From Aurantiochytrium sp. KH105 (lineage: Eukaryota > Sar > Bigyra > Thraustochytrida > Thraustochytriidae): a stretch of DNA of 64,000 bases. The DNA lies in NCBI GenBank assembly GCA_003116975.1, contig BGKB01000025.1:519516-583515 (forward strand). Reading direction: 5' to 3'. How positions within the stretch are numbered: position 1 is the stretch's first letter; each line of letters begins with the position of its first letter. The notes beneath the pieces are model-generated. The model saw only the letters and a program-made list of their open reading frames with translations. It had not been told where the DNA came from and did no database searches. Below, piece by piece: positions 1 to 64,000 of this stretch. The translations under genes were made by a program, and so were the position numbers.

Positions 1-481
1 ATTGTATTTCCTGGTCAAGGCCAAAAGCCTAGATGTAGTCGCGTGAGCTGCCCAAGCAAACGTGGCGCTAGGGCGCGTGCCGTACCTCGAGTAACGCGCG
101 CACAGAGCTTCTTTTTGCGCCGTTGTGCGTCTGTCACGGCGGTCGCGGTCGCGATCTTTTATCTTTACTGTTAGGTGCGACTGGGCCAAGATCTTGTGCA
201 AGGCTAGCTACTACTAGTCGTGTCTAGTCTGCAAACTATACAATGGCTGCCCAGGTGGTGTTTTCCGGGTTCTTTCCTTTGTTTCTTTTCCTTTTGCCTT
301 TTGTAGGGCCTGCTACGTAGAATAGCGCGCGAGAGTGTGGCAGAGTCGAGGATAATAAAGCAGTCGACGATCGTGAGTGAGCAAATAACGATCTCTTGCG
401 CGGCGCTCGTCGTAGCGCCGCCGGCAACAGGGGAGCGTGTGGGCGAAGCAGAGGTAGAGAAGTAAGTGGCTGTGCCAAGCA
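1..481. other. Left-edge non-coding flank
   Basis: No convincing gene. The stretch precedes the first plus-strand gene and presumably contains its promoter and 5' UTR. The reading frames found here are short and antisense to the downstream serine-rich gene or have no family character. No TATA element or RNA gene could be recognised. Confidence 0.5.
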
Positions 482-1831
482 ATGGAAGGAGGCGACCTGC
501 ACGGCCTCCTAACGCACGCGCTTCGTCGAAAGTCCTCGGTGTCCACGTCTTCTTCTTCTTCTTCTTCTTCTTCTTCTTCTTCTGCTACTATTGGGAGAAT
601 GGCGGAGTCGTCGCGTCGCCAGCGTGAGCAGCAGCTCAACGCGCGATTCCGGTCGCCTTCGTCGCCAGTACCGGGACACCGGCAATCACATCAGCAGCAA
701 GATCAAGAGAAGCAACAGGCCAGGCATCAAGAGCTCTCAAGAACACTTGAGAAACAGCACGGATCTCAGTATGCCGAACGAGGCGGTGCCAGCGGGAAGG
801 GAAGGGGCACTGCGGACGGATCTCTTGCAGTCCAGGCACATACATTTGCGCTTGCAGCAGACACGGCCTCGAAAAAATCTCGATTTCGAGAAGCAGCGGC
901 CCGCCACAATAGTGCTCAGGAACACTTTTCTGCTGCTCTGCATGCTTCATCGTGGCAGCATGATCCAGCAACTGCCTCGGCGCTCGCGATGCTAGCCACA
1001 TACCACGAGGCGAAATCAACAGAGATGCGCAATCAAGGTCGAAATCGTGAGTCGACATCAGCATCGTCATCAGGTTCGACATCAGGAACTTCATCGTCGT
1101 CGACGTCGTCTGCAAGAACGCCCACGAAACGAGAAACCAAGTGGACCCCGCCTAAGGGAGCGAAAGCTCAGGACTTCATTAAAGAGGTAGAACGGCAATT
1201 TGACAAGCTGCAAGAGGTCATGGTGCCTGGTCTTGGCTCCTCCTCGAGCGGTGCAAGTGGGAGCTCAGCAACAACAGCAACAGCAACAGCAGCATCAACA
1301 ACAGGCGTCAATTCATCAGGGTCCTCGCGTGAAGGTGTTGGGCGCGGTGCCGCCAGGAGCGCGGGGACAGCTCGGGACGACCAGGGCTCAAGTGAGGAGG
1401 TGACCGCCCTTCGTGACAAGGTCCGTTTGTTGAGCGCAGAGAACGCGCGGCTATCGCGCGAACTAGCCAAGATGCGCCGTCTCTCTCAGCAAAAGCAGCA
1501 GGGCCCGAGCGAGGCAGATCTTTTGCGCGAGGAATTCCACAAGCAATTTGGCGTTTTAAAGCTGAGCATGCAACATTTCAAGCTCGTGTACGCGGAGGGC
1601 GACAAGGATGGAGTTCGCAAAAGACTCGAGACGCGTTTCTACGATTTGGAGTCCAAATACAACGAATCTAAGAGAAAATACAAGCTCCTTGAGGATCAGT
1701 ACAAAGACGAGCACAAGCGCCGCAACGTTCTCGAGCTTCAGGCGCACGAGATGCGCCAGAATATTGCTTCTCTTAAGCAGCAGCTTCGTGCGCGCGTCTC
1801 CGGCGGCAGCGCCGCCTCCTCCTCTGCATGA
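482..1831 (+). CDS. MIT-like plus coiled-coil protein, NRBF2/Atg38-like layout
   Basis: A 449-residue protein starting at the ATG at 482. It opens with a poly-Ser tract encoded by a (TTC/TCT)n microsatellite (about 550-580). Residues about 115-185 resemble an MIT helical hairpin, with an A-D-x7-F-x-E-A-x3-H-x2-A pattern like that of NRBF2, the autophagy PI3K-complex subunit. A Ser/Thr/Ala-rich linker follows, then a leucine-heptad segment (about 300-330) and a long charged coiled coil (about 345-440). MIT followed by coiled coil is the architecture of NRBF2 and yeast Atg38, which tether Vps34 complex I. Sequence identity is low, so the autophagy role is inference; another MIT protein or a plain coiled-coil scaffold is possible. 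Low-complexity Ser/Gln inserts resemble those in neighbouring genes. Confidence 0.7.
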   Translation: MEGGDLHGLLTHALRRKSSVSTSSSSSSSSSSSSATIGRMAESSRRQREQQLNARFRSPSSPVPGHRQSHQQQDQEKQQARHQELSRTLEKQHGSQYAERGGASGKGRGTADGSLAVQAHTFALAADTASKKSRFREAAARHNSAQEHFSAALHASSWQHDPATASALAMLATYHEAKSTEMRNQGRNRESTSASSSGSTSGTSSSSTSSARTPTKRETKWTPPKGAKAQDFIKEVERQFDKLQEVMVPGLGSSSSGASGSSATTATATAASTTGVNSSGSSREGVGRGAARSAGTARDDQGSSEEVTALRDKVRLLSAENARLSRELAKMRRLSQQKQQGPSEADLLREEFHKQFGVLKLSMQHFKLVYAEGDKDGVRKRLETRFYDLESKYNESKRKYKLLEDQYKDEHKRRNVLELQAHEMRQNIASLKQQLRARVSGGSAASSSA

Positions 1832-2395
1832 GGCTGCGCGTGTGAAGAGCAAGCGAGCGTTATCTCTCGTGCATTTTCGGCGCACTGCAAGCCACGCACA
1901 TCCGCGGCCGCCAGGGGCCGCTGCCCGTGAGCCCGAGGCACTTCTGGAACCACCTTTCAGTCTTTTTCAAGGGCAAGATACCGACCGCTCCGCGGGAAAA
2001 GGTGACCGCGACCACGATAGTGAGTGAATGCATGCATGCATGCGATGCATGCATGAAAGAAAGAGAGAATGAAAGAAAGAACGAAAGAATGCCAGTGGCA
2101 GAATGAACGAACATGAACGAACGAAATTGCCTTCGCTCATGTCAGTGAGAGGCCCGACGTGGGCGAGTCACGGCGCCGCGGTCTGGAGCAGTTCCCCAAC
2201 CTGCGGGGCGGGACGGCAGCAGGCAGGCAGGCAGCGGGCAGGCAGGCAGGCCGGCCAGTCAGAGCGGGCGAGCGAGCAGACAAGGGAAGCAGACGCGGCA
2301 GGCGCGGTGGCGCGGCGACGGTGTGGACGCACGAAGGCGCGAAGGAGCAAACGAAGAAACGAAGGAACTCTTCGTCGACTTGAGCGGACTCGAGG
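1832..2395. other. Spacer between two plus-strand genes, with simple repeats
   Basis: One of only two same-strand spacers in the window. It contains a (TGCA)n run at about 2032-2054, a GAAAGAAA-rich stretch at about 2055-2110 and a (GGCA)n tract at about 2216-2250 on the coding strand ahead of the SDR gene. It presumably holds the 3' end of the first transcript and the promoter of the next. No gene is supported. Confidence 0.5.
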
Positions 2396-3187
2396 ATGAG
2401 CAAGTTCAAGCGCGTGGTGGTCTTTGGCGGGTCCGGCTTTGTGGGCTCGACGGCACTCGAACTCTTGGCCTTGCGCGGGAGCGCGCCTTCGCTGGTGTCC
2501 GTCACGCGCAAAGGTGAGCGGCCCAAGCACCTCGAGAAGCAAAAGTGGGCCGACGGCGTCTCGTGGGAGAAGGGGGACTCGTTGAAGCCCGCCTCGTTCG
2601 AAGATAAGCTGGACGCGGAGACGTCCATCATTGTGTCCATTGGCAGCCCGCCGCTGCCCACAAGCTCAGATGAAGCTTTTCAGGCACAAGTAAAGGCCAA
2701 CGGCGACACTTGCGTGAGCATTATCGAGACGGCGGCTGCGCAGAATGTGAAGCGCCTTGTCCTTGTATCCGCCACTATGCCCCAATGGGCTCCCAGTGGC
2801 TATCGCGAAGGGAAGCGCAAAGCTTATGATGCGGCGGTGGACTTTGTCAACGGTGGAAGCGACAGAAGCGCACTCATTCTCAAACCCTCTGGCATTTACG
2901 GCACACGTCACACAGAAGGTGGTCTGCCAATCCCGTTGTGGACCGTAATGGCGCCGGCTAGCCTTGCGATGCAAGGTCTATCCCGCATTGGAATTTCTGA
3001 TTTCATCGAGCGCTCAATTCCATCCGTGGCCAAAGGCGTTCTTTCTCCGCTTGTTTCCGTCGAGGCCGTGGCGCGCGCAGCCGTGGACGGGGCAACCATG
3101 GCAAAACTTCCTGGAGAGAAGAATCTCATCGAGTGTTCGCCCGAGGACATTCTTGCGTACCGCACAGGGAAACCCACTCAGACCTGA
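2396..3187 (+). CDS. Atypical short-chain dehydrogenase, Coq11-like
   Basis: A 263-residue NAD(P)-binding Rossmann protein. The ATG at 2396 lies in a purine-rich context. Residues 7-16 carry the dinucleotide loop VVFGGSGFVG. The segment around VSVTRKGERP, a W-x-GD turn near residue 60, VLVSATMP near residue 120 and a G-Y-x3-K motif near residue 137 follow the atypical SDR fold. Spacing and motifs resemble yeast Coq11 (YLR290C) and plant and bacterial NAD(P)H-binding relatives that attach to ubiquinone-synthesis complexes. No mitochondrial presequence is obvious. The general class is secure; the coenzyme Q link is a family inference. It converges on POLA2. Confidence 0.85.
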   Translation: MSKFKRVVVFGGSGFVGSTALELLALRGSAPSLVSVTRKGERPKHLEKQKWADGVSWEKGDSLKPASFEDKLDAETSIIVSIGSPPLPTSSDEAFQAQVKANGDTCVSIIETAAAQNVKRLVLVSATMPQWAPSGYREGKRKAYDAAVDFVNGGSDRSALILKPSGIYGTRHTEGGLPIPLWTVMAPASLAMQGLSRIGISDFIERSIPSVAKGVLSPLVSVEAVARAAVDGATMAKLPGEKNLIECSPEDILAYRTGKPTQT

Positions 3188-3632
3188 GCAAGCCCCTGGA
3201 CAAGTTCCTGCGTCTTTCTGAAGTTTATACCTTTTAGTAAATAGCTCAAAGGCCGTACTCTTTTTGTAATTTTTCAGTACGTTCTATGGGCGTGAGCCCT
3301 AGCTAGCAGAAGTACTTAACATCAGTATCAGCATTTTTATCAGCCGCAAGTATTATCACAAGCAAAAGCAGCTGGTTTCAAGTAAGGTTGCCCAGAGGAG
3401 ACTCGTGTGCCTCTGTTTTTGAGATTTTTCCAAGGTTCCATGAGGCAAATCGATGCTTGGAGTTGATTGACAGTGACTCCAAAATGAAAGAAAAAAAGAG
3501 ACCAAGTGAGAAAAGCAGAAAGTAGGAAAAAAGAGGCAAGAATCAAAGCATAAAGAAGTTCTTGTTTTTCCAGAAAGATGAGCTTGGACGTTTATTCGAC
3601 AGCAAGAGTTAACCCTCCTTCCTTTTTCATAC
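3188..3632. other. Convergent 3' spacer (SDR / POLA2)
   Basis: A 445-bp AT-richer spacer holding the 3' UTRs of the two convergent genes. A TTTATT at 3591-3596 reads as AATAAA on the minus strand about 40 nt beyond the POLA2 stop and is a plausible poly(A) signal. No gene is seen. Confidence 0.5.
3591..3596 (-). terminator. Putative poly(A) signal of POLA2
   Basis: AATAAA on the minus strand about 37-42 nt after the stop codon. The position fits a eukaryotic polyadenylation signal, but a six-base motif can occur by chance. Confidence 0.4.
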
Positions 3633-5836
3633 CTAAATGCGCACCACCTCGACCTTTGTCCTGGAAGGCAGGTTATTGGGAATGAGGGGATCGGCCGCAT
3701 CGCCAGCGTTAGAGGCGAGGTGGGCGCCCTCGCCTTGATCTTGCTTTGCTCTTGAAACGCCTGGTGCGACGGCAGCCTCAATTTCGTCCTTGGAACGTGG
3801 CTTGACGATGATGCGAGCGTACATGCCGCCTGTGCGGCCGCGTGTGAGTCTGCCCGGGTTGACGCACATGGTCCCCTCGAGGTCGTGGGCAAAGTGCATG
3901 AGCTTGGACGTTACGAGGAGCAAGTCGGGCTGATACTTTAGCGTGATGGCCGAGCGTTGTGAAAGCTCGAGCGAGGCCCCCGGTGCGGGCGGAAACATGG
4001 GGTAAAATGACGCCTGGTGCAGCATGTGCTCGGCAAGACGCTGGATGCGAGACTTTTTGGGGGCGGATCGGTCCACCTTGGCGGCATCCTCCTGGGCGAG
4101 ATGAAGGATTGTGTCTTGCGTGTTGACGCCAACGCAAATGCCATCAACGCTCAGAAGACAGGGGTTCGGGGCAAAGACCATTTGCTTGCGGTCGGCGAGC
4201 TCTACGTCGGCAAGAAGCGAGCGGGGCAGAGGCGGTTGAGGGTACGCCACGTCGTGCGTGACGTCATCCAGACTGGGCACGATGACGACGCGGGTAGCCA
4301 TGCCGTCGACGGCAGTAGCAATGCGCTGCAAGACAAAGGCCATGACATCCTCGAAAGTGAGACGAAGAGACTCGCCCCCTTCGAGTGTCTTGGTGCACTT
4401 GCCAGCGGCGACTTGCGGGTGCCGTGCATCCACAAAGGGCCCCATGAGCACCAATAGATCAGGCTTGGCCTCATCGACGTTTGCGAGAAGATCCTCGAGG
4501 GGCTCGTACTCGAGGTCGCCTTGCGTCGAAAAGGGTCCTGCGGCCGACATGATGGTGAGAGGGGCGCTCTGGCCGGTCTCGCGCTTTACGGCGCGGGAAC
4601 GCGAGATCGTGACAAAGGACGGCTTGACGGAAGCGTAGATTTCCCTTGCGTGCAAGGTGTCGCCAGACGGACAGACGCCGCGAACAGCGACAATTTGCCC
4701 AGGGAAGAAGCTGTAGGCTGCGATCTTGGAATCCATCTCGAGCTTAATGCGCATTCCATTGGCCCCGGCTCGTGAACCCTCAAGAACGAGGGAATTGGCA
4801 TTCAGCTTGCCATTCGGGGCCTCGCAGCAAATGCGGCCGAGCACAAGAATTTCGTCTTGACCCGTGTGGCCGACAGGCGAAAAGTCATCGTCAGACCAGC
4901 CATGCTCAGCCTTGAAGCGCTCCTTCATTTCCAGAAGCTGCTCCTCCAGAATGGCTGCACGTTCCAAAATGGTCGTATACATGTACGGGTACGGCTCGCG
5001 AAGGTCGCTCTTCACCTCGACACTGGCCGGCCCTCGCGCGATCGCGGCCTCTGCACGCTTAGTGCAGACATCTTCCCACGCTAGCTCTGTTCTGCCAGCG
5101 TCGAGGCAGAGCTCGACCTTGCCCATGTCGGTGCGCTCGGCGTACCCGTTTGTGGAGCAGATTGGCGACGACGAGGTGGGGAGGCTTGCAGTATCGGAAT
5201 CGCGCGTTTTAGTGGGCGTTTGTGGGCGTTCGAGCTTGGCCTTTTTCCGCTTTTGCGCGGAAAGGAGCGAGTCCTTGGAAGGCGTCCCAGACGCCGACGA
5301 GGTGACAGGAGTGAGGTCGAGACCGAACTTTTGCGAAAAGTCGTCGATGCGGCGGCTCTGGCCAGCCATCCGGCTCACAGTGCGCTTGGTCATCATGGGA
5401 GACGATGCGAATCCTGCAGCTTGTACGCGGCCGCCCTTGACGTCGAATTCCTGCCGAGGTTGACTTTTCCCGTAGACCTTGCGGCCGCGTTTGGCTTCGA
5501 TGCGCTGTTTTTCTTTGGCGAGCGACTCATCAAGTTTCTTCATGAGCCGTTTAGACTCGAGGCCTGAATTATTGAGGGCCATAACCTCCCATTTCGTCGC
5601 GAGGTCCTCGGCGGTCACGTTGTATTGTTTGCATAGTCCCTCACCTGCGTTTCCAGCGAAGGATAACAAAGCGCGTGTTAGTTTGACTCGCTCTCTTCTC
5701 CCAAGACATCTGTATTGAAGTTCTATTGAAGACTAGACTTACATGAGCGCACAAAGTCGGCGTCTAGGTCCACGTCGCTCACGTGCTTGAAGGCGCGCTG
5801 TACGTCGGCCTCCAGGCCGCCGGCCGTGGCCGCCAT
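3633..5836 (-). CDS. POLA2: DNA polymerase alpha subunit B, two exons
   Basis: The regulatory B subunit of the primase-polymerase alpha complex. The coding sequence is best read as complement(join(3633..5644, 5743..5836)), giving 701 residues. Exon 1 starts at the ATG at 5836 (AAGATGGC context) and encodes the N-terminal helical domain. A GTAAGT donor at 5742 and a CAG acceptor at 5645 keep the frame, with a Cys codon split across the junction. After a basic linker come the OB-like segment (LVLEGSRAG) and the inactive calcineurin-like phosphoesterase domain (LLVLMGPFVD, VDGICVGVNTQD). Near the C-terminus is the typical CVNPGRLTRG signature. It is about 100 residues longer than the human protein, because of the linker and a C-terminal tail. 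This is the only clearly spliced gene in the window. Confidence 0.93.
5645..5742 (-). other. Spliceosomal intron of POLA2 (98 bp)
   Basis: Minus-strand intron beginning GTAAGT and ending CAG, in phase 1. Removing it joins two frames that both show POLA2 character and leaves no stop. Splicing is inferred, but both sites match the consensus. Confidence 0.85.
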
Positions 5837-8640
5837 CTTGCCGGCAACGTTTCGAGTGTGCAGCTCGCGCGCGCTCTCTCTCTCTCTCTCTCGTGTGGAC
5901 TCGCTTGTCGAGTCGCAGCGTCTACTCTCGTGACGGCGAGGCGAGCCTCCGATGTGCGCGCCCGCTCGCTCGCTCGCTCGCTTGCTTGCTCGCACGCTCG
6001 CGCGCACGGTATTTGCAGACTGTCCGGCCGGTGGTTAGGTGCTTGCTTGATTCATCGACATGAAATGACCCAGAGAGAGCGTGACGGTTAAGTTGCGCGA
6101 AAGCCTGTATCCCTTGGAAAGGTCCGCAAGGTCAAAGGCTACAACAATGGGCACAGGAGTCGTAAGCAAGCGTGAAGGCAATACCAGACGGAATCCATGC
6201 AGGAACGAATGCAAAAGCTTGACAAAGACGGCGGGAGTAGTAAGGATGCCATGTGCGTTCATGTATTGAGTACGGATTCAAGCCGCAGTCAATCTCGCTC
6301 CGACTCGTCTCCGAGGGTTCGATGTAAAGCCTCAGCCGGTCATAGCAAAGGAGAAGAGCAGAGAAGAAAAGAGTAGAGAGAAAACACTTGGGTGGGAACT
6401 TTCATGAAGCTTTAATTCACACTATCATCTGGCTCCATTGGCAGGCATAGGTAGTTACCTCTTTCATTTCTTCTTGTCCTCGATCCGTAGGTAGCTGACA
6501 GTAAATTCTTTAATCAGAGCTTGGAGAAGAAGAAGTTGATGATTTGACTGGACGTAAAAGAATTTCCGCTTCGTGGCAAGCACGAAACGGGAAGGTAGAA
6601 TGTAGGGCAAGTGTCTCTCGCTGCTACTCGGAGTACTTGCGGATAATTTTGGTTCTGCCTGCATTGATCTGCAACTTGTTGTTGAGTCCCGACTGCTTGG
6701 CTTCAGTGGTATTTAGGTCGGAGACCTAGTTCATCTTTATTAGATGCGTCTGGTGCTATGCTAAAATTATTCTGGCGCGGACTTGTTGTCGCTTCCCGTT
6801 AAACATCTACAGACTTCTTGCAATTCTATCTCTCTCTCGCTCTCTCTCCAAAAAAGCATCCTGGTTGGGAGAAACAAGAGAGACCGCAGCATTTGCAAAA
6901 TAAGAAAATTAATGAATCTAAAGAGTGAGGGTTGCCGGACATGAACCACTAGCATGCTAGAATGCACAAGCCCGCTTTCGTTCTAAACAGCTTTTACATA
7001 AATAGTTTTGGAGCTTCTTTCTGTGCGCTTGGAAAAGAGAAACGCTCGTTTGTTCGTGAAGGGAGATGCAGCTCGTAGGCAAAGATACCTACGGCAACCT
7101 TAAGCTCCTTGAATGTATCGGGAATTCATCTTTCTCCAATAATGATCAAGAGCATGGCACATCCATGCCGGCAAAGAATGCGCATGGAACCTTCGTTCCG
7201 AACGTGGGACGGACTCGGAGTTACTCGAAGTCAACCAACCCCCCAAAAATAAAATAAAAAAATTTGGTTGGTGACGTGGTCAATTGATGGCTGGTCGGTG
7301 GTGCGTCCGATGGGTTGATTGACCAGCGAGAAACGCAGATGTCACAAGTGTCTCCAGGAATTCCGGACGCTCTTGTTGCCGTGAAATCTCGGCGATGGAC
7401 TCTGAAGTCAAGGTCTCCGCCAGCGAAACACTCGTTCTGACCATTGGTTCTGTCGCCACTGCCACACATTTTCATTTTGGAAATTCAACATTTTTTTTTG
7501 CAGCGTGTAGATGACTTAGGCCGACGTACTCACGATGAAGCACGCGAGAGACTTAGTCAGAGAGAGCGAGAGTCATACGCGCAGCTGCGGCCTGTTCCTA
7601 AAATTTAACCTTTGAAAGGATGGAAAGAAACATGCAGAAGCGCCAATCCTGGTCTCGTTAGGAGATGCGCACTCGGACGTGTTCGGCCAATGCTGCCTTT
7701 TACCCTCTTATCAAGACAAGAAGGAGCACATTGTTTGCTACATTGCGAAAGGTTGTACTGGCTGTGATGTGAATCGTTTATCAAGAAGTATAAAAATTAT
7801 CGCGTGTTGTGGACCACTCACTCTTGACGTTGTGCGCAATGCATGAGCTGCATCTTCTTTTAGGTCCATCAATCATGGTCGTATTTGTTATCGTCGAGAT
7901 AGGTCCTCCCGCCATCCCTTCGTACGTGCGTTCGCGCAAAGGACCACACGCGCGTCGTGTACAATGGCATCGACATCCGCCATTCACCACATCACACGCC
8001 TACAGCCACGTATATCACCCTCCGACTACGAGAATGCGCAAACTGTCTGAGTTGTGGACCACGGTCGAACTGCACACCGCACGAGTGGCAGCTGAGAGCC
8101 GAAGCAGCCGCATTGCACATGTTCCCGCTGTGACAAGACCGTGCAGGCGTTCCCCCCTCAAACGGACCTCTCCTGTCTCAAGACCACTCGTCGATTGCGG
8201 TTCGTGGAACCACCTCACAAACTCAGCCGCTAGTGTCAACCAGCTGGAAGCCTCCTCCTAACTATTTTGTGCAGTGACTCTCCTCACTTACTCACTGGTC
8301 TTGCATGTGAGGAAGCGCCCCACGATCTTTGCAGTTCTTACAAGTAAATTTTGAATTTAGAGGCGTGGAAGCTGAAGAATTCGGTATGTAGCTTCGACTG
8401 AAAGAAACCATGTGTCCTTTTTCTTTTGAGTCTTAAATTCACAGTGTGGCATGGTTGAGCAAAGTTCCATAAAGAGAACGGCTTGCGATGCCTCCACTGG
8501 GCATTCTCGGTCAGTGCGGTGAGGGGGACAAAAGCATTTATTCCCCTCTCTCATGATATGATAACTTCCCGCAGTGTTGAGTGCACTCATAAATGGGGGC
8601 AGATGCGGGGGGGAAGTCCCGTAACTACTGCTTTTATATC
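5837..8640. other. Gene-free, AT-richer island
   Basis: About 2.8 kb upstream of POLA2 with no supported gene. The first 170 bp are (CT)n and (CTCG)n repeats in the POLA2 promoter region. From about 6.2 kb the sequence is visibly AT-richer than the rest of the window, and all frames are short and unrelated to known families. It contains one copy of a dispersed repeat (7534-7734). A minus-strand frame at 6464-6664 ending in EDKKK is the least random-looking, but I cannot support it as a gene. Confidence 0.5.
7534..7734 (-). repeat. Dispersed about 200-bp repeat, copy 1 (inverted relative to copy 2)
   Basis: Read on the minus strand, this matches the segment at 17811-18031 along its whole length. 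A central 67-bp block is identical at 63 positions, and three of the four differences are C/T changes. Shared blocks include ACAATGTGC, TTGATAAGAGGG, GCATTGGCCGAACA, a core that can fold as a GCGC/GCGC stem, CCTTTCAAAGG and CGTGCTTCATC. A run of nine A (7491-7499 on the minus strand) lies about 35 bp beyond the 3' end. It is either a SINE/MITE-like element or a small structured RNA family; no long frame is conserved. Confidence 0.75.
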
Positions 8641-8665
8641 CGACTTAGGAGACTCTATTTGGACC

Positions 8666-8692
8666 GTTAATCACGTCCAATTACGTGTTAAC
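8666..8692. promoter_or_regulatory. Inverted repeat around CCAATT
   Basis: GTTAATCACGT and ACGTGTTAAC form a near-perfect inverted repeat separated by a CCAATT centre. The symmetrical arms contain CACGT/ACGTG cores of the kind bound by bHLH or bZIP dimers. It lies about 2 kb upstream of the cyclin ATG. Function is unproven. Confidence 0.35.
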
Positions 8693-9665
8693 CGTAGATG
8701 CAGTAGTACGCGAACACGCAGTGGCGAAGTCGCAGTGTATCGTGACGCGGACTGGATAAAGCACCACATTCCTCCACAGCTTTCTCCTCTACGTGCTTCC
8801 ATGTTTGAGGCTTTCAAATTGCAGTGGCGTGGGGAGGAGAGCACAGCCCGCAGCACACACGGACGGTTCGCAGAGAGTAGAGTCGCCACGCGCCGATAAC
8901 GGCCCTTCTCACGCCAGTGGGAGCGCTCAGGTCGCAGTGACGGGTACGCTATTTTGTGAGGGCGTAAGCCTTCAGCGCGCATGGGTCTCGCTCCACTGGC
9001 CGCGCGTCGAGGGCGTCATCCCACAGATGACGTCCGTTCCCCCGGTCTCCACTGGGCGGCGCCTCCGCGCGCGGGCGGAGCCCTTCTCCGCCGTTATTGT
9101 GCACTTGCGAAGGAGACGCGCAAGTGCGTTTATCGGGGCGGCCAATGGGCTTTCGCCGCGTGGCGATGCTCGACTTGCGGCGCGGCGCGGCAAGTCGGCG
9201 CTGCCGGCCCGCAAGTGCGCTATAGCCGCGCGCAAGGGCACCGAGCACGCGAGCAAGCCAGGCAGGCAGCGGCGCCTCCTGTCGGGAACGGGTCTGCGCG
9301 ACCCGGGCTCGAACTTGCAGGAATCGAAGCGCGCCTCGGCCGCAGCCGCCGCGCACGCAGCCTGCCCTGCAGGCAAGCAAGCAAGCGAGCAAGCAAGCAA
9401 GCAAGCAAGCAAGGCGCGCGCTCGCTCGCGGCGGCGCATCGGCCTGCCGGCGGGCCGTCCGGCCAGCCAGCCAGGGTCGGGAGGGCGCAGCGTCGGTCGG
9501 CTCGGCTCGTGTCGCGTGGCCGCAATCTATGCTCAACTATCTATCTCCTCTATCCGGCCAGCGCAGCCCACCTAACTACGAGGTCGCAGTTCGTTAGTAG
9601 CGGAGCAGGAGAGGAAGGAGGCCCTGGCGCTACCTAACAAGGCAAGGCGGCAGGGAGGGAGGGGA

Positions 9666-9713
9666 GGAGCAGAGCAGAGCAGAGCAGAGCAGAGCAGAGC
9701 AGAGCAGAGCAGG
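9666..9713. repeat. (GAGCA)n pentanucleotide microsatellite
   Basis: About nine tandem copies of the five-base unit GAGCA in the spacer upstream of the cyclin gene. Confidence 0.9.
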
Positions 9714-9766
9714 CGGGGCGAGCAAACCCACGCCACGCCACGCCGCGCGGCCGCGGTGCGGTGCGA

Positions 9767-9806
9767 GGCGGCGAGGGAGGGAGGGAGGGAGGGAGGGAGG
9801 GAGGAG
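9767..9806 (+). repeat. (GGGA)n tract, G-quadruplex-prone
   Basis: Tandem GGGA units on the plus strand give eight or so consecutive G3 runs with single-base loops, a textbook G-quadruplex pattern. It sits about 0.9 kb upstream of the cyclin ATG. Confidence 0.85.
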
Positions 9807-10686
9807 GCGAGGCGCGGCGAGGCGGCGGCGCGAGGCGGGCGCGGGGGCGCGGGGCGGCGGGGCGGCGAGCGGGGACATCCATCCGTACGTGCGTGTAGTA
9901 AATAAATAACCCAGCCCAGACCGGCGGGCGGCCAGGCCGAAGGGCTGCGCGGCCGAGGGCGGCGGCGCCAGCCGCGAGGCGCGAGGGCGACGCGCAGGAG
10001 AGCCCGCGGCGTGGTCGCGCGGCAGGGCGCGGCGCGGGCGACGGGGTCGGCGAGAGCAAAGCCAAGTCGAGCGCGGCAAGTGGCCTCGTTTTGTTTTTTT
10101 AGCTTGACTCGAGCTAAGCACGCAAGAGCGGCAGTTGGTGGGTGGCGGATACGCGCGAGGCCGAGGCCGTGCGGCACCGCAAGGCCGCCGCAGACAGGAG
10201 AAAGGCCGCCCGCGGAGACGCCAGGGCCGCACTGAAGCCAGGCGACGTCTGCTGCATCGCGGGAAACCTCGCCTGCGCCGAGAAGCGAGGTCCTGCCACG
10301 TCGGTCGTGACGGACGGCCCGTGCGCTGCACTGTCGGCTCTGCACGTCAGTGCCGGCGCAGCTAGCTTCTTGCCAAGCCCAGAGACAATTGGCACAAGTG
10401 CAGGCGCACGTACCCGTCCACGTTTCTCTTTCCGAGCCTGACTGCTCGCTGACGTGGATCGTTCGAGAAGCACGCCGCGAAAGGGCGCACCACACAATTC
10501 TTTTTGCGCGGGACAAAAAGATTGATTTTCTCACGATCTCCAAAAGGTCGTGAGCCCGTCTCCTTTTTACACGGCTCGTTGCCGCCAGACTTGCAAGCAG
10601 GAAAAGAAACCTCTGGTGTAGCACTCTCACGGTCCGGAACGACGACGCCCGAAGCAGTTCGTTCGCGCAGGCGCGGCTGCCTGGCC

Positions 10687-13600
10687 ATGAGCGGTTCTGT
10701 GGCGCGGCAAGGATCGCACAGGACACGCGGCGAAAGCAAAAAGGAACGCGAAGCCGCTGCAGCTGCTGGTGGCGCGACCGACGTCGCCCCCGCACCTGGA
10801 GCGTCATCGACCTCTTCGTCAACTGCCGCCCGATCTGTTTCCTCAAGCGTGGCTTCCAAACCGCAGCGCACCGGTGCAGTGTCAAGATCATCTTCTTCAA
10901 AGCGCTCGCGCACGCGCAACCGCACGGATTCTAACGGCCCAACGGCAGGTGTCGGAAGTCAATCCAGCGCAGGTTGTGTGCCCCCCCATTTGCAGAGGAG
11001 CGAAACTGCGCGCAGCACAATGGCTCCGCCGCGCTCGCATCACAGCAGTCGGGTCCAACAGCGTGGCTCGGGAGGAAACGATGATGGCGTCTGGAGTGAT
11101 TTTGGTGAACAGACGATGCATGGAAGCAAGCGGCCGCTTCGAGCGTCGACTCGCGCTTCAGCTAGCGCAGGGCTTATGAGGTCAGGCGAGGCACCACGTG
11201 GCGTCGGCGCGATCTCCTCTTCTTCGTCCTCGTCCTCGTCGTCCTCGTCCTTCTCCTCACAACAGCAGCAGCAGCAGAAGCAGCAGCAGAAGCAGCAGCA
11301 GGAAGCGGCCGAAGCTGCAGCAGCCGCCGCTGCGGCTGCTGAACTTGGCATTAATCTACTCTCACGAGAGGCTCTCCCGCATGAGGACGACCCGGACATG
11401 TCACGCGACTCGGTTCTCTCTGAAGTCGCGGACCTCGTCTCGTCTCCCGAGAACCCCGACGCTTCGAACTTTTCGTGGATGAGCCAGAACACGAACCAAC
11501 TTTTGGAAAAGCTCTACGCCAAGGGCCCAGAAGCTCATGTGAAGATTATCGCCATTGCCAAGTTGCTCGAAAGCAAGCAAGTCGAAGCCTTACCACCGCA
11601 TGCCGTGATTGCCTTTGTTGACGCCGCATCCAAGATCCAGGCGGAGAATGAAGCGCAGAACGAAGCTGGTGCTGAGCACAGACGCGGGCCCGCCGCCGCT
11701 GCTGCTGACCCCGCAGCCACCGCTGCTGGCGCGTCGCACCAGCGGGGATCAAGGAGTGATAGGGCTGCAAAGCGCAAGGAACGGCCCGCTTCGAACCCTG
11801 ATGCATCGACTCTTTCGGCGCAAGCAGGGGAGACCAAGCGCAAGCGCGGCAAGGTCCAAGTGGCAACCCACAACCTCTTAGGCGTGCACCACATGGCGAG
11901 TGAGACTATTCACGAATTGGGCGAGGGTGTACTGATCACAATGCGTCGTCGTGAACAGCACAACCGCGCGGACGTCGCCTACCTTGAGCAGCAACAAAAC
12001 CTGACAAGGGCCATGCGCGCTACGCTCTTTGATTGGATGTTCGAAGTGGGCCAAGAATTCGTCTTGAACCGCGAGACCTTGCACACAGCACTCACCTTTG
12101 TGGACCGTTTTCTTTCTCGGGAACAAAATGTGCCGCGGCGAAAGCTTCAGCTCGTGGGCGTCACGGCGCTTTGGCTCGCAGCCAAGAGCAAAGAAGTTTA
12201 CCCGCCCCGCGCCCGCGAGTTCGCTTACACGACGGATCGCGCCTACGATGTTCCTGACATGGTCAAGTGCGAGACGGATATGCTCACCAAACTCGACTGG
12301 GTGCTCGATCCGATCACGCCGTATGCCTGGGTCGATTGGTACTTGCACGAGCTGTTTCCCATCGATGGCGACATGGATCAACATACGAGCTCGACGCTGA
12401 GCTCTGGCTCGAGCTCAAGCGCGAGATCGTTTTCCTACACGGGTGCCTCTTCCACCTCGACTTCATCTTCAGACGTGCGGGGCTTGGCGCCGGGCATCAG
12501 CGGAGTGGGCCTTAACACGCGCGCGCGCAACGGCTTGGAACCGTTTCGCGCAGGCGCGGAGGCCCTGCTGAGCCCGCGCTCGGAATGCGGCATTGTCGCG
12601 TCCTCAAATCAAGCGCGGGAGGCGCGGAACCGGTCGTGGACGGCTGAGACGGCCGCCCCGATATTGGTGTTCTCGCGCATCATGGAGGTTCTTGACACGG
12701 CGCTGCTGGATGTGAATTCGCTGCACTTTTTGCCATCGGCCTTGGCGGCCACGGCAGTCTCGCACGTTTTGCACGATTTGAACATTGCGGACATGGCGCA
12801 GATTGAACGCGTCACGCGCTACTCGGAAGGAGAGCTCGTCTTGTGCCGAGAGTGGATGTCCTTTGCGTTTGAACTGCAGCCCAATGAGCACGAGCACCAC
12901 CCCAAGCTCCGTCACATTCGCGTCTTTTACGAAGAGCGCGACCTTCACTGTATTCAACGCCACAACAAGAAGGCTTTGGATGTGTACAGGGCTCAGGCGC
13001 CCAAGCACGACATTATGTCTCACGTATCAGCCCCTGTTTCGAGCGCGCAGTGGGCCCGCCACGCCTCCATGGCTACCTCGCCCTCTAACAATCCTCTCGA
13101 TGCTGTGGAGAACAGCCTTGACAACGTCGATGTCGCTGCAACATTTGCGAACGACCGTACGAACATGTCGTTCGTGCCGCCGACGCCTCAACAGGATTTG
13201 GAACACCACCGGAACCGCATGCTCCAGGAGCATCAGGACGCCGAAGACCGCGCGCGGGTTTCTCAGCACCAGCGCCACTATCAGCACCAGTTCCAGCATC
13301 AACATCAGCATCAATATCAGCAACCTGTGGGGGCTCGAGCATCAGCTTCTGCGCCGCGGCCCCGCACTCGCGGTCGCTTCGCGTCGAGGGAGACAGCTTC
13401 GTATGAGGTTGTCGAGTCGTCCTTTGCCTCACTCGATTATTCGACCATGTCTGCGTCTTCGGCAATGTCTTCCTCCTCTTCCACCTTTGATTTGGATGCG
13501 ACACGCGAGAGCACCCCGCCCACGCTCCTCTCCGCCGTGGAGGAGGGCTCGAATGAGTTTGATGAGGAGAGCTGCGCCAGTGTCGCAGATCGTCAGGCCC

Positions 13601-13830
13601 AGCACGCCCCTCTCACCAGGGCAGCCGCGGCCCGCGATGGCACCGGCGCTGCCTCGCGGCGCAACGGTTCCAAAGCTGACGAGGATGGGCATGCAGAGAT
13701 GGACCACAATGGCAAAGGAGCGAATGATGATACGCTCGACAGCAATGGCGATGGTGATAACGATGGCAGCGAAGACGAAGATGCCGGCGAAGACCTTGTC
13801 ATTGATCTCGATGCCAACGAAACCTTGTGA
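10687..13830 (+). CDS. E-type cyclin with long low-complexity tails
   Basis: A regulatory subunit of a cyclin-dependent kinase, 1047 residues from the ATG at 10687 (the upstream open frame has no ATG). The N-terminal about 400 residues are Ser/Ala/Gln-rich. The first cyclin fold spans about 420-560: MRATLFDWMFEVG near residue 442, a kinase-binding helix with LQLVGVTALWLAAK, then YPPRAREFAYTTD. The YPPK-EFAYVTD pattern and a second fold reading LDTALLDVNSLHFL (about 670) resemble metazoan cyclin E more than A or B types. A Ser-rich insert of about 90 residues separates the two folds. The C-terminal third has His/Gln repeats and an acidic end. Cyclin identity is secure; the E subclass is a motif-based inference. 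Confidence 0.9.
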   Translation: MSGSVARQGSHRTRGESKKEREAAAAAGGATDVAPAPGASSTSSSTAARSVSSSVASKPQRTGAVSRSSSSKRSRTRNRTDSNGPTAGVGSQSSAGCVPPHLQRSETARSTMAPPRSHHSSRVQQRGSGGNDDGVWSDFGEQTMHGSKRPLRASTRASASAGLMRSGEAPRGVGAISSSSSSSSSSSSFSSQQQQQQKQQQKQQQEAAEAAAAAAAAAELGINLLSREALPHEDDPDMSRDSVLSEVADLVSSPENPDASNFSWMSQNTNQLLEKLYAKGPEAHVKIIAIAKLLESKQVEALPPHAVIAFVDAASKIQAENEAQNEAGAEHRRGPAAAAADPAATAAGASHQRGSRSDRAAKRKERPASNPDASTLSAQAGETKRKRGKVQVATHNLLGVHHMASETIHELGEGVLITMRRREQHNRADVAYLEQQQNLTRAMRATLFDWMFEVGQEFVLNRETLHTALTFVDRFLSREQNVPRRKLQLVGVTALWLAAKSKEVYPPRAREFAYTTDRAYDVPDMVKCETDMLTKLDWVLDPITPYAWVDWYLHELFPIDGDMDQHTSSTLSSGSSSSARSFSYTGASSTSTSSSDVRGLAPGISGVGLNTRARNGLEPFRAGAEALLSPRSECGIVASSNQAREARNRSWTAETAAPILVFSRIMEVLDTALLDVNSLHFLPSALAATAVSHVLHDLNIADMAQIERVTRYSEGELVLCREWMSFAFELQPNEHEHHPKLRHIRVFYEERDLHCIQRHNKKALDVYRAQAPKHDIMSHVSAPVSSAQWARHASMATSPSNNPLDAVENSLDNVDVAATFANDRTNMSFVPPTPQQDLEHHRNRMLQEHQDAEDRARVSQHQRHYQHQFQHQHQHQYQQPVGARASASAPRPRTRGRFASRETASYEVVESSFASLDYSTMSASSAMSSSSSTFDLDATRESTPPTLLSAVEEGSNEFDEESCASVADRQAQHAPLTRAAAARDGTGAASRRNGSKADEDGHAEMDHNGKGANDDTLDSNGDGDNDGSEDEDAGEDLVIDLDANETL

Positions 13831-14371
13831 GGATTCCAGCGGCAAGCAGGCGCGTTCTGTGGGCGCTATTTCCACAGTTAGCCGGACCGAACAATTGTCT
13901 AAACGACAAACAATCCGGCTGCACCTTTAATCACAGAAGGGCTTTCTTCTCTTTTCTTCAAGCTCTTCCACATGGAGGCGCTGGCGTGAACGACGAGCGG
14001 TGGAGCGGCAGATGCAAAGATCGCCGTGTGTCTCAGCACATGAGCGTATGTCGAGGATGTTTCCTCTATTATCTTTTATTCTTCCTCTTTTCGAGGCTGG
14101 GTTGTCGTGTTGCTTTTGAGCGGAGTTTGCGCAGATTTGTTTCTGCTGCGTCTCACCTTTTAGAGCTCGGCAGACTGACAATTCCACCCTTGATCGAGGT
14201 GTCTGACTGGACATTTGCCTGCATTTTCGCACGACAATCGTGTGTGTGCCCTTCCCCCCCTCTATTTCCTTTCGTCCAAGCCTTGACTTTTGTTGAAAGA
14301 AGAGTAACACCAAAATATGCAACGATTGAATGATTCCAACTTGTCAATAGGCTACATACTTTTTTTGTTTG
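13831..14371. other. Convergent 3' spacer (cyclin / PRCC)
   Basis: A 541-bp spacer of pyrimidine-rich, AT-richer DNA holding the two 3' UTRs. I see no gene, no RNA gene and no strong tandem repeat. Confidence 0.5.
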
Positions 14372-15325
14372 TTAAAATCCATACTTTTTACCGGCCGAGG
14401 CACGCGCTTTTTTCTCCTGCGACCACATCTTTTCCAGATCGCCCTCGTTCTGCTGCGCGTTGAGCGCAATTGAAACAAGCTGGTGTTTGCGTTTCATCGT
14501 CATGTTCACATTGCGTTTATCGATGGATGCCCCAGCGACGGCGGTGGCATGGACCGGGTCGAGAGCCCTCTCGCCCTCGCGTTCTTCTTTGAGCGACTTG
14601 GCGTGAGCCTTGACGCCAGCTTCGCTGACCTCTGTAAAGGGCACTGCGACACCAGCAAGGTCTGCGCCTGATTCGAGTAACTTGCGAATCTTCCTGTCGG
14701 AATGACGTGCATTCGTAAAGCCCCCGTTAGCATCATCATCATCATCAGCAACTCCGTCATTCACAATCGTGGCGTCTTGCGAGTATCCTCCATCAACGCT
14801 GTAGCCTGGCATATCTTGTGGCCCAGACGCAACGCCAACTTCGACATCTCCGAGATCGTCATCGACGGCGTCGTCCCATAGAGAAGAAAGTTGACCAAGC
14901 GTTGCCGATTTATGCCTTGACCCGCCGTCGTCAGCTTTCCCTTCGCTGAGTGCGTCGTCTTCGCTATCGCTGTTGAGGTCGACGGGCGCCTCGATGAGGG
15001 GCAGACCCCCGGGAGGTGGTTGTGTAGTCTTCTTCTTCTTCTTCTTTCTCTTGTTCTTTCCCTTCTGTTGCTCCTTCTTTGTCGTGCTCGTTTCCTCTTT
15101 CGCCGTCTCTGTCTCGGCGGCGGTTGTTGCGCCTGATATTTCAGGTTTCAAAGAAGCATTCGCGCCATCACGGATATCTTTGCTGCTGGTGCCAGTGCTG
15201 CTGCTGGTGCTAGAGCTGCTTGGCTTGCTAGCTTCTTGCGGTGCGGCGACGTGCGCGAGGTTCTTCTTCTCCTCTTCGTCGTCCTCGTCCTCGGAGGACG
15301 AGGCGTACGCGACCACGCCCGCCAT
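14372..15325 (-). CDS. PRCC: PRCC-like spliceosome-associated protein
   Basis: A 317-residue acidic, Lys/Ser-rich protein starting at the ATG at 15325; the frame runs upstream only to a GTG. The N-terminus begins with an acidic SSSEDEDDEEE stretch, followed by a poly-Lys block and a Ser/Thr-rich linker. The diagnostic part is the last about 50 residues: a basic segment containing MKRKHQL and the terminal AGKKYGF. These match the conserved C-terminal domain of PRCC (mitotic checkpoint/splicing factor, ending QAKYGF in human). The function in pre-mRNA splicing is from the family. It diverges from the gene at 16366 across a giant pentanucleotide array. Confidence 0.8.
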   Translation of the reverse strand: MAGVVAYASSSEDEDDEEEKKNLAHVAAPQEASKPSSSSTSSSTGTSSKDIRDGANASLKPEISGATTAAETETAKEETSTTKKEQQKGKNKRKKKKKKTTQPPPGGLPLIEAPVDLNSDSEDDALSEGKADDGGSRHKSATLGQLSSLWDDAVDDDLGDVEVGVASGPQDMPGYSVDGGYSQDATIVNDGVADDDDDANGGFTNARHSDRKIRKLLESGADLAGVAVPFTEVSEAGVKAHAKSLKEEREGERALDPVHATAVAGASIDKRNVNMTMKRKHQLVSIALNAQQNEGDLEKMWSQEKKARASAGKKYGF

Positions 15326-16365
15326 GCCCCGGTGTCCGTGCTGCACGGACCGCCTCCGCTAATCAGAGGGCGCCGCCGCGACGCTTCGCCTGTCGCGACC
15401 TTGCAGCGGCCGCCCTCGCCCTCCTCCGCTGCGCGCGCCCGCGTCTGCGTCGCCTCGGCCAGCCAGCGAGCGGCCTTGCTTGCGTGCTTGGCAAGGTGTT
15501 GTGTTGTGTTGTGTTGTGTTGTCTTGTGTTGTGCTGTGTTGTGTTGGTGGGTTGTTTTGTTTTGTCTTGTATTGTATTGTCTTGTATTGTATTGTCTTGT
15601 CTTGTCTTGTCTTGTCTTGTCTTGTCTTGTCTTGTCTTGTCTTGTCTTGTCTTGTCTTGTCTTGTCTTGTCTTGTCTTGTCTTGTCTTGTCTTGTCTTGT
15701 CTTGTCTTGTCTTGTCTTGTCTTGTCTTGTCTTGTCTTGTCTTGTCTTGTCTTGTCTTGTCTTGTCTTGTCTTGTCTTGTCTTGTCTTGTCTTGTCTTGT
15801 CTTGTCTTGTCTTGTCTTGTCTTGCCTAGTCCTGAGTTGTCTCGTCTACTCTTGCAACGAGACCAAGATGATCGTCGACGCCGTGAAAGAAGAAGCACAA
15901 GAAGACGACAAAGAGGAGCAGCAGCTGGGCGCGCAGCCTCTCGAAGTTCGTCGCGGCCCGCCGAAGTCGCCGAAGTCGGGCCTCTTCGGCGTCTCTCACC
16001 TCTGCAACGACTCGGAGACAGACGAGCGGAGACACCCCTGAGGGGCCTTGGGGTGACAGACACTCGCTGAGCGAGTCCCGCGGCCGCCGACTCTTCGCGC
16101 TGACCCCGCCAGGGCGGCCGCCTGAGCTTGGCTGGGCTGGGCTCGGCTCGGCTCGGCTCGAGCGCAGGCGCAGGCGCAGGCAGAACAGAGCCGGGCGCGG
16201 CCCTCGGCTTTGCCCCCGCGTCGGCCTCGCGGGCGGAGGCGTCGTCGCGGCCTGCGTGGGCGAGAAGAGACGAGAAGAGAAGAGGATCTATCTACTAAGA
16301 AAGACCTCGGCCGATCGATCGGCCTCTGCCAGGGCTCGACCGAGGGCTCGACGCGCTTGGAGAGG
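15326..16365. other. Divergent promoter spacer dominated by a pentanucleotide array
   Basis: About 1 kb between the start codons of PRCC and the gene at 16366. It contains the (CTTGT)n satellite and a degenerate (GGCTC/GGGCT)n stretch at about 16126-16163. Open frames through it are products of the five-base repeat and are not genes. Confidence 0.6.
15497..15840 (+). repeat. (CTTGT)n pentanucleotide satellite
   Basis: A 225-bp uninterrupted core of 45 CTTGT units (15596-15820), flanked on the left by about 100 bp of degenerate units (TTGTG, TTGTA) and briefly on the right. A five-base unit without stop codons leaves all frames on both strands open, encoding CLVLS or DKTRQ-type pentapeptide repeats that are almost certainly not translated. 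Confidence 0.98.
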
Positions 16366-17583
16366 ATGGGCGGCAGAACGTGTTCTTCTTCGCCGGCAAA
16401 GCCGTCTGCGTCGAGCTCGGCCTCGTCGGCGTCTCGTTCGCGCGGAGCAGGGCGGCGCGCGATGGGCGGTTCGCGCGCGACCGCGGCGGCGGGCGGCGAG
16501 GAAGCCGCGAGCGGCGAGGATGCCGCCTGGCACAGCGTGTGGAGGCTCTGCTCGACGGCGTCGTCGCCGCTGGGGGCCCTGGGCGGGAGCCACGGGAACG
16601 GCCTCGGCCTCGGGCTCGGCAGCAGCAGCAGCAGTAACAACAATAGCAGCAACAACAGCAGCAGCGCCGGCGGCGGAGGAGGAGGAGGTGAAAAGACGCT
16701 GCAGGGTCACGTGTCCCTGACGAGGTTCAATATGACGCGACACCGCACCATTTGCAACCTTCAGCCCGGCGAGTACAAGCTCTACATTTTTGTATTCACG
16801 GGCGGTGTAAACGACGAGGACGAGCGCAATGCCATGTCTCCGGGGCCGAATCAGGGGACCACGGACGCGAGCAACGGGGCAGCGGAGTCGTCACGGACGA
16901 GTCGGTCCGGGTCGGCCCCTGGTGACAGCAATCGTCGTCATTCTCTCGGATTGCGTAACGTGCTCAGAACAGCTACCTTTGGCAAGTTAGGCAAGCTGGA
17001 TGTGAGAGCCGATTGGGAACTCGTCTCTTTTCCCGAGAACAACAATTCTGCAGGAGAGACTGGCGTGTCGGCAGGTGCTCAGGTTCGTCGATTGCAGCAA
17101 TTCACCGAGGTTGTCTCGCTTGAGGACGTGCCTGTGCGAGAGCTCACCTTTACCATTTTACCCGAGGACCTCCCTTGCCAAGCCTACTTCTCGCTATCCT
17201 CCACATCCACCGTGACGACCTTGAATATTGCAGCACAGCTTTACCGCCGCGACGACAGTCAGCAGGAAGCAAGCAAGCAAGCGCAACAAGAGACCGGAGA
17301 CTTTGACGAGGCGTCTTCAGCCTCAAAAGTAATCATGATTCCCACGGCGGATCGTGTCGACTTTCTTGAAGCGATTTTGCTGGAGGGCTCGGAACGTTCG
17401 CGCGGTCTTCTTCTTACGGCAGCCTTTTTGGGTTTCGCGCTTGGCATCAGTTCGCTTTCATCCATGTATCTCGTCTTCGTCTTTCTCGTGGTGCTCGTCA
17501 CAGCTCGCGGATCAACTTCGCTCTTTTCTGCGACCGCTGGAAAGGGCTTTGATGCTGCGGGCGCAAAGGCTTCATCAAGGTAG
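16366..17583 (+). CDS. Unknown protein with C-terminal membrane anchor
   Basis: A 405-residue protein from the first ATG at 16366. The N-terminal about 110 residues are Ser/Ala/Gly/Asn-rich low complexity. The middle (about 115-320) alternates hydrophobic and polar residues as in a beta-sandwich, with segments such as EYKLYIFVFTGG and ADWELVSFPE interrupted by a Ser-rich insert. Near the C-terminus are two hydrophobic stretches, LLLTAAFLGFALG and MYLVFVFLVVLV, probably a tail anchor or helical hairpin. I do not recognise a family. A cytosolic domain anchored to an internal membrane is the simplest reading. The intact frame of more than 1.2 kb and gene-like composition support a real gene. Confidence 0.65.
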   Translation: MGGRTCSSSPAKPSASSSASSASRSRGAGRRAMGGSRATAAAGGEEAASGEDAAWHSVWRLCSTASSPLGALGGSHGNGLGLGLGSSSSSNNNSSNNSSSAGGGGGGGEKTLQGHVSLTRFNMTRHRTICNLQPGEYKLYIFVFTGGVNDEDERNAMSPGPNQGTTDASNGAAESSRTSRSGSAPGDSNRRHSLGLRNVLRTATFGKLGKLDVRADWELVSFPENNNSAGETGVSAGAQVRRLQQFTEVVSLEDVPVRELTFTILPEDLPCQAYFSLSSTSTVTTLNIAAQLYRRDDSQQEASKQAQQETGDFDEASSASKVIMIPTADRVDFLEAILLEGSERSRGLLLTAAFLGFALGISSLSSMYLVFVFLVVLVTARGSTSLFSATAGKGFDAAGAKASSR

Positions 17584-17810
17584 TTCAATGATACATGGGG
17601 ATGGAGAAATGGATATTACTAGTAAATTATGCGAACCGAAAACGATCAAAGAATTGATTCACGTTGTATGTAGGCGTAGGCTTTCAGCTCTAGGTTTTTG
17701 ACGGTGAGTGCGTATACGTACTACGCGACTCTCTCGATGTGTTTTTCAAGATTATTAGGTGGGTTATTCAAGAGCTGAGATGGTGACGACGCGCCACGAA
17801 AGCCGCACGC

Positions 17811-18031
17811 ACAATGTGCCTCTTCTTGTTTTGATAAGAGGGCAAAAGGTTTGCATTGGCCGAACAGGTTCGACCGAGTGCGCATCTCCTACCGAGACCA
17901 GGATTGGCGCTTTTGTATGCTTCTTTCCATCCTTTCAAAGGTGGATCTTTAGGTACAGGCCGCAGCCGCGCGTATAATTTTGATTTTAAAATTCTCTCTC
18001 AGATTACTACACGTCTCCCTCGTGCTTCATC
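17811..18031 (+). repeat. Dispersed about 200-bp repeat, copy 2
   Basis: Plus-strand partner of the element at 7534-7734, about 10 kb away and in opposite orientation. Blocks at both ends and in the middle are conserved, with short insertions between them. No poly(A) tail follows this copy. Confidence 0.75.
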
Positions 18032-18142
18032 AGTCGCCGCCATGGATTGCAACGACATGTCCACATAGCCAGTATAAGACCGCCAGCCACGGAGAACTAG
18101 ACAACAGATGTTTAATTTCGGGTGCCTGTGTCTGTATAGGCA

Positions 18143-18148
18143 TTTATT
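18143..18148 (-). terminator. Putative poly(A) signal of HSP70
   Basis: AATAAA on the minus strand about 100 nt after the HSP70 stop. A plausible but unproven signal. Confidence 0.35.
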
Positions 18149-18248
18149 GCCACTTTATATACAAGGCAGGAAGCGAAACGAAATGGGGGAAACCTCAAAA
18201 AATATTTTGGTTCTACTACAACATGGAGAAGAAGGAAAGACTTTTCGT

Positions 18249-20192
18249 TTAGTCAACCTCCTCGACGGTGGCCTCGGTGTTGGGGGCAGCGCCGCCAGGG
18301 GCACCACCGGGCATGCCGCCGGGCATACCGCCGGGCATGCCACCGGCACCACCCATGGCAGCGGTGAGGATGGGGTTGGCAATACCCTCGAGCTCCTTCT
18401 GCTTCTCCTCGTAGATCTCCTTCTCGCCCTCGGTGTTCTGGTCGAGGAAGGCAAGAACCTCGTCGATCTTGTCGTTGATCTTCTTGAGGTCCTCCTCAGA
18501 GATGGCAGACTTGAGCTTGTCCTCGTTGAGCGAGTTGCGGAGCGAGTACGAGTAGTTCTCAAGACCGTTGCGGGCCTCAATGCGCTCCTTAACGGCGTTA
18601 TCGGCCTGGGCGTACTTCTCGGCCTCGGCAACCATGCGCTCGACCTCCTCCTTGGAGAGACGGCCCTTGTCGTTGGTGATGGTGATCTTGTTCTCCTTGC
18701 CGGTGGACTTCTCGACGGCAGAGACGTTGAGGATACCGTTGGCATCGAGATCGTAGGTCACCTCGATCTGGGGCACACCACGGGGCATGGGGGGGATGCC
18801 GTCGAGGTGGAACTTGCCGAGCAGGTTGTTGTCCTTGGTGAGCGGGCGCTCACCCTCAAAGACCTGAATGAGCACACCAGGCTGGTTATCAGCATAGGTG
18901 GAGAAGGTCTGGGTCTTCTTGCAGGGAATGGTGGTGTTGCGCTCGATGAGCTTGGTCATGACACCACCAGCGGTCTCGAGACCGAGCGAAAGGGCGGTGA
19001 CATCGAGAAGGAGCAGGTCGTTGAGCTTGGCAGAGTCCGAGCCGGTGGTGAGGATGGCGGCCTGGACGGTGGCACCGTAGGCGACAGCCTCATCGGGGTT
19101 GATGCTGCGGCAGGGCTCCTTGCCGTTGAAGAACTCCTTGAGCATGGCCTGGACCTTGGGGATACGGGTGGAGCCGCCGACGAGGACAATCTCGTGGACG
19201 GAGCCCTTGCTCATCTTGGCGTCACGGAGGACCTTCTCGACGGGCTCCATGGTGGACTTGAAGTAGTCCATGTTCAGGTCCTCAAAGCGGGCGCGCGAGA
19301 TGGACGAGGTGAAGTCGACACCCTCGAAGAGGCCGTCAATCTCGATGTGAGCCTGGGCGGAAGCCGAGAGCGTGCGCTTGGCGCGCTCGCAGGCAGTGCG
19401 GAGACGGCGCTTGGCGCGCTCGTTGCCCGACATGTCCTTCTTGAACTTGCGCTTGAACTCAGCCATGAAGTGCTCGACGAGGCGGTTGTCAAAGTCCTCG
19501 CCACCAAGGTGGGTGTCACCGGCGGTGGCCTTGACCTCGAAGATGCCCTCCTCAATGGTGAGGAGCGAGACATCGAAGGTACCGCCACCAAGATCGAAGA
19601 TGAGCACGTTGCGCTCGCCCTCCTTCTTGTCGAGACCGTAGGCGATGGCGGCGGCGGTGGGCTCGTTAATGATGCGGAGCACGTTGAGGCCGGCAATGAC
19701 ACCAGCGTCCTTGGTGGCCTGGCGCTGCGAGTCGTTAAAGTAGGCAGGAACGGTGATGACGGCGTTCTTGACCTCCTCACCGAGGTAGCTCTCGGCGGTC
19801 TGCTTCATCTTGGTGAGAACCATCGACGAGATCTCCTCCGGGGCGAAGGTCTTCTCCTCGCCCTGGAACTCGACCTTGATGACGGGCTTGTCGTTGGGGC
19901 CGGCCTCAACCTTGAAGGGGAAGAACTTGAGATCCTGCTGAGTCGAGGGATCAGCGAACTTGCGGCCGATGAGGCGCTTGGCGTCAAAGACGGTGTTGTA
20001 CGGGTTCATCGACACCTGCGACTTGGCGGCATCACCGATAAGGCGCTCAGTGCTGGTGAAGGCGACGTACGAGGGAGTGGTGCGGTTACCCTGGTCGTTG
20101 GCGATGATCTCCACGGAGTCATTCTGCCAGCAGCCCACGCACGAGTACGTGGTGCCCAGGTCAATGCCGATACCAATACCCTCGACGGACAT
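18249..20192 (-). CDS. HSP70: Cytosolic heat-shock protein 70
   Basis: A 647-residue ATP-dependent chaperone starting at the ATG at 20192, where the Hsp70 N-terminus begins. The nucleotide-binding domain shows [10 protein letters not shown] (phosphate loop), [12 protein letters not shown] and [13 protein letters not shown]. The substrate-binding domain and helical lid follow. The tail has GGMP repeats and ends in EEVD, the TPR co-chaperone docking signal that marks cytosolic/nuclear Hsp70. There is no targeting peptide. Codon use is strongly biased to C/G endings, as in the RPS2 gene, which fits very high expression. Upstream heat-shock elements indicate HSF control. The 733-residue open frame on the opposite strand is an antisense shadow often seen in HSP70 genes. 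Confidence 0.98.
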
Positions 20193-20511
20193 CTTGCTTT
20201 TTGTTTTCTCTTGCGTGTAGCGCTCGGACTGCTTCTTGTGGATGCTTTTCTGCTGCGCTTCTGTTGCGGATTTGCTGCTCCGTTGCACCTCCTCGACACC
20301 CGGCCCTAGCCTGCTCAGCAACGACTAGCTGCGCCCTACTGTACCCTACGTCTGCTTCCCCCTTTCCCAGCCGCCCGTTTGCGCCCTCCGGATTTACCTC
20401 TAGCATTGATCTCATGACACTCTCCCTCTTGGTGGCCCTTCACCCGGCCCGGACGCTAACGTACTATCTATTATTTACTATAGCAGTGTCTTACTCGGAT
20501 TTTAAGATTCC

Positions 20512-20551
20512 TTCGCGAAGGTCGGCCCTCGGGATCTCCAAGCTTCGAGAA
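20512..20551. promoter_or_regulatory. Two minimal heat-shock half-elements
   Basis: TTCgcGAA at 20512-20519 and TTCgaGAA at 20544-20551 are two-unit heat-shock elements about 320-360 bp upstream of the HSP70 ATG. Confidence 0.55.
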
Positions 20552-20634
20552 GGATTGAGTCTCCTGCTTATTCCCTACTAAAGAACCGCATAGCGTTCCG
20601 CCACCCGCGTCAAGCAGACCTTTGATGACGCTCG

Positions 20635-20649
20635 GGAAACTTCCGGAAC
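20635..20649. promoter_or_regulatory. Perfect three-unit heat-shock element
   Basis: The sequence follows nGAAnnTTCnnGAAn without a mismatch (GAAacTTCcgGAA), the binding site of trimeric HSF. It lies about 445 bp upstream of the HSP70 ATG in the divergent spacer. Confidence 0.8.
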
Positions 20650-20691
20650 GCGCCGGGCTTGAAGGATATCCTCCGATGCACGTGCGTCCGC

Positions 20692-20706
20692 GTTCCAGAA
20701 CCTTCC
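20692..20706. promoter_or_regulatory. Second perfect three-unit heat-shock element
   Basis: nTTCnnGAAnnTTCn without a mismatch (TTCcaGAAccTTC), about 500 bp upstream of the HSP70 ATG and about 45 bp from the first full element. Confidence 0.8.
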
Positions 20707-21108
20707 GAGGAGGTATATGCGGCCTGCCCTTGTGCTTGAGGTTTCCAGTAGTCACCGCCCGGCTGGTCGTCGGCTCTTGAGAACGCGTGCCGAGAACGCG
20801 TTCACAAGAGCTCCGAACATGAAAGGAACAGAACAAGAGAAGGTGTGGAAGGAATAGATCTTCTGGAGCGAAGCACGTGTTCTGTTCCGCGCGGTGTTCC
20901 GCGAGGTGTTTTGGGGCGGTGACCGACAGACGAGGGAGCGCGCCAAAGTGCAGCCAGGTTTTTGCTGACTGTTGCAAGTGAAGAATGGCGGCATCACAAT
21001 CAATGGGCCAGCGACAGGCGGCCACGGTGGTAGGTAGGGCCTAGGAGGCCTTCCGGCAGTAGCATGGCATAGGCTGTGTAGACTGATAGTGAGTGAAGAA
21101 GAAGCAGC

Positions 21109-21143
<35 letters not shown>

Positions 21144-21226
21144 TGGAGCAGGCGCGGCGCAGACCACACAAGAGACGAGAGCTCTCTGCGGCGCGGCGCA
21201 GCGCAGCGCACGGAGAAGCGGCGAAG

Positions 21227-21649
21227 ATGCTGCGCGCGGCGCGGGCAGCGGGCGTGCTCGCGGGGCGCAGGCCCACGGTGGGCGCGAGGCCGGCGGCCGT
21301 GACGCGCGGCATTGAGGAGTTCTTTGACGTGCGCGGCGAGAAGAGCACCGACGGCACCGTGGAGACGGGACGCGCCTGGACCGCGGACGAGCTCCGGCTC
21401 AAGTCGTTCGACGACCTGCGCAAGCTCTGGTTTATTCTGCTCAAGGAGAAGAACATGCTTCTCACTGAAAAGCACCTCGCACGCTCCATGGGCCAACCCA
21501 TGGTGGGCGCTGACCGCATCCGAAAGGTCAAGACCTCCATGGCTCGTCTCAAGACCGTCGTGAACGAGCGATCAAGGGTCTATAAGGCCAACAAGGAACT
21601 CGAGGATGCGGAGAAACCCTCGCTTGAGGCGGTTGATAACAAGGCATAA
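21227..21649 (+). CDS. MRPL47: Mitochondrial ribosomal protein uL29m (MRPL47)
   Basis: A 140-residue protein of the large mitoribosomal subunit. The ATG at 21227 starts an Arg/Ala-rich, acid-poor presequence of about 25 residues, typical for mitochondrial import. The MRP-L47 core follows: GRAWTADELRLKS, then DLRKLWFILLKEKNMLL, and the helical end with RIRKVKTSMARLKTV, matching the uL29 helical hairpin near the tunnel exit. The open frame continues upstream through a CAG repeat but only to a GTG, so I reject the longer version. It shares a 1-kb divergent promoter region with HSP70. Confidence 0.9.
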   Translation: MLRAARAAGVLAGRRPTVGARPAAVTRGIEEFFDVRGEKSTDGTVETGRAWTADELRLKSFDDLRKLWFILLKEKNMLLTEKHLARSMGQPMVGADRIRKVKTSMARLKTVVNERSRVYKANKELEDAEKPSLEAVDNKA

Positions 21650-22037
21650 GGACTCTTTGATTTTTCTTTTATTCTTTTCTCCGTGAAGACCAACACACGA
21701 AAAGAAACTAGTTTTCCGCGAATTACCCAAAAAGCAACTTGACACATCCTTTGCTTTCTTTGTCCTTCCCCCTTTCATTCTTGTATTCCTTGATTCACTT
21801 TCTCTCTCTCTCTCTCTCTCTCTCTCGTTTGTCTGTGCTCCCCAGCCTTGCTGATATCGCAATGCCTTGCTTGACTTAACTTGATCATAAGCAGCACATC
21901 ACCTGTTTTTAGTTCTTTTGACGAACGAGCCCATTCGATGAGCAATGAGCAATAAACGAGCTCGTCTTGCTTCACAACAAACCCACAAAAACCACATTCT
22001 TCAACTTGCTCACCATCAGCATCCTGTGTTTTTAGAC
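21650..22037. other. Convergent 3' spacer (MRPL47 / AAA-like)
   Basis: A 388-bp spacer with a (CT)n run at about 21799-21826. It holds the two 3' ends; no gene is seen. Confidence 0.5.
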
Positions 22038-23430
22038 TTATCGTGGGGTCGGGACCAGAAACTGAGCAGTCTGCGCAATAACATAACGTGCCGCAGTGAT
22101 TGGGTGCCAATCCTTTGGATGAGAGGGAAAGCCGCTACTAGAACGCATTTGCGGATGCTGATTCGCACTGCGTTGCAAACCCGACTCTGAAAGCACAATC
22201 TGATGCGCCAAGGCCTCCACAACAACCTCGGTCACATTTGCAGGGGCAACGAATTCTCTTTCATGAACGAAGCACGCCACCGCCTTGGCCACCATCTCGA
22301 GGGATGCGGCTGCGTCCGAAGAAGGACCTACATGCACAAATGGATGCATGCGCACACTCGTGACTATATTGAGAATGTGGCGTTCAACATCAAAGGAAAG
22401 GGACATGTTCTCCAGACGATCTTGCACTTCTTGCATATCAATGCGAGGGATACGAAAGGGAGATGTCACTATTTGCTCTGGTACTTGCGGCGGCGGCGGC
22501 GGCGGCGTCGACGACGCCGACGGTGACCCGCTCACAGACTCACCTCGTGCCTGCCCACGCTGGTGCTGCTGGTGCTGGTGCTGATGATGATGATGAGGGG
22601 GATGATCATGGTCCTCCTGATGATGACGGTGCGATCCATCTCTGGGATTGCGCGCGTGTAAAGTTCTCTGAGACACGTGCTCTGCGGCCCGCAATGAGCT
22701 CTCGTGCACGCCCGGCAAGTGAGCTTGCTGACGAGGCCATAGATGCGGCCCGTGTAGCATCGACCCGCTTGATGAGCCGGACGAGGCATTCGTCGTGCGC
22801 GAGGATGACTTTAATGACGAATTAGAACTACCTCCAGCCAGTGGGGACCCAGGTCCCCGCCCGGAAGCCCGTGCAGAGGCCAGCCGCGCGGCACGCCATA
22901 TAAGGGCGTCCATGCCCGCGTCACTTGGCAACTTGATGGGTATACGAAGCAAGAACGACTGGAAAAAGGACGCACTTAGCCCTGATGGCCGACGCCGCGT
23001 GCCGCACGTAGGTTCGTGCCTTGCTGAAGGCACAGGAAGTTCTGTTGACACAGCAACGACGACATGGGGAAGGTTAATTTCGTAGCGACCTGCAATCAAG
23101 AGGCTCTGTTCCGGTCCCACCGCTCCGCCCACGCCGACTGCGTTCGATACGAATTGGACGGGCATGGTTTTCCGTGTCATCATCTCCACCAAGGCCATTT
23201 GCGTGCTATGACTCAACCGCTCTACACCTTGCAGAATGAACACAAAGGGTGTTGGGGTTTGGGGTTGAAGCGTACCACGATGTTTGCTGGAGCCTTCGCG
23301 CGGAAGTTTTCCAGAGAGCCTTTTGGAATCTCCACCACCAGCTTCCCAGCGGCGAGAGCCTTCAGCGTGACGATCCTCTCCAGCCTCCCCCCCTACGCCT
23401 CCCCCTGGTGGATGCGCCGTATATGGTTGC

Positions 23431-23504
<74 letters not shown>

Positions 23505-23984
23505 TTGCTGCTGCTGCTGTTGCTGCTGCTGCATATTACTTGCAAAGAGGAAGAAGAAGAAGTCCGAGGTCATTTCCGGCTCGCAGACCACGCGAAAGAC
23601 GTGCTTCGTATCAAGAAAGTTCGCTGCCGCGACCTCGAGACTGCGACCAACGGCCTCGGTCTCTTCCCTGCTAAGATCGTGCAAGGTGTCGCCCTCTGGC
23701 GGCAAGAGGTCCACGAAAAGGTGGCCCTTGGCCAGCGCGCTCAAGGTCAAGCCCCAGGAAAAGTACGCGTCTGGGTCCTCCTTCCACAGCCGTGGGATCG
23801 CCACGCGGCTCGGGCCTGCTGTCCCCGCCCCGGGCCCGACCCTGCCGGCCCCGCCCGGGGGGTCCGCTGCCGCCGCCATCGTGCCAGCTCGCGTTTCCGC
23901 TTTGACCGGCAACCGCGGCGGGTTTTCTCCTCCTTCTTCTCCTTCTTCGAGTCTTTCGCTTCGGCGATGCTCGTTCTTCTTCAT
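22038..23984 (-). CDS. Degenerate MoxR/ChlI-type AAA+ relative with polyQ
   Basis: A 648-residue protein from the ATG at 23984; a second in-frame ATG at 23879 has a better context (A at -3, G at +4) and may be the true start. The N-terminal part contains DPDAYFSWGLTLSALAKG. A run of about 35 Gln encoded by CAG/CAA follows, then PFVFILQGVERLSHSTQ and VVVAVSTELP, which sit where Walker B and sensor strands would be. The C-terminal block (about 530-600) with FVAPANVTEVVVEALAHQIVL matches the lid helices of MoxR/magnesium-chelatase AAA+ proteins. No Walker A loop is visible, so ATPase activity is doubtful. A long His/Ser-rich insert lies before the lid. Function unknown. Confidence 0.65.
23427..23532 (-). 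repeat. CAG/CAA tract encoding polyglutamine
   Basis: About 35 consecutive Gln codons, mostly CAG with interspersed CAA, inside the AAA-like gene. It is directly preceded on the coding strand by GCAAGTAATATG, which resembles a splice donor. Confidence 0.95.
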
Positions 23985-24200
23985 GACCTCGGCGAGCGAA
24001 GCCGCGCCGGCAAACCAGACCGTCAACCAGGCGAGGAGACGCCGCCGGAAAGAAAGGGCGCGCGCGCGAGGCAGACCACGCAGCCAGGCAGCGAGGGCCG
24101 TGCGGGGCAAGCGCGCCGGGCAGCTAGGCCGGGCAGGATTCGAGCCCGAGGTCTCGCGGCGGCGCAGCGGCTGCGCAGCGCGACGGGACCGCTAAGAAGG

Positions 24201-27200
24201 ATGGCCTCCTCCTCCTCCTCCTCCTCCTCCTCCTCGACGCCTGCGGCGGCGGCGGCGGCGGGCGAGGGCATGGCGTGGGAGGCTGCCATTGTGAAAGATG
24301 CCAATGGCGGCGACGCCGTGATCGAAAGGAGCGTCAATGACGAGCGCAAGTACAGGTGGCTCCAGCTCGAAAACGAGCTCGAGGTCCTCGTCGTGTCGGA
24401 CAGCAAGACGGAAAAGGCGGGCGCGGCCATGGACGTGAATGTGGGCCATTTCAGCGACCCTGAAGAAGTCCCTGGACTCGCTCACTTTCTCGAGCACATG
24501 CTCTTCCTCGGTACGGAAAAGTTCCCCGATGAAAATAGCTACTCCTCCTTTCTCTCTGAAAATGGCGGACGCAGCAACGCATACACGAGCATGGAAAGCA
24601 CCAACTACTACTTTGACGTCGGCCATGCTCATTTGCACGGCGCACTTGATCGCTTTGCGCAATTTTTCATTGCCCCTCTCTTTACTGCCGACGCCACCGA
24701 CCGCGAGCTTAATGCTGTGGACAGCGAGCATGCCAAGAACCTTCAAGACGACATGTGGCGTCTTTTCCAGCTCGAAAAGACCACGAGTAACCCGAACCAC
24801 CCCTTCCACAAGTTCGCTACGGGCGACAGCAAGACCTTGCGCGACATCCCAAAGGCGAACGGCATTGACGTGCGCGAGAGACTCCTCGCCTTTCACGAGC
24901 GATACTACTCGGCCAACCGTATGCGTCTTGTCGTGCTCGGTCGTGAATCACTCGACGAGCTTTCCGACTGGGTGCGGTCCATGTTCTCTCCCATTCGTAA
25001 CACCGGAGTCGCCCCACCCGCATACGGTTGCGCCGATGGCCCTCTTACGTCTGCGCAACTCGGTCGTGTTCTCCAGGTCGTCCCTGTAAAGGAGCTCTAC
25101 ACCATCGAGATGTCGTGGCCCACGCCCCCTCTTCGCGGCCTCTACGAGCGCGGGCCGGCCCGTTATGTTTCCAATCTGGTCGGACACGAGGGCCCAGGCT
25201 CGGTGCTGGCCGTGCTCAAGTCTGAACTTGGCTGGGCCAACGCGCTCAGCGCCGGCCAGTCCTTTGATAACTCAGACTTTGGCATTTACAAAATCTCAAT
25301 CGACTGCACGACCCGTGGCATCGAGCACGTCAACGAAATTGTCGCAATTGTATTCGCTTACCTGCACCTCATTATTGGCGACGACTATGCCGGCGTCGAG
25401 CGCTGGCGCTGGGATGAAGTCGCCACGCAGGGGGCAAACTCTTTCCGCTTCCAGCCGCCCACTGCGCCCTTTGGCTTTGTCTCGCGCGCCGCGTCCAAGA
25501 TGCAAATCTACCCTCCCGAGCACATTCTTTCCAGCACGCTCCTGCGTGAGTTTTCCCGCCAAGACATCATCGATCTTCTCGATCGCCTTGTGCCAGATAA
25601 CATGCAGCTCATTGTAGCACATCAAGGCCTCGAGGGCCGCGCCACGGAAGAGGAGACGTGGTACAAGACGCGCTACTCTGTGGAAGATCTTTCTGCAGAT
25701 CTTCTTGACGCGTGGCAGCCCTCGGGCGACCCGCTCAAACTTCTTGCTTCAGCGGACCGCGATGCCATCAGTCTCCATCTCCCGCACCCCAACAACTTCC
25801 TCCCCACGGATTTCGAAATCAAACCTTTCACCGCGCCTGAACCTCTCCACGCGGACTCGGTTATCGGATCCTTTCAATCGCGCCAAAATCGGCAGCCTCT
25901 TGTTGTATCCGACGCTCTTCGGGCTGCGACAGAGACCCTTGTCGCGGGCATCAACTCCGACGGCGCCGTTCATCAGCGTTCCCTCCTCAATCCATGGGAT
26001 GAGGGCGCTGACGTGTGGCGCCCCCCTGTTCTCATCGCGAGTGGGCCTGAGGTGGGCGGCCTTCTCTGGCACAAACAAGACACAACATTTAAGGTACCCA
26101 AGGGCGCTGTGACCATCTCGTTGCGCAGCGAGGAAGCCTACCGCGACCCGCGCACCGCTGTCTTGTCCGAGTTGTTTTCTAACCTCGTGCAAGAATACCT
26201 CGTCGAGTTTGCTTACGATGCCGAGGTGGCTGGCCTCTTTTACCAGCTGCGCAACAACACCGATGGGCTTATCATCACCGCTGGCGGGTTCTCGCACAAG
26301 CTTCCGGTGCTGCTTGACCGTGTCATGGAGACGCTCTCGGACGAGGCCGCCTTTTCCGAAAAGGAGTTTCTTCGTTGCAAGGAAAAGCTCATTCAGGACT
26401 ACCGCAACTTCGAGAAGGAACAGACCTATCAGCATGCGATCTACAACTGCACAGTACTGCTCAATACGCCACGCTGGCACATTGACGAAAAGCTTGCTGC
26501 GCTCGAGGCCGTTGACGACGCTCGCGTTGTGCGTGATCACGCGCGGGCTTATTTGCGTTCTGCAACGCTTGAGACGCTCGTTCTCGGCAACTTTACCCCT
26601 CAAGAGGCTTTGCAAATTGCCAAAGGAGCACGCAGCAAGCTCCCCAGCGACGCCGTGGCCTGCCCGGGGGCTGTTCTCAGCGCAGCTGCCGGGGCACGTG
26701 TCGTTGCGCTTGACGATGGCGTCGAGGCGCTTTACCTGCACCCAACACGAGACGCAGACAACGTCAACTCGGCTGTAGAGATTGTTTACCAGATTGGCCC
26801 GGTGCTCGAGGACCCTGCGACCGAGGCAGCTCTTCGAGTCGTCGCACACATTTGTCAGGAACCGTGCTTTAATCGCCTCCGCACCGAGGAACAGCTGGGC
26901 TACATTGTCTTTAGTGGTCTCCGTCTCGACGCGGGCGTTGCTGCGCTGCGCGTCATTGTACAGTCGTCCCGCGCCGATCCCTTTCAGCTGGACGATCGTA
27001 TCGAGTCCTTTCTCGAGCACTTTGCCGAAAACATTCTCTCCAAGCTGTCGGAAGAGGCACTCCGCGCGAACAAGACTGCAGTCTCGGAGAACCTTTTGGA
27101 GCGCGACAAGACTGTCTTTGCTGAGCTCCGTCGCTGGTCGCCGCGCATCGAGCGCCAGACCTACCGTTTTGCCAAACTCGCGGATCTCATCGAGGCCATC

Positions 27201-27491
27201 GATACCACCACCAAGGCCGATATTACGGCTCTCTTTGCCGATCGCATTCTCAACAAGGCTGCGCGTCGCAAGCTGACTGTGGGCTATTTTGGCGCCAACC
27301 ACGTCGCTGGGCTCTCTTCTGCTCACGGCGACGCTCATCAAGATAAGAACCACAACCAGCACCAGCAGCATCCTGCCTCGGCCATGGCGCAGCACATGCG
27401 TAGCGATGGTTCGCAGAAGCTCTGGATTGAGTCCATTCGTGACTTTCGAGCGACGCATCCCCTCTATCCGTCGCAGACGAACAAGCTCTAA
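24201..27491 (+). CDS. IDE: Insulysin-like M16A metalloprotease
   Basis: A 1096-residue zinc peptidase of the insulin-degrading enzyme/nardilysin family. It is chosen to start at the ATG at 24201; the frame is open further upstream but that stretch lies inside the divergent promoter and the antisense AAA-like gene. A poly-Ser/Ala leader precedes the first M16 domain. The inverted zinc motif HFLEH lies at about residue 94, with the second-shell Glu in ELNAVDSEHAKN about 75 residues later. Four M16-type domains follow, including RLRTEEQLGYIVFSGLR, the conserved substrate-binding signature near residue 895. Length matches the family (about 1000). No signal peptide is seen, so cytosolic peptide turnover is the likely role. 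Confidence 0.95.
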   Translation: MASSSSSSSSSSTPAAAAAAGEGMAWEAAIVKDANGGDAVIERSVNDERKYRWLQLENELEVLVVSDSKTEKAGAAMDVNVGHFSDPEEVPGLAHFLEHMLFLGTEKFPDENSYSSFLSENGGRSNAYTSMESTNYYFDVGHAHLHGALDRFAQFFIAPLFTADATDRELNAVDSEHAKNLQDDMWRLFQLEKTTSNPNHPFHKFATGDSKTLRDIPKANGIDVRERLLAFHERYYSANRMRLVVLGRESLDELSDWVRSMFSPIRNTGVAPPAYGCADGPLTSAQLGRVLQVVPVKELYTIEMSWPTPPLRGLYERGPARYVSNLVGHEGPGSVLAVLKSELGWANALSAGQSFDNSDFGIYKISIDCTTRGIEHVNEIVAIVFAYLHLIIGDDYAGVERWRWDEVATQGANSFRFQPPTAPFGFVSRAASKMQIYPPEHILSSTLLREFSRQDIIDLLDRLVPDNMQLIVAHQGLEGRATEEETWYKTRYSVEDLSADLLDAWQPSGDPLKLLASADRDAISLHLPHPNNFLPTDFEIKPFTAPEPLHADSVIGSFQSRQNRQPLVVSDALRAATETLVAGINSDGAVHQRSLLNPWDEGADVWRPPVLIASGPEVGGLLWHKQDTTFKVPKGAVTISLRSEEAYRDPRTAVLSELFSNLVQEYLVEFAYDAEVAGLFYQLRNNTDGLIITAGGFSHKLPVLLDRVMETLSDEAAFSEKEFLRCKEKLIQDYRNFEKEQTYQHAIYNCTVLLNTPRWHIDEKLAALEAVDDARVVRDHARAYLRSATLETLVLGNFTPQEALQIAKGARSKLPSDAVACPGAVLSAAAGARVVALDDGVEALYLHPTRDADNVNSAVEIVYQIGPVLEDPATEAALRVVAHICQEPCFNRLRTEEQLGYIVFSGLRLDAGVAALRVIVQSSRADPFQLDDRIESFLEHFAENILSKLSEEALRANKTAVSENLLERDKTVFAELRRWSPRIERQTYRFAKLADLIEAIDTTTKADITALFADRILNKAARRKLTVGYFGANHVAGLSSAHGDAHQDKNHNQHQQHPASAMAQHMRSDGSQKLWIESIRDFRATHPLYPSQTNKL

Positions 27492-27533
27492 ATTGCCAAT
27501 GATTTATTTGTCTTTTCTCTGCCTCCTCTTTGT

Positions 27534-27577
<44 letters not shown>

Positions 27578-27811
27578 GCAACAACCAGCAGGAGAAGCCT
27601 ACATCTTAAATTTTGAACGACCCCCCCCCTCCCCCCAACGACACACACTCACACACACACACACAAAAAAAGGATAGGTTGCGTCGCATTTTGATGCACA
27701 ATTAACTTGTTACTGAGAGACTCATCTGCCGGAGGCCAAGGCCATCTTTCAACGACGCCGACTGACCCCATTCACGGCTTGTGGTGGCTCTAGCGTCGTC
27801 GAGCGAGTCAT
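27492..27811. other. Convergent 3' spacer (IDE / ABCC) with AGC repeat
   Basis: A 320-bp spacer containing (CAG/AGC)n at about 27535-27576, a C-rich run and (AC)n at about 27640-27666. It holds the 3' ends of both genes. Confidence 0.5.
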
Positions 27812-30800
27812 TCACGGCTTTTGGCTTTCCCCCTTGTCACCAGAGTCATCATCAGCGGGCTCTTCATGACGATCATTGCCAAGATGTTCTTCTGATTCCT
27901 CGGGCAGTACCATGGCGCGCAATTCCTCAGCTACCTCGTCGCCATTTGCTTGCACAAGACCATAAAAGTAGCCTTCTTGGTTCTTTAAGAGATTGCGCGG
28001 CGAATCAAATTCGACCAGACGACCCTTTTCGAGAACCATAACGCGCGAAGAATCCATAATGGAGTGCAGACGATGTGCAATGGTGAGAACGGTGGAGTCC
28101 GCAAAAGAGCTTCGCACCGTCTGTTGGATGAGCGCGTCCGTGACGCCATCAACTGAGCTTGTCATTTCGTCACAAAGGAGGACTCTCGGTTTGCGAAGAA
28201 TGGCGCGCGCCAAACAAAGGAGCTGGCGCTGGCCTTGACTCAAGTTTGCGCCGGAATCGCCGACCTCCTCGTCGATGCGAACCTGAGATGCAAGACAGGC
28301 GCTCGCGAGGGCCTCTTGCACTTGGGCGTCTGTGAAATCGCCAAATGGATCGACGTTGAAACGAACAGTGCCCGAAAACAGCGTTGGGTCCTGAGGGATG
28401 ATCGTGAGCGCCCGACCCCGTACATCGGAAAGACCGAGCCCTGCCAGATCGATGCCGTCAATGGAAATCGAGCCGCTCGAAAGCTCCCTCAGACGAAAGA
28501 GCGCCGTTGCCATTGACGACTTTCCGGCGCCCGTGCGCCCACAAACGCCCACGTGTTCGCCAGCAGCGATGCGAAAGGAAACCTCGCATAGCGCCGGCGG
28601 CAACGACTCGCGATAACGCAATACTACCTTTTCAAAAACGAGCTCACCGCGAGAAGGCCAGGACGACGGCGGAGCCACGCCTACTGTTTGCAGCGCAGGT
28701 TCTTGCGACAAGTTTGCATAGTTGATTACGCGCTCAACGCTCGTGAGTTTCGCCTCGGCTTGCGTGCTCATGGTCACGAAAAAGTTCAACGAGGTCGTCA
28801 GGTTAAAACTCCAGAGCACGGCAAGGCCAACGAGACCTGGTGCAATGGCGTCGCGCGCAAACCATGCTGAAAGTGCGACTGCAAAGGTAACGCACCCGCC
28901 CATGAGCTCGAGACGGACACCAAGCCAGCGATTTGAGCTTACAAAGGCAAAAATGGCCATGTTGTTCCCGTCCACGAGGGCCTCGTTGTTGCGCAGGAAG
29001 CGGGCCGACTGGCCGAAGGCCCGCACCGCAGGCAGGCCGTCAAGGGTCTGACGAAAGTGGCTTTGAATCGGACTGCGGCTTGTCGAGTCGAGGCGCTGAA
29101 GATCCACACACGTGCGTCGATAGTATGCGTGCATGGTGAAGAAAATGATGAGCACAGGGACAATAAGAATAGCGGCAAAGGGTGTGACGCTAATCATGAG
29201 ACCAATGGCCGAGATCATCCAAAGCGTGGACGCCACCGTGCCATTGAGGGCCTGTGTGAGAAGATCGTCGACAATTTCCGTGTCAAACGAAAAACGATTC
29301 GTGATGCGTCCAAGCGGCGTCGTCTCGAAAAACTCCATCGGGCAACGGAGAACACACCACGTGAGATCGTAAAAGAGAGACCGCGCAGCCCGACCTCCTC
29401 CATGCATGAATGAGAAACACCGCGCAAGAACGAAAAACGCATTGAGCAGGATGCAGACGGCATATACAATCGAGTAAAAGCGGGTATCTGTACCTGATGG
29501 CAAATCCCAGCGTGTGTCCGGGGGACCGTAGGCAGCATCAGCCCACGTGGCGAGCCACCAGTCACTCGCAAGATACGTGAGACGCTCCATGCATAGCAAG
29601 AAGATGACAAAGAACATCCACGGGTATCCGCCTGCAGCCATAATGTACCGGTGAGCAACGTGGCGGTCGATTGTGCCCTGTTTGCGCTCTTCCTCCGTCA
29701 TGAGCTTGGCGCTGGTGTAGTCTTGAGCAAACAAGGTCTTGCTCGCTTCAGGAGTCATGGACGAGGCCTGCCTCGCATGCTCGTTGTAGCCATCGTCGTC
29801 TTCGCGGCCATAGACGCTGCTCTCGCCTGTCTCGAGGCGCGCGGCGGCTTGACCCGTTTGCGTCGTGAGCAAAATGCTCTCCATGACACTTGACAGTTGC
29901 GCGCTGTGAGGGGCTTGCGCGCTGCCGTTGCTGCCACTAGCATTATCATCATCGTCCGTCTCGCGCTCCGCATCGTCATGCAAGGCTTGGAGCTCGCTGT
30001 AGGCACCCTGGTACGCAATTCGACCACGGAAGAGGACGAGTACACGGTCACAAGCGCCGAGATTCTGGGCTGCGTGCGTGACGAGAACCCGGGCCGATTT
30101 TCTCAACAGGCCGGTCCGAGGCGCGAGAAGGCGTTCAAATACGAGTTTTCCAACATGGCTATCGAGCGCGCTGAGCGGGTCATCAAGAACAATCACGTCG
30201 GGATCCGCGTATGCGGCACGAGCAAGTGAGAGCCGAGCTTTTTGCCCGCCGCTTAGCGTGACGCCACGCTCGCCAATGACGGTCTTCTCGCGCTCGTGCA
30301 ACTGCTCCAGGTCAGACCACAGACAGCAGGCCTGGAGGACGTCCCGAAAGCGCTGTTCTTCAAAGGGTTTGCCAAAGGTAATGTTCTCCTCGACCGTGGC
30401 GTTAAAAATCCATGGCGCCTGGGAGCAATAGGCAATGGAGATGTTGTCCTTGCGTCGCTGGGATCCAGACACGAGCGCTAGCTCACCGAGAATTGCTGAA
30501 ACGAGGGAAGACTTGCCGCCTCCGACAGGACCGACAATGGCCGTGAGCTGTCCAGGAAGAATTTGCAACGAAACGTCACGAATGACCTCCAACTGATCCT
30601 GCGGTTGCTCCGCGGCCACAGTCGCCGAGGCCTCGAGCCCTGTTGGACTTAGCGAGGTCCATGAGAAGGAAGCATTATGCATCTCGATCAGTGCGGTCGA
30701 CGTTGCGCTGTCTCCGTCATCTTTCACGTCGACAGAGACGTTGGGCAGATCCAGGGCCGACGCAGGGTCCACTCCCTCAACCTTGCTTGTGCGCATGTCT

Positions 30801-32092
30801 GCCTGCGTGCCAATACCTTGGCCGGTTTCCTTGGCGCCGCCGCTGCTGCCGCCGCTGACAAAGGAAGTCGTGGCCGACAGCCCGCTCTTGGAGGGCACGG
30901 ACTGCGACGATCTTGCGCCGGGCACGGCCCCGTGCTCCCCATCGTGGTCGGGACGCTGCGAGAGGAAGATGAAGCGGAAAAGACGCTCGGTAGCCACGAA
31001 GGTTTGTGCTCCCATCATGAGTGCCTGTGAGATTTGCATGAGCGGAAAGCGGAGAACATTGAAAAAGGCGAGCGCGGAAAAGGTGTCAGCCGCAGTGAGA
31101 ATATGGCCTGTGGCACCATAGGTGACAAAGGTGCTCATGCTCGCGGTAGTTGGTGTGATAATGAGCACGGTGATGACGAGCGCAAAGAGGTAGAGTTCGC
31201 GGAAGACGTAGACGAGCTGGTGCTCGCGCGCAGCGCGGATCTTTTTCATAAAGGGAGACTCCCAGCTGAAGAGTTTGACGACGCGAATACCGGCAAGGAC
31301 CTCGACACAGAGGCGCACGCGAGCGTCCATGATGGGCATGTGGGTCTGGCGCACCTTGCGTTTAAGTCGGGCCATGAAGATATTGATGGGACCAATGAGG
31401 AAGAGCACGAGGATGCCTGCGAGCGCGGGGAGCCCAAGGACCGTGACGAGGAAGGAAATGGCCACGACGATTTGAAGCGGGCCGGCCCAAAAGAGGTGCA
31501 TGAATTGGGCCACCTCGAAGAACTTTTGTGCGTCTGCAGACATCATGTTGAGAATCTCTCCAGAGGAGACGCCAGACATCTCCGCGGAGGAAAGCTTGAG
31601 CATGTGCTCGAAGACGAGGGAGATGAAGATGGCGCGTGACTTGCGACCGGCCGCGAACGAGTAGTGGAACTGCAGCTGGCTCGAGAAGGCGCTGACAATG
31701 CTGGAGAGGAGCAGCGCGATGGCAAAATAGAGACCCTCAAAGGCACCGTCCTCGATGCGCGACACAAGCTCGCGGAGCAAGATGGGGTTCGCGAGCTGGG
31801 CGGCGGTGTAGAAGAGCATGAAGACGCCGGAGGCGGCCACCTCGGAGGCGCTGAGACGCACGATCTCGTACATGAGCTGGCGCCAGGACTCGATTCTGCT
31901 GCGGCGCGCCTTCACATTGGCCCAGAACGTCTCGCGCAGCTCCCGGACGGCCTCGCCGTCGCGCAGCTCCCAGAGGTCCTCGGCCTGCAGCTGGCGCTTG
32001 AACCCCGTGCGCACCAGCGGCGTCACCCACGCGAAGGTCGCCAGGTACGCGCCCCCGCGCGGCGGCCGCGTCCTCGCGCTCGCCTCCGCCAT
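27812..32092 (-). CDS. ABCC-family (MRP-type) ABC transporter, short form
   Basis: A 1426-residue full transporter from the ATG at 32092. It has two transmembrane domains and two nucleotide-binding domains and no N-terminal TMD0, so it resembles the short MRPs (ABCC4/5 type). TMD1 spans about 90-370. NBD1 has Walker A GPVGGGKSS near residue 516 and LSGGQKARLSLARA with VIVLDDPLSALD. A Ser-rich linker separates it from TMD2 (about 820-1110). NBD2 has CGRTGAGKSS near 1182, LSQGQRQLLCLARA and VLLCDEMTSSVD. NBD1 has Asp instead of the catalytic Glu after Walker B while NBD2 has Glu, the usual ABCC asymmetry. Substrates are likely anionic conjugates, by family. The end is acidic. Confidence 0.96.
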   Translation of the reverse strand: MAEASARTRPPRGGAYLATFAWVTPLVRTGFKRQLQAEDLWELRDGEAVRELRETFWANVKARRSRIESWRQLMYEIVRLSASEVAASGVFMLFYTAAQLANPILLRELVSRIEDGAFEGLYFAIALLLSSIVSAFSSQLQFHYSFAAGRKSRAIFISLVFEHMLKLSSAEMSGVSSGEILNMMSADAQKFFEVAQFMHLFWAGPLQIVVAISFLVTVLGLPALAGILVLFLIGPINIFMARLKRKVRQTHMPIMDARVRLCVEVLAGIRVVKLFSWESPFMKKIRAAREHQLVYVFRELYLFALVITVLIITPTTASMSTFVTYGATGHILTAADTFSALAFFNVLRFPLMQISQALMMGAQTFVATERLFRFIFLSQRPDHDGEHGAVPGARSSQSVPSKSGLSATTSFVSGGSSGGAKETGQGIGTQADMRTSKVEGVDPASALDLPNVSVDVKDDGDSATSTALIEMHNASFSWTSLSPTGLEASATVAAEQPQDQLEVIRDVSLQILPGQLTAIVGPVGGGKSSLVSAILGELALVSGSQRRKDNISIAYCSQAPWIFNATVEENITFGKPFEEQRFRDVLQACCLWSDLEQLHEREKTVIGERGVTLSGGQKARLSLARAAYADPDVIVLDDPLSALDSHVGKLVFERLLAPRTGLLRKSARVLVTHAAQNLGACDRVLVLFRGRIAYQGAYSELQALHDDAERETDDDDNASGSNGSAQAPHSAQLSSVMESILLTTQTGQAAARLETGESSVYGREDDDGYNEHARQASSMTPEASKTLFAQDYTSAKLMTEEERKQGTIDRHVAHRYIMAAGGYPWMFFVIFLLCMERLTYLASDWWLATWADAAYGPPDTRWDLPSGTDTRFYSIVYAVCILLNAFFVLARCFSFMHGGGRAARSLFYDLTWCVLRCPMEFFETTPLGRITNRFSFDTEIVDDLLTQALNGTVASTLWMISAIGLMISVTPFAAILIVPVLIIFFTMHAYYRRTCVDLQRLDSTSRSPIQSHFRQTLDGLPAVRAFGQSARFLRNNEALVDGNNMAIFAFVSSNRWLGVRLELMGGCVTFAVALSAWFARDAIAPGLVGLAVLWSFNLTTSLNFFVTMSTQAEAKLTSVERVINYANLSQEPALQTVGVAPPSSWPSRGELVFEKVVLRYRESLPPALCEVSFRIAAGEHVGVCGRTGAGKSSMATALFRLRELSSGSISIDGIDLAGLGLSDVRGRALTIIPQDPTLFSGTVRFNVDPFGDFTDAQVQEALASACLASQVRIDEEVGDSGANLSQGQRQLLCLARAILRKPRVLLCDEMTSSVDGVTDALIQQTVRSSFADSTVLTIAHRLHSIMDSSRVMVLEKGRLVEFDSPRNLLKNQEGYFYGLVQANGDEVAEELRAMVLPEESEEHLGNDRHEEPADDDSGDKGESQKP

Positions 32093-32208
32093 GCTGCTCC
32101 CTCCCCTCGCCGCGCGCCTCCGCCGTCTCCGTCTCCGCCAACGGCCTCGCGCCCGCCCGCCGAACCTCGTTCCGGGTCTGCCGCCGGTCCGGTCCTCCTC
32201 CAGCAGCC

Positions 32209-32210
32209 GA

Positions 32211-32256
<46 letters not shown>
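32209..32256 (+). repeat. (GAAA)n tetranucleotide microsatellite
   Basis: About 12 tandem GAAA units in the divergent spacer, about 120 bp upstream of the ABCC start codon. Confidence 0.95.
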
Positions 32257-32257
<1 letters not shown>

Positions 32258-32584
32258 CAGCCGCCGCGCCGTTGCGAGAGCGCGCCGGGAAGCGCGGCGC
32301 GTGTCGCGTCGCCTGCGAGCGGGCTGCTGCCGCTGCTGCAGCTGGCTGGCCTCGCGCGGGAGGACGCAGGAGCTCTCTGCGCCCGCCCGCTCGCAGCGCA
32401 GGTCGACCTCGCGGCGGCGAGCAGCAGTGATGGCTGCTGCGGAGGTGCGAGGGCTCCCGGGGCCACTCCGGGAATGGCCCGTGAGGCGAGGCGAAGTGAA
32501 GTGAAGACACTCTCACGTCTGAGGATCCGCACCAGACCCCGCTGCGATCCGTGCCGCAGCTGCAGCTGCAATGGCTGCCGGCGG

Positions 32585-32622
32585 GGGAGGGAGGGAGGGA
32601 GGGAGGGAGGGAGGGAGGGAGG
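32585..32622 (+). repeat. (GGGA)n tract, G-quadruplex-prone
   Basis: Tandem GGGA units with at least eight G3 runs, about 0.5 kb upstream of both start codons in the divergent spacer. Confidence 0.9.
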
Positions 32623-33093
32623 GAGAACGGAGCGGCCGGTCCGCCAGCGGCCGCCGCCTGTCGTGCGCTCGCCGCGCCTGTCGTGCGCACGCCGCGGCTG
32701 CAGGGGAGGCAGCCAGGCAGAGCGGAGGAGAGGGAGGGAAAGAGGGCTAGAGGAGCGCAGGGTAAGGCGAAGGAGGGATGCTGGTGCTGCCGCTGTGCGT
32801 GCGTGCGGCAGAAGGTAGAGTCAGACAGGGCTTTCATGTGGAGAAGGAAAAAGGGGCTGTACTGAAGCGAGGTGATCCCGAACTTTAGATTGGACTGGGA
32901 TTTTAATCTTGGGCAGATAGATGGCCGGCCATCTGGCAGGCTGCACGGCCGTTTGCGAAGAACGCGCGATCCACGTGAGGCTTTTTCCACAAAAATATAC
33001 CTGGTCGTCCTTGCTTGTGTAGTAGTACTACGTGCCAAATAAAGAAAGTGCAGTCACGGTGCTAGTGCCACGCGAAGCAGCCTCAACGGATCT

Positions 33094-36000
33094 ATGCATG
33101 CAAGTTTAGGCAACAACAGGTTAGACTCGAGCTCGCTCGCTGGCGCGCGCATTCTCAAAGACCCAGCGAGGGGAGGGAGGGAGGGCGCGCGCGCGACGAT
33201 GCCGCGTGCAGCGGACTGCCGCATCGTGGTCGGGTGCCGCGTGAGGCCCCTCAACGAGCAGGAGCTGGAGCTCGGGAACGCAAGCATCTTGACAAGCTGC
33301 GGAGAAACCAAACGCATCTGGCGGGCAGATGACAACACAGGCAAGAGCAAGAGCGGGTCCACCACCACAAAGTCGAAACCGACGTCCAAACCCTTTCAAT
33401 ACGATCACGTCTTTGGCCAAGAAGATGACAATGACGATGTCTATGAAAAACTCGGACAGCCCATCATCTCTGGCGTTCTAGACGGCTTCCATGGCACAAT
33501 TTTTGCCTATGGACAAACGAGCTCCGGAAAGACGCATACCCTGCTGGGAACAGCCGAGGAGATGGGCGTTATTGTGCATAGCGTGCATGACATCTTCGAG
33601 TACGTGTCTCGCGCGCCTCCCGAAATGGAGTTCCTCATTCGCGTGAGCTACTTGGAAATCTACAATGAGGAGGTCCGCGATCTGCTTGGTGGAAATACCG
33701 AGTCCGGCGGACTTCGCATCGTCGACGATCCGCAGAAAGGCTGTCATGTCCGAGGTCTCAAAGAGGTCGTGGTGCTCTCGCCAGACCACGTCTTCGAGCT
33801 CTTGCGATCCGGGGAGGCCAAACGTCATTATGGCGCCACCAAAATGAATTATACGAGCTCGCGGAGCCACACGCTCTTTCGCATGGTCGTCGAAAGCCGT
33901 ACAGACATGAGCGAAGAGACAAAATCATCCGAAGAAGACGAAAAAAAGGAGTCCGTGGAAGGTGAAGAATCCTCAGCGAGCGACAGTGGCCTTGGCGCTA
34001 GCGAGGACGACGACACCTCCTCTGTTGGAAAGGTCGTCCAGGTCGCTCAGCTCAATCTTGTTGACCTTGCCGGTTCCGAGCGCGTGTCCAAAACCGAGGC
34101 GACGGGAGCGCGGCTCAAGGAGGGCGCAGCCATCAACAAGTCTTTACTCGTCTTGGGAACCGTCATTAACAAACTTGCCGACGGGCACAAAGGCCATATT
34201 CCGTTCCGAGACTCCAAGCTCACGCGCTTGCTCAGCAACTCACTTGGCGGAAACGCCAAGACTGCAGTCGTGTGCACTCTTTCTCCTGCCGAGAGAAATT
34301 ACGACGAGAGCAAAAGCACGCTTCAGTTTGCCTCGCGTGCCAAAACCATTGTCAACAAGGCCGTCAAGAACCATGTCATGGACAAGTCAGCCCTTCTGGA
34401 CCAATACAAGCAAGAGGTTGCTCAACTCAAGCTTCAGCTCGCTTCGGGAGGCTCCGTGGTGGATCTGCCAGAACTCTCGCAAGTGCGACAGCAGCTCCGC
34501 GAGGAGGAGTCGAAGCGCCAGGCCCTCGAGGCCCAGAGCGAGCAGCACAAGGTCGCACTGCAGGAGATGCGCAAGCTTGTTCTGCTCACTTCCAAGCTTG
34601 CAGCTAACCCTGCCGTATCTGGCGAACTGCAGGAGCGAATTCGGGCCGTAGCGGATGGCTCGGCGCCGCCGCAAAAGGTGCTCCGCGAAGTTGAAGCCCT
34701 AATGGAAACAGCAGAAAAGGAGCAGCGCACGGAGGACGGCATTGGGGAAGACGAAAAGCTCAGCTTTGAGCAGCTCTCCAAGATTCTCAACCTCAAGCGC
34801 ACCAAACGCAAACGTCGCAGACTCAGTTCACTGTGCCAAAGTATAGTCACCACCATGGCGGAGCAGCGCAAAATCGAAGAGGTGCAAGAGACCTCGCAGT
34901 TGTGCAAGGATCACCTCAGCGTCCGCGTCGCGCAGCTTCAAAAGGACCTCGACGCCATGACTGCTGAACGCGACGCCGCGGTGACGGGCCGTCAGAGCGC
35001 AGAGGGTAAAGCAAAAGAGGTCATGCAGCAGCTCCAGGCCTCGACGGAAAAGGTCCAAGAGCTTACCGAGAGCGTGGTGTCGGGCAACACGCTTCTCCAA
35101 GAGACGCAAGACCAGCTGCGCGAGGCAATCCAGCAGCGTGCTCAGCTCGAGGCGCAACTCGGAGATGCCAGCGCACGCGTGGAGGCAGCCTCCGAAGAAG
35201 CCGCGCGTTCCCGCAAGACCGCCGTCTTGGAAATGAAGGCCCAGGTCGAAAACCTGACACAGGAACGTGCCGAGCTTTGCATTCGCTTGCAAGACGCTGA
35301 AAAGAGTCAGCGCGAACAAAAGAACGCTTCGGAGCTTCAGCTCGAGAAACTCTCGCAGGATCTCACAAATCGCGATGGAATCGTAAGTGACCTCAAAGCC
35401 CAGGTGGCATCTGCAGAAAGCGACATCGAGGCTCTTCGTAGCAAGCGCGACGAAGCAGAGCGAGAGCTTGAGACCCTTCGCAATGCGCATGCGCAACTTC
35501 GATTGGATCGCGATGAAATGGAGCGCATCAATTCGCTAGCAGTGCAGCGCCAAGAGACACAACTCAATGACTTGCTCGCGCGACTCGAGCAGCAGCAGTC
35601 CCGCTCAAAGACTCAGCTCGGATCGCAAGAAGCGCAACTGTCAACACTTCGAGGATCTGTGCAAGCATACGAAGCCAAGATCCGCGCGTTGCAGAGAGAG
35701 AATGACGCAAGTTGTGCTCGCACAATCGATCAGATTCACGTCCGTGCGACGCTTCTTGATTTTGTCGCTGATCTCGAGAGGCAAATGCAAGCGACGCACG
35801 ACATTGTTCAGGTGAAGCTTGATTGTCAAGAAGCTCGTCTTGAAGAAATCTCGCAATACGTGCCGCATCGCGAAACAGTCCACGCATCTCAGCAGGAATT
35901 GCAAGACGAGAACGCGAAGCTCAAGAGTGAGCTTAAGCGACTTGCCGCAGCCTGCAGTGCGGCCCAGGATCGAGCAATTAGTCTTCAAGATCATCTTCAC

Positions 36001-37086
36001 AATCTTCAGCACCGGCAACAGCGAAAGCAACAACAACAAGTACAATACGGTACGAGAGCCGCAGAGCGCTTGGAACATGCTTCGGATACGCAGAACGCGG
36101 CCCAGTCGGCATCACTTTTGCAGCGCCGACGAGAAGAGGCTCTGCTGCGTGAGAACGAAGCTCTCAAGGCCAAATTGGCTGCTGCAGAATCCACGTCGAT
36201 CGCTCGTGCGGGACAAGCAGAAGATCTTGCAGCTCGCGAGCGACGCGATCTCATGGACGATCTAGAAACCTTGGAGGCCGAGCTCGAGCGTACGCGCCAA
36301 AAGGCTGAAAGTGCTCATGAAGACCGGGCTGTGTTGAAGCAGCACTGTCTTGAACTGCAGCTTGAGCTTGATCGCGCAGCTGAAAAGGCAGCGCAGGCAC
36401 ACCGCGGGTCTCAAGATTTGCTCTATCAGGTCCAAGACAAGCTCGAGCACGCCACGACTGCTTGGGAGGAGGCTCGAATGGAGAACAAAAGGCTTCGTCG
36501 TAAGCTGCACGATGCCCGTCATAACTCCAAGAGTCTGCGAGAGGTCGCGTCGGAGGCGCAGCAAGAAGCGGCGCACGCAACGGAGACCTTCCTTGCATAT
36601 CAACGTGGCGCCGAGGAGCGCGCGGCGCATTTAGAGCTCTTGTTACAAGGACATCGTCGCCGCGGTGAGCCAGAGCGGAAAAAGGAAGCGGTGTCTCATC
36701 GACGACCGCATTCCCTCGAAGAACGATTCGCGTCGACGCGCCGCCAACTTGAAGAGTGCTCCTCTCTTGGATCTGATGTGACCACGCCCCCGCCGTCCCC
36801 GCCGCCTTTTTTGACGAGTCAAAGTCATAGCTCTGGCGAAATTGCCGATTTACGTAAACAGCTCGACGCGGCCCACAGCGAGTTGGACGTCTTTAAGCGC
36901 CTCGATGTGTATTCCGCCTCTTTAAAGCGCGGCCTTCGCTCGTACAGGCCCGAGGAGGGCCGTGGCGGGCGAGCCCACACCAGCGCCAACGCAGGTGCCA
37001 GCGCCAGAGCCAGCGAGACGTCTCTGCCAAGTCGCGAGCGCACAGAGCGCCTGTTGCGCATTTTGCAGGAACAGCATTCCGTGTAG
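33094..37086 (+). CDS. Kinesin-7 (CENP-E-like) motor protein
   Basis: A 1330-residue N-terminal kinesin. The first ATG is at 33094; an in-frame ATG at 33199 directly precedes the motor (CRIVVGCRVRPLNE) and may be the real start. The motor covers about 40-430: P-loop GQTSSGKTHT near 140, switch I region NYTSSRSHTLFR, switch II LVDLAGSERVSKTEA, and HIPFRDSKLTRLLSNSLGG. An acidic insert of about 45 residues sits before switch II. The motif set is closest to kinesin-7. A long coiled coil (about 440-1210) indicates dimerisation, followed by a Ser/Pro-rich tail. By family it carries cargo or chromosomes towards microtubule plus ends. Confidence 0.93.
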   Translation: MHASLGNNRLDSSSLAGARILKDPARGGREGARATMPRAADCRIVVGCRVRPLNEQELELGNASILTSCGETKRIWRADDNTGKSKSGSTTTKSKPTSKPFQYDHVFGQEDDNDDVYEKLGQPIISGVLDGFHGTIFAYGQTSSGKTHTLLGTAEEMGVIVHSVHDIFEYVSRAPPEMEFLIRVSYLEIYNEEVRDLLGGNTESGGLRIVDDPQKGCHVRGLKEVVVLSPDHVFELLRSGEAKRHYGATKMNYTSSRSHTLFRMVVESRTDMSEETKSSEEDEKKESVEGEESSASDSGLGASEDDDTSSVGKVVQVAQLNLVDLAGSERVSKTEATGARLKEGAAINKSLLVLGTVINKLADGHKGHIPFRDSKLTRLLSNSLGGNAKTAVVCTLSPAERNYDESKSTLQFASRAKTIVNKAVKNHVMDKSALLDQYKQEVAQLKLQLASGGSVVDLPELSQVRQQLREEESKRQALEAQSEQHKVALQEMRKLVLLTSKLAANPAVSGELQERIRAVADGSAPPQKVLREVEALMETAEKEQRTEDGIGEDEKLSFEQLSKILNLKRTKRKRRRLSSLCQSIVTTMAEQRKIEEVQETSQLCKDHLSVRVAQLQKDLDAMTAERDAAVTGRQSAEGKAKEVMQQLQASTEKVQELTESVVSGNTLLQETQDQLREAIQQRAQLEAQLGDASARVEAASEEAARSRKTAVLEMKAQVENLTQERAELCIRLQDAEKSQREQKNASELQLEKLSQDLTNRDGIVSDLKAQVASAESDIEALRSKRDEAERELETLRNAHAQLRLDRDEMERINSLAVQRQETQLNDLLARLEQQQSRSKTQLGSQEAQLSTLRGSVQAYEAKIRALQRENDASCARTIDQIHVRATLLDFVADLERQMQATHDIVQVKLDCQEARLEEISQYVPHRETVHASQQELQDENAKLKSELKRLAAACSAAQDRAISLQDHLHNLQHRQQRKQQQQVQYGTRAAERLEHASDTQNAAQSASLLQRRREEALLRENEALKAKLAAAESTSIARAGQAEDLAARERRDLMDDLETLEAELERTRQKAESAHEDRAVLKQHCLELQLELDRAAEKAAQAHRGSQDLLYQVQDKLEHATTAWEEARMENKRLRRKLHDARHNSKSLREVASEAQQEAAHATETFLAYQRGAEERAAHLELLLQGHRRRGEPERKKEAVSHRRPHSLEERFASTRRQLEECSSLGSDVTTPPPSPPPFLTSQSHSSGEIADLRKQLDAAHSELDVFKRLDVYSASLKRGLRSYRPEEGRGGRAHTSANAGASARASETSLPSRERTERLLRILQEQHSV

Positions 37087-37187
37087 GGTGAAACTCATAC
37101 AATACACAAATTATTGCCTGCTTGCCAGGCCTACGTAGTAACTTAGTAGTAGCTCAGTAAAAGTACCAACAAGATGATCACTGTCAA
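37087..37187. other. Shortest convergent spacer (101 bp)
   Basis: Only 101 bp separate the stop codons of kinesin and PARN, so the two 3' UTRs almost certainly overlap as antisense. It contains CAGGCCTACGTAG at 37126-37138. Confidence 0.6.
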
Positions 37188-39104
37188 TCACGCGATGCTG
37201 CATCCGGACGTCGAATCGGAAGCGACGCGAGGTACATCCTCTTCATTCCGAGACCGCTTGGCCTCGTACGTGTGGTCGTCCGCGCCCGTGCCCGGTTCAC
37301 GACTGCGCTTACTGCTATCGGCTTCGCCGCAAAAGGGAAGAATCTCGAGGTCGGCCATGTCAAGTGTGTCGTCCCCGTCCCCTGTACCTTGGGTCTTTGC
37401 AGATGAGCTCTGGCGTTTAGCACGGGCTGCTGCATTGGCGGCAAGTAGCTTGTCGCGAGCGGCGAGGGAAGGCGCCTTGTAGGCGGCGCTCGTGTCGCTC
37501 TCCCAGATGATACGCACATGCATGTTGCCGAGCACGCCCTTGATAAGTTTGTGCAGGTGATGCGACCGCGTCGAGGGATCAAAGTTGACGAGACGAACAA
37601 ATCTGGTCCAGTCCGCTTCCTGGATGGGCTCGTCGAGCCGGAAACGGCCTTCCGAGTACGGCAGGCAAATCTCGTTGAATTCAGTGTGCGAGGCAAACGA
37701 TGGCTTGATTGGAAGCTTGAGAAACGTCCAGGCGCGGCCAAAGACGACTCCAGTCATGAAAGCATCGTAGCCAGCTTCGTGGTGAAAATTCTCGCTGGCA
37801 TCCTGGTAGCGCGAGAACTCCGGACCCAGTTTGACGCTGGCATGATTCAGAACAGCGTCTGAAGTGGTCTTGTACAGATCTCCGAGAGGCATGCTACCAA
37901 CAAGGGAGCTGAGCTTCTCGTTCGACTGATAGACGTGTTTGGTGTCAGCGAGCACGGGAAAGATTTCGTGCAGGTTGGCCCGAAAGTCTTCGAAGCGCTC
38001 CGGTGGAGTCCCAAAGAACTTTGCAAAGATGTGAGACATGTCCAAGAAACAGTTGTGACCAATGAAAGGCTTTTTGGCATCGCGAATGCATTCAAAGACG
38101 CGCGTTAGACCCACGTTGGCTTCGAGCTCGAGGCGGTCCTTTTCCATGCTCTCCGTGATGCGCTTGCGCTCGGTGGCAGCAGCAGAGGAAGCCGACCCAC
38201 TGTACGTGAGACGCAGCGCCTCGGAGCGGTGATTTCCAACATTGTCTTCGCTAAACTTGCCAACGTGCAGGTCGGGAAAAAGTCGCGTGATCTCCTGGTA
38301 CAGGAAGCGTCTGCAAAATCCGTTGCACTTTTCAAGAATCACGTACGGCTTGCCATCCGTGTCGCGTGCGTACTTTGGGTCTTTGCTGTCCTCCGAAGCG
38401 GCATCTTCGCTTTCGGCGTTTTTGGACTTTTCCTGACCGGAGCCACCCTTTTCAGGCTTTTGCCCAGACACGTGGTCCTGGAAGGCTGCAGCCGTGCGGA
38501 GGGCGGTTTGCATAGCATCGCGAGTAGGCGCGTCCCGAAAGTCCTGGAGAGAGATCTGCTTCTCTTTCTGCTTGCTACTGGCGGCTGCAGGGCCCGCGTG
38601 AGAGCTAGCAAGCTTTTCCGCGAGTTTCACCTCGATTCCCTTGCGAGCCTCTTCTGCAGCGGCGCTGTCCATGTACGATACACCCTGATTGATTGCCTTG
38701 GAGAAGTCGAATCCGCACGAGGCCAGAAAGGCAATCGAGGAAACTTGCATGACAAGACGCGCGTCTTTGGTGAGCCCGGGAATGTGGCGTGGAAAGACCC
38801 AAAAGTTGAAGGGCTCCGCCTGGAGTGTCCAACCCCGGCCCGGAACACTCTCGTCTTCTCTGGTTTGTTTGGCGGGCGGTTTCCACGTGAAGCAGCAGAC
38901 GCCCACCTGCAGCATTCCAATGTTCATCCCCGCATCTCGCGTGTGCGACCAGCGTTCCTGCATGGTGTTGGTCGCGCGGGGCCTGTGCTCATCGCTCACG
39001 TAGAGTCCCGACATTTCCAGGTCCACGGCCACGAAGTCGCACGCCTCGACCGCTGCCAGGACGCGCGGCAGCACGGCCTCAAAGTTCCCCTTGGTCACCT
39101 CCAT
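37188..39104 (-). CDS. PARN: Poly(A)-specific ribonuclease PARN
   Basis: A 638-residue DEDD-type 3'-5' exoribonuclease that shortens poly(A) tails. The ATG at 39104 is the first codon (AAGATGGAG context). Exo I is AVDLEMSGL with Asp28 and Glu30. An exo II block FIGHNCFLDMSHIF supplies the third acidic residue, and HEAGYDAFMTGVVF carries exo III. A Lys/Glu-rich insert (about 180-250) interrupts the catalytic domain where PARN carries its R3H region. A low-complexity tail with RSRNEE may be nuclear-directing. Length is close to human PARN (639). Presence of PARN fits a non-yeast eukaryote. Confidence 0.93.
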   Translation of the reverse strand: MEVTKGNFEAVLPRVLAAVEACDFVAVDLEMSGLYVSDEHRPRATNTMQERWSHTRDAGMNIGMLQVGVCCFTWKPPAKQTREDESVPGRGWTLQAEPFNFWVFPRHIPGLTKDARLVMQVSSIAFLASCGFDFSKAINQGVSYMDSAAAEEARKGIEVKLAEKLASSHAGPAAASSKQKEKQISLQDFRDAPTRDAMQTALRTAAAFQDHVSGQKPEKGGSGQEKSKNAESEDAASEDSKDPKYARDTDGKPYVILEKCNGFCRRFLYQEITRLFPDLHVGKFSEDNVGNHRSEALRLTYSGSASSAAATERKRITESMEKDRLELEANVGLTRVFECIRDAKKPFIGHNCFLDMSHIFAKFFGTPPERFEDFRANLHEIFPVLADTKHVYQSNEKLSSLVGSMPLGDLYKTTSDAVLNHASVKLGPEFSRYQDASENFHHEAGYDAFMTGVVFGRAWTFLKLPIKPSFASHTEFNEICLPYSEGRFRLDEPIQEADWTRFVRLVNFDPSTRSHHLHKLIKGVLGNMHVRIIWESDTSAAYKAPSLAARDKLLAANAAARAKRQSSSAKTQGTGDGDDTLDMADLEILPFCGEADSSKRSREPGTGADDHTYEAKRSRNEEDVPRVASDSTSGCSIA

Positions 39105-40160
39105 CTTCCCTCTCCCTGCCTGCTGCGCGCGCCGCCGTCTGTCGCTCTGCCGCGGCCGCTGCCGGGCGCCTCGACGTTCTGCAAAGCCAACCAGCTAGCT
39201 CCGTATTCGCGTATACGTATCGACCCCGCAGAGACAGACCATCAGCGGGAAGAAGAGGCGGATCGTGGTGGAGAAGAACTTGAAGAAGATGGACGAAGAG
39301 GCGGCGGCGGCAGCAGCAGCAGCAGCAGTAGCAGCAGCAGCAGCAGGAGGAGAAGAGCAAGAGCAACTCGCCGACGAGAGGAAAGAAGCAGTTGGGAGAC
39401 AGTGAGCCGCAATGAGCACGGAGAAAGAGACAACTAGCCTAGGCCTAGGGCCGATTTTACTTGCCTGGTTGACGACGATGATGATGGTGAAGTGAATCAA
39501 TCACTCTGCAGCGTCATCCTTTTCGGGTTCTTCGCACCGCAAACAGTGATGTCTTCTCGCCAAAGGCCGTGCCAGAAGGCCGTGCCAGAGAACTGTGCCA
39601 GAAAACCGTGCCAGAAGGCCTCTTCATTTGGTGCACACTGTCGTCAGGCTGCCAGCCCCTCAAAAATTCGCGTCCCATTGAGAGGGCCCACGGTATTTTT
39701 CGTCGTCCACGCGTATACTATAGTACTGCGTCGGGATCTTCTTCATTCTTCGGGCTGGCTTGGATCTTCGATCGAGTTGGCTGCGCCGAGTCGCGGCACG
39801 GCCATTCCATCGCACGAGCTGCAATGACTAGCGGCAGCCAGCCCTGGCATGCCGTCCGGCGCAAGATCCCCAGCTTGCAGCATCTTCGATCTGATCTTGC
39901 CCTGCCTCTGAACATACCCTTTCCCCAGCCAGGAGAGGGGACCTGGCACGGCACGGGTCGAGGCGAGTTGACTGGGCTCGAATCCGAGGTTTGGGCAAAT
40001 TCCGATCGCGCCGCCCCGAGACGCAGGATCTTGACTGCGACTGCGAGCAGCAGCAGCAGCAAGAGCAAGAAGAGCAGGAGCAGCGAGGGTCACGGAGAGA
40101 CGCACGAGGGAGTGAGTCGCACAAGCGAAGGCAAGCAAACAAGCAAGCAAGCAAGCGAAG
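39105..40160. other. Divergent promoter spacer (PARN / METTL7-like)
   Basis: A 1056-bp spacer. It contains (CAG)n at about 39316-39352, the 12-bp perfect palindrome CCTAGGCCTAGG at 39438-39449, three loose copies of CCGTGCCAGA at about 39568-39612, AGC repeats at about 40045-40062 and (AAGC)n immediately before the METTL7-like ATG. No gene is supported. Confidence 0.55.
40130..40157 (+). repeat. (AAGC)n in the 5' UTR of the METTL7-like gene
   Basis: Tandem AAGC units ending only a few bases before the ATG at 40161, so probably transcribed as 5' UTR. Confidence 0.85.
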
Positions 40161-41072
40161 ATGGCGGCGGCGAACCTGCGGATGCTGGGCGAGGAGCCCG
40201 TGGAGATTGATGGACAACGCTACACCGTGCGGCAGGACATGGTCCGCGGGCCCAAGCCGAAGGAAGGGCTCGGCTTCTTCAATGCCGCGGTGCTAGGCGG
40301 CGCTCTTGCTACGCTGGCCGTGTCGCGGAGAGCGAGACTGGCAGCCGCGACGACGGCCGGCGGCCTCGGGGCGAGCCTTGCCCTCCTTTACGTGGTCATG
40401 AAGAACTCCAAGGAGGCGAGCGACGCCGTGGTGTCCAGACTGATCCCGGCCGCTTGCGAAGGCATGGACAAGGCCATGCGTAATATCAAAAAGGAGCTCC
40501 TCAAGGACATGAAGGGCGATGTGCTCGACTTTGGCTCAGGGGACGGACAGTATCTCGAGTACGTTGCCAAGCAAGGCCCTGCCGTGACTTCGGTGACCAG
40601 CCTGGAGCCCCTCGCCAAGTTTCACCCAAAGATTGAAGCGCGCGCCGAGAGGCTCCAGCTGCCCTTCAAGGGCGTCTATCCGAAGTTCTCCTCGGACATG
40701 GTGCGCGAGCGCGGCACCGAGCTATACGATTTTATCATTCTTGGCAACGTTCTCTGCGAAGTTCCCGACCAAAAGGCTGCAGTGGGCGACCTCTTCCAAA
40801 TGCTCCGCCCTGGCGGCAAATTGTACTTTATTGAGCACGTGGCCCACGAACCTGGGACGATTTCGAATGTTGTCCAGCGCTGGATTGATCCTGTGTGGAG
40901 CGTCATTTCCGGCGGCTGCCATTGCGATCGCGAATCACTCAAGGCGCTGCGCTCTGTGCCTTGGGATCTCTTTGCATGGGACATGTACACTGCGACTCCC
41001 ATCCTTGGACGCATTCAAGTCGGCATTGCTGTCAAGCCTTCTGGTACGCAGTCGGGCAACGCGAAACTCTAA
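40161..41072 (+). CDS. METTL7-like SAM-dependent methyltransferase
   Basis: A 303-residue class I methyltransferase from the ATG at 40161 (AAGATGGCG). A hydrophobic N-terminal segment (about 35-80: AVLGGALATLAVS and AGGLGASLALLYVV) probably anchors it in a membrane, as in METTL7/TMT1 proteins of the ER and lipid droplets. The SAM-binding motif I is VLDFGSGDGQYLEYV near residue 115. FIILGNVLCEVPD and LRPGGKLYFIEHVAHEPGT are motifs II-III and match the METTL7 pattern. The C-terminal HCDRES and ATPILGRIQVGIAVKP fit the same family. A thiol-methyltransferase role is known for animal members; the substrate here is unknown. Confidence 0.85.
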   Translation: MAAANLRMLGEEPVEIDGQRYTVRQDMVRGPKPKEGLGFFNAAVLGGALATLAVSRRARLAAATTAGGLGASLALLYVVMKNSKEASDAVVSRLIPAACEGMDKAMRNIKKELLKDMKGDVLDFGSGDGQYLEYVAKQGPAVTSVTSLEPLAKFHPKIEARAERLQLPFKGVYPKFSSDMVRERGTELYDFIILGNVLCEVPDQKAAVGDLFQMLRPGGKLYFIEHVAHEPGTISNVVQRWIDPVWSVISGGCHCDRESLKALRSVPWDLFAWDMYTATPILGRIQVGIAVKPSGTQSGNAKL

Positions 41073-41296
41073 GTGTTCCGCACGAACGAGCGAGAACGTG
41101 TCCAGGCTATTCTCTCTCTCTCTCTCTCTCTCTTTCCTTTCTTTTTCTCATTCGCACACACTTGAGCAGCAGCTAAAAATTCACTGTCAATCCAACATGC
41201 TACTTTTCATTTGCTCTCTACATTTAGATCCTGATTCTACTTGTTTTGCCAAATGGGCTCTTGCTTGGCGTTAGGCCCTCCTCCTCGTCTCTCGCT
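41073..41296. other. Convergent 3' spacer (METTL7-like / prominin-like)
   Basis: A 224-bp spacer with a (CT)n run at about 41111-41132. No gene. Confidence 0.5.
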
Positions 41297-44200
41297 TCAG
41301 GGGCAGGGCGGAACGCCTTCACTGGGTGTTGCAGGCGGCGAAGGTTTGATCGACGATTGCCCTCGTCCCGCAGCATCCTGGTGCATGGGCTGCGGGCATG
41401 TTGCCTGTGCTCGAGGCTGCGGTGGCGACGCCTGCACAAGAGTTCTAGCCCGTGCACGCGCGAGAGGCTGTGGCCGATACTCGTTGACACAAAGCAAAGC
41501 GGGCCCCACCGTCCCAACCACACCCAGTGCAAATGTGAGCCAGGGGGCGACAAGCCAAAACACAGTGTCCGTAAGCTCACAGCAAATCGGTTCCTTGATG
41601 GTCGTGAACATTAGCGCGAATGCCTCACAATCGAAGATGACTGAGGCATCGGCGATAATGCGACCGGTGCTCGAAATAACCTCCTCTAACACCTCCTCAG
41701 CGGTCATATCAAAACTAATGCCAAGCAGGACCGTCTCATTCCCCTCGCCCAAGTATGGACGAAGCGCACTTGCCAAAAGTGGGCCCGTGACTTTACCAAC
41801 GTGGTCCCATAGCTGAGAGATGGGCTCCTGCGGATCCTCCCAGTCTTCACTCTCGAGATTTGCAACGCTCAACCCAGAGCATTCGACAAGGGCAGATTGC
41901 AGTAATTGATCGAGATCCAGATCGATCCGAACCTCACCGAGTATTTCGACCGAACAAAAAATCTCTCCATCCTGGGCGCGGCGTACATCGAGGCCGAGCT
42001 CGTCGCAGAGATTGGCCTCCATTTCCCGCACATTGGCCAGAATGGCGGGCTCAACATATTCACAAAAGTCGCCCATCGCCAGCAGCACCGGAATTCCGAC
42101 GGCCACCACGGCAAACATGACGGGCGCCACAAGACAGCCCGTCACGACAAATGGCGCTGTCAATCTGTTGCCTAAGGCCGAGCAGCAGAGAGCAAGGAAG
42201 GCAAAGCCCACCAAGACCATTGGGAACGCAAAGAGGACAAGGTAGACGCTTCGTAAACTCGGAAAACCTGCCATGATTGGATGCACATTCAACGCCTCAA
42301 TCGTGTTGACCAAACACTCGTCCATGAAACAGAGCGCGTCATTTGCGTACGTGTCCACGACAGTGCCAGTGTTCGGGTCAAGAACACCTTGCAGTCCAAG
42401 GAGCGTTGTCTCCGACGTGCGGTATTCTTCAAAGGCAGATATGTTCGTCCATTGTGCCGGGAGATCCACGAACTGGCCTGCAACTGTCAAAAGATAGAAC
42501 CACGACCCGCGAGGAAGCGCTTGCTCGCTGTAGTCGCGGTCAGCTGCGGCTTCGAGAGCGCTCAAAAATGCGCTCGAGTTCCGGACAAGGGAACCTACAT
42601 ACCCGAGGTCGACCACTTCGAAAAGCTCGCGCAAGCTGCTCGATCCGCGTCGATCTACGACATTTGCAAACGTCGCGCTGTCGTCATCGTCATTCTCTGC
42701 ATTGTCGTCAAGCACTTCATTTTCTTCCTCGAGGATGACGAGATCTGTAAAATGCGAGAAGATAAGGTCCAACGTGTCGGCCCATGAAACAAAGGTGTCC
42801 GGGAAACCATACATGTCCAAGTCTCGAGACAGTTCCTCTTCGCGAAGAGAGGACAGAAAGTCTACCAAGTCACGTACGACAAACTCGCTCATGCTTGCCG
42901 TAACGGCGCTTGTGAGGGAGAACTCCGCGCTCAGGCTCTCTTCTTCCTCAAAGACGAAACTCGTCCGAATGAGGGAATCTCGCGTCGTTTCAATATCGAC
43001 GAGAATGACAGCAAGACTTTGTGCCGTGATATTCGTCCCTTCCGTAATGTTGATTGCAAGAAGCGCAGTCTCTGCTTCGTCGTGCGCAAGGTCGGCCGCA
43101 GCGGCCTCGCCAACCATCTCCTCAACGGCCTCGGGGATCTCCAGCATTCGTTGCAATGCGATAGTCACTTCTTGCAAGGCAGGCGCTCGCGTTTGATTGA
43201 AGTGGGCGAGAGCATTGAGTGCGTCCGCAAGCTTGCCGTCCACATCATTCGCATCACTCGACTCACAGTCGATTTCACTGGCGACACATGCTTCGACGAG
43301 CACTTCAATGGCATCGAGATCTTTGTCAAGGGTTGAAAGCGCCAATCTGTACGTCTCCAGGGAACTCGACTCGAGAGCAACTTGTGCGCTTTGGAGAAGG
43401 TCTCTGGAACCAGCGAGAAGAGTTTCTATCCTCGCGATAATCGACACTAGCTCGCGCAGCAAGTCCGCGATGTGGCCTACAGTAAACGCGGTGTGCTGCA
43501 GGCCCGCTGCGCGCCCACGAAGATCGTAAATGGCCCCTGCCAAAAGAAGCATCGACTCTGAATTGACAACCAACGATTCGTTGGTGCCTGCCACAATCTC
43601 CACCGCGAGAGAACCATGAGCGCACCTTGACCGCAGCGAGCTCCACGCCGTTGCGTTTAGGTCTTCCTCCGATTGCGAGACGTCCATACTCGCAAGGGGC
43701 TCGAGCGCAGTCAACAACTCTGATATCTTCACAATCTCTATACCTTGTTGCCACTGCTGAAGCAGTGACTCCTCGTGAAGTTGCGGAGAAATTGCCTCGA
43801 GTTCGTCAAGAAGGTCTTGCACCGTTGTGTTCAAGGGCCAGTTGGACGAATTGGTTGTGAGCGGAAGTTGGGCAAGTTGGGCACGAAAGCTCGCCAGCGC
43901 GCGCAACGTTTCATTGGCGTTATCGTAGCGACTTGACGAGACCGCATATTCATCGAGAGCGGCGGAGAGATTGACGATATTCGCAGCTTCTGCTTTGGAG
44001 AAAATCGTTAGCATAGACTCCAGATGCTCGCTCGTCGCTTCGTCGACGCCGGGTGTCGTGGACATTGGTGGTAGCGCTAGAAATGCTGCGGATCCAAGAT
44101 GGCTTACGTTCATCGCATGAGGAACATCGAGATCTGCGAGCTGAACTGCGTCTTGGAAAGCGTCAAAGAAGTCATGCGCTCTAGTAGAGGCGTTGGGAAT

Positions 44201-45508
44201 GACCATTTGCGTCAAAGAGTCGAGACAGTAAAAGGCGCGACTGACTTCCGGCAAGTCAAGAGTGCTGTTAAAAGTCTCGATTGCGGCAACAGTAGACCTT
44301 CCTCCCACGGTAACGAGAGCTGTGCGGACGATGGAGGGGACACTGCGCACAAGGGCTGCTGTGCCATTGGGCAGCGACACAATGAGATGCTTTTGCGCTT
44401 CCACAAATGTTTCGAAGCCGCGCTTGTCGCCAAGAATGATCATGGTCAAAAAGACGAGAATGAAGATGCCCATGAGGGAAAAGCCCGACACGTACGCTGG
44501 AAGCGCGCATCTGTTGATCCTTGGTGCCGTTTGCAGTGCCATCGACTCGGTCTGAAAGTCTTCGCTGGTGTTGCTTCTGCTGCTGGTGCTACTACTGCCG
44601 GAATGACGAAAGCTTATGGCCCAGCTCGGACTGGACAAGACTGACTGCGAGTCTGGAGACTGCGAGTCTGGAGACTGCGAGTCTGGAGACTGCGAGTCTG
44701 GAGAGGGATTACTCTCCTCATCATGACGAAAACTCGAGGCACGAATGAAACCGAGGTTGGCGCCCCGACTCGAGGGTGTGATCGACGCGTGTTCCGAAGC
44801 CTCATTGGGCGAATTTAGCATTGGAGGGTTGAGTGCCGTTGGCGTTGGGCTAGTTTCTGCCGACTCTATACCAGAATGACGAAAGCTTGTAGCCCATCCC
44901 TCTTCCACAGCTGTGAGATCGCGGCGGAAGCTTGTCCAATTTGGCATGGCAGGACGTCCACCAGATGGGTGTTCGCGGTCGCCCATCCCGCACTCTTGTT
45001 GTTGGGCGCGTTCACATGCACTTGGGGCTTCCCTCGATGTGCTCGTGAGACGGCTTCTCTCAGCCCAAACACCATCCTCGTCGGAACTCACGAGGCAAGC
45101 TTTACAGCAGCGGCGAAGGAGATAAACGAGAAGAAATAGGAGGCATATGCCGGCGAGCACGGCGAAGATGAATGCGTAGAGAAGATAGCTTTGCACAATG
45201 CGCGCCCAAGTCGTTGGGTCTTCCTGCGCGGTGTAGAGAACACTAAAGTCGAGAGCACCCGACTCCGAGGCAACGCCGAGAAGGTCCCAAGGCGATGCAA
45301 TGCAGACGGCGGTTGCAGTTGTGGGCGCAAAGGTAGGCGACTGTGTCACATTCCATATGCCGGTGTCCTCATCCTCGCACATGACGAGGAGACCTTCTGC
45401 GAGAGCCCAGCTCCTCTCCACGCCTCTCATGGACAGGTCGAAGCGGGGAAGGCCTTGCATGGCCGACGGTCCGGCGCATAGCCCTTGGAGCACGCCATGT
45501 TCGTCCAT
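41297..45508 (-). CDS. Prominin-like pentaspan membrane protein
   Basis: A 1403-residue protein from the ATG at 45508. Five strong hydrophobic spans are visible: YAFIFAVLAGICLLFLLVYLL (about 110-130) followed by a Cys-rich RRCCKACL; GFSLMGIFILVFLTMIIL (about 345); VYLVLFAFPMVLVGFAFLALCC; VTGCLVAPVMFAVVAVG; and FWLVAPWLTFALGVVGTVG near the C-terminus. A loop of about 700 residues with many N-x-S/T sites lies between spans 2 and 3, and a second loop with conserved Cys between 4 and 5. Five spans, a Cys-rich stretch after TM1 and two large glycosylated loops are the prominin plan. The long Ser-rich cytosolic loop between TM1 and TM2 is unusual. No signal peptide precedes the N-terminus, so an upstream exon could be missing. 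Confidence 0.75.
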   Translation of the reverse strand: MDEHGVLQGLCAGPSAMQGLPRFDLSMRGVERSWALAEGLLVMCEDEDTGIWNVTQSPTFAPTTATAVCIASPWDLLGVASESGALDFSVLYTAQEDPTTWARIVQSYLLYAFIFAVLAGICLLFLLVYLLRRCCKACLVSSDEDGVWAERSRLTSTSREAPSACERAQQQECGMGDREHPSGGRPAMPNWTSFRRDLTAVEEGWATSFRHSGIESAETSPTPTALNPPMLNSPNEASEHASITPSSRGANLGFIRASSFRHDEESNPSPDSQSPDSQSPDSQSPDSQSVLSSPSWAISFRHSGSSSTSSRSNTSEDFQTESMALQTAPRINRCALPAYVSGFSLMGIFILVFLTMIILGDKRGFETFVEAQKHLIVSLPNGTAALVRSVPSIVRTALVTVGGRSTVAAIETFNSTLDLPEVSRAFYCLDSLTQMVIPNASTRAHDFFDAFQDAVQLADLDVPHAMNVSHLGSAAFLALPPMSTTPGVDEATSEHLESMLTIFSKAEAANIVNLSAALDEYAVSSSRYDNANETLRALASFRAQLAQLPLTTNSSNWPLNTTVQDLLDELEAISPQLHEESLLQQWQQGIEIVKISELLTALEPLASMDVSQSEEDLNATAWSSLRSRCAHGSLAVEIVAGTNESLVVNSESMLLLAGAIYDLRGRAAGLQHTAFTVGHIADLLRELVSIIARIETLLAGSRDLLQSAQVALESSSLETYRLALSTLDKDLDAIEVLVEACVASEIDCESSDANDVDGKLADALNALAHFNQTRAPALQEVTIALQRMLEIPEAVEEMVGEAAAADLAHDEAETALLAINITEGTNITAQSLAVILVDIETTRDSLIRTSFVFEEEESLSAEFSLTSAVTASMSEFVVRDLVDFLSSLREEELSRDLDMYGFPDTFVSWADTLDLIFSHFTDLVILEEENEVLDDNAENDDDDSATFANVVDRRGSSSLRELFEVVDLGYVGSLVRNSSAFLSALEAAADRDYSEQALPRGSWFYLLTVAGQFVDLPAQWTNISAFEEYRTSETTLLGLQGVLDPNTGTVVDTYANDALCFMDECLVNTIEALNVHPIMAGFPSLRSVYLVLFAFPMVLVGFAFLALCCSALGNRLTAPFVVTGCLVAPVMFAVVAVGIPVLLAMGDFCEYVEPAILANVREMEANLCDELGLDVRRAQDGEIFCSVEILGEVRIDLDLDQLLQSALVECSGLSVANLESEDWEDPQEPISQLWDHVGKVTGPLLASALRPYLGEGNETVLLGISFDMTAEEVLEEVISSTGRIIADASVIFDCEAFALMFTTIKEPICCELTDTVFWLVAPWLTFALGVVGTVGPALLCVNEYRPQPLARARARTLVQASPPQPRAQATCPQPMHQDAAGRGQSSIKPSPPATPSEGVPPCP
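44642..44701 (-). repeat. Four exact 15-bp repeats encoding SPDSQ
   Basis: The unit GACTGCGAGTCTGGA is repeated four times without change inside the cytosolic loop of the prominin-like gene, giving tandem SPDSQ pentapeptides. Exact identity suggests recent expansion. Confidence 0.95.
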
Positions 45509-46961
45509 AGGACTGCCCGTGGCTATCGCACTCGATTGGTCCTCCTCATGCCGGTTTGGTCTCCGCGAAAATGGGGTTCCTTGTACGAGGATGAGGAGGG
45601 GGTGGGTGGGATGAGATGGTATGACCCCGTGCAGACACCAAGTTGGTTGCTTTCCTTTTTCTTTTTAACTTTTTATAGCACACTTGCGCCGCCAGGCAGC
45701 TATTGCTCAAAAGCGACCATTCTTCATTTTTCCGGCCAACTCGCCAACCATGGCAAACCAACACGCGAAAACGCCAGCACTGTGTCAGGCCCTCCCGTGT
45801 CTAGCTTGCGGGCTGGCACGCCACAGCAGCAAGCAGCTTACCTGGCAACTGCAAGCATTGCTGGCGAATGTCGTCAAAGTCCCCAAGGCTCCGACCTGCG
45901 CTGATGAAAGTCCCGGATCGCCAACTTTTCCCGCTCGGCTCTCAACTGCCGTGACATCGCTCCTCTGCTACTGCATCGACCGACGCGACGACGCGCTCGC
46001 GGCGGTTGCGTCTCCAGCCCGCACCGCCAAAGACTCTGCGCCTCCCTCCCCGCTCTCGGCGCTCTCGACGCGCTCGCGAAGGCTCGCTTTCTGCGCGCGA
46101 TGTCATCGCGCGCGTCGCGCCCTGGCGCCGATGAGATGACGATCTCGACGACGCCGATCCGAGCGCTCTCGCGGTCGAGGGCGCAGGCTCGAGTCCCCCC
46201 GCGCAGACGTGAGGCCGGGACTTCCGCCGCGCGAAGCTCCGCCCGCGGGTCGGTCGATCGCCGCCACGGCCGAAGCCCTTGGCCTCGAGGCGACGAACCT
46301 GAGAGCGCCGCGTTGTGCACTCACTGCTGGTGGCGGCGGCAAGAATGTCAAGAATGAGAGGCACGAAAGGAACCGTACCGGAACTGGAACGGAACTGGAA
46401 CGGTCGCAGACCGAGGCACCTAATTCGCCTCCGCCCTCGTTGTGCCTCGAGTTAGTTATGCTAATTTAGGGGCCTCCGCGTCGGGACTGGCCGATGCCAA
46501 GCTTGGGGAAAGAAAGATGTGCTGCGCGCGGTGCTGGTTTTGGGAAGAAGGAAAAAGGATTTCCTCGTCGTGCCTGCCTGTATACTAGTCTTTCAGCTAG
46601 AAGAAGTCCAGGCGGAGCCAAAAGACCGGTGCGAGATCCCCTGCAGAACCGCGGCGGATTTGGCTGGGCACAGGAGCAGATCGGCGGACGGCTTCCTGGC
46701 CCTGCGCACGCAAACACGACAGGCAGTCCAGCTCGCTGTCGAGCGCATAGTAGTGACGGTGGCTGAGCCAGGAACCCGAAGGCTGCGCAACGGAAGCAAA
46801 TCGCTAACCAACGAGAAGCGCCAGCAAACAAATCGCAATCGACGCGAGCAAACCAAGCAAACAAACAAGCAACCAAAAAAGCAAGGAAAGGAAAGGTCAG
46901 GAAACAAGCGAGAGCAACCATTGAGGGAGCGCAGCTAGTCGATACTCAGGAAGGAGGAAAC
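45509..46961. other. Divergent promoter spacer (prominin-like / ABC-F)
   Basis: A 1.45-kb spacer, the longest divergent one apart from that before the cyclin. It includes CACTTGCGC at 45681-45689, a CG-rich stretch of CGACG-type repeats at about 46070-46260, GGAACTGGAAC repeats near 46380 and AACAAGCAA-type repeats near 46855-46880. Frames are short on both strands; no gene is supported. Confidence 0.5.
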
Positions 46962-48815
46962 ATGGTTAGCGAGCAAGCATTGTTGAGCGTGGATTCCCCA
47001 CAAGATGTTGACAGTTTCGATGAGTTTCCATCCGTGGCGAGCAATGCCTGTTGCCAATTTAACGGGAAACAAATGAAACTCAGTCTCGGTACTCTGGAAT
47101 ATCCGGGGCACGCTGGTGATCTCTTTACTGTTGAAAGCTGTGTTCTGGAGACCGGCGCAATCTATGGACTCGTAGGCCCCAACGGCGTGGGAAAGAGTTC
47201 TTTCGCCAAGCTTTTGACCTCAAAAACACTCCCAGGCTTCCCTTCGTCAATCTCTACGTGCTATTTGGACTCGTGCTCACGAGAAGGAGCCAACAAGGAC
47301 ATGCAACTCGACCCCCGCGCAATGCTTGAAGCCGCCATTAAAGATCGCTGCAAAGATCTGGGTGACCAGGTTCAGGCCTTGGAGGCTGCGCTAGATAACG
47401 ACGTCGGTGCAGAGGAGGCAGAGATGTTGGCTGCAAGGCTAGGCGAACTATGCGAGCAAGAGGATGATCTTTTGGCATCGGGTTCGCAAGAGATTGCGAG
47501 CGTTCTTGAAGACCTTGGTTTTGCCGCGGCTGGGCTTATGGAAACACCCGTGGCTCAACTGTCGAGTGGATGGCGGTATAAGGCACGTCTTGCCAAGGCT
47601 TTGTTGGCGCACGCCGACCTTTTGGTGCTGGATGAGCCTTCCTTTCTCGATGCAAGGTCAACGGACTGGCTCATCACGCGCACGAAAGAAGTGGCTGCCA
47701 AGGGAGCAATCATTTGTCTTATTTCACACAAAGAAAGTCTGCTCGAAGCACTCGCAAACAGGATTCTTTTCATCAGCGCGAGCAAGACGCTCGAAACGTA
47801 CAATTGCGGATATGAAGTATTTCGCGGTGTGCGAAGCAACGAGGTGACTTCGGCGACCCGCGAAGAGGCAAAGGGTCGACAGTCACGAGAGCACGCGGAG
47901 CATGCGCTCAAGACGGCAAAGAAGCGAGTAGCCAAGGGCGCCAAAAACTACCACAAGGTTGTTGGCGCTGGCGAGGATCGGCGCTGGATCAAGGGCAAGT
48001 GCAAGGAGGCCAAGCAAAAGGCTGCGAGGAGCATTGGCGCCAAGGTGAAACAGCTCGAAAAGGAGACGGAGCGTCTCGAGGAGCTTGCCAAGGCGGCGAC
48101 GGAACACCGTACCCAAGCGATTCCTCTCTCGGGAAGCGCATGGTCACCCATGCAGCAAATGGTGTCTCTTCAGGATGTACATTTTGGCTATCGCCCAGAC
48201 GAACCCGTCTTGCGCGACGTGTCGCTTGCAATTTATGGCGGAGATCGTATCGTTCTGACGGGCGCAAATGGCGAGGGCAAGAGCACGCTCCTGAAACTCG
48301 TGTATGGTGACGTTGACCCTTTAGAAGGTAATGTGTCGCGCGCGAGTGGGCAGCACATTGCGTATTTTCCTCAGGACGCGCTGGAGCAACTTGTTGTGAA
48401 GCATGGAGGCGAGTCTGCCACGCGACTTTTGCAAGCACAGCTAAAGACCACGGGTGAGGTTTCCGATATGGATGCCCGAGTAGCTTTGGGTGCCTTTGGC
48501 ATCAAGGGTGACCTTGCCTTGCGGCCAATTCGGACCTTGTCTGCGGGACAGCGAACACGTCTGTATTTGGCGCTTCTCTTTTCTCGCAAGGGCGCCAAGC
48601 CCTCGCTACTCGTGCTTGACGAGGTGGAGAACCTAGACGCGGAGACGACGGAGGCGCTCATGACCAGTCTTGCAGACTTTCCCGGCGCGGTGCTCTGCGT
48701 GACACACGATTCTACGCATTCTGCGTTTTTGCGACCGCGACAGGTCTGGCATGTGCAAGGCGGTCACGTGGGCGTTACGCTTACGGAGCATTTGGCGCAG
48801 AACCCCAGCGTCTGA
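46962..48815 (+). CDS. ABC-F family ATPase
   Basis: A 617-residue soluble protein with two ABC ATPase domains and no membrane segment, as in GCN20/ABCF translation factors. The ATG is at 46962. NBD1: Walker A GLVGPNGVGKSS near residue 70, signature LSSGWRYKARLAKALL near 200, Walker B LLVLDEPSFLDA. A basic, helical linker (about 305-385) joins the domains. NBD2: TGANGEGKSTLLKL near 432, LSAGQRTRLYLALLFS near 526, LLVLDEVENLDAET. NBD1 has LSSGW where most members have LSGGW, and NBD2 has DEVENLD in place of DEPTNHLD. By family it acts on ribosomes or translation control; the exact ABCF subgroup cannot be fixed. Confidence 0.92.
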   Translation: MVSEQALLSVDSPQDVDSFDEFPSVASNACCQFNGKQMKLSLGTLEYPGHAGDLFTVESCVLETGAIYGLVGPNGVGKSSFAKLLTSKTLPGFPSSISTCYLDSCSREGANKDMQLDPRAMLEAAIKDRCKDLGDQVQALEAALDNDVGAEEAEMLAARLGELCEQEDDLLASGSQEIASVLEDLGFAAAGLMETPVAQLSSGWRYKARLAKALLAHADLLVLDEPSFLDARSTDWLITRTKEVAAKGAIICLISHKESLLEALANRILFISASKTLETYNCGYEVFRGVRSNEVTSATREEAKGRQSREHAEHALKTAKKRVAKGAKNYHKVVGAGEDRRWIKGKCKEAKQKAARSIGAKVKQLEKETERLEELAKAATEHRTQAIPLSGSAWSPMQQMVSLQDVHFGYRPDEPVLRDVSLAIYGGDRIVLTGANGEGKSTLLKLVYGDVDPLEGNVSRASGQHIAYFPQDALEQLVVKHGGESATRLLQAQLKTTGEVSDMDARVALGAFGIKGDLALRPIRTLSAGQRTRLYLALLFSRKGAKPSLLVLDEVENLDAETTEALMTSLADFPGAVLCVTHDSTHSAFLRPRQVWHVQGGHVGVTLTEHLAQNPSV

Positions 48816-49336
48816 AGAAAGAGATTCACTGGCACAAGTAAAGATGTAATAAACTAGTTTTCATTGAGCAGTGACCGCGTTTATTTCTTTCAATCGATCG
48901 CCCTCGGGTGCTCCCCGCGATGACCTTGGGAGCTGGCTGAGTCCCGATCTGTGATGCAGTGCTGCGTCATGTATGTGTCTTGGCCCGAGACCTAGGCCTA
49001 CCTAGAAAGATGGCGATGGTGATGCATGTTTTGGCTTCGCACGACCGAAGATCACCCAAAGGTAGTAGCGAGTGGACTGATTGTGCAGTATAAGCCCGCA
49101 CTTTGAAAGTCAAGAATTGACTTCGTCATCGCCGCCGTGAAAGTAAGTGATTGCGCTGTCAAGTTCCGGTGGATGAATCGATCCGAGATCGACGCGCAAA
49201 AGCCGTCAGCACGCGCGTTTACGGACCCGTACAATACGGGGAGTAGGTTAAAACTAGTAATGTTGTATTCCTGATCACCTGTGATGAGAGGCAGGCGAGG
49301 CAAACCGAGGCAAAATCAGAATCTTGAGTGATCAAG
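48816..49336. other. Tandem spacer (ABC-F / ALDH)
   Basis: A 521-bp spacer with an AATAAA at 48848-48853, 33 nt after the ABC-F stop, and CCTAGGCCTACCTAG at 48991-49005 in the ALDH promoter region. No gene is seen. Confidence 0.5.
48848..48853 (+). terminator. Putative poly(A) signal of ABC-F gene
   Basis: AATAAA on the sense strand 33 nt after the stop codon. Confidence 0.5.
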
Positions 49337-50842
49337 ATGGCGGCGCGCGTGAAGCTTCCCGGGTCATGGCCGGCGCGACTGCAGTCGTGGGTGGCCGGCG
49401 CGTGGCGACCGTCCACGTCCGCGAGCGTGCAGACGCTGCCGGTGCACTGCTCGGCGTTGAACAAGACCTTGTGCGAATACGAGGTGGCAGGCGCGGAAGA
49501 CGTTGAGGAAGCCGTGCGCGTGGCGACCGCCGCGCAGCGCGAGTGGGCGCGCTGGGCGCCGGCAGAGCGCGGGCGCGTACTGCGGCGCGCAGCGGACATT
49601 CTCACGGAACGCAACGACGAGCTCTCTGCGCTCGAGGCGTTTGACACGTCGCGGCCTTTGCAAGAAACCCTCTACGTCGATGTCGTGAGCGCGCGTGATG
49701 CGCTCGAGTACTATGGCGGCCTCGCGGCGACAATCGGCGGCGAGATGATCCAGCAACCAAACCAGAGCTGGGCATACACGATCCGCGAGCCTCTGGGCGT
49801 GACGTGTGGCATTGGAGCGTGGAACTACCCGATGCAGAGCGCCGGCTGGAAAGCAGCCCCTGCGCTGGCGTGCGGCAATGCCATCCTCTTCAAGCCGGCT
49901 GAGGATACGCCTCTGACTGCGCTGGCGCTGGGCGAGGTTCTTCGCGAGGCAGGTCTTCCGGATGGACTCTACAATGTCATGTTGGGAGCGGGCGAGACAG
50001 GACAGCTCCTGACCCGCCACCCAGGAATTTCCAAGGTTTCCTTTACCGGCTCGGTGCCCACGGGCAAGGCCATTTGCCGCGACGCTGCAGACTCGCTGAA
50101 GAAGGTGCAAATGGAGCTGGGCGGTAAGTCTCCCCTCATCATTTTTGAGGATACTGATCTGGACGAGGCCGTCTCTGCCACAATGTTGGCCAACTGGTAC
50201 TCGAACGGCGAGGTTTGCTCGAACGGAACTCGGGTGTTCGTGCAGGCGTCCATTAAGGATCGTTTTCTGGACGAGCTTGTCCGACGCACGGGCAAAATCA
50301 AGCTTGGCGACCCCCTCGATATGGAGACGCAAATGAGTGCGCTCATCAATGAGAAGCACTTTGCCAAGGTCATGAGCTACATTGAAAAGGGCCAGGCCGA
50401 AGGCGCGCGTTTGGTAATGGGCGGCGAGCGCGTCAGTGTCGAGGGGGACTGCGCGGCGTCCACGTGTTTCATGACGCCGGCCATTTTTGATAACTGCACG
50501 GACGACATGTCGATTGTGCGAGAGGAGATCTTTGGTCCCGTGGCATCTATTCTTACATTCGAGACCGAAGAGGAGGTGGTGCAGCGCGCCAATGACACCG
50601 ACTTCGGACTCTCCGCAGGTGTTTTTACCAATGATATTCGTCGTGCGCACCGCGTCATTCGCGAGGTCAAGGCCGGCACGACTTGGATCAACAACTACAA
50701 TTTGGCACCTGCGGAAATTCCTTGGATCGGTCACAAGAGCTCGGGTATTGGCGGCTCCAATGGAACCCTTGGCATTGAAGATTGGACGCAAATCAAGTCC
50801 GTGTACGTTGAGATGGACAAGGTTGATTGCCCGTACGAATAA
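49337..50842 (+). CDS. Betaine-aldehyde / trimethylaminobutyraldehyde dehydrogenase (ALDH9-like)
   Basis: A 501-residue NAD-dependent aldehyde dehydrogenase starting at the ATG at 49337 (AAGATGGCG). WNYP (cofactor site) lies near residue 162, the general-base Glu in MELGGKSP near 260, and the nucleophile in GEVCSNGTRVFVQ near 294. C-S-N-G after the nucleophile and EIFGPVASILTF are characteristic of the BADH/ALDH9 branch. The first about 25 residues are basic and Trp-rich and could be a weak mitochondrial presequence. By family it makes glycine betaine or gamma-butyrobetaine; betaine would suit a marine osmolyte role. No choline oxidase or carnitine gene is nearby. Confidence 0.93.
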   Translation: MAARVKLPGSWPARLQSWVAGAWRPSTSASVQTLPVHCSALNKTLCEYEVAGAEDVEEAVRVATAAQREWARWAPAERGRVLRRAADILTERNDELSALEAFDTSRPLQETLYVDVVSARDALEYYGGLAATIGGEMIQQPNQSWAYTIREPLGVTCGIGAWNYPMQSAGWKAAPALACGNAILFKPAEDTPLTALALGEVLREAGLPDGLYNVMLGAGETGQLLTRHPGISKVSFTGSVPTGKAICRDAADSLKKVQMELGGKSPLIIFEDTDLDEAVSATMLANWYSNGEVCSNGTRVFVQASIKDRFLDELVRRTGKIKLGDPLDMETQMSALINEKHFAKVMSYIEKGQAEGARLVMGGERVSVEGDCAASTCFMTPAIFDNCTDDMSIVREEIFGPVASILTFETEEEVVQRANDTDFGLSAGVFTNDIRRAHRVIREVKAGTTWINNYNLAPAEIPWIGHKSSGIGGSNGTLGIEDWTQIKSVYVEMDKVDCPYE

Positions 50843-51302
50843 GTGCGTGAGTGAGTGAAGGAGCGAGTGAGCGAGTGAGTGAAGAAGTGGAGTGACCTCC
50901 ATTGCGAGCCAACATTCCCCCCCCCCTCTCTTTCTCCCCTCGCCTCCAAGTATAAATAATAAAGAAAAGTAACGTGAACTCGTCTGTCTTTGTGAATGAG
51001 TAAAGGTTATCTGTGAGAACTGTAAATCTGTCTGGCTTTTTTCATGATCTCCTTGTCCATCACGTCGAGGCCGTACAAATACGTGATGGTGGTTGGCCTG
51101 TTGTGCTAACGAAGTGCCCAAGTGTAAGGAAGCTTGCACGTCCACATCAAGAAGGGAAGAGGGAGAAGGAGGATGAGCCTCTGCGTTTGATGGATCTCTC
51201 TGGCAAAAGTTCAATAATGGCAAGATTGGGAAAAAGAATTGGCAATAAACCGTAATCGTCCTCAAATCGCTGATAATAACCTACTCTCACGCACGCGTGA
51301 AT
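50843..51302. other. Convergent 3' spacer (ALDH / RPS2)
   Basis: A 460-bp spacer. GTGAGTGA-type repeats occupy about 50845-50885 just after the ALDH stop, and an AATAAA lies at 50958-50963. No gene. Confidence 0.5.
50958..50963 (+). terminator. Putative poly(A) signal of ALDH gene
   Basis: AATAAA on the sense strand about 115 nt after the stop codon. Confidence 0.4.
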
Positions 51303-52103
51303 TTAGGCCTTGGCGGTGGCCGTCTTCTTGAGGAAGTCAGAGTGCTCCTGCATGGGGCTGCGGCCGAGGGCGCGCGGGGCCCAGAGCTCGGGGCTGAGGA
51401 AGCCGTAGGACTTGGCAAGGGCCTGGTAGAGGGCCTTGACGAAGTTGGTGGTGGTACGGGTGTGGCCAGAACTGGAAGTGTAGACATCCTGGATGCCGGC
51501 CATGCCGAGGATCTTCTTGGCGACAGGCGAGGCGCAGAGACCGGTACCACGGGGGGCAGGGATGAGGCGGGTGCGCACGGAGCCGCACTTGCCGGTGAGC
51601 TTGCAGGACACAGTGTGGGGCTTGCCGACCTTGTTACCCCAGTAGCCGCGGCGGATGGGAGCGACGTTGACCTTGGCGTTCTTGAGGGCGCCCTGAATTG
51701 CGTTGGCGACTTCGGAGGCGACCTTGGAACCGAGGCCGAGGTGGCCGTTGCCATCACCGACGGCGACGAAGGCCTTGAAGCGCGTGCGCTGGCCGGCGGT
51801 GGTCTGCTTCTGGACGGGAACGATCTTCATGACCTCGTCCTTGAGGACATCCTCGGGGAAGAAGGCCTCGATGATCTCAGGCTCCTTGACGGGGAGGCTG
51901 TACAGGAAGATCTCCTCGATCGACTTGAACTTGCCCTCCTTTACCAGGCGGCCGAGCTTGGTCACGGGGACCCAGGCCTCCTTCTCACCGCGGCGACCGC
52001 GTCCACGGCCACGGCCACGGCCACGACCACGGCCGCGTCCACGGCCGCGGCCGAAGCCACCACGGCCGCGCTCGCCTTCGGCAGCAGGGGGAGCAGCTTC
52101 CAT
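51303..52103 (-). CDS. RPS2: 40S ribosomal protein S2 (uS5)
   Basis: A 266-residue small-subunit ribosomal protein from the ATG at 52103; the frame upstream has no ATG. The N-terminus has a run of about a dozen Arg-Gly dipeptides, the usual methylated RG domain of eukaryotic uS5. The double-stranded-RNA-binding-like S5 domain follows with [20 protein letters not shown] and [13 protein letters not shown]. The C-terminal domain contains [10 protein letters not shown] and the [15 protein letters not shown] segment. Codon use is strongly biased, like HSP70, in line with high expression. It shares a divergent promoter with the MetF-like gene, where three evenly spaced CACTTGCGC motifs occur. Confidence 0.97.
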
Positions 52104-52731
52104 TGTGCTGTTTGCTTGTGTTGCGAGTCTGCGCCATCCAAGTTCATCGTTCGCCCACGCGTATCGACGTCGAGGCAAATCAGTCAATCAGTCAGTCAGT
52201 CAGTCATTTGTTCATGCGATCCTATTCGCTAACGCAGGAATCAACGATCTCCGCGCTCACGCGAGCGTCCTTCCTCCTCCCTCTTCTGCATTCCCCCCCT
52301 CCTCGAGCAGCTCGAGCCCGAGCTCGACGTTTTCTTTCCTCGCCACCCGCCCAGCCTCGAGCCATGCCCGTCATCGGGCCAGCATCATCGTCCCTCCATC
52401 CCGCTCGACGTCGTCGCCGCCTTCCTCGGCGCGCGGCCTTCTCCCGCGGGCCCGCGCGCCCGCCCTCCGGCCGCCGCTGCTCCTCCCGCTCGCGCTCCTC
52501 GCCGGCGCCCTCCGCCACGTACGCGTGCTCTTCGTTGCCAGACTGATCGAGCTCGCTCGCCCTGCGCGGTCTCCAATGGCTGGGCGCCGCTGCTTTCTGC
52601 CTGCCTTTCTGCCCTCCCTGCTTCCTCCCCTTCTCCCCCCTCTCCCTTCCTCGCCTCTCTCTCTCTCTCTCTCTCCTCGCCCTCCCTTGCCGCCCCCTTC
52701 CCGCCAGTGGTTTCCCGCCGCGCCTTTGCCG

Positions 52732-52782
52732 CACTTGCGCCGCGCCATTCTCCACTTGCGCCGCGCCTTTACCCACTTGCGC
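52732..52782. promoter_or_regulatory. Three CACTTGCGC motifs at 21-bp spacing
   Basis: CACTTGCGC begins at 52732, 52753 and 52774, exactly 21 bp (about two helical turns) apart. The rest of each unit is similar but less conserved. It lies between the divergent RPS2 and MetF-like genes, about 210-250 bp from the MetF-like ATG. Confidence 0.6.
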
Positions 52783-52830
52783 GCCCCACGACGCGCCCTC
52801 GCACCCGCATCCGCGCCGCAACATGGGGTA

Positions 52831-52840
52831 CCCTAACCCT
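52831..52840. promoter_or_regulatory. Telomere-like CCCTAACCCT motif
   Basis: One and a half copies of the CCCTAA unit inside a promoter-like spacer. Similar telo-boxes occur in ribosomal protein promoters of plants; relevance here is inference, and the motif is short enough for chance. Confidence 0.3.
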
Positions 52841-52987
52841 ACGGGGTGCGCGAGGAGGGAGGTGTGCGCACGAAGAAGGGGTGTGCGGAGCGGGGACATG
52901 GGTGTGTGTGCGCGGCGTTTGTGTGGCCGGGTTGAACGAGATAGGAGATGAGAGGGAGGGAGAGGAGAGGGGCGAAAGATCCGAGTC

Positions 52988-54086
52988 ATGACGACGAGTG
53001 CGTTGGGACGGGGACGCGCCGCTGCGGCGACCGGGGCGGCGAGGAGAACCGGGACGACGGCGAGGGGAGGGACGAGAAGACTCGAGGTCACGCCGCGATG
53101 GGCGCTGCGGGAGGAAAACCTGGCCGAAGCGGAAAATAAGGCCTTTAGTGTGCCGTATTTACCGCCGCGTGAGGGCGAGTCCCACGCGCAAGCACGGGAA
53201 GCCGTCTTGGAGGCCTGCAGCCGACTCGTGGCTGCCAGGGCCTCGCGCGTGTGCTGCCATGTGCCTGCACGGCGATTTGCAGAAAAAGCAGAGCTGAGGG
53301 ACTTTGCTCGCGCGCTCGCGGAAAGTGGCGTCACCGAAGTGCTCGCGCTGGCAGGCGATGGGCCCGAACGAAGTCCTGCGTGCTACGACGCCAGTCATGT
53401 TCTCGAGACCCTCCTCGACGAACCTGGTGCCCAAGGTGCCCTTGAATGTATTGGCGTGGCCGCTTACCCAACAGGACATGCTATTGCCGAGGATAGTCAA
53501 CTTTGGCAAGCCTTGGAACGAAAAGCAGATCTTCTGAGCACGAAGAAGCCTGCNCAGTCATGTTCTCGAGACCCTCCTCGACGAACCTGGTGCCCAAGGT
53601 GCCCTTGAATGTATTGGCGTGGCCGCTTACCCAACAGGACATGCTATTGCCGAGGATAGTCAACTTTGGCAAGCCTTGGAACGAAAAGCAGATCTTCTGA
53701 GCACGAAGAAGCCTGCCTCGCAAGTTTTCGTTGCAACGCAACTCGGCCTGAGTACTAGCGCTCTTGTAAACTGGCACGAGAATTTACGAGCCAAGGTTCC
53801 CTTTCTGGGCAATGCAGAGCTTTGCGTGGGTGTATTTGGACTCGTGCCCGCATCGCGGACGCGGACGCTTGCGAGACGCTTGGGATTTGGAAAGGGGCTT
53901 GTCGGTCTCATGGAGAGTTTGCCGTCGGATTCGCTCATGAGTCGCGCGTCGGCGGAAGTACTGAGCTCTGCAGCACTTCCTCAGGCCGTCTCCTTACATA
54001 TTTCTACATTTGATACAAGAGTTCTTGCAGCGGACACATTCTGGGCAAAATGGTTCCAGGGCTATTCTCAACATGGACGAGACTGA
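52988..54086 (+). CDS. MetF/MTHFR-like protein, frame broken by an assembly duplication
   Basis: The ATG at 52988 opens a frame that breaks at a single N (53554). Next to the N, 162 bp are duplicated exactly. Counting the duplicated segment once, 52988-53553 followed by 53717-54086 stays in phase and predicts 311 residues. Motifs TEVLALAGDGP, IGVAAYPTGH and QVFVATQLG line up with the TIM-barrel core of methylenetetrahydrofolate reductases (LALRGDPP, VAGYPEGH, FIITQLFF). It is a divergent single-domain member without the eukaryotic regulatory domain, so the reaction is uncertain; FAD binding cannot be judged. The N-terminus is Arg/Ala/Thr-rich and may be a mitochondrial presequence. Confidence 0.7.
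53392..53553. repeat. 162-bp exact duplication, copy 1
   Basis: Identical to 53555-53716 and separated from it by one N. The 163-bp offset breaks the reading frame. Best read as two contig ends joined without merging their overlap. Confidence 0.95.
53554..53554. other. Assembly gap (single N)
   Basis: The only ambiguous base noticed in the window, exactly between the two duplicated 162-bp segments. Confidence 0.95.
53555..53716. repeat. 162-bp exact duplication, copy 2
   Basis: Second copy of the overlap sequence; the open frame resumes through it to the stop at 54086. Confidence 0.95.
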
Positions 54087-54402
54087 GAAGGCATTTGCGG
54101 AAGCACGATAGACTTGTCTTGAGGATTGATTACATTGAGAACGAGTGCGCTCTCGCAATCGAGAAATGATGACTGTAGACATTACGTCTTGGGTGAGAAT
54201 GAGGAGGTTCTCACCAAAGCTCCAAAATGAATTGCACCTCTACGAAGGCAATTTTCAGTTAATGAGGGAAACACAAGAACAGAAAAAGATGGAAAGGGAC
54301 AATCAATCTCACCGTCCTTATTTTCTGACGCCGCAGAAAGAAGCAAGAAAGTTGTGAAAAGCAAAAGTACATTTTACTACATTTTTCTATTTTATGTGTT
54401 GA
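54087..54402. other. Convergent 3' spacer (MetF-like / S74 protein)
   Basis: A 316-bp AT-richer spacer with the two 3' ends. No gene or notable repeat. Confidence 0.5.
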
Positions 54403-55707
54403 TCATTGCCGTGTACCTTCGGCGTGCAGCGCAACGCGAAGGGCGTGCAGCTCATTGCGCATGGCATCAAGCTCAGCCTTGAGTTCTTGCACAGCACCAA
54501 CAAGCATGGGAACCAGCGAAGCGTATTGAACCGACTTCATGCCCTGCGCGTCGGTGCGCACAACCTCGGGGACAATTTGCTCGACCTCTTGGGCCACAAA
54601 GCCAATCTGCGTGCCGCGGTCGAAAGACTTTTCAGGGTAGGCCTCGTGACGAAACTCAAAGGTGACCGGGCGCAGTGCCCTGACGCGATCCAAATTGCGA
54701 GCAAGATCGGCAATATCCTTTTTCCAGCGACGATCCGAGGCCGAAGAGTATGCCGACGTCCCTTGAACGCCTCCATTGACGTCAAGCTTGACACTGGGCC
54801 AGCGGGTTCCAAGGCCGAGATTTCCTTCGGTATCGACAACGAGAGCATCGCGCGGAGCACTGTGTGCAATGCTAACGACGCGATGGGTGCCCTGCAGGAT
54901 GCCAAATCCGGACGCGGCACTGTTTTCCACGGCCCAGGCTGCCGCGGCGCTGTTGAGTTCGAGCCTACTCGCGTTGGTCGAGACAGCAGCATCGCCAAGG
55001 GTGGCAGATCCAGACGTTGCAGTGAGGGAGCCCACCGTGAGTCGAGTCTTGGCGTCTGCACCAGGTGCATCGGCATCTTCATTGCTGTCATTTTCAAAAA
55101 CGGCGCCCTGCACCCGAACGCGCGTTGCCTCAGAATACAGCGCAATGGGAACCGTCGCGCGGATTGTGGCCGCTCCGTGATCCACGCGCATTGCTGCACG
55201 CGAGGAGGCTGGTCCCTCCATGACAAGCTCGCTCGCATGGTCTGCATTGACAATCTGTAGCCCACCACGAGTAACCCGAAGTGCCACTGCGTCCGCGGGA
55301 GAGGAGACGCCGCCACCGCTCACGTCAAGTTTGTCGACTTGGAAAACGCCCGAGCCGAGTAGTTTCGCTTGAGCGTCGGGTCCCACGGCAAAGCGAAGTT
55401 CCGAGGATGCGCCGCCTTCATTTGGCACGGCTGCAATATATCCGAAAGCCTCCTCGAGACCTGCGACGCCGGTATCTTCGTGGACAAACTTGACGCCTCG
55501 GGCGTGACCTCGAGCCGACTCGGGTTCTCCGCCTGTCCGGATCGCAATGAAGCAGTCTCCCTCATCGTTGCGCCCGCACCACGCGTGTGCTGGCGTCGGG
55601 ACCCAGGCTACCGCCGCCAGGCAGCAAGCTGTCGCGGCCGCGGCGGCGAGTCCGCGGCTCAACCGTCGTGATTTCGAGGACCTCGACGACCTCGAGGCCG
55701 AGTTCAT
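54403..55707 (-). CDS. Secreted fibre-like protein with C-terminal S74/ICA self-cleaving chaperone
   Basis: A 434-residue protein from the ATG at 55707. A basic start and hydrophobic AAAAATACCLAAVAWV stretch ending AHA-W form a signal peptide (cleavage about 42). The middle is Ala/Ser/Thr/Asp-rich with repeated beta-strand-like units and GNLGLGTRWPSVKLDVNG, closely resembling the GIGT-SP-KLDVNG motif of phage and bacterial tail-fibre proteins. The last about 111 residues match Peptidase_S74, the intramolecular chaperone of endosialidase tailspikes and MYRF. They include SDRRWK with Ser324 and Lys329 at the spacing of the MYRF Ser-Lys dyad, IGFVAQEVEQIVPEVV, and a final coiled coil. By family it should trimerise, then cut before Ser324. 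The role is unknown: a surface or secreted fibre is inferred. Confidence 0.88.
   Translation of the reverse strand: MNSASRSSRSSKSRRLSRGLAAAAATACCLAAVAWVPTPAHAWCGRNDEGDCFIAIRTGGEPESARGHARGVKFVHEDTGVAGLEEAFGYIAAVPNEGGASSELRFAVGPDAQAKLLGSGVFQVDKLDVSGGGVSSPADAVALRVTRGGLQIVNADHASELVMEGPASSRAAMRVDHGAATIRATVPIALYSEATRVRVQGAVFENDSNEDADAPGADAKTRLTVGSLTATSGSATLGDAAVSTNASRLELNSAAAAWAVENSAASGFGILQGTHRVVSIAHSAPRDALVVDTEGNLGLGTRWPSVKLDVNGGVQGTSAYSSASDRRWKKDIADLARNLDRVRALRPVTFEFRHEAYPEKSFDRGTQIGFVAQEVEQIVPEVVRTDAQGMKSVQYASLVPMLVGAVQELKAELDAMRNELHALRVALHAEGTRQ
54736..54738 (-). other. Predicted autocleavage serine codon (Ser324)
   Basis: This TCG codon encodes the Ser of S-D-R-R-W-K. In MYRF and endosialidases, cleavage occurs immediately before this Ser using a Lys five residues later; both residues are kept here. 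Confidence 0.7.
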
Positions 55708-56155
55708 CGTCTCCACTCCGCCCGTGCGTGCGGGAGCAATCTATCTGCAGACTTCCTTTGCCCGCCCGTGCCCCAGGATGACTGGCTCGTTGTCTGGCGG
55801 ACCGGGCCGGGCCGGGCCGGGCTGGACTGGACAGGGCTCGGCTGGGCTCGGCGACGAGAGAGACTTGAGCGTGTCTCACATGCAGTGCAGGATGAGCGCC
55901 ATTCCATTTGGGGTTGCGCACATCTTGGAAATGCGTTGTGGCAACGTCTTTTTTTTTTTTTTCTTATTTGTTTTTTTTTGAAAGAAAGAGCCCGCGCGGC
56001 GCGGCGAGCCAGGTTGGCGCCAAGAGACTGGCCGCGCAGAGCTGGTATATCGCAGCAGAGGGGCCGTACGAGAGCAAGGGACGGCGTGGACGAGGTAGCA
56101 AAGCAAGAAGTCTGTGTGTGGAGGCGGTCGCTTCTTTCGTCTGTAGCGCGCCGCC
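55708..56155. other. Divergent promoter spacer (S74 protein / SLC35B1)
   Basis: A 448-bp spacer with (GGGCC)n and (GGGCT)n pentamers at about 55801-55851 and a poly(T) stretch at 55950-55979. No gene. Confidence 0.5.
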
Positions 56156-57166
56156 ATGAGGAGCGAGCTGCAACTCGCGGTGGCAACGGGAGGCATCTAC
56201 TTTTTCTATCTGTACTATGGAATCCTGCAGGAGCGCATTTACAAACCGGACGAGCAGGACGGGACTCGTTTTGGGTTCACGCTCTTTTTGCTGAGCGTAC
56301 AATGCCTCTTCAATTTTGCGCTCGGAGGCATCATGTCCTTGGTTCTCGATGGTGGCCGTCTCACGCAAAAGAAGCCAGTGAGCGCATCGGCGGAGACAGC
56401 TCCGCTGGGGCTGCGCTTCTCTGGCACGGCGTGGCTGGCCTTCTTCTCGGCAACCTATCTTGCGGCCATGAGCTGCAGTAACATGGCGTTGCAGCACGTG
56501 AGCTACCCGTTCCAGGCTCTCGCCAAAAGCTGCAAGATGGTACCTGTGATGCTGGCAAATGTCGTCCTTGGTGGCAAGTCTTATAGCGTGACAGAGTACC
56601 TTATTGTGCTCATGATCACCGGCGGTGTAGTCCTCTTCCGCTTAGCAAAGAGTAAGCAGGGTTTCGGCATGGAAGGCAACTCGGCGATGGGCCTCACCCT
56701 TTTGGCGGGCTCGCTCTGCCTTGACGGAGTGACTGGGTCCTCGCAACGTTTGTTTAGCAGCGAGTTCAAGCCCTCTTCAAACTTCCTCATGGCCGGCATG
56801 AACTTTTTCTCGCTCCTTTACGTGGTACCTGTGGTGCTCTATACGGGTGAGTTTTTCGCTGCCGTCGACTACGTGCAGGCTCATCCTGCGGTGACCTACG
56901 ACCTCATTGCCTTTTCGATTTGCAGTGCGGTGGGCCAAGTGTTCATCTTTTACAGCGTGGTGACCCTCGGCCCGCTTGCCACGACGACGATTACAACAAC
57001 CCGCAAGTTCTTTACAGTCTTGCTTTCGACGATCTTGTATCCGGAGAACCAGTTCAACAATGGCCAGTGGTTCGCAGTTGCCCTCGTCTTTGCGGGTCTC
57101 GGTAGCGAGATTGTGCAAAAGTATGCGCGCACGCAAGACAAGCAAATTGCAAAGAAGGACGAATAG
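56156..57166 (+). CDS. SLC35B1: SLC35B1-type ER nucleotide-sugar/ATP transporter
   Basis: A 336-residue protein with about ten hydrophobic helices, starting at the ATG at 56156. It matches the SLC35B1/UGTREL1 family: early YGILQERIYKPDEQDGTRF, SYPFQALAKSCKMVPVM, the GLTLLAGSLCLDGVTGS segment, GQVFIFYSVVTLGPL, and TTTRKFFTVLLSTIL. The C-terminus ends KKDE, a KKxx di-lysine signal that retrieves membrane proteins to the ER. Animal SLC35B1 exchanges ATP and ADP across the ER membrane; older work assigned UDP-galactose. Length is typical (about 320-340). Confidence 0.95.
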   Translation: MRSELQLAVATGGIYFFYLYYGILQERIYKPDEQDGTRFGFTLFLLSVQCLFNFALGGIMSLVLDGGRLTQKKPVSASAETAPLGLRFSGTAWLAFFSATYLAAMSCSNMALQHVSYPFQALAKSCKMVPVMLANVVLGGKSYSVTEYLIVLMITGGVVLFRLAKSKQGFGMEGNSAMGLTLLAGSLCLDGVTGSSQRLFSSEFKPSSNFLMAGMNFFSLLYVVPVVLYTGEFFAAVDYVQAHPAVTYDLIAFSICSAVGQVFIFYSVVTLGPLATTTITTTRKFFTVLLSTILYPENQFNNGQWFAVALVFAGLGSEIVQKYARTQDKQIAKKDE

Positions 57167-57474
57167 ATTGTGACGTTTGCGGCGTCATTTTGATGTGTAA
57201 GCTTAGTGGTAAATCGAATATTTTAGGACCTAGTAACAACCACCACCGCAGCAGACGCGACAAGACATCGATTTGCCAATGTTTGAACTGGAGGCGCTTA
57301 TGATGGTGGTCTTGGCCTTTGAACTGTTGAGCTGTGAAGCTTGGACAGAGATGAATGGCAACGTGCATTCAAGCGCGAAGCTGTCAACGTTGAGCGATGC
57401 AGAGAACTGGGACAACGACGACCAAGCTTCTCAGCGACAAGACTTTTCATCGTTCGGCTGCTGCGTGCAATATA
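57167..57474. other. Convergent 3' spacer (SLC35B1 / MAPEG-like)
   Basis: A 308-bp spacer without a supported gene; short frames on both strands look random. Confidence 0.5.
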
Positions 57475-57927
57475 TTACACCTGCAGTGCGAGCGAGCAGC
57501 CGAGCAGGATCTGGCTAATGTAATGTCCCAGTGCACCAACAACGCCGTACATGGAGAGCACGCCGTCGCCTGGCTTACCGTTCATGTTGTACCCATTGGC
57601 TTGGACCTTGAAGTCATAGGCGCGGCACACAAAGACGTATGCGGCAACGACGCTCGACACAATGACGGCCTTTACCCCCTTGGAGAGCTCGCGGCCTTGC
57701 AGGCGGCACTGCGCCCAGTTGAGGCCAATGAGGACCATGGTCTGCGGCACCTTTTCCACGGTGAGAAGCTGGACCTGATGCATTTTCTCGAAGAAGCTCG
57801 TTTTGTCGCCCTCGCCCTGCGCACCGGAGGTGCGCAGGTTCGACATTTTCCACTTGAGCCCAATGTCGAGCAGCGCCAGAAGCGCCACCGCACTGCCCAT
57901 GAACCTATCGTCCGCCGTCGCCCCCAT
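57475..57927 (-). CDS. MAPEG-like small membrane protein
   Basis: A 150-residue protein from the ATG at 57927 with four hydrophobic segments: FMGSAVALLALLDIGL, the region after VEKVPQTMVLIGL, AVIVSSVVAAYVFVCRAYDF and GALGHYISQILLGCSLAL. Size, four-helix plan, the charged segment between helices 1 and 2 and the Arg-x-Tyr in helix 3 fit the MAPEG superfamily (microsomal glutathione transferases, LTC4 synthase). The canonical R-x-x-N-x-x-E/Q motif is not convincing, so this is a tentative assignment. A different four-helix membrane protein is possible. It is unspliced and convergent with SLC35B1. Confidence 0.6.
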   Translation of the reverse strand: MGATADDRFMGSAVALLALLDIGLKWKMSNLRTSGAQGEGDKTSFFEKMHQVQLLTVEKVPQTMVLIGLNWAQCRLQGRELSKGVKAVIVSSVVAAYVFVCRAYDFKVQANGYNMNGKPGDGVLSMYGVVGALGHYISQILLGCSLALQV

Positions 57928-58525
57928 GATGCTACTACTTTCTTCTTCTTCTTCTTCTTCTTCTTGTTGCTTGTCTCTCGCGCTCCTCGAGCTCGCGGAT
58001 GCGATGGTTTCTGCGCCTACAAATTCGGGTCTGCAGCGCCAGACGCACAGCTCTCCGCGCGACCGCGACGATCACCCGGCCAGCCAGCCAGGTCCGACCG
58101 CAGCCCGTCGTGACGACGCTCGGCGTATCTTGCACCGGCGGTGGAAGTGGCACAGTTTTGACTGTGACTGTGACTCGCACATGGATGCGATGGATAATCT
58201 TCACAGTGTCAATTCCAGGCGACTGCGACTAGGAACCGAGTCGGCGCGGCTCCGGCGCGGCTCCAGCGGGACAGACGGCGCTGTGGCGGAGACGGGGGAG
58301 GAGGAGATGTGAAGAGATTGGTTGAGCATGCAAGACGCGGAGGACTTCTGTGGCTCGGCATTTGCGGCGCGGAGAAGTGCTCGCTGTAGGTCTGTCTTCA
58401 CGTGCAGGCAGCAAAGGAGTTGCGCGAGCTGGAAACGCGTCAAGCTACAAGTCAGACACCGACGTCTACGATTTCCCGTGCCATCCCAAAAGTGACCTGG
58501 CTGAAGGAGAGCAATCCCGCTATAC

Positions 58526-58541
58526 AGGCCTAGCTAGGCCT
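58526..58541. promoter_or_regulatory. 16-bp perfect palindrome AGGCCTAGCTAGGCCT
   Basis: A perfect inverted repeat about 300 bp upstream of the hAT-derived gene. Related AGGCCTA palindromes occur in four other spacers of this window. Confidence 0.4.
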
Positions 58542-58750
58542 CTACCTGTCAATGGACAAAGTAGCATCGAGGGAAAAATCCGCTTCGCAAACCTAACCTA
58601 ACCTGACCTGAAGAGCATCGCATGGTCGGGCAGACTAGTTTTTGGTTCCCCAGGGGCAGTCTCGTCGTGGCCAGCAGTCGCGGAAACTAATCGCCGCCAC
58701 GCGCGGGACTTGAAGCGAGGCGAGGCGAGCCGCGGGATCCCGCATCGACG

Positions 58751-58778
58751 CGGCACGGCACGGCACGGCACGGCACGA
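58751..58778 (+). repeat. (CGGCA)n pentanucleotide repeat
   Basis: Five to six tandem CGGCA units about 65 bp upstream of the hAT-derived ATG. Confidence 0.9.
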
Positions 58779-58841
58779 CTCGACCCAGGCCGAGACCCGC
58801 GCTGGTCCGGGCGAGCCTCTGCGTGGCGCGGACGAGGAAAA

Positions 58842-61700
58842 ATGGCCTCGAAACGCAAGACGCGCGGACGCGAGGTCGGCATGGCGCTGCCGCCGGGCCT
58901 CGGCGGGGAAGGACTCGGCGCGCAGTTTGAGGGAGAGGCAGGACCCGGCGAAGCAGGCACCACCACCGGTGGCGCCGTTGGTGCCGCTGCCGACGCCGGC
59001 GCCGCTGCGGACCTGAGTGTGCATTCAGGCCGCAGGCAACCTACAACGGCAGAGCTGATTAAGGCAACCGACGCAGAGTTCATTCGCAGAACGTGGGAAG
59101 AGCAGTACGAGCGCGTGGGAAAAAAACTTCTCAGCCCGCCGCCGGCGATCGAGAACATTTTCTTCACTCCCGTTAAGACCTCTGTGCTCAAGGCACACGG
59201 GGTCAAGTTCTACGTGCATGAAGACAAGGAAGGCGAATCGGATACGCACTACTTTTTGTGTTTGGCCGAAGATGGTGAGTGCCTGCGGCGTGGGAATGCG
59301 CCCATCATCCGGATCCAAGACTCTTCCACAGCCCGAGCCACAAGGCATCTCAAGATCACCCACGGAGTGATTCCCAACAAAACGCGCAGTGCCGAGGCCA
59401 AACGCGCTGTTGTCGACGCCCGCACAGAAATCATGACGGACTGCGTCAAGTCGGCGCCCAAACGCACACTCCAACATCTCGTAGCGCTCTTGGCGAACCG
59501 TGGATCCTGGTCATATAGCACCTTTAAGCTGCAGGAGTGGCGCGTTCTGTGCCGCCTCTTTGGCGTTGAACGCGAGCTGGCTACGCAAATGGATGTTGTG
59601 CAAATCATGACCGAGCAGTATGCCTACATTCGCAACTCAATTCGTGACCGCATTGCCGCAGCACGCGTTCAGGCCCAAGGCCTTCCCTTCCTTTCTGTCA
59701 GTCTTGATCTCTCCAGCAACCCGATGCAGCGTCGGCGCTTGGTGTCGGTTCGCGTCTCCTTTGTTGGCGAGAACAACGATGTGGAAAGCTACAATTTGGC
59801 CATTCGTTCCTACAAGCCGTGCCGCCAAGTGAGCAAGCACGCTCGCGTCCTCTACCAGTTTCTCGATGGAGTCCTCAAGCATTTTGGTGTCTCTGGCGAC
59901 ATGGTCCTGACTGCCGTTGCTCGCGGCGGGCCCGAGTTGCTGCAGCATCTTTTCGTCAAGGAGATGATCAGCGCTCGCTTCGAGCTGTGTCTCTCTCACA
60001 TTCTGCAAATGGCTGTGCGCGATGCGCTCAATGAGATACGAGAGCTTCTCAACCGGATGGGTGATACCATCGCCTACGTTAGCAAGCTTTCGCACGAGAC
60101 GTTGTTTTTCAATATTCAGCGAGAGCTGTTCAAGACGGAACCTGCGCGTCTGATTCGCTTCGCTGATCAGAACTGGCTCGCCCTCGAGCCGGTTCTCCGT
60201 CGCTTCGTAGATCTCGGGCCGGCCATTGAAGAGTTCTACAAGCGCATCAAGGAAAAGAGTCCCATGCGGGTAAATGAGATGGATGCGGTGCACGAGGTGC
60301 TCAGCATTCTGCAGCCGTTTTACGAGGTGCAAGAAATGTCGCAAGATACCGGACTCGTTTGCCTCGACACGATAGCTTGCCTTCAGAGCGCAATCATTGC
60401 CCTCAAGAACAGGAACCACGTGAGGATGGTCCCTCGCGCGATTCCCAACGGCGAAGGAGCGATTGGCGAGATGTTTCAGGATCGCCCCGTTGCGGAACTT
60501 ACAGAGAGTGCAGCGCGGGCGTCCGTGAAGCTCCTGAGCCAGCTCGACACGAGTTACTTTGATCGTTTCCACGCCGCGCGCGCCTTGCAGGACCACGACC
60601 GCTCGCGTATTCTTCGCTTTGCTCACGAGAATCGCCAGAACGGCGACGCTGTCTACGATGTCAAGGCACAGGAGCTCAAATTTTCCTTTGTCTTCGAGAC
60701 GCTCTTCTTTTTGCACCCCAAGACCAAGTCACTCGAGCTCATTGACGCCATTGTCATGCGACACTTTGCAAACATCTCCTCCACAGAACTGGGAGATCTG
60801 GTCGCGCCGCATGATGCAGCCTCGCATCACCAGCGCATGTTGCGCCAGTACATTATCAACACAGTCGAGGATATGTGCATTCGCGTTGCGGAGATTGCAG
60901 CAGGAGGCGGCCCGCCGCCATCGATGCCGCCGCCGCCGCCGCCCCCCCTTGACGCGCAACAAGCTCGTGGCGTCTCGAGCGTCCCTGCCGACGAAGACCT
61001 CGAGGGTGGACATCACGGGGACCAAGATCTTGGTGGCTCCGTCGAAGCCGTTGCTTGGGATGCTTCTGGCGACGTAGGCTTTGCTAACGGGCCAACCTCA
61101 GTTGCTGGTGTTCCTGCCCGACCCGCGAAACGTGCACGGCAGAGCGCAGGCACCGATTACCTCGATGTGCTCTTTGCTGCCGTCGGGCGCTCCCGGACGG
61201 ACGCGCCTGAGGCACCTCCTGAAGCTCCTGCGGAAGCGCCTCGCGCCCAAGCCCAACGTGAAATTTCGCGTTATGTATCAATGGAGGTCACGGAAGAAAT
61301 GCAGACCTTGCAGGGCGCGGAACTACTTCGCTGGTGGGCAGGCAAAAGCCGGCAATTTCCTCTTCTTTCCACGGTTGCGTTGTGCATGCTCGGCACGATT
61401 CCCTCTTGCGCGGTGAATGATGCGCCGCGACAGAATCGCTCCCGTCTTAGCACGGCAAATGTTGACCTTTCGACGGCTGTTGCGCTCAATAAAGACATTC
61501 TTCCCGAGGAGCTCCACACGATTCCCGTGCTGGGAAGGAAGCAGGCGTCAGATCTTCGCAACGATCTCGAGGCCACCTTTAATTTTCCCGAGCTTGAGGG
61601 GGAGGGTATCGATGACGAGGTCCTTGCGCCGTCGCACGCTTCGGCGGCCGCGGCCGCCGCGCTTGATCTAGGCGAGGACTCTGAAATGGCGGACCTTTGA
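58842..61700 (+). CDS. hAT-transposase-derived protein, probably domesticated
   Basis: A 952-residue intact frame from the ATG at 58842. Residues about 110-170 contain a possible BED-type finger (FLCLAEDGEC, then HLKITH). The core resembles the hAT RNase H domain: SVSLDLSSNPMQRRR has the first Asp, and FELCLSHILQMAVRDAL matches the CxxH helix. The block usually reading TDNASN is TAVARGG here, so the second catalytic Asp appears lost. A Pro-rich and Ala-rich insert precedes a clear hAT dimerisation region (about 808-885) with AELLRWWAGKSRQFPLLS. The acidic tail ends MADL. No inverted repeats or target duplication are visible. A host-recruited DNA-binding protein is inferred. Confidence 0.82.
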   Translation: MASKRKTRGREVGMALPPGLGGEGLGAQFEGEAGPGEAGTTTGGAVGAAADAGAAADLSVHSGRRQPTTAELIKATDAEFIRRTWEEQYERVGKKLLSPPPAIENIFFTPVKTSVLKAHGVKFYVHEDKEGESDTHYFLCLAEDGECLRRGNAPIIRIQDSSTARATRHLKITHGVIPNKTRSAEAKRAVVDARTEIMTDCVKSAPKRTLQHLVALLANRGSWSYSTFKLQEWRVLCRLFGVERELATQMDVVQIMTEQYAYIRNSIRDRIAAARVQAQGLPFLSVSLDLSSNPMQRRRLVSVRVSFVGENNDVESYNLAIRSYKPCRQVSKHARVLYQFLDGVLKHFGVSGDMVLTAVARGGPELLQHLFVKEMISARFELCLSHILQMAVRDALNEIRELLNRMGDTIAYVSKLSHETLFFNIQRELFKTEPARLIRFADQNWLALEPVLRRFVDLGPAIEEFYKRIKEKSPMRVNEMDAVHEVLSILQPFYEVQEMSQDTGLVCLDTIACLQSAIIALKNRNHVRMVPRAIPNGEGAIGEMFQDRPVAELTESAARASVKLLSQLDTSYFDRFHAARALQDHDRSRILRFAHENRQNGDAVYDVKAQELKFSFVFETLFFLHPKTKSLELIDAIVMRHFANISSTELGDLVAPHDAASHHQRMLRQYIINTVEDMCIRVAEIAAGGGPPPSMPPPPPPPLDAQQARGVSSVPADEDLEGGHHGDQDLGGSVEAVAWDASGDVGFANGPTSVAGVPARPAKRARQSAGTDYLDVLFAAVGRSRTDAPEAPPEAPAEAPRAQAQREISRYVSMEVTEEMQTLQGAELLRWWAGKSRQFPLLSTVALCMLGTIPSCAVNDAPRQNRSRLSTANVDLSTAVALNKDILPEELHTIPVLGRKQASDLRNDLEATFNFPELEGEGIDDEVLAPSHASAAAAAALDLGEDSEMADL

Positions 61701-61917
61701 GGGCAAACTCTTTAGCTTTATCCAATCAAAGCATCTGTCCCTCATTCCTTTACATTGTCGATATCATTCTCGCTATCGGTGCGGACATGCCGCACCGCAT
61801 GAGGAACTTTGCGGGACGTCCCGTGGGAGTTTCATGTTGTGCGGATCTCGAGCTCAGCGACAGCAAGAACAAGATTGTTCACGAAAGTTTTCGAAAAAAA
61901 TGTTCCTCTTCGTGCTA

Positions 61918-61958
61918 TTACTTGCCTTGACTTGCCTTGACTTGCCTTGACTTGCCAT
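61918..61958 (+). repeat. 10-bp tandem repeat ACTTGCCTTG
   Basis: About four copies of ACTTGCCTTG about 220 bp after the hAT-derived stop. Related in composition to the CTTGT satellite. Confidence 0.85.
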
Positions 61959-63739
61959 GAGCCTGATCTCACGCTTTCTATCTTCGTCCTTATGCGATCG
62001 CCACGATGCGCCGACGAGCTGGCCGCGGTCTCGCAGTGCAATTGCAGACAGCAGAGGCAAGGCCACTCGCCAGCACAGACAGGCAGATAGACCAAGCAGC
62101 CAGCTGCAGCCAGCCAGGCAGCCAGCCGCGCTTGAGGCGCTGGCCGGAGCTTCCGCGACCGCGTCTCATGAAATTCAGACTGCGGCCCGCACGGAAGCTG
62201 CGCGCCGCGGAGAGGCCGAGGTCTCGAATGTGGCGTGGCAGTCATGCCATGGTGCGACGATGCATGCACGAAACGCGCGGAGTCTGCGCTGGCGCTTGCG
62301 CTCTAGCGAAAGAGGATGGCGTCGCCGAAGTGACCCTGGGCACCGTGATGCCGTCGCGCTTTTCCCGTCGCACATTTTGCAAAGTCTTGTGCGATAGACA
62401 TTATCTTGAAAGTAAAAAATATTGATAAAAAATTTACCTCCGAAAATAATACCTGAACCCGAGTCAAGCAATGTGGAGCCCCATCGCAGGGGTCGCCGAG
62501 CGTCGCGCGGAGTCTCGCGCCGAAATCGCGGGATTCGGCTGCACGCGATGCGGCACGACTCCGCCTGGAAGGCCGGGTGCTCCCGGTGGGGGCAGAGGTG
62601 GCAGAGGGGGCAGGCACGAACGCGCCGCAGCCGGCCATGGCTTGTTGTGATGTTGTTGGCCTGTTTTGGGGGTTGGATTTGTTTGGCTTCCCGGGCAGGA
62701 TTCGATCGATTGACAGATCGATCGGGGGATGGCCTTCGACGCAGACTTGCGCGACCCATCACGCCGCGCCAGGTAGCAGCAGGCTGTGTGATTGGTTGGT
62801 TGCAGTCGGCTGGAGCCCCGATGCGCCTCTGTGGCCTGAATCGAGGGGCGCATCATTGCCGCCTGGCTGATGCTTCGAAGGCTCGACAGATGCCGCATGC
62901 ATCGACTACTTGCTTATACTTGTTCTTCCCCTCACCAATGAGTGTAATGGAGTGCAATGTACCTGTCTTTTCTCCCCATCGATCAAAAGACTCGTCATGC
63001 CATGTCATGTCATGCCATGCATCGGCCATCATGGACAAAATCCGTCCATTCTCGGCAGCTTCGCGATCCCTCGCGAGCTCGCTCCGAGACCGCCGTAGAG
63101 AGGTCGCCCGCCGTCCCTCCCCCTCGCGACTTGCCCCAGAAAGTCTATGACGGTCGCTTCGACCATGACGAGTCTTCCGCTCCACGTCTCGTGCAGGCCG
63201 CACCGCCATCACGGCTTTGGAGCGCGACGAAGTGAGGCTACTCGCCGTCAGTCACCCACAGCGCCTCGCATCGCCCACCTCGCATCGCCCACTTCGCATC
63301 GCATCGCATCGCATCGGCACGCTGCGCTGCCCTGCGCTGCGCCCGCGGGCTGAATGCGTGCGTACGGTTCGGGCCGGGGAGGGCGCGGCGTTGGCCGCGT
63401 GAGGCCGGCTCGACGAGCGGCGATGAAGCCGCGGCGGCAGGAAAGCAACAGCAATGCAGAGTGGAAACGCCGACTTGGCTTCTTGAGCTTGCTTGCTTGA
63501 TCGCGCTTGCTTCAAGTTGCAGTTGCTCGGACCGTGACGGAGCTGGTGCCTGAAGCTTGCCTGGCCGAGGTCCAGCGGCCCGAGCACGGACACGAGTCGA
63601 GCGCAAAACCGCCACCAGAAACCGCAGCAGAGGCAGCTGCAGCCAGCAGGCGGGGCGGCAGCTGAGCAGCGGCGGCTACGGAAGCATCGGCCGAGCGCAC
63701 GTGCACGCCGAGCGAGGCGCCGGCCGACACATCTCCTCC

Positions 63740-63786
63740 GTCTCATCTCATCTCATCCCATCTCGTCTCATCTCATCTCATCTCAA
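63740..63786 (+). repeat. (TCTCA)n pentanucleotide repeat
   Basis: About nine TCTCA/TCCCA/TCTCG units in tandem near the right edge. Confidence 0.9.
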
Positions 63787-63822
63787 CTCCACGCAGCCCT
63801 TCGCATCGCACCGCCGATCGGG

Positions 63823-63854
<32 letters not shown>
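63823..63854 (+). repeat. (GGCA)n tetranucleotide repeat
   Basis: About eight tandem GGCA units, like those at 2216-2250. Confidence 0.9.
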
Positions 63855-64000
63855 CCCGCGCCCCCGCGCCGCTCCGGCGCAGCGAAGTGGAGTCGCCGCA
63901 AGCGAAGTGGAGTCGCGGGGAGCCGGCTCCCGGCGCGCGGAGGCCGGTCCGCGCCGGCATCTGCCTCGATAAAAAGCCCCCCTGAAACAGACGACCAGTG

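Follow-up and report, generated by a model that had tools for sequence, protein, structure and literature searches.

What a protein with a signal-like start and a phage-type S74/ICA chaperone does in a unicellular marine thraustochytrid was the question raised by one open reading frame of Aurantiochytrium sp. KH105. The window analysed here is the terminal 64 kb (64,000 nucleotides) of contig BGKB01000025.1 (C25), in an assembly of 76 Mb and 367 contigs. The original prediction, made from the letters alone, had described the frame as a secreted, fibre-like protein that might cut itself. The features of the gene and of the other S74 genes in the genome are listed in Table 1.

Domain architecture of the encoded protein

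The open frame, the S74 domain, the stalk motif and the dyad spacing were all confirmed. PF13884 (Peptidase_S74) matched residues 324-384 with an E value of 2.9e-15 and a score of 56.7 bits (cut-off 22), and it was the sole Pfam family found in the protein at E up to 1. The predicted structure of this part showed the ICA fold, and its closest fold match was MyRF. In MyRF, the dyad residues S587 and K592 lie five apart, and S587A and K592A are reported to abolish cleavage (PMC8326128). Ser324 and Lys329 had the same spacing of five, and the dyad was intact. SDxxxK was present in 13 of 13 family members, and the Ser-Lys dyad was invariant in 30 rows. Asp325 and Gly369 were conserved with it in the alignment. 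In the C-terminal helix, hydrophobic residues occupied 9 of the 10 heptad a/d positions, which was reached by 2 of 5000 shuffles.

The motif originally given as GLGT-P-KLDVNG was found as GLGTRWPSVKLDVNG at residues 298-312. W303, P304 and L308-G313 were invariant in alignment A1, and residues from 293 onward aligned with the stalk and ICA of MyRF. The claim of a fibre-like body held in part. PHROG tail-fibre profiles matched the protein and, among the matches listed (25 of 42 families), they spanned residues 178-425. The profile phrog_1699 reached back to residue 178, and phrog_5668 was the best of those listed (E 1.2e-25 over 243-425). The fibre likeness therefore held only from about residue 178, and the body modelled alone gave a pLDDT of 48. 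In a comparison with the trimeric beta-helical body of the Bdellovibrio MAT fibres, the Foldseek matches 8ond, 8oml and 8onc had a large rmsd.

The highest 19-residue hydropathy mean was 1.77, at residue 19, and an A-x-A junction preceded Trp43. This agreed with a predicted signal peptide. Since the maximum beyond residue 45 was just 0.90, no second membrane span was evident, and none was found C-terminal to the ICA domain, as had been claimed. An A/G-W-C junction was seen near the start of 9 of the 10 family members examined. P0003 and P0009 had only a weak hydrophobic stretch ahead of it, and their models may be truncated. The WC-x7-C module that follows appears, from sequence, to be the family's own, and it was encoded by 0 of 71 pattern-matched stretches of IMG/VR. 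In 6 of the 10 members examined, the predicted mature chain had no cysteines besides this pair (Cys44 and Cys52 in the window protein).

Table 1. Features of the S74 gene in the window and of the other S74 genes in the assembly
Feature	Residues	Position	Strand	Basis or remark
Whole coding sequence	434 codons + stop	54403-55707	-	ATG at 55707; open frame without in-frame stop
Signal-peptide-like start	1-42	55582-55707	-	hydropathy; A/G-W-C junction; inferred cut after AHA, before W43
N-terminal module	43-120	55348-55581	-	WC-x7-C ... IRTGG ... ARG..FVH ... EEAFG.IA.VPN
Variable body, beta-rich	121-284	54856-55347	-	tail-fibre profiles back to residue 178
Stalk with GLGTRWPSVKLDVNG	285-323	54739-54855	-	aligned to MyRF stalk; ends at predicted cut
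S74/ICA domain	324-394	54526-54738	-	predicted self-cleavage before Ser324
Catalytic dyad SDRRWK	324-329	54721-54738	-	Ser324 (54736-54738), Lys329 (54721-54723)
C-terminal helix with heptads	395-433	54409-54525	-	predicted trimer coiled coil
1230-aa ORF		C83 (L009:5015-8722), C85 (L010:4834-8541)	-	signal-like start, C-terminal S74 with SDARLK
Giant open frame		C159:136684-180369 (L016-L028)	+	
Giant open frame, C208		C208:2-45937 (L020-L023, L029, L030)	-	
ATAD3 fusion		C40:313731-316763 (L012:4731-7763), with copy on C64	+	SDERLK dyad

Predicted assembly, self-cleavage and export

We consider it probable that the product of the gene is a homotrimeric fibre that is assembled by its ICA domain, cut by itself and secreted. 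The signal peptide would lead the chain into the ER and would be removed before Trp43. The homology and the predicted monomer fold suggest that three ICA domains would meet through the helix of residues 395-433, which would make the stalk and the body trimeric as well. Trimer assembly would position Ser324 and Lys329 so that every chain could cleave its own Ala323-Ser324 bond, as the intact dyad suggests. The products would be a body of residues 43-323 (about 28.5 kDa) and an ICA piece of residues 324-434 (about 12.7 kDa). The trimeric body, with the conserved Cys44/Cys52 in its head, would then be exported to form a short fibre on the cell surface or outside the cell, which we guess to be most likely adhesive or structural. 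Trimerisation and self-cleavage are predictions from homology, which supports the proposed mechanism well. The surface role is a guess; an adhesin, a scale coat, a flagellar hair and a component of the ectoplasmic net are all possible candidates, and none was favoured.

A secreted trimer could also use the ICA domain merely as a trimerisation clamp, with cleavage slow or absent and the ICA retained in the fibre. The dyad by itself does not prove cleavage, and self-cleavage of MyRF is reportedly inhibited by TMEM98, which means that other factors can restrain it (PMC8326128). However, the dyad was kept throughout the family along with Asp325 and Gly369, and we regard the clamp as rather unlikely.

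Relation to bacterial, phage and viral fibres

The predicted fibre was compared with known S74 systems. The MAT fibres of Bdellovibrio are described as beta-rich chains with a signal peptide, 13 of 21 of them having a terminal S74 domain with SDxxxK, and Bd3182 cuts itself at S782, which is blocked by S782A (PMC10769870). The window protein was similar in its signal-like start, beta-rich chain and C-terminal S74 with SDxxxK. The residue before the cut is Ala in both, A781 before S782 in Bd3182 and, as predicted, A323 before S324 here. In contrast, the host is a eukaryote and the chain has about 430 residues, compared to about 1,000 in the MAT fibres described. In that description the signal peptide of the MAT fibres is followed by a beta-rich, conserved domain about 130 residues long; in the window protein the WC-x7-C module stands at this place.

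Phage tail fibres and endosialidases (K1F, 3gw6; T5, 4uw8) likewise have the ICA C-terminal behind a fibre, in line with the PHROG profiles. However, the window protein comes from a presumably nuclear gene and is predicted to be secreted, it belongs to no virion, and the common part is C-terminal only. A match was found in 489 phage records, all with less than 60% identity and none covering 80% of the query. Bacterial S74 relatives were from Bdellovibrionota, Myxococcota, Verrucomicrobiota and others, among 25 loci. By analogy, the mode of action would be like that of the MAT fibres or phage tail fibres rather than that of the transcription factor MYRF. The protein was classified under the S74/ICA domain family and not under MYRF; for the MAT fibres a likeness is claimed, not membership.

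Phylogeny was used to examine the phage-like origin that had been proposed. A quick tree was built from the 117 rows that remained after removal of duplicates from the genome itself, loci that were nearly identical, the split matches P0012, P0014 and P0015, matches of fewer than 60 profile columns and most of those below 55 bits. The family lay on one side of a branch with a support of just 62, and MYRF joined the S74 domains of the giant open frame (91), on long branches. A careful tree used 54 rows, hand-picked from the 117, and 147 columns; it omitted L048 (long branch), both rows of the giant frame, both PDB rows from phages and the majority of the unnamed proteins. Here the 10 family rows formed one clade (99/92), with P0010, P0019 and P0068 as sister (92/49), and the S74 sequences around the family were bacterial, viral or unnamed. 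Alternative groupings with MYRF (p-AU 0.317), the 1230-aa ORF (0.249) and the ATAD3 fusion (0.194) were not rejected. A phage-like origin and one shared with MYRF are both compatible with these trees.

The gene could be a remnant, or still a component, of an integrated DNA virus, for example a polinton-like virus with an S74 fibre. Polinton-like viruses from a wide range of eukaryotes are described as commonly having S74 fibres, in which S74 also ends a fibre-like protein and is found in protist DNA (PMC12220804). In addition, 179 viral models of BFVD matched at E up to 0.001, with algal-virus proteins among the matches listed (50 of 179), and an ancient viral source of the ICA part would be compatible with the tree. 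However, a Pfam scan of seven neighbouring ORFs gave four cellular families, three ORFs without a match and no viral family, capsid, packaging and integrase genes included. Both gene copies were syntenic, and the family is small and conserved, with an N-terminal module of its own that was not found in the IMG/VR stretches. Given the seven neighbours scanned, the synteny and the module, a viral gene at this locus is improbable.

Comparison with MYRF

In MYRF, the ICA acts on the cytosolic side and frees a DNA-binding trimer. A membrane-bound transcription factor of this type, with an N-terminal regulator freed by ICA cleavage, was suggested by the database name of the Hondaea relative, by MyRF as the closest structure to the ICA part and by the grouping left standing in the tree. 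The window protein is also like the MYRF/MrfA ICA (PDB 7dc3) in the ICA fold, the Ser-Lys spacing, the stalk motif, the four-heptad-type C-terminal helix and the eukaryotic host. However, neither the NDT80 (PhoG) DNA-binding domain nor MYRF_ICA gave a Pfam match in the protein at E up to 1, which upheld the claim that a DNA-binding domain of the MYRF type is missing. No membrane span followed the cut, and a signal-like start was present instead. A MYRF-type factor is thus very improbable. Genome-wide searches with NDT80 and MYRF_ICA gave no match; the controls were equally silent, and these searches carry no weight.

Because the protein has neither the DNA-binding domain nor a later membrane span, it was read as a fibre that is put together and trimmed within the secretory pathway before its export. 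With the signal-like start and no span after the ICA, the ICA domain would do its work inside the ER lumen instead of the cytosol. For this family, the automatic name "Myelin regulatory factor-like" is misleading.

Gene copies and genomic neighbourhood

A second copy of the gene, with 97% identity, was found on contig C199. The two copies differed in 32 codons, of which 20 were silent and 12 non-silent (dN 0.0126, dS 0.0615). Their flanks were alignable over 8 kb with 93-95% identity, and the synteny was common to both. From this we infer that the paired contigs are haplotypes. The closest named relative, a protein filed under the thraustochytrid Hondaea fermentalgiana, showed 98% identity along the entire length and came from a separate record on a 230-kb contig. 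The mostly silent differences of the C199 copy and this Hondaea protein indicated that the gene is real beyond chance.

The neighbours with Pfam matches were an aldehyde dehydrogenase, a ribosomal S5-family protein, an MTHFR-family protein and a UAA-type transporter. The description as an intron-less nuclear gene agreed with the single open frame and the eukaryotic neighbours, and it is from these that its nuclear and intron-less status is deduced. Bacterial contamination or an assembly artefact has next to no probability: bacteria supply many of the relatives outside the family, and about 0.7 kb from the gene a 162-bp stretch is repeated on either side of an N, but two contigs carry the gene within shared flanks, its neighbours are eukaryotic and the Hondaea record is independent. 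The gene is a host gene.

Two other observations were made in the window. At 53392-53716, two identical 162-bp copies with a single N between them (53554) lie within the MTHFR-family frame, which looks like an assembly scar splitting this gene into two ORFs. At 58710-61700 (+), a 996-aa ORF gave no Pfam match at E 0.001; it may be a hAT-type transposase.

Other S74 genes in the genome

Paralogues were sought across the genome. The S74 search gave 10 matches, which corresponded to four genes, each on two contigs and one with two S74 domains. The 1230-aa ORF began with YGWC-x7-C, similar to the window gene, and appears by sequence to be a longer relative of it; its copies differed with dN 0.0135 and dS 0.0572.

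The giant frame had a signal-like start, Gly/Ser/Ala/Thr-rich repeats of a glycine-rich 15-residue type (the PSI match was sub-threshold) and two internal S74 domains near residues 6416 and 7017 with intact SDxRIK. It was open until the first unknown base, over 14,528 codons on C159 (14,475 if counted from the probable start Met) and 13,964 on C208, lengths that could mislead in a repeat-rich assembly.

The fourth gene joined, in order, a signal-like start, an S74 domain immediately after it, a long coiled coil, a membrane span (by eye), ATAD3_N (E 2.5e-14) and AAA (E 2.1e-23). Since a stronger ATAD3_N match (E 1.1e-73) was found on C104/C113, the fusion on C40/C64 is probably an extra, divergent ATAD3 copy. 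The fusion recurred in P0119 (Hondaea), P0120 (80% within the part searched) and P0121 (47%). In P0121, which is filed under Durusdinium trenchii but may be a contaminant, Cys replaces the Ser of the dyad.

Implications

Among the matches listed in the open-licence literature, titles and abstracts contained no secreted S74 protein of a thraustochytrid, and no paper on a thraustochytrid endosialidase or a thraustochytrid ATAD3 was found there. The main text of an Aurantiochytrium proteome study (PMC12221091) nowhere mentions endosialidase, S74, myelin or tail fiber.

We tentatively suggest, as a possibility on the doubtful side, that thraustochytrids have made the phage ICA a general secretory tool for trimerisation and subsequent release, with four architectures in this one genome and with fibres building the cell surface. 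If so, this tool would be common to the 434-aa fibre and its 1230-aa relative, to a giant repeat protein that is secreted and has two internal ICA domains, and to an ATAD3-type AAA+ ATPase with a signal anchor. Cleavage by the ICA domain would then sever the N-terminal signal segment of the ATPase, and the fibres would form a scale coat, a holdfast or a coat of the ectoplasmic net. A host family of the secreted fibre type would represent a separate use of the ICA device, in the ER lumen, and would offer a molecular handle on surface building and attachment in thraustochytrids.
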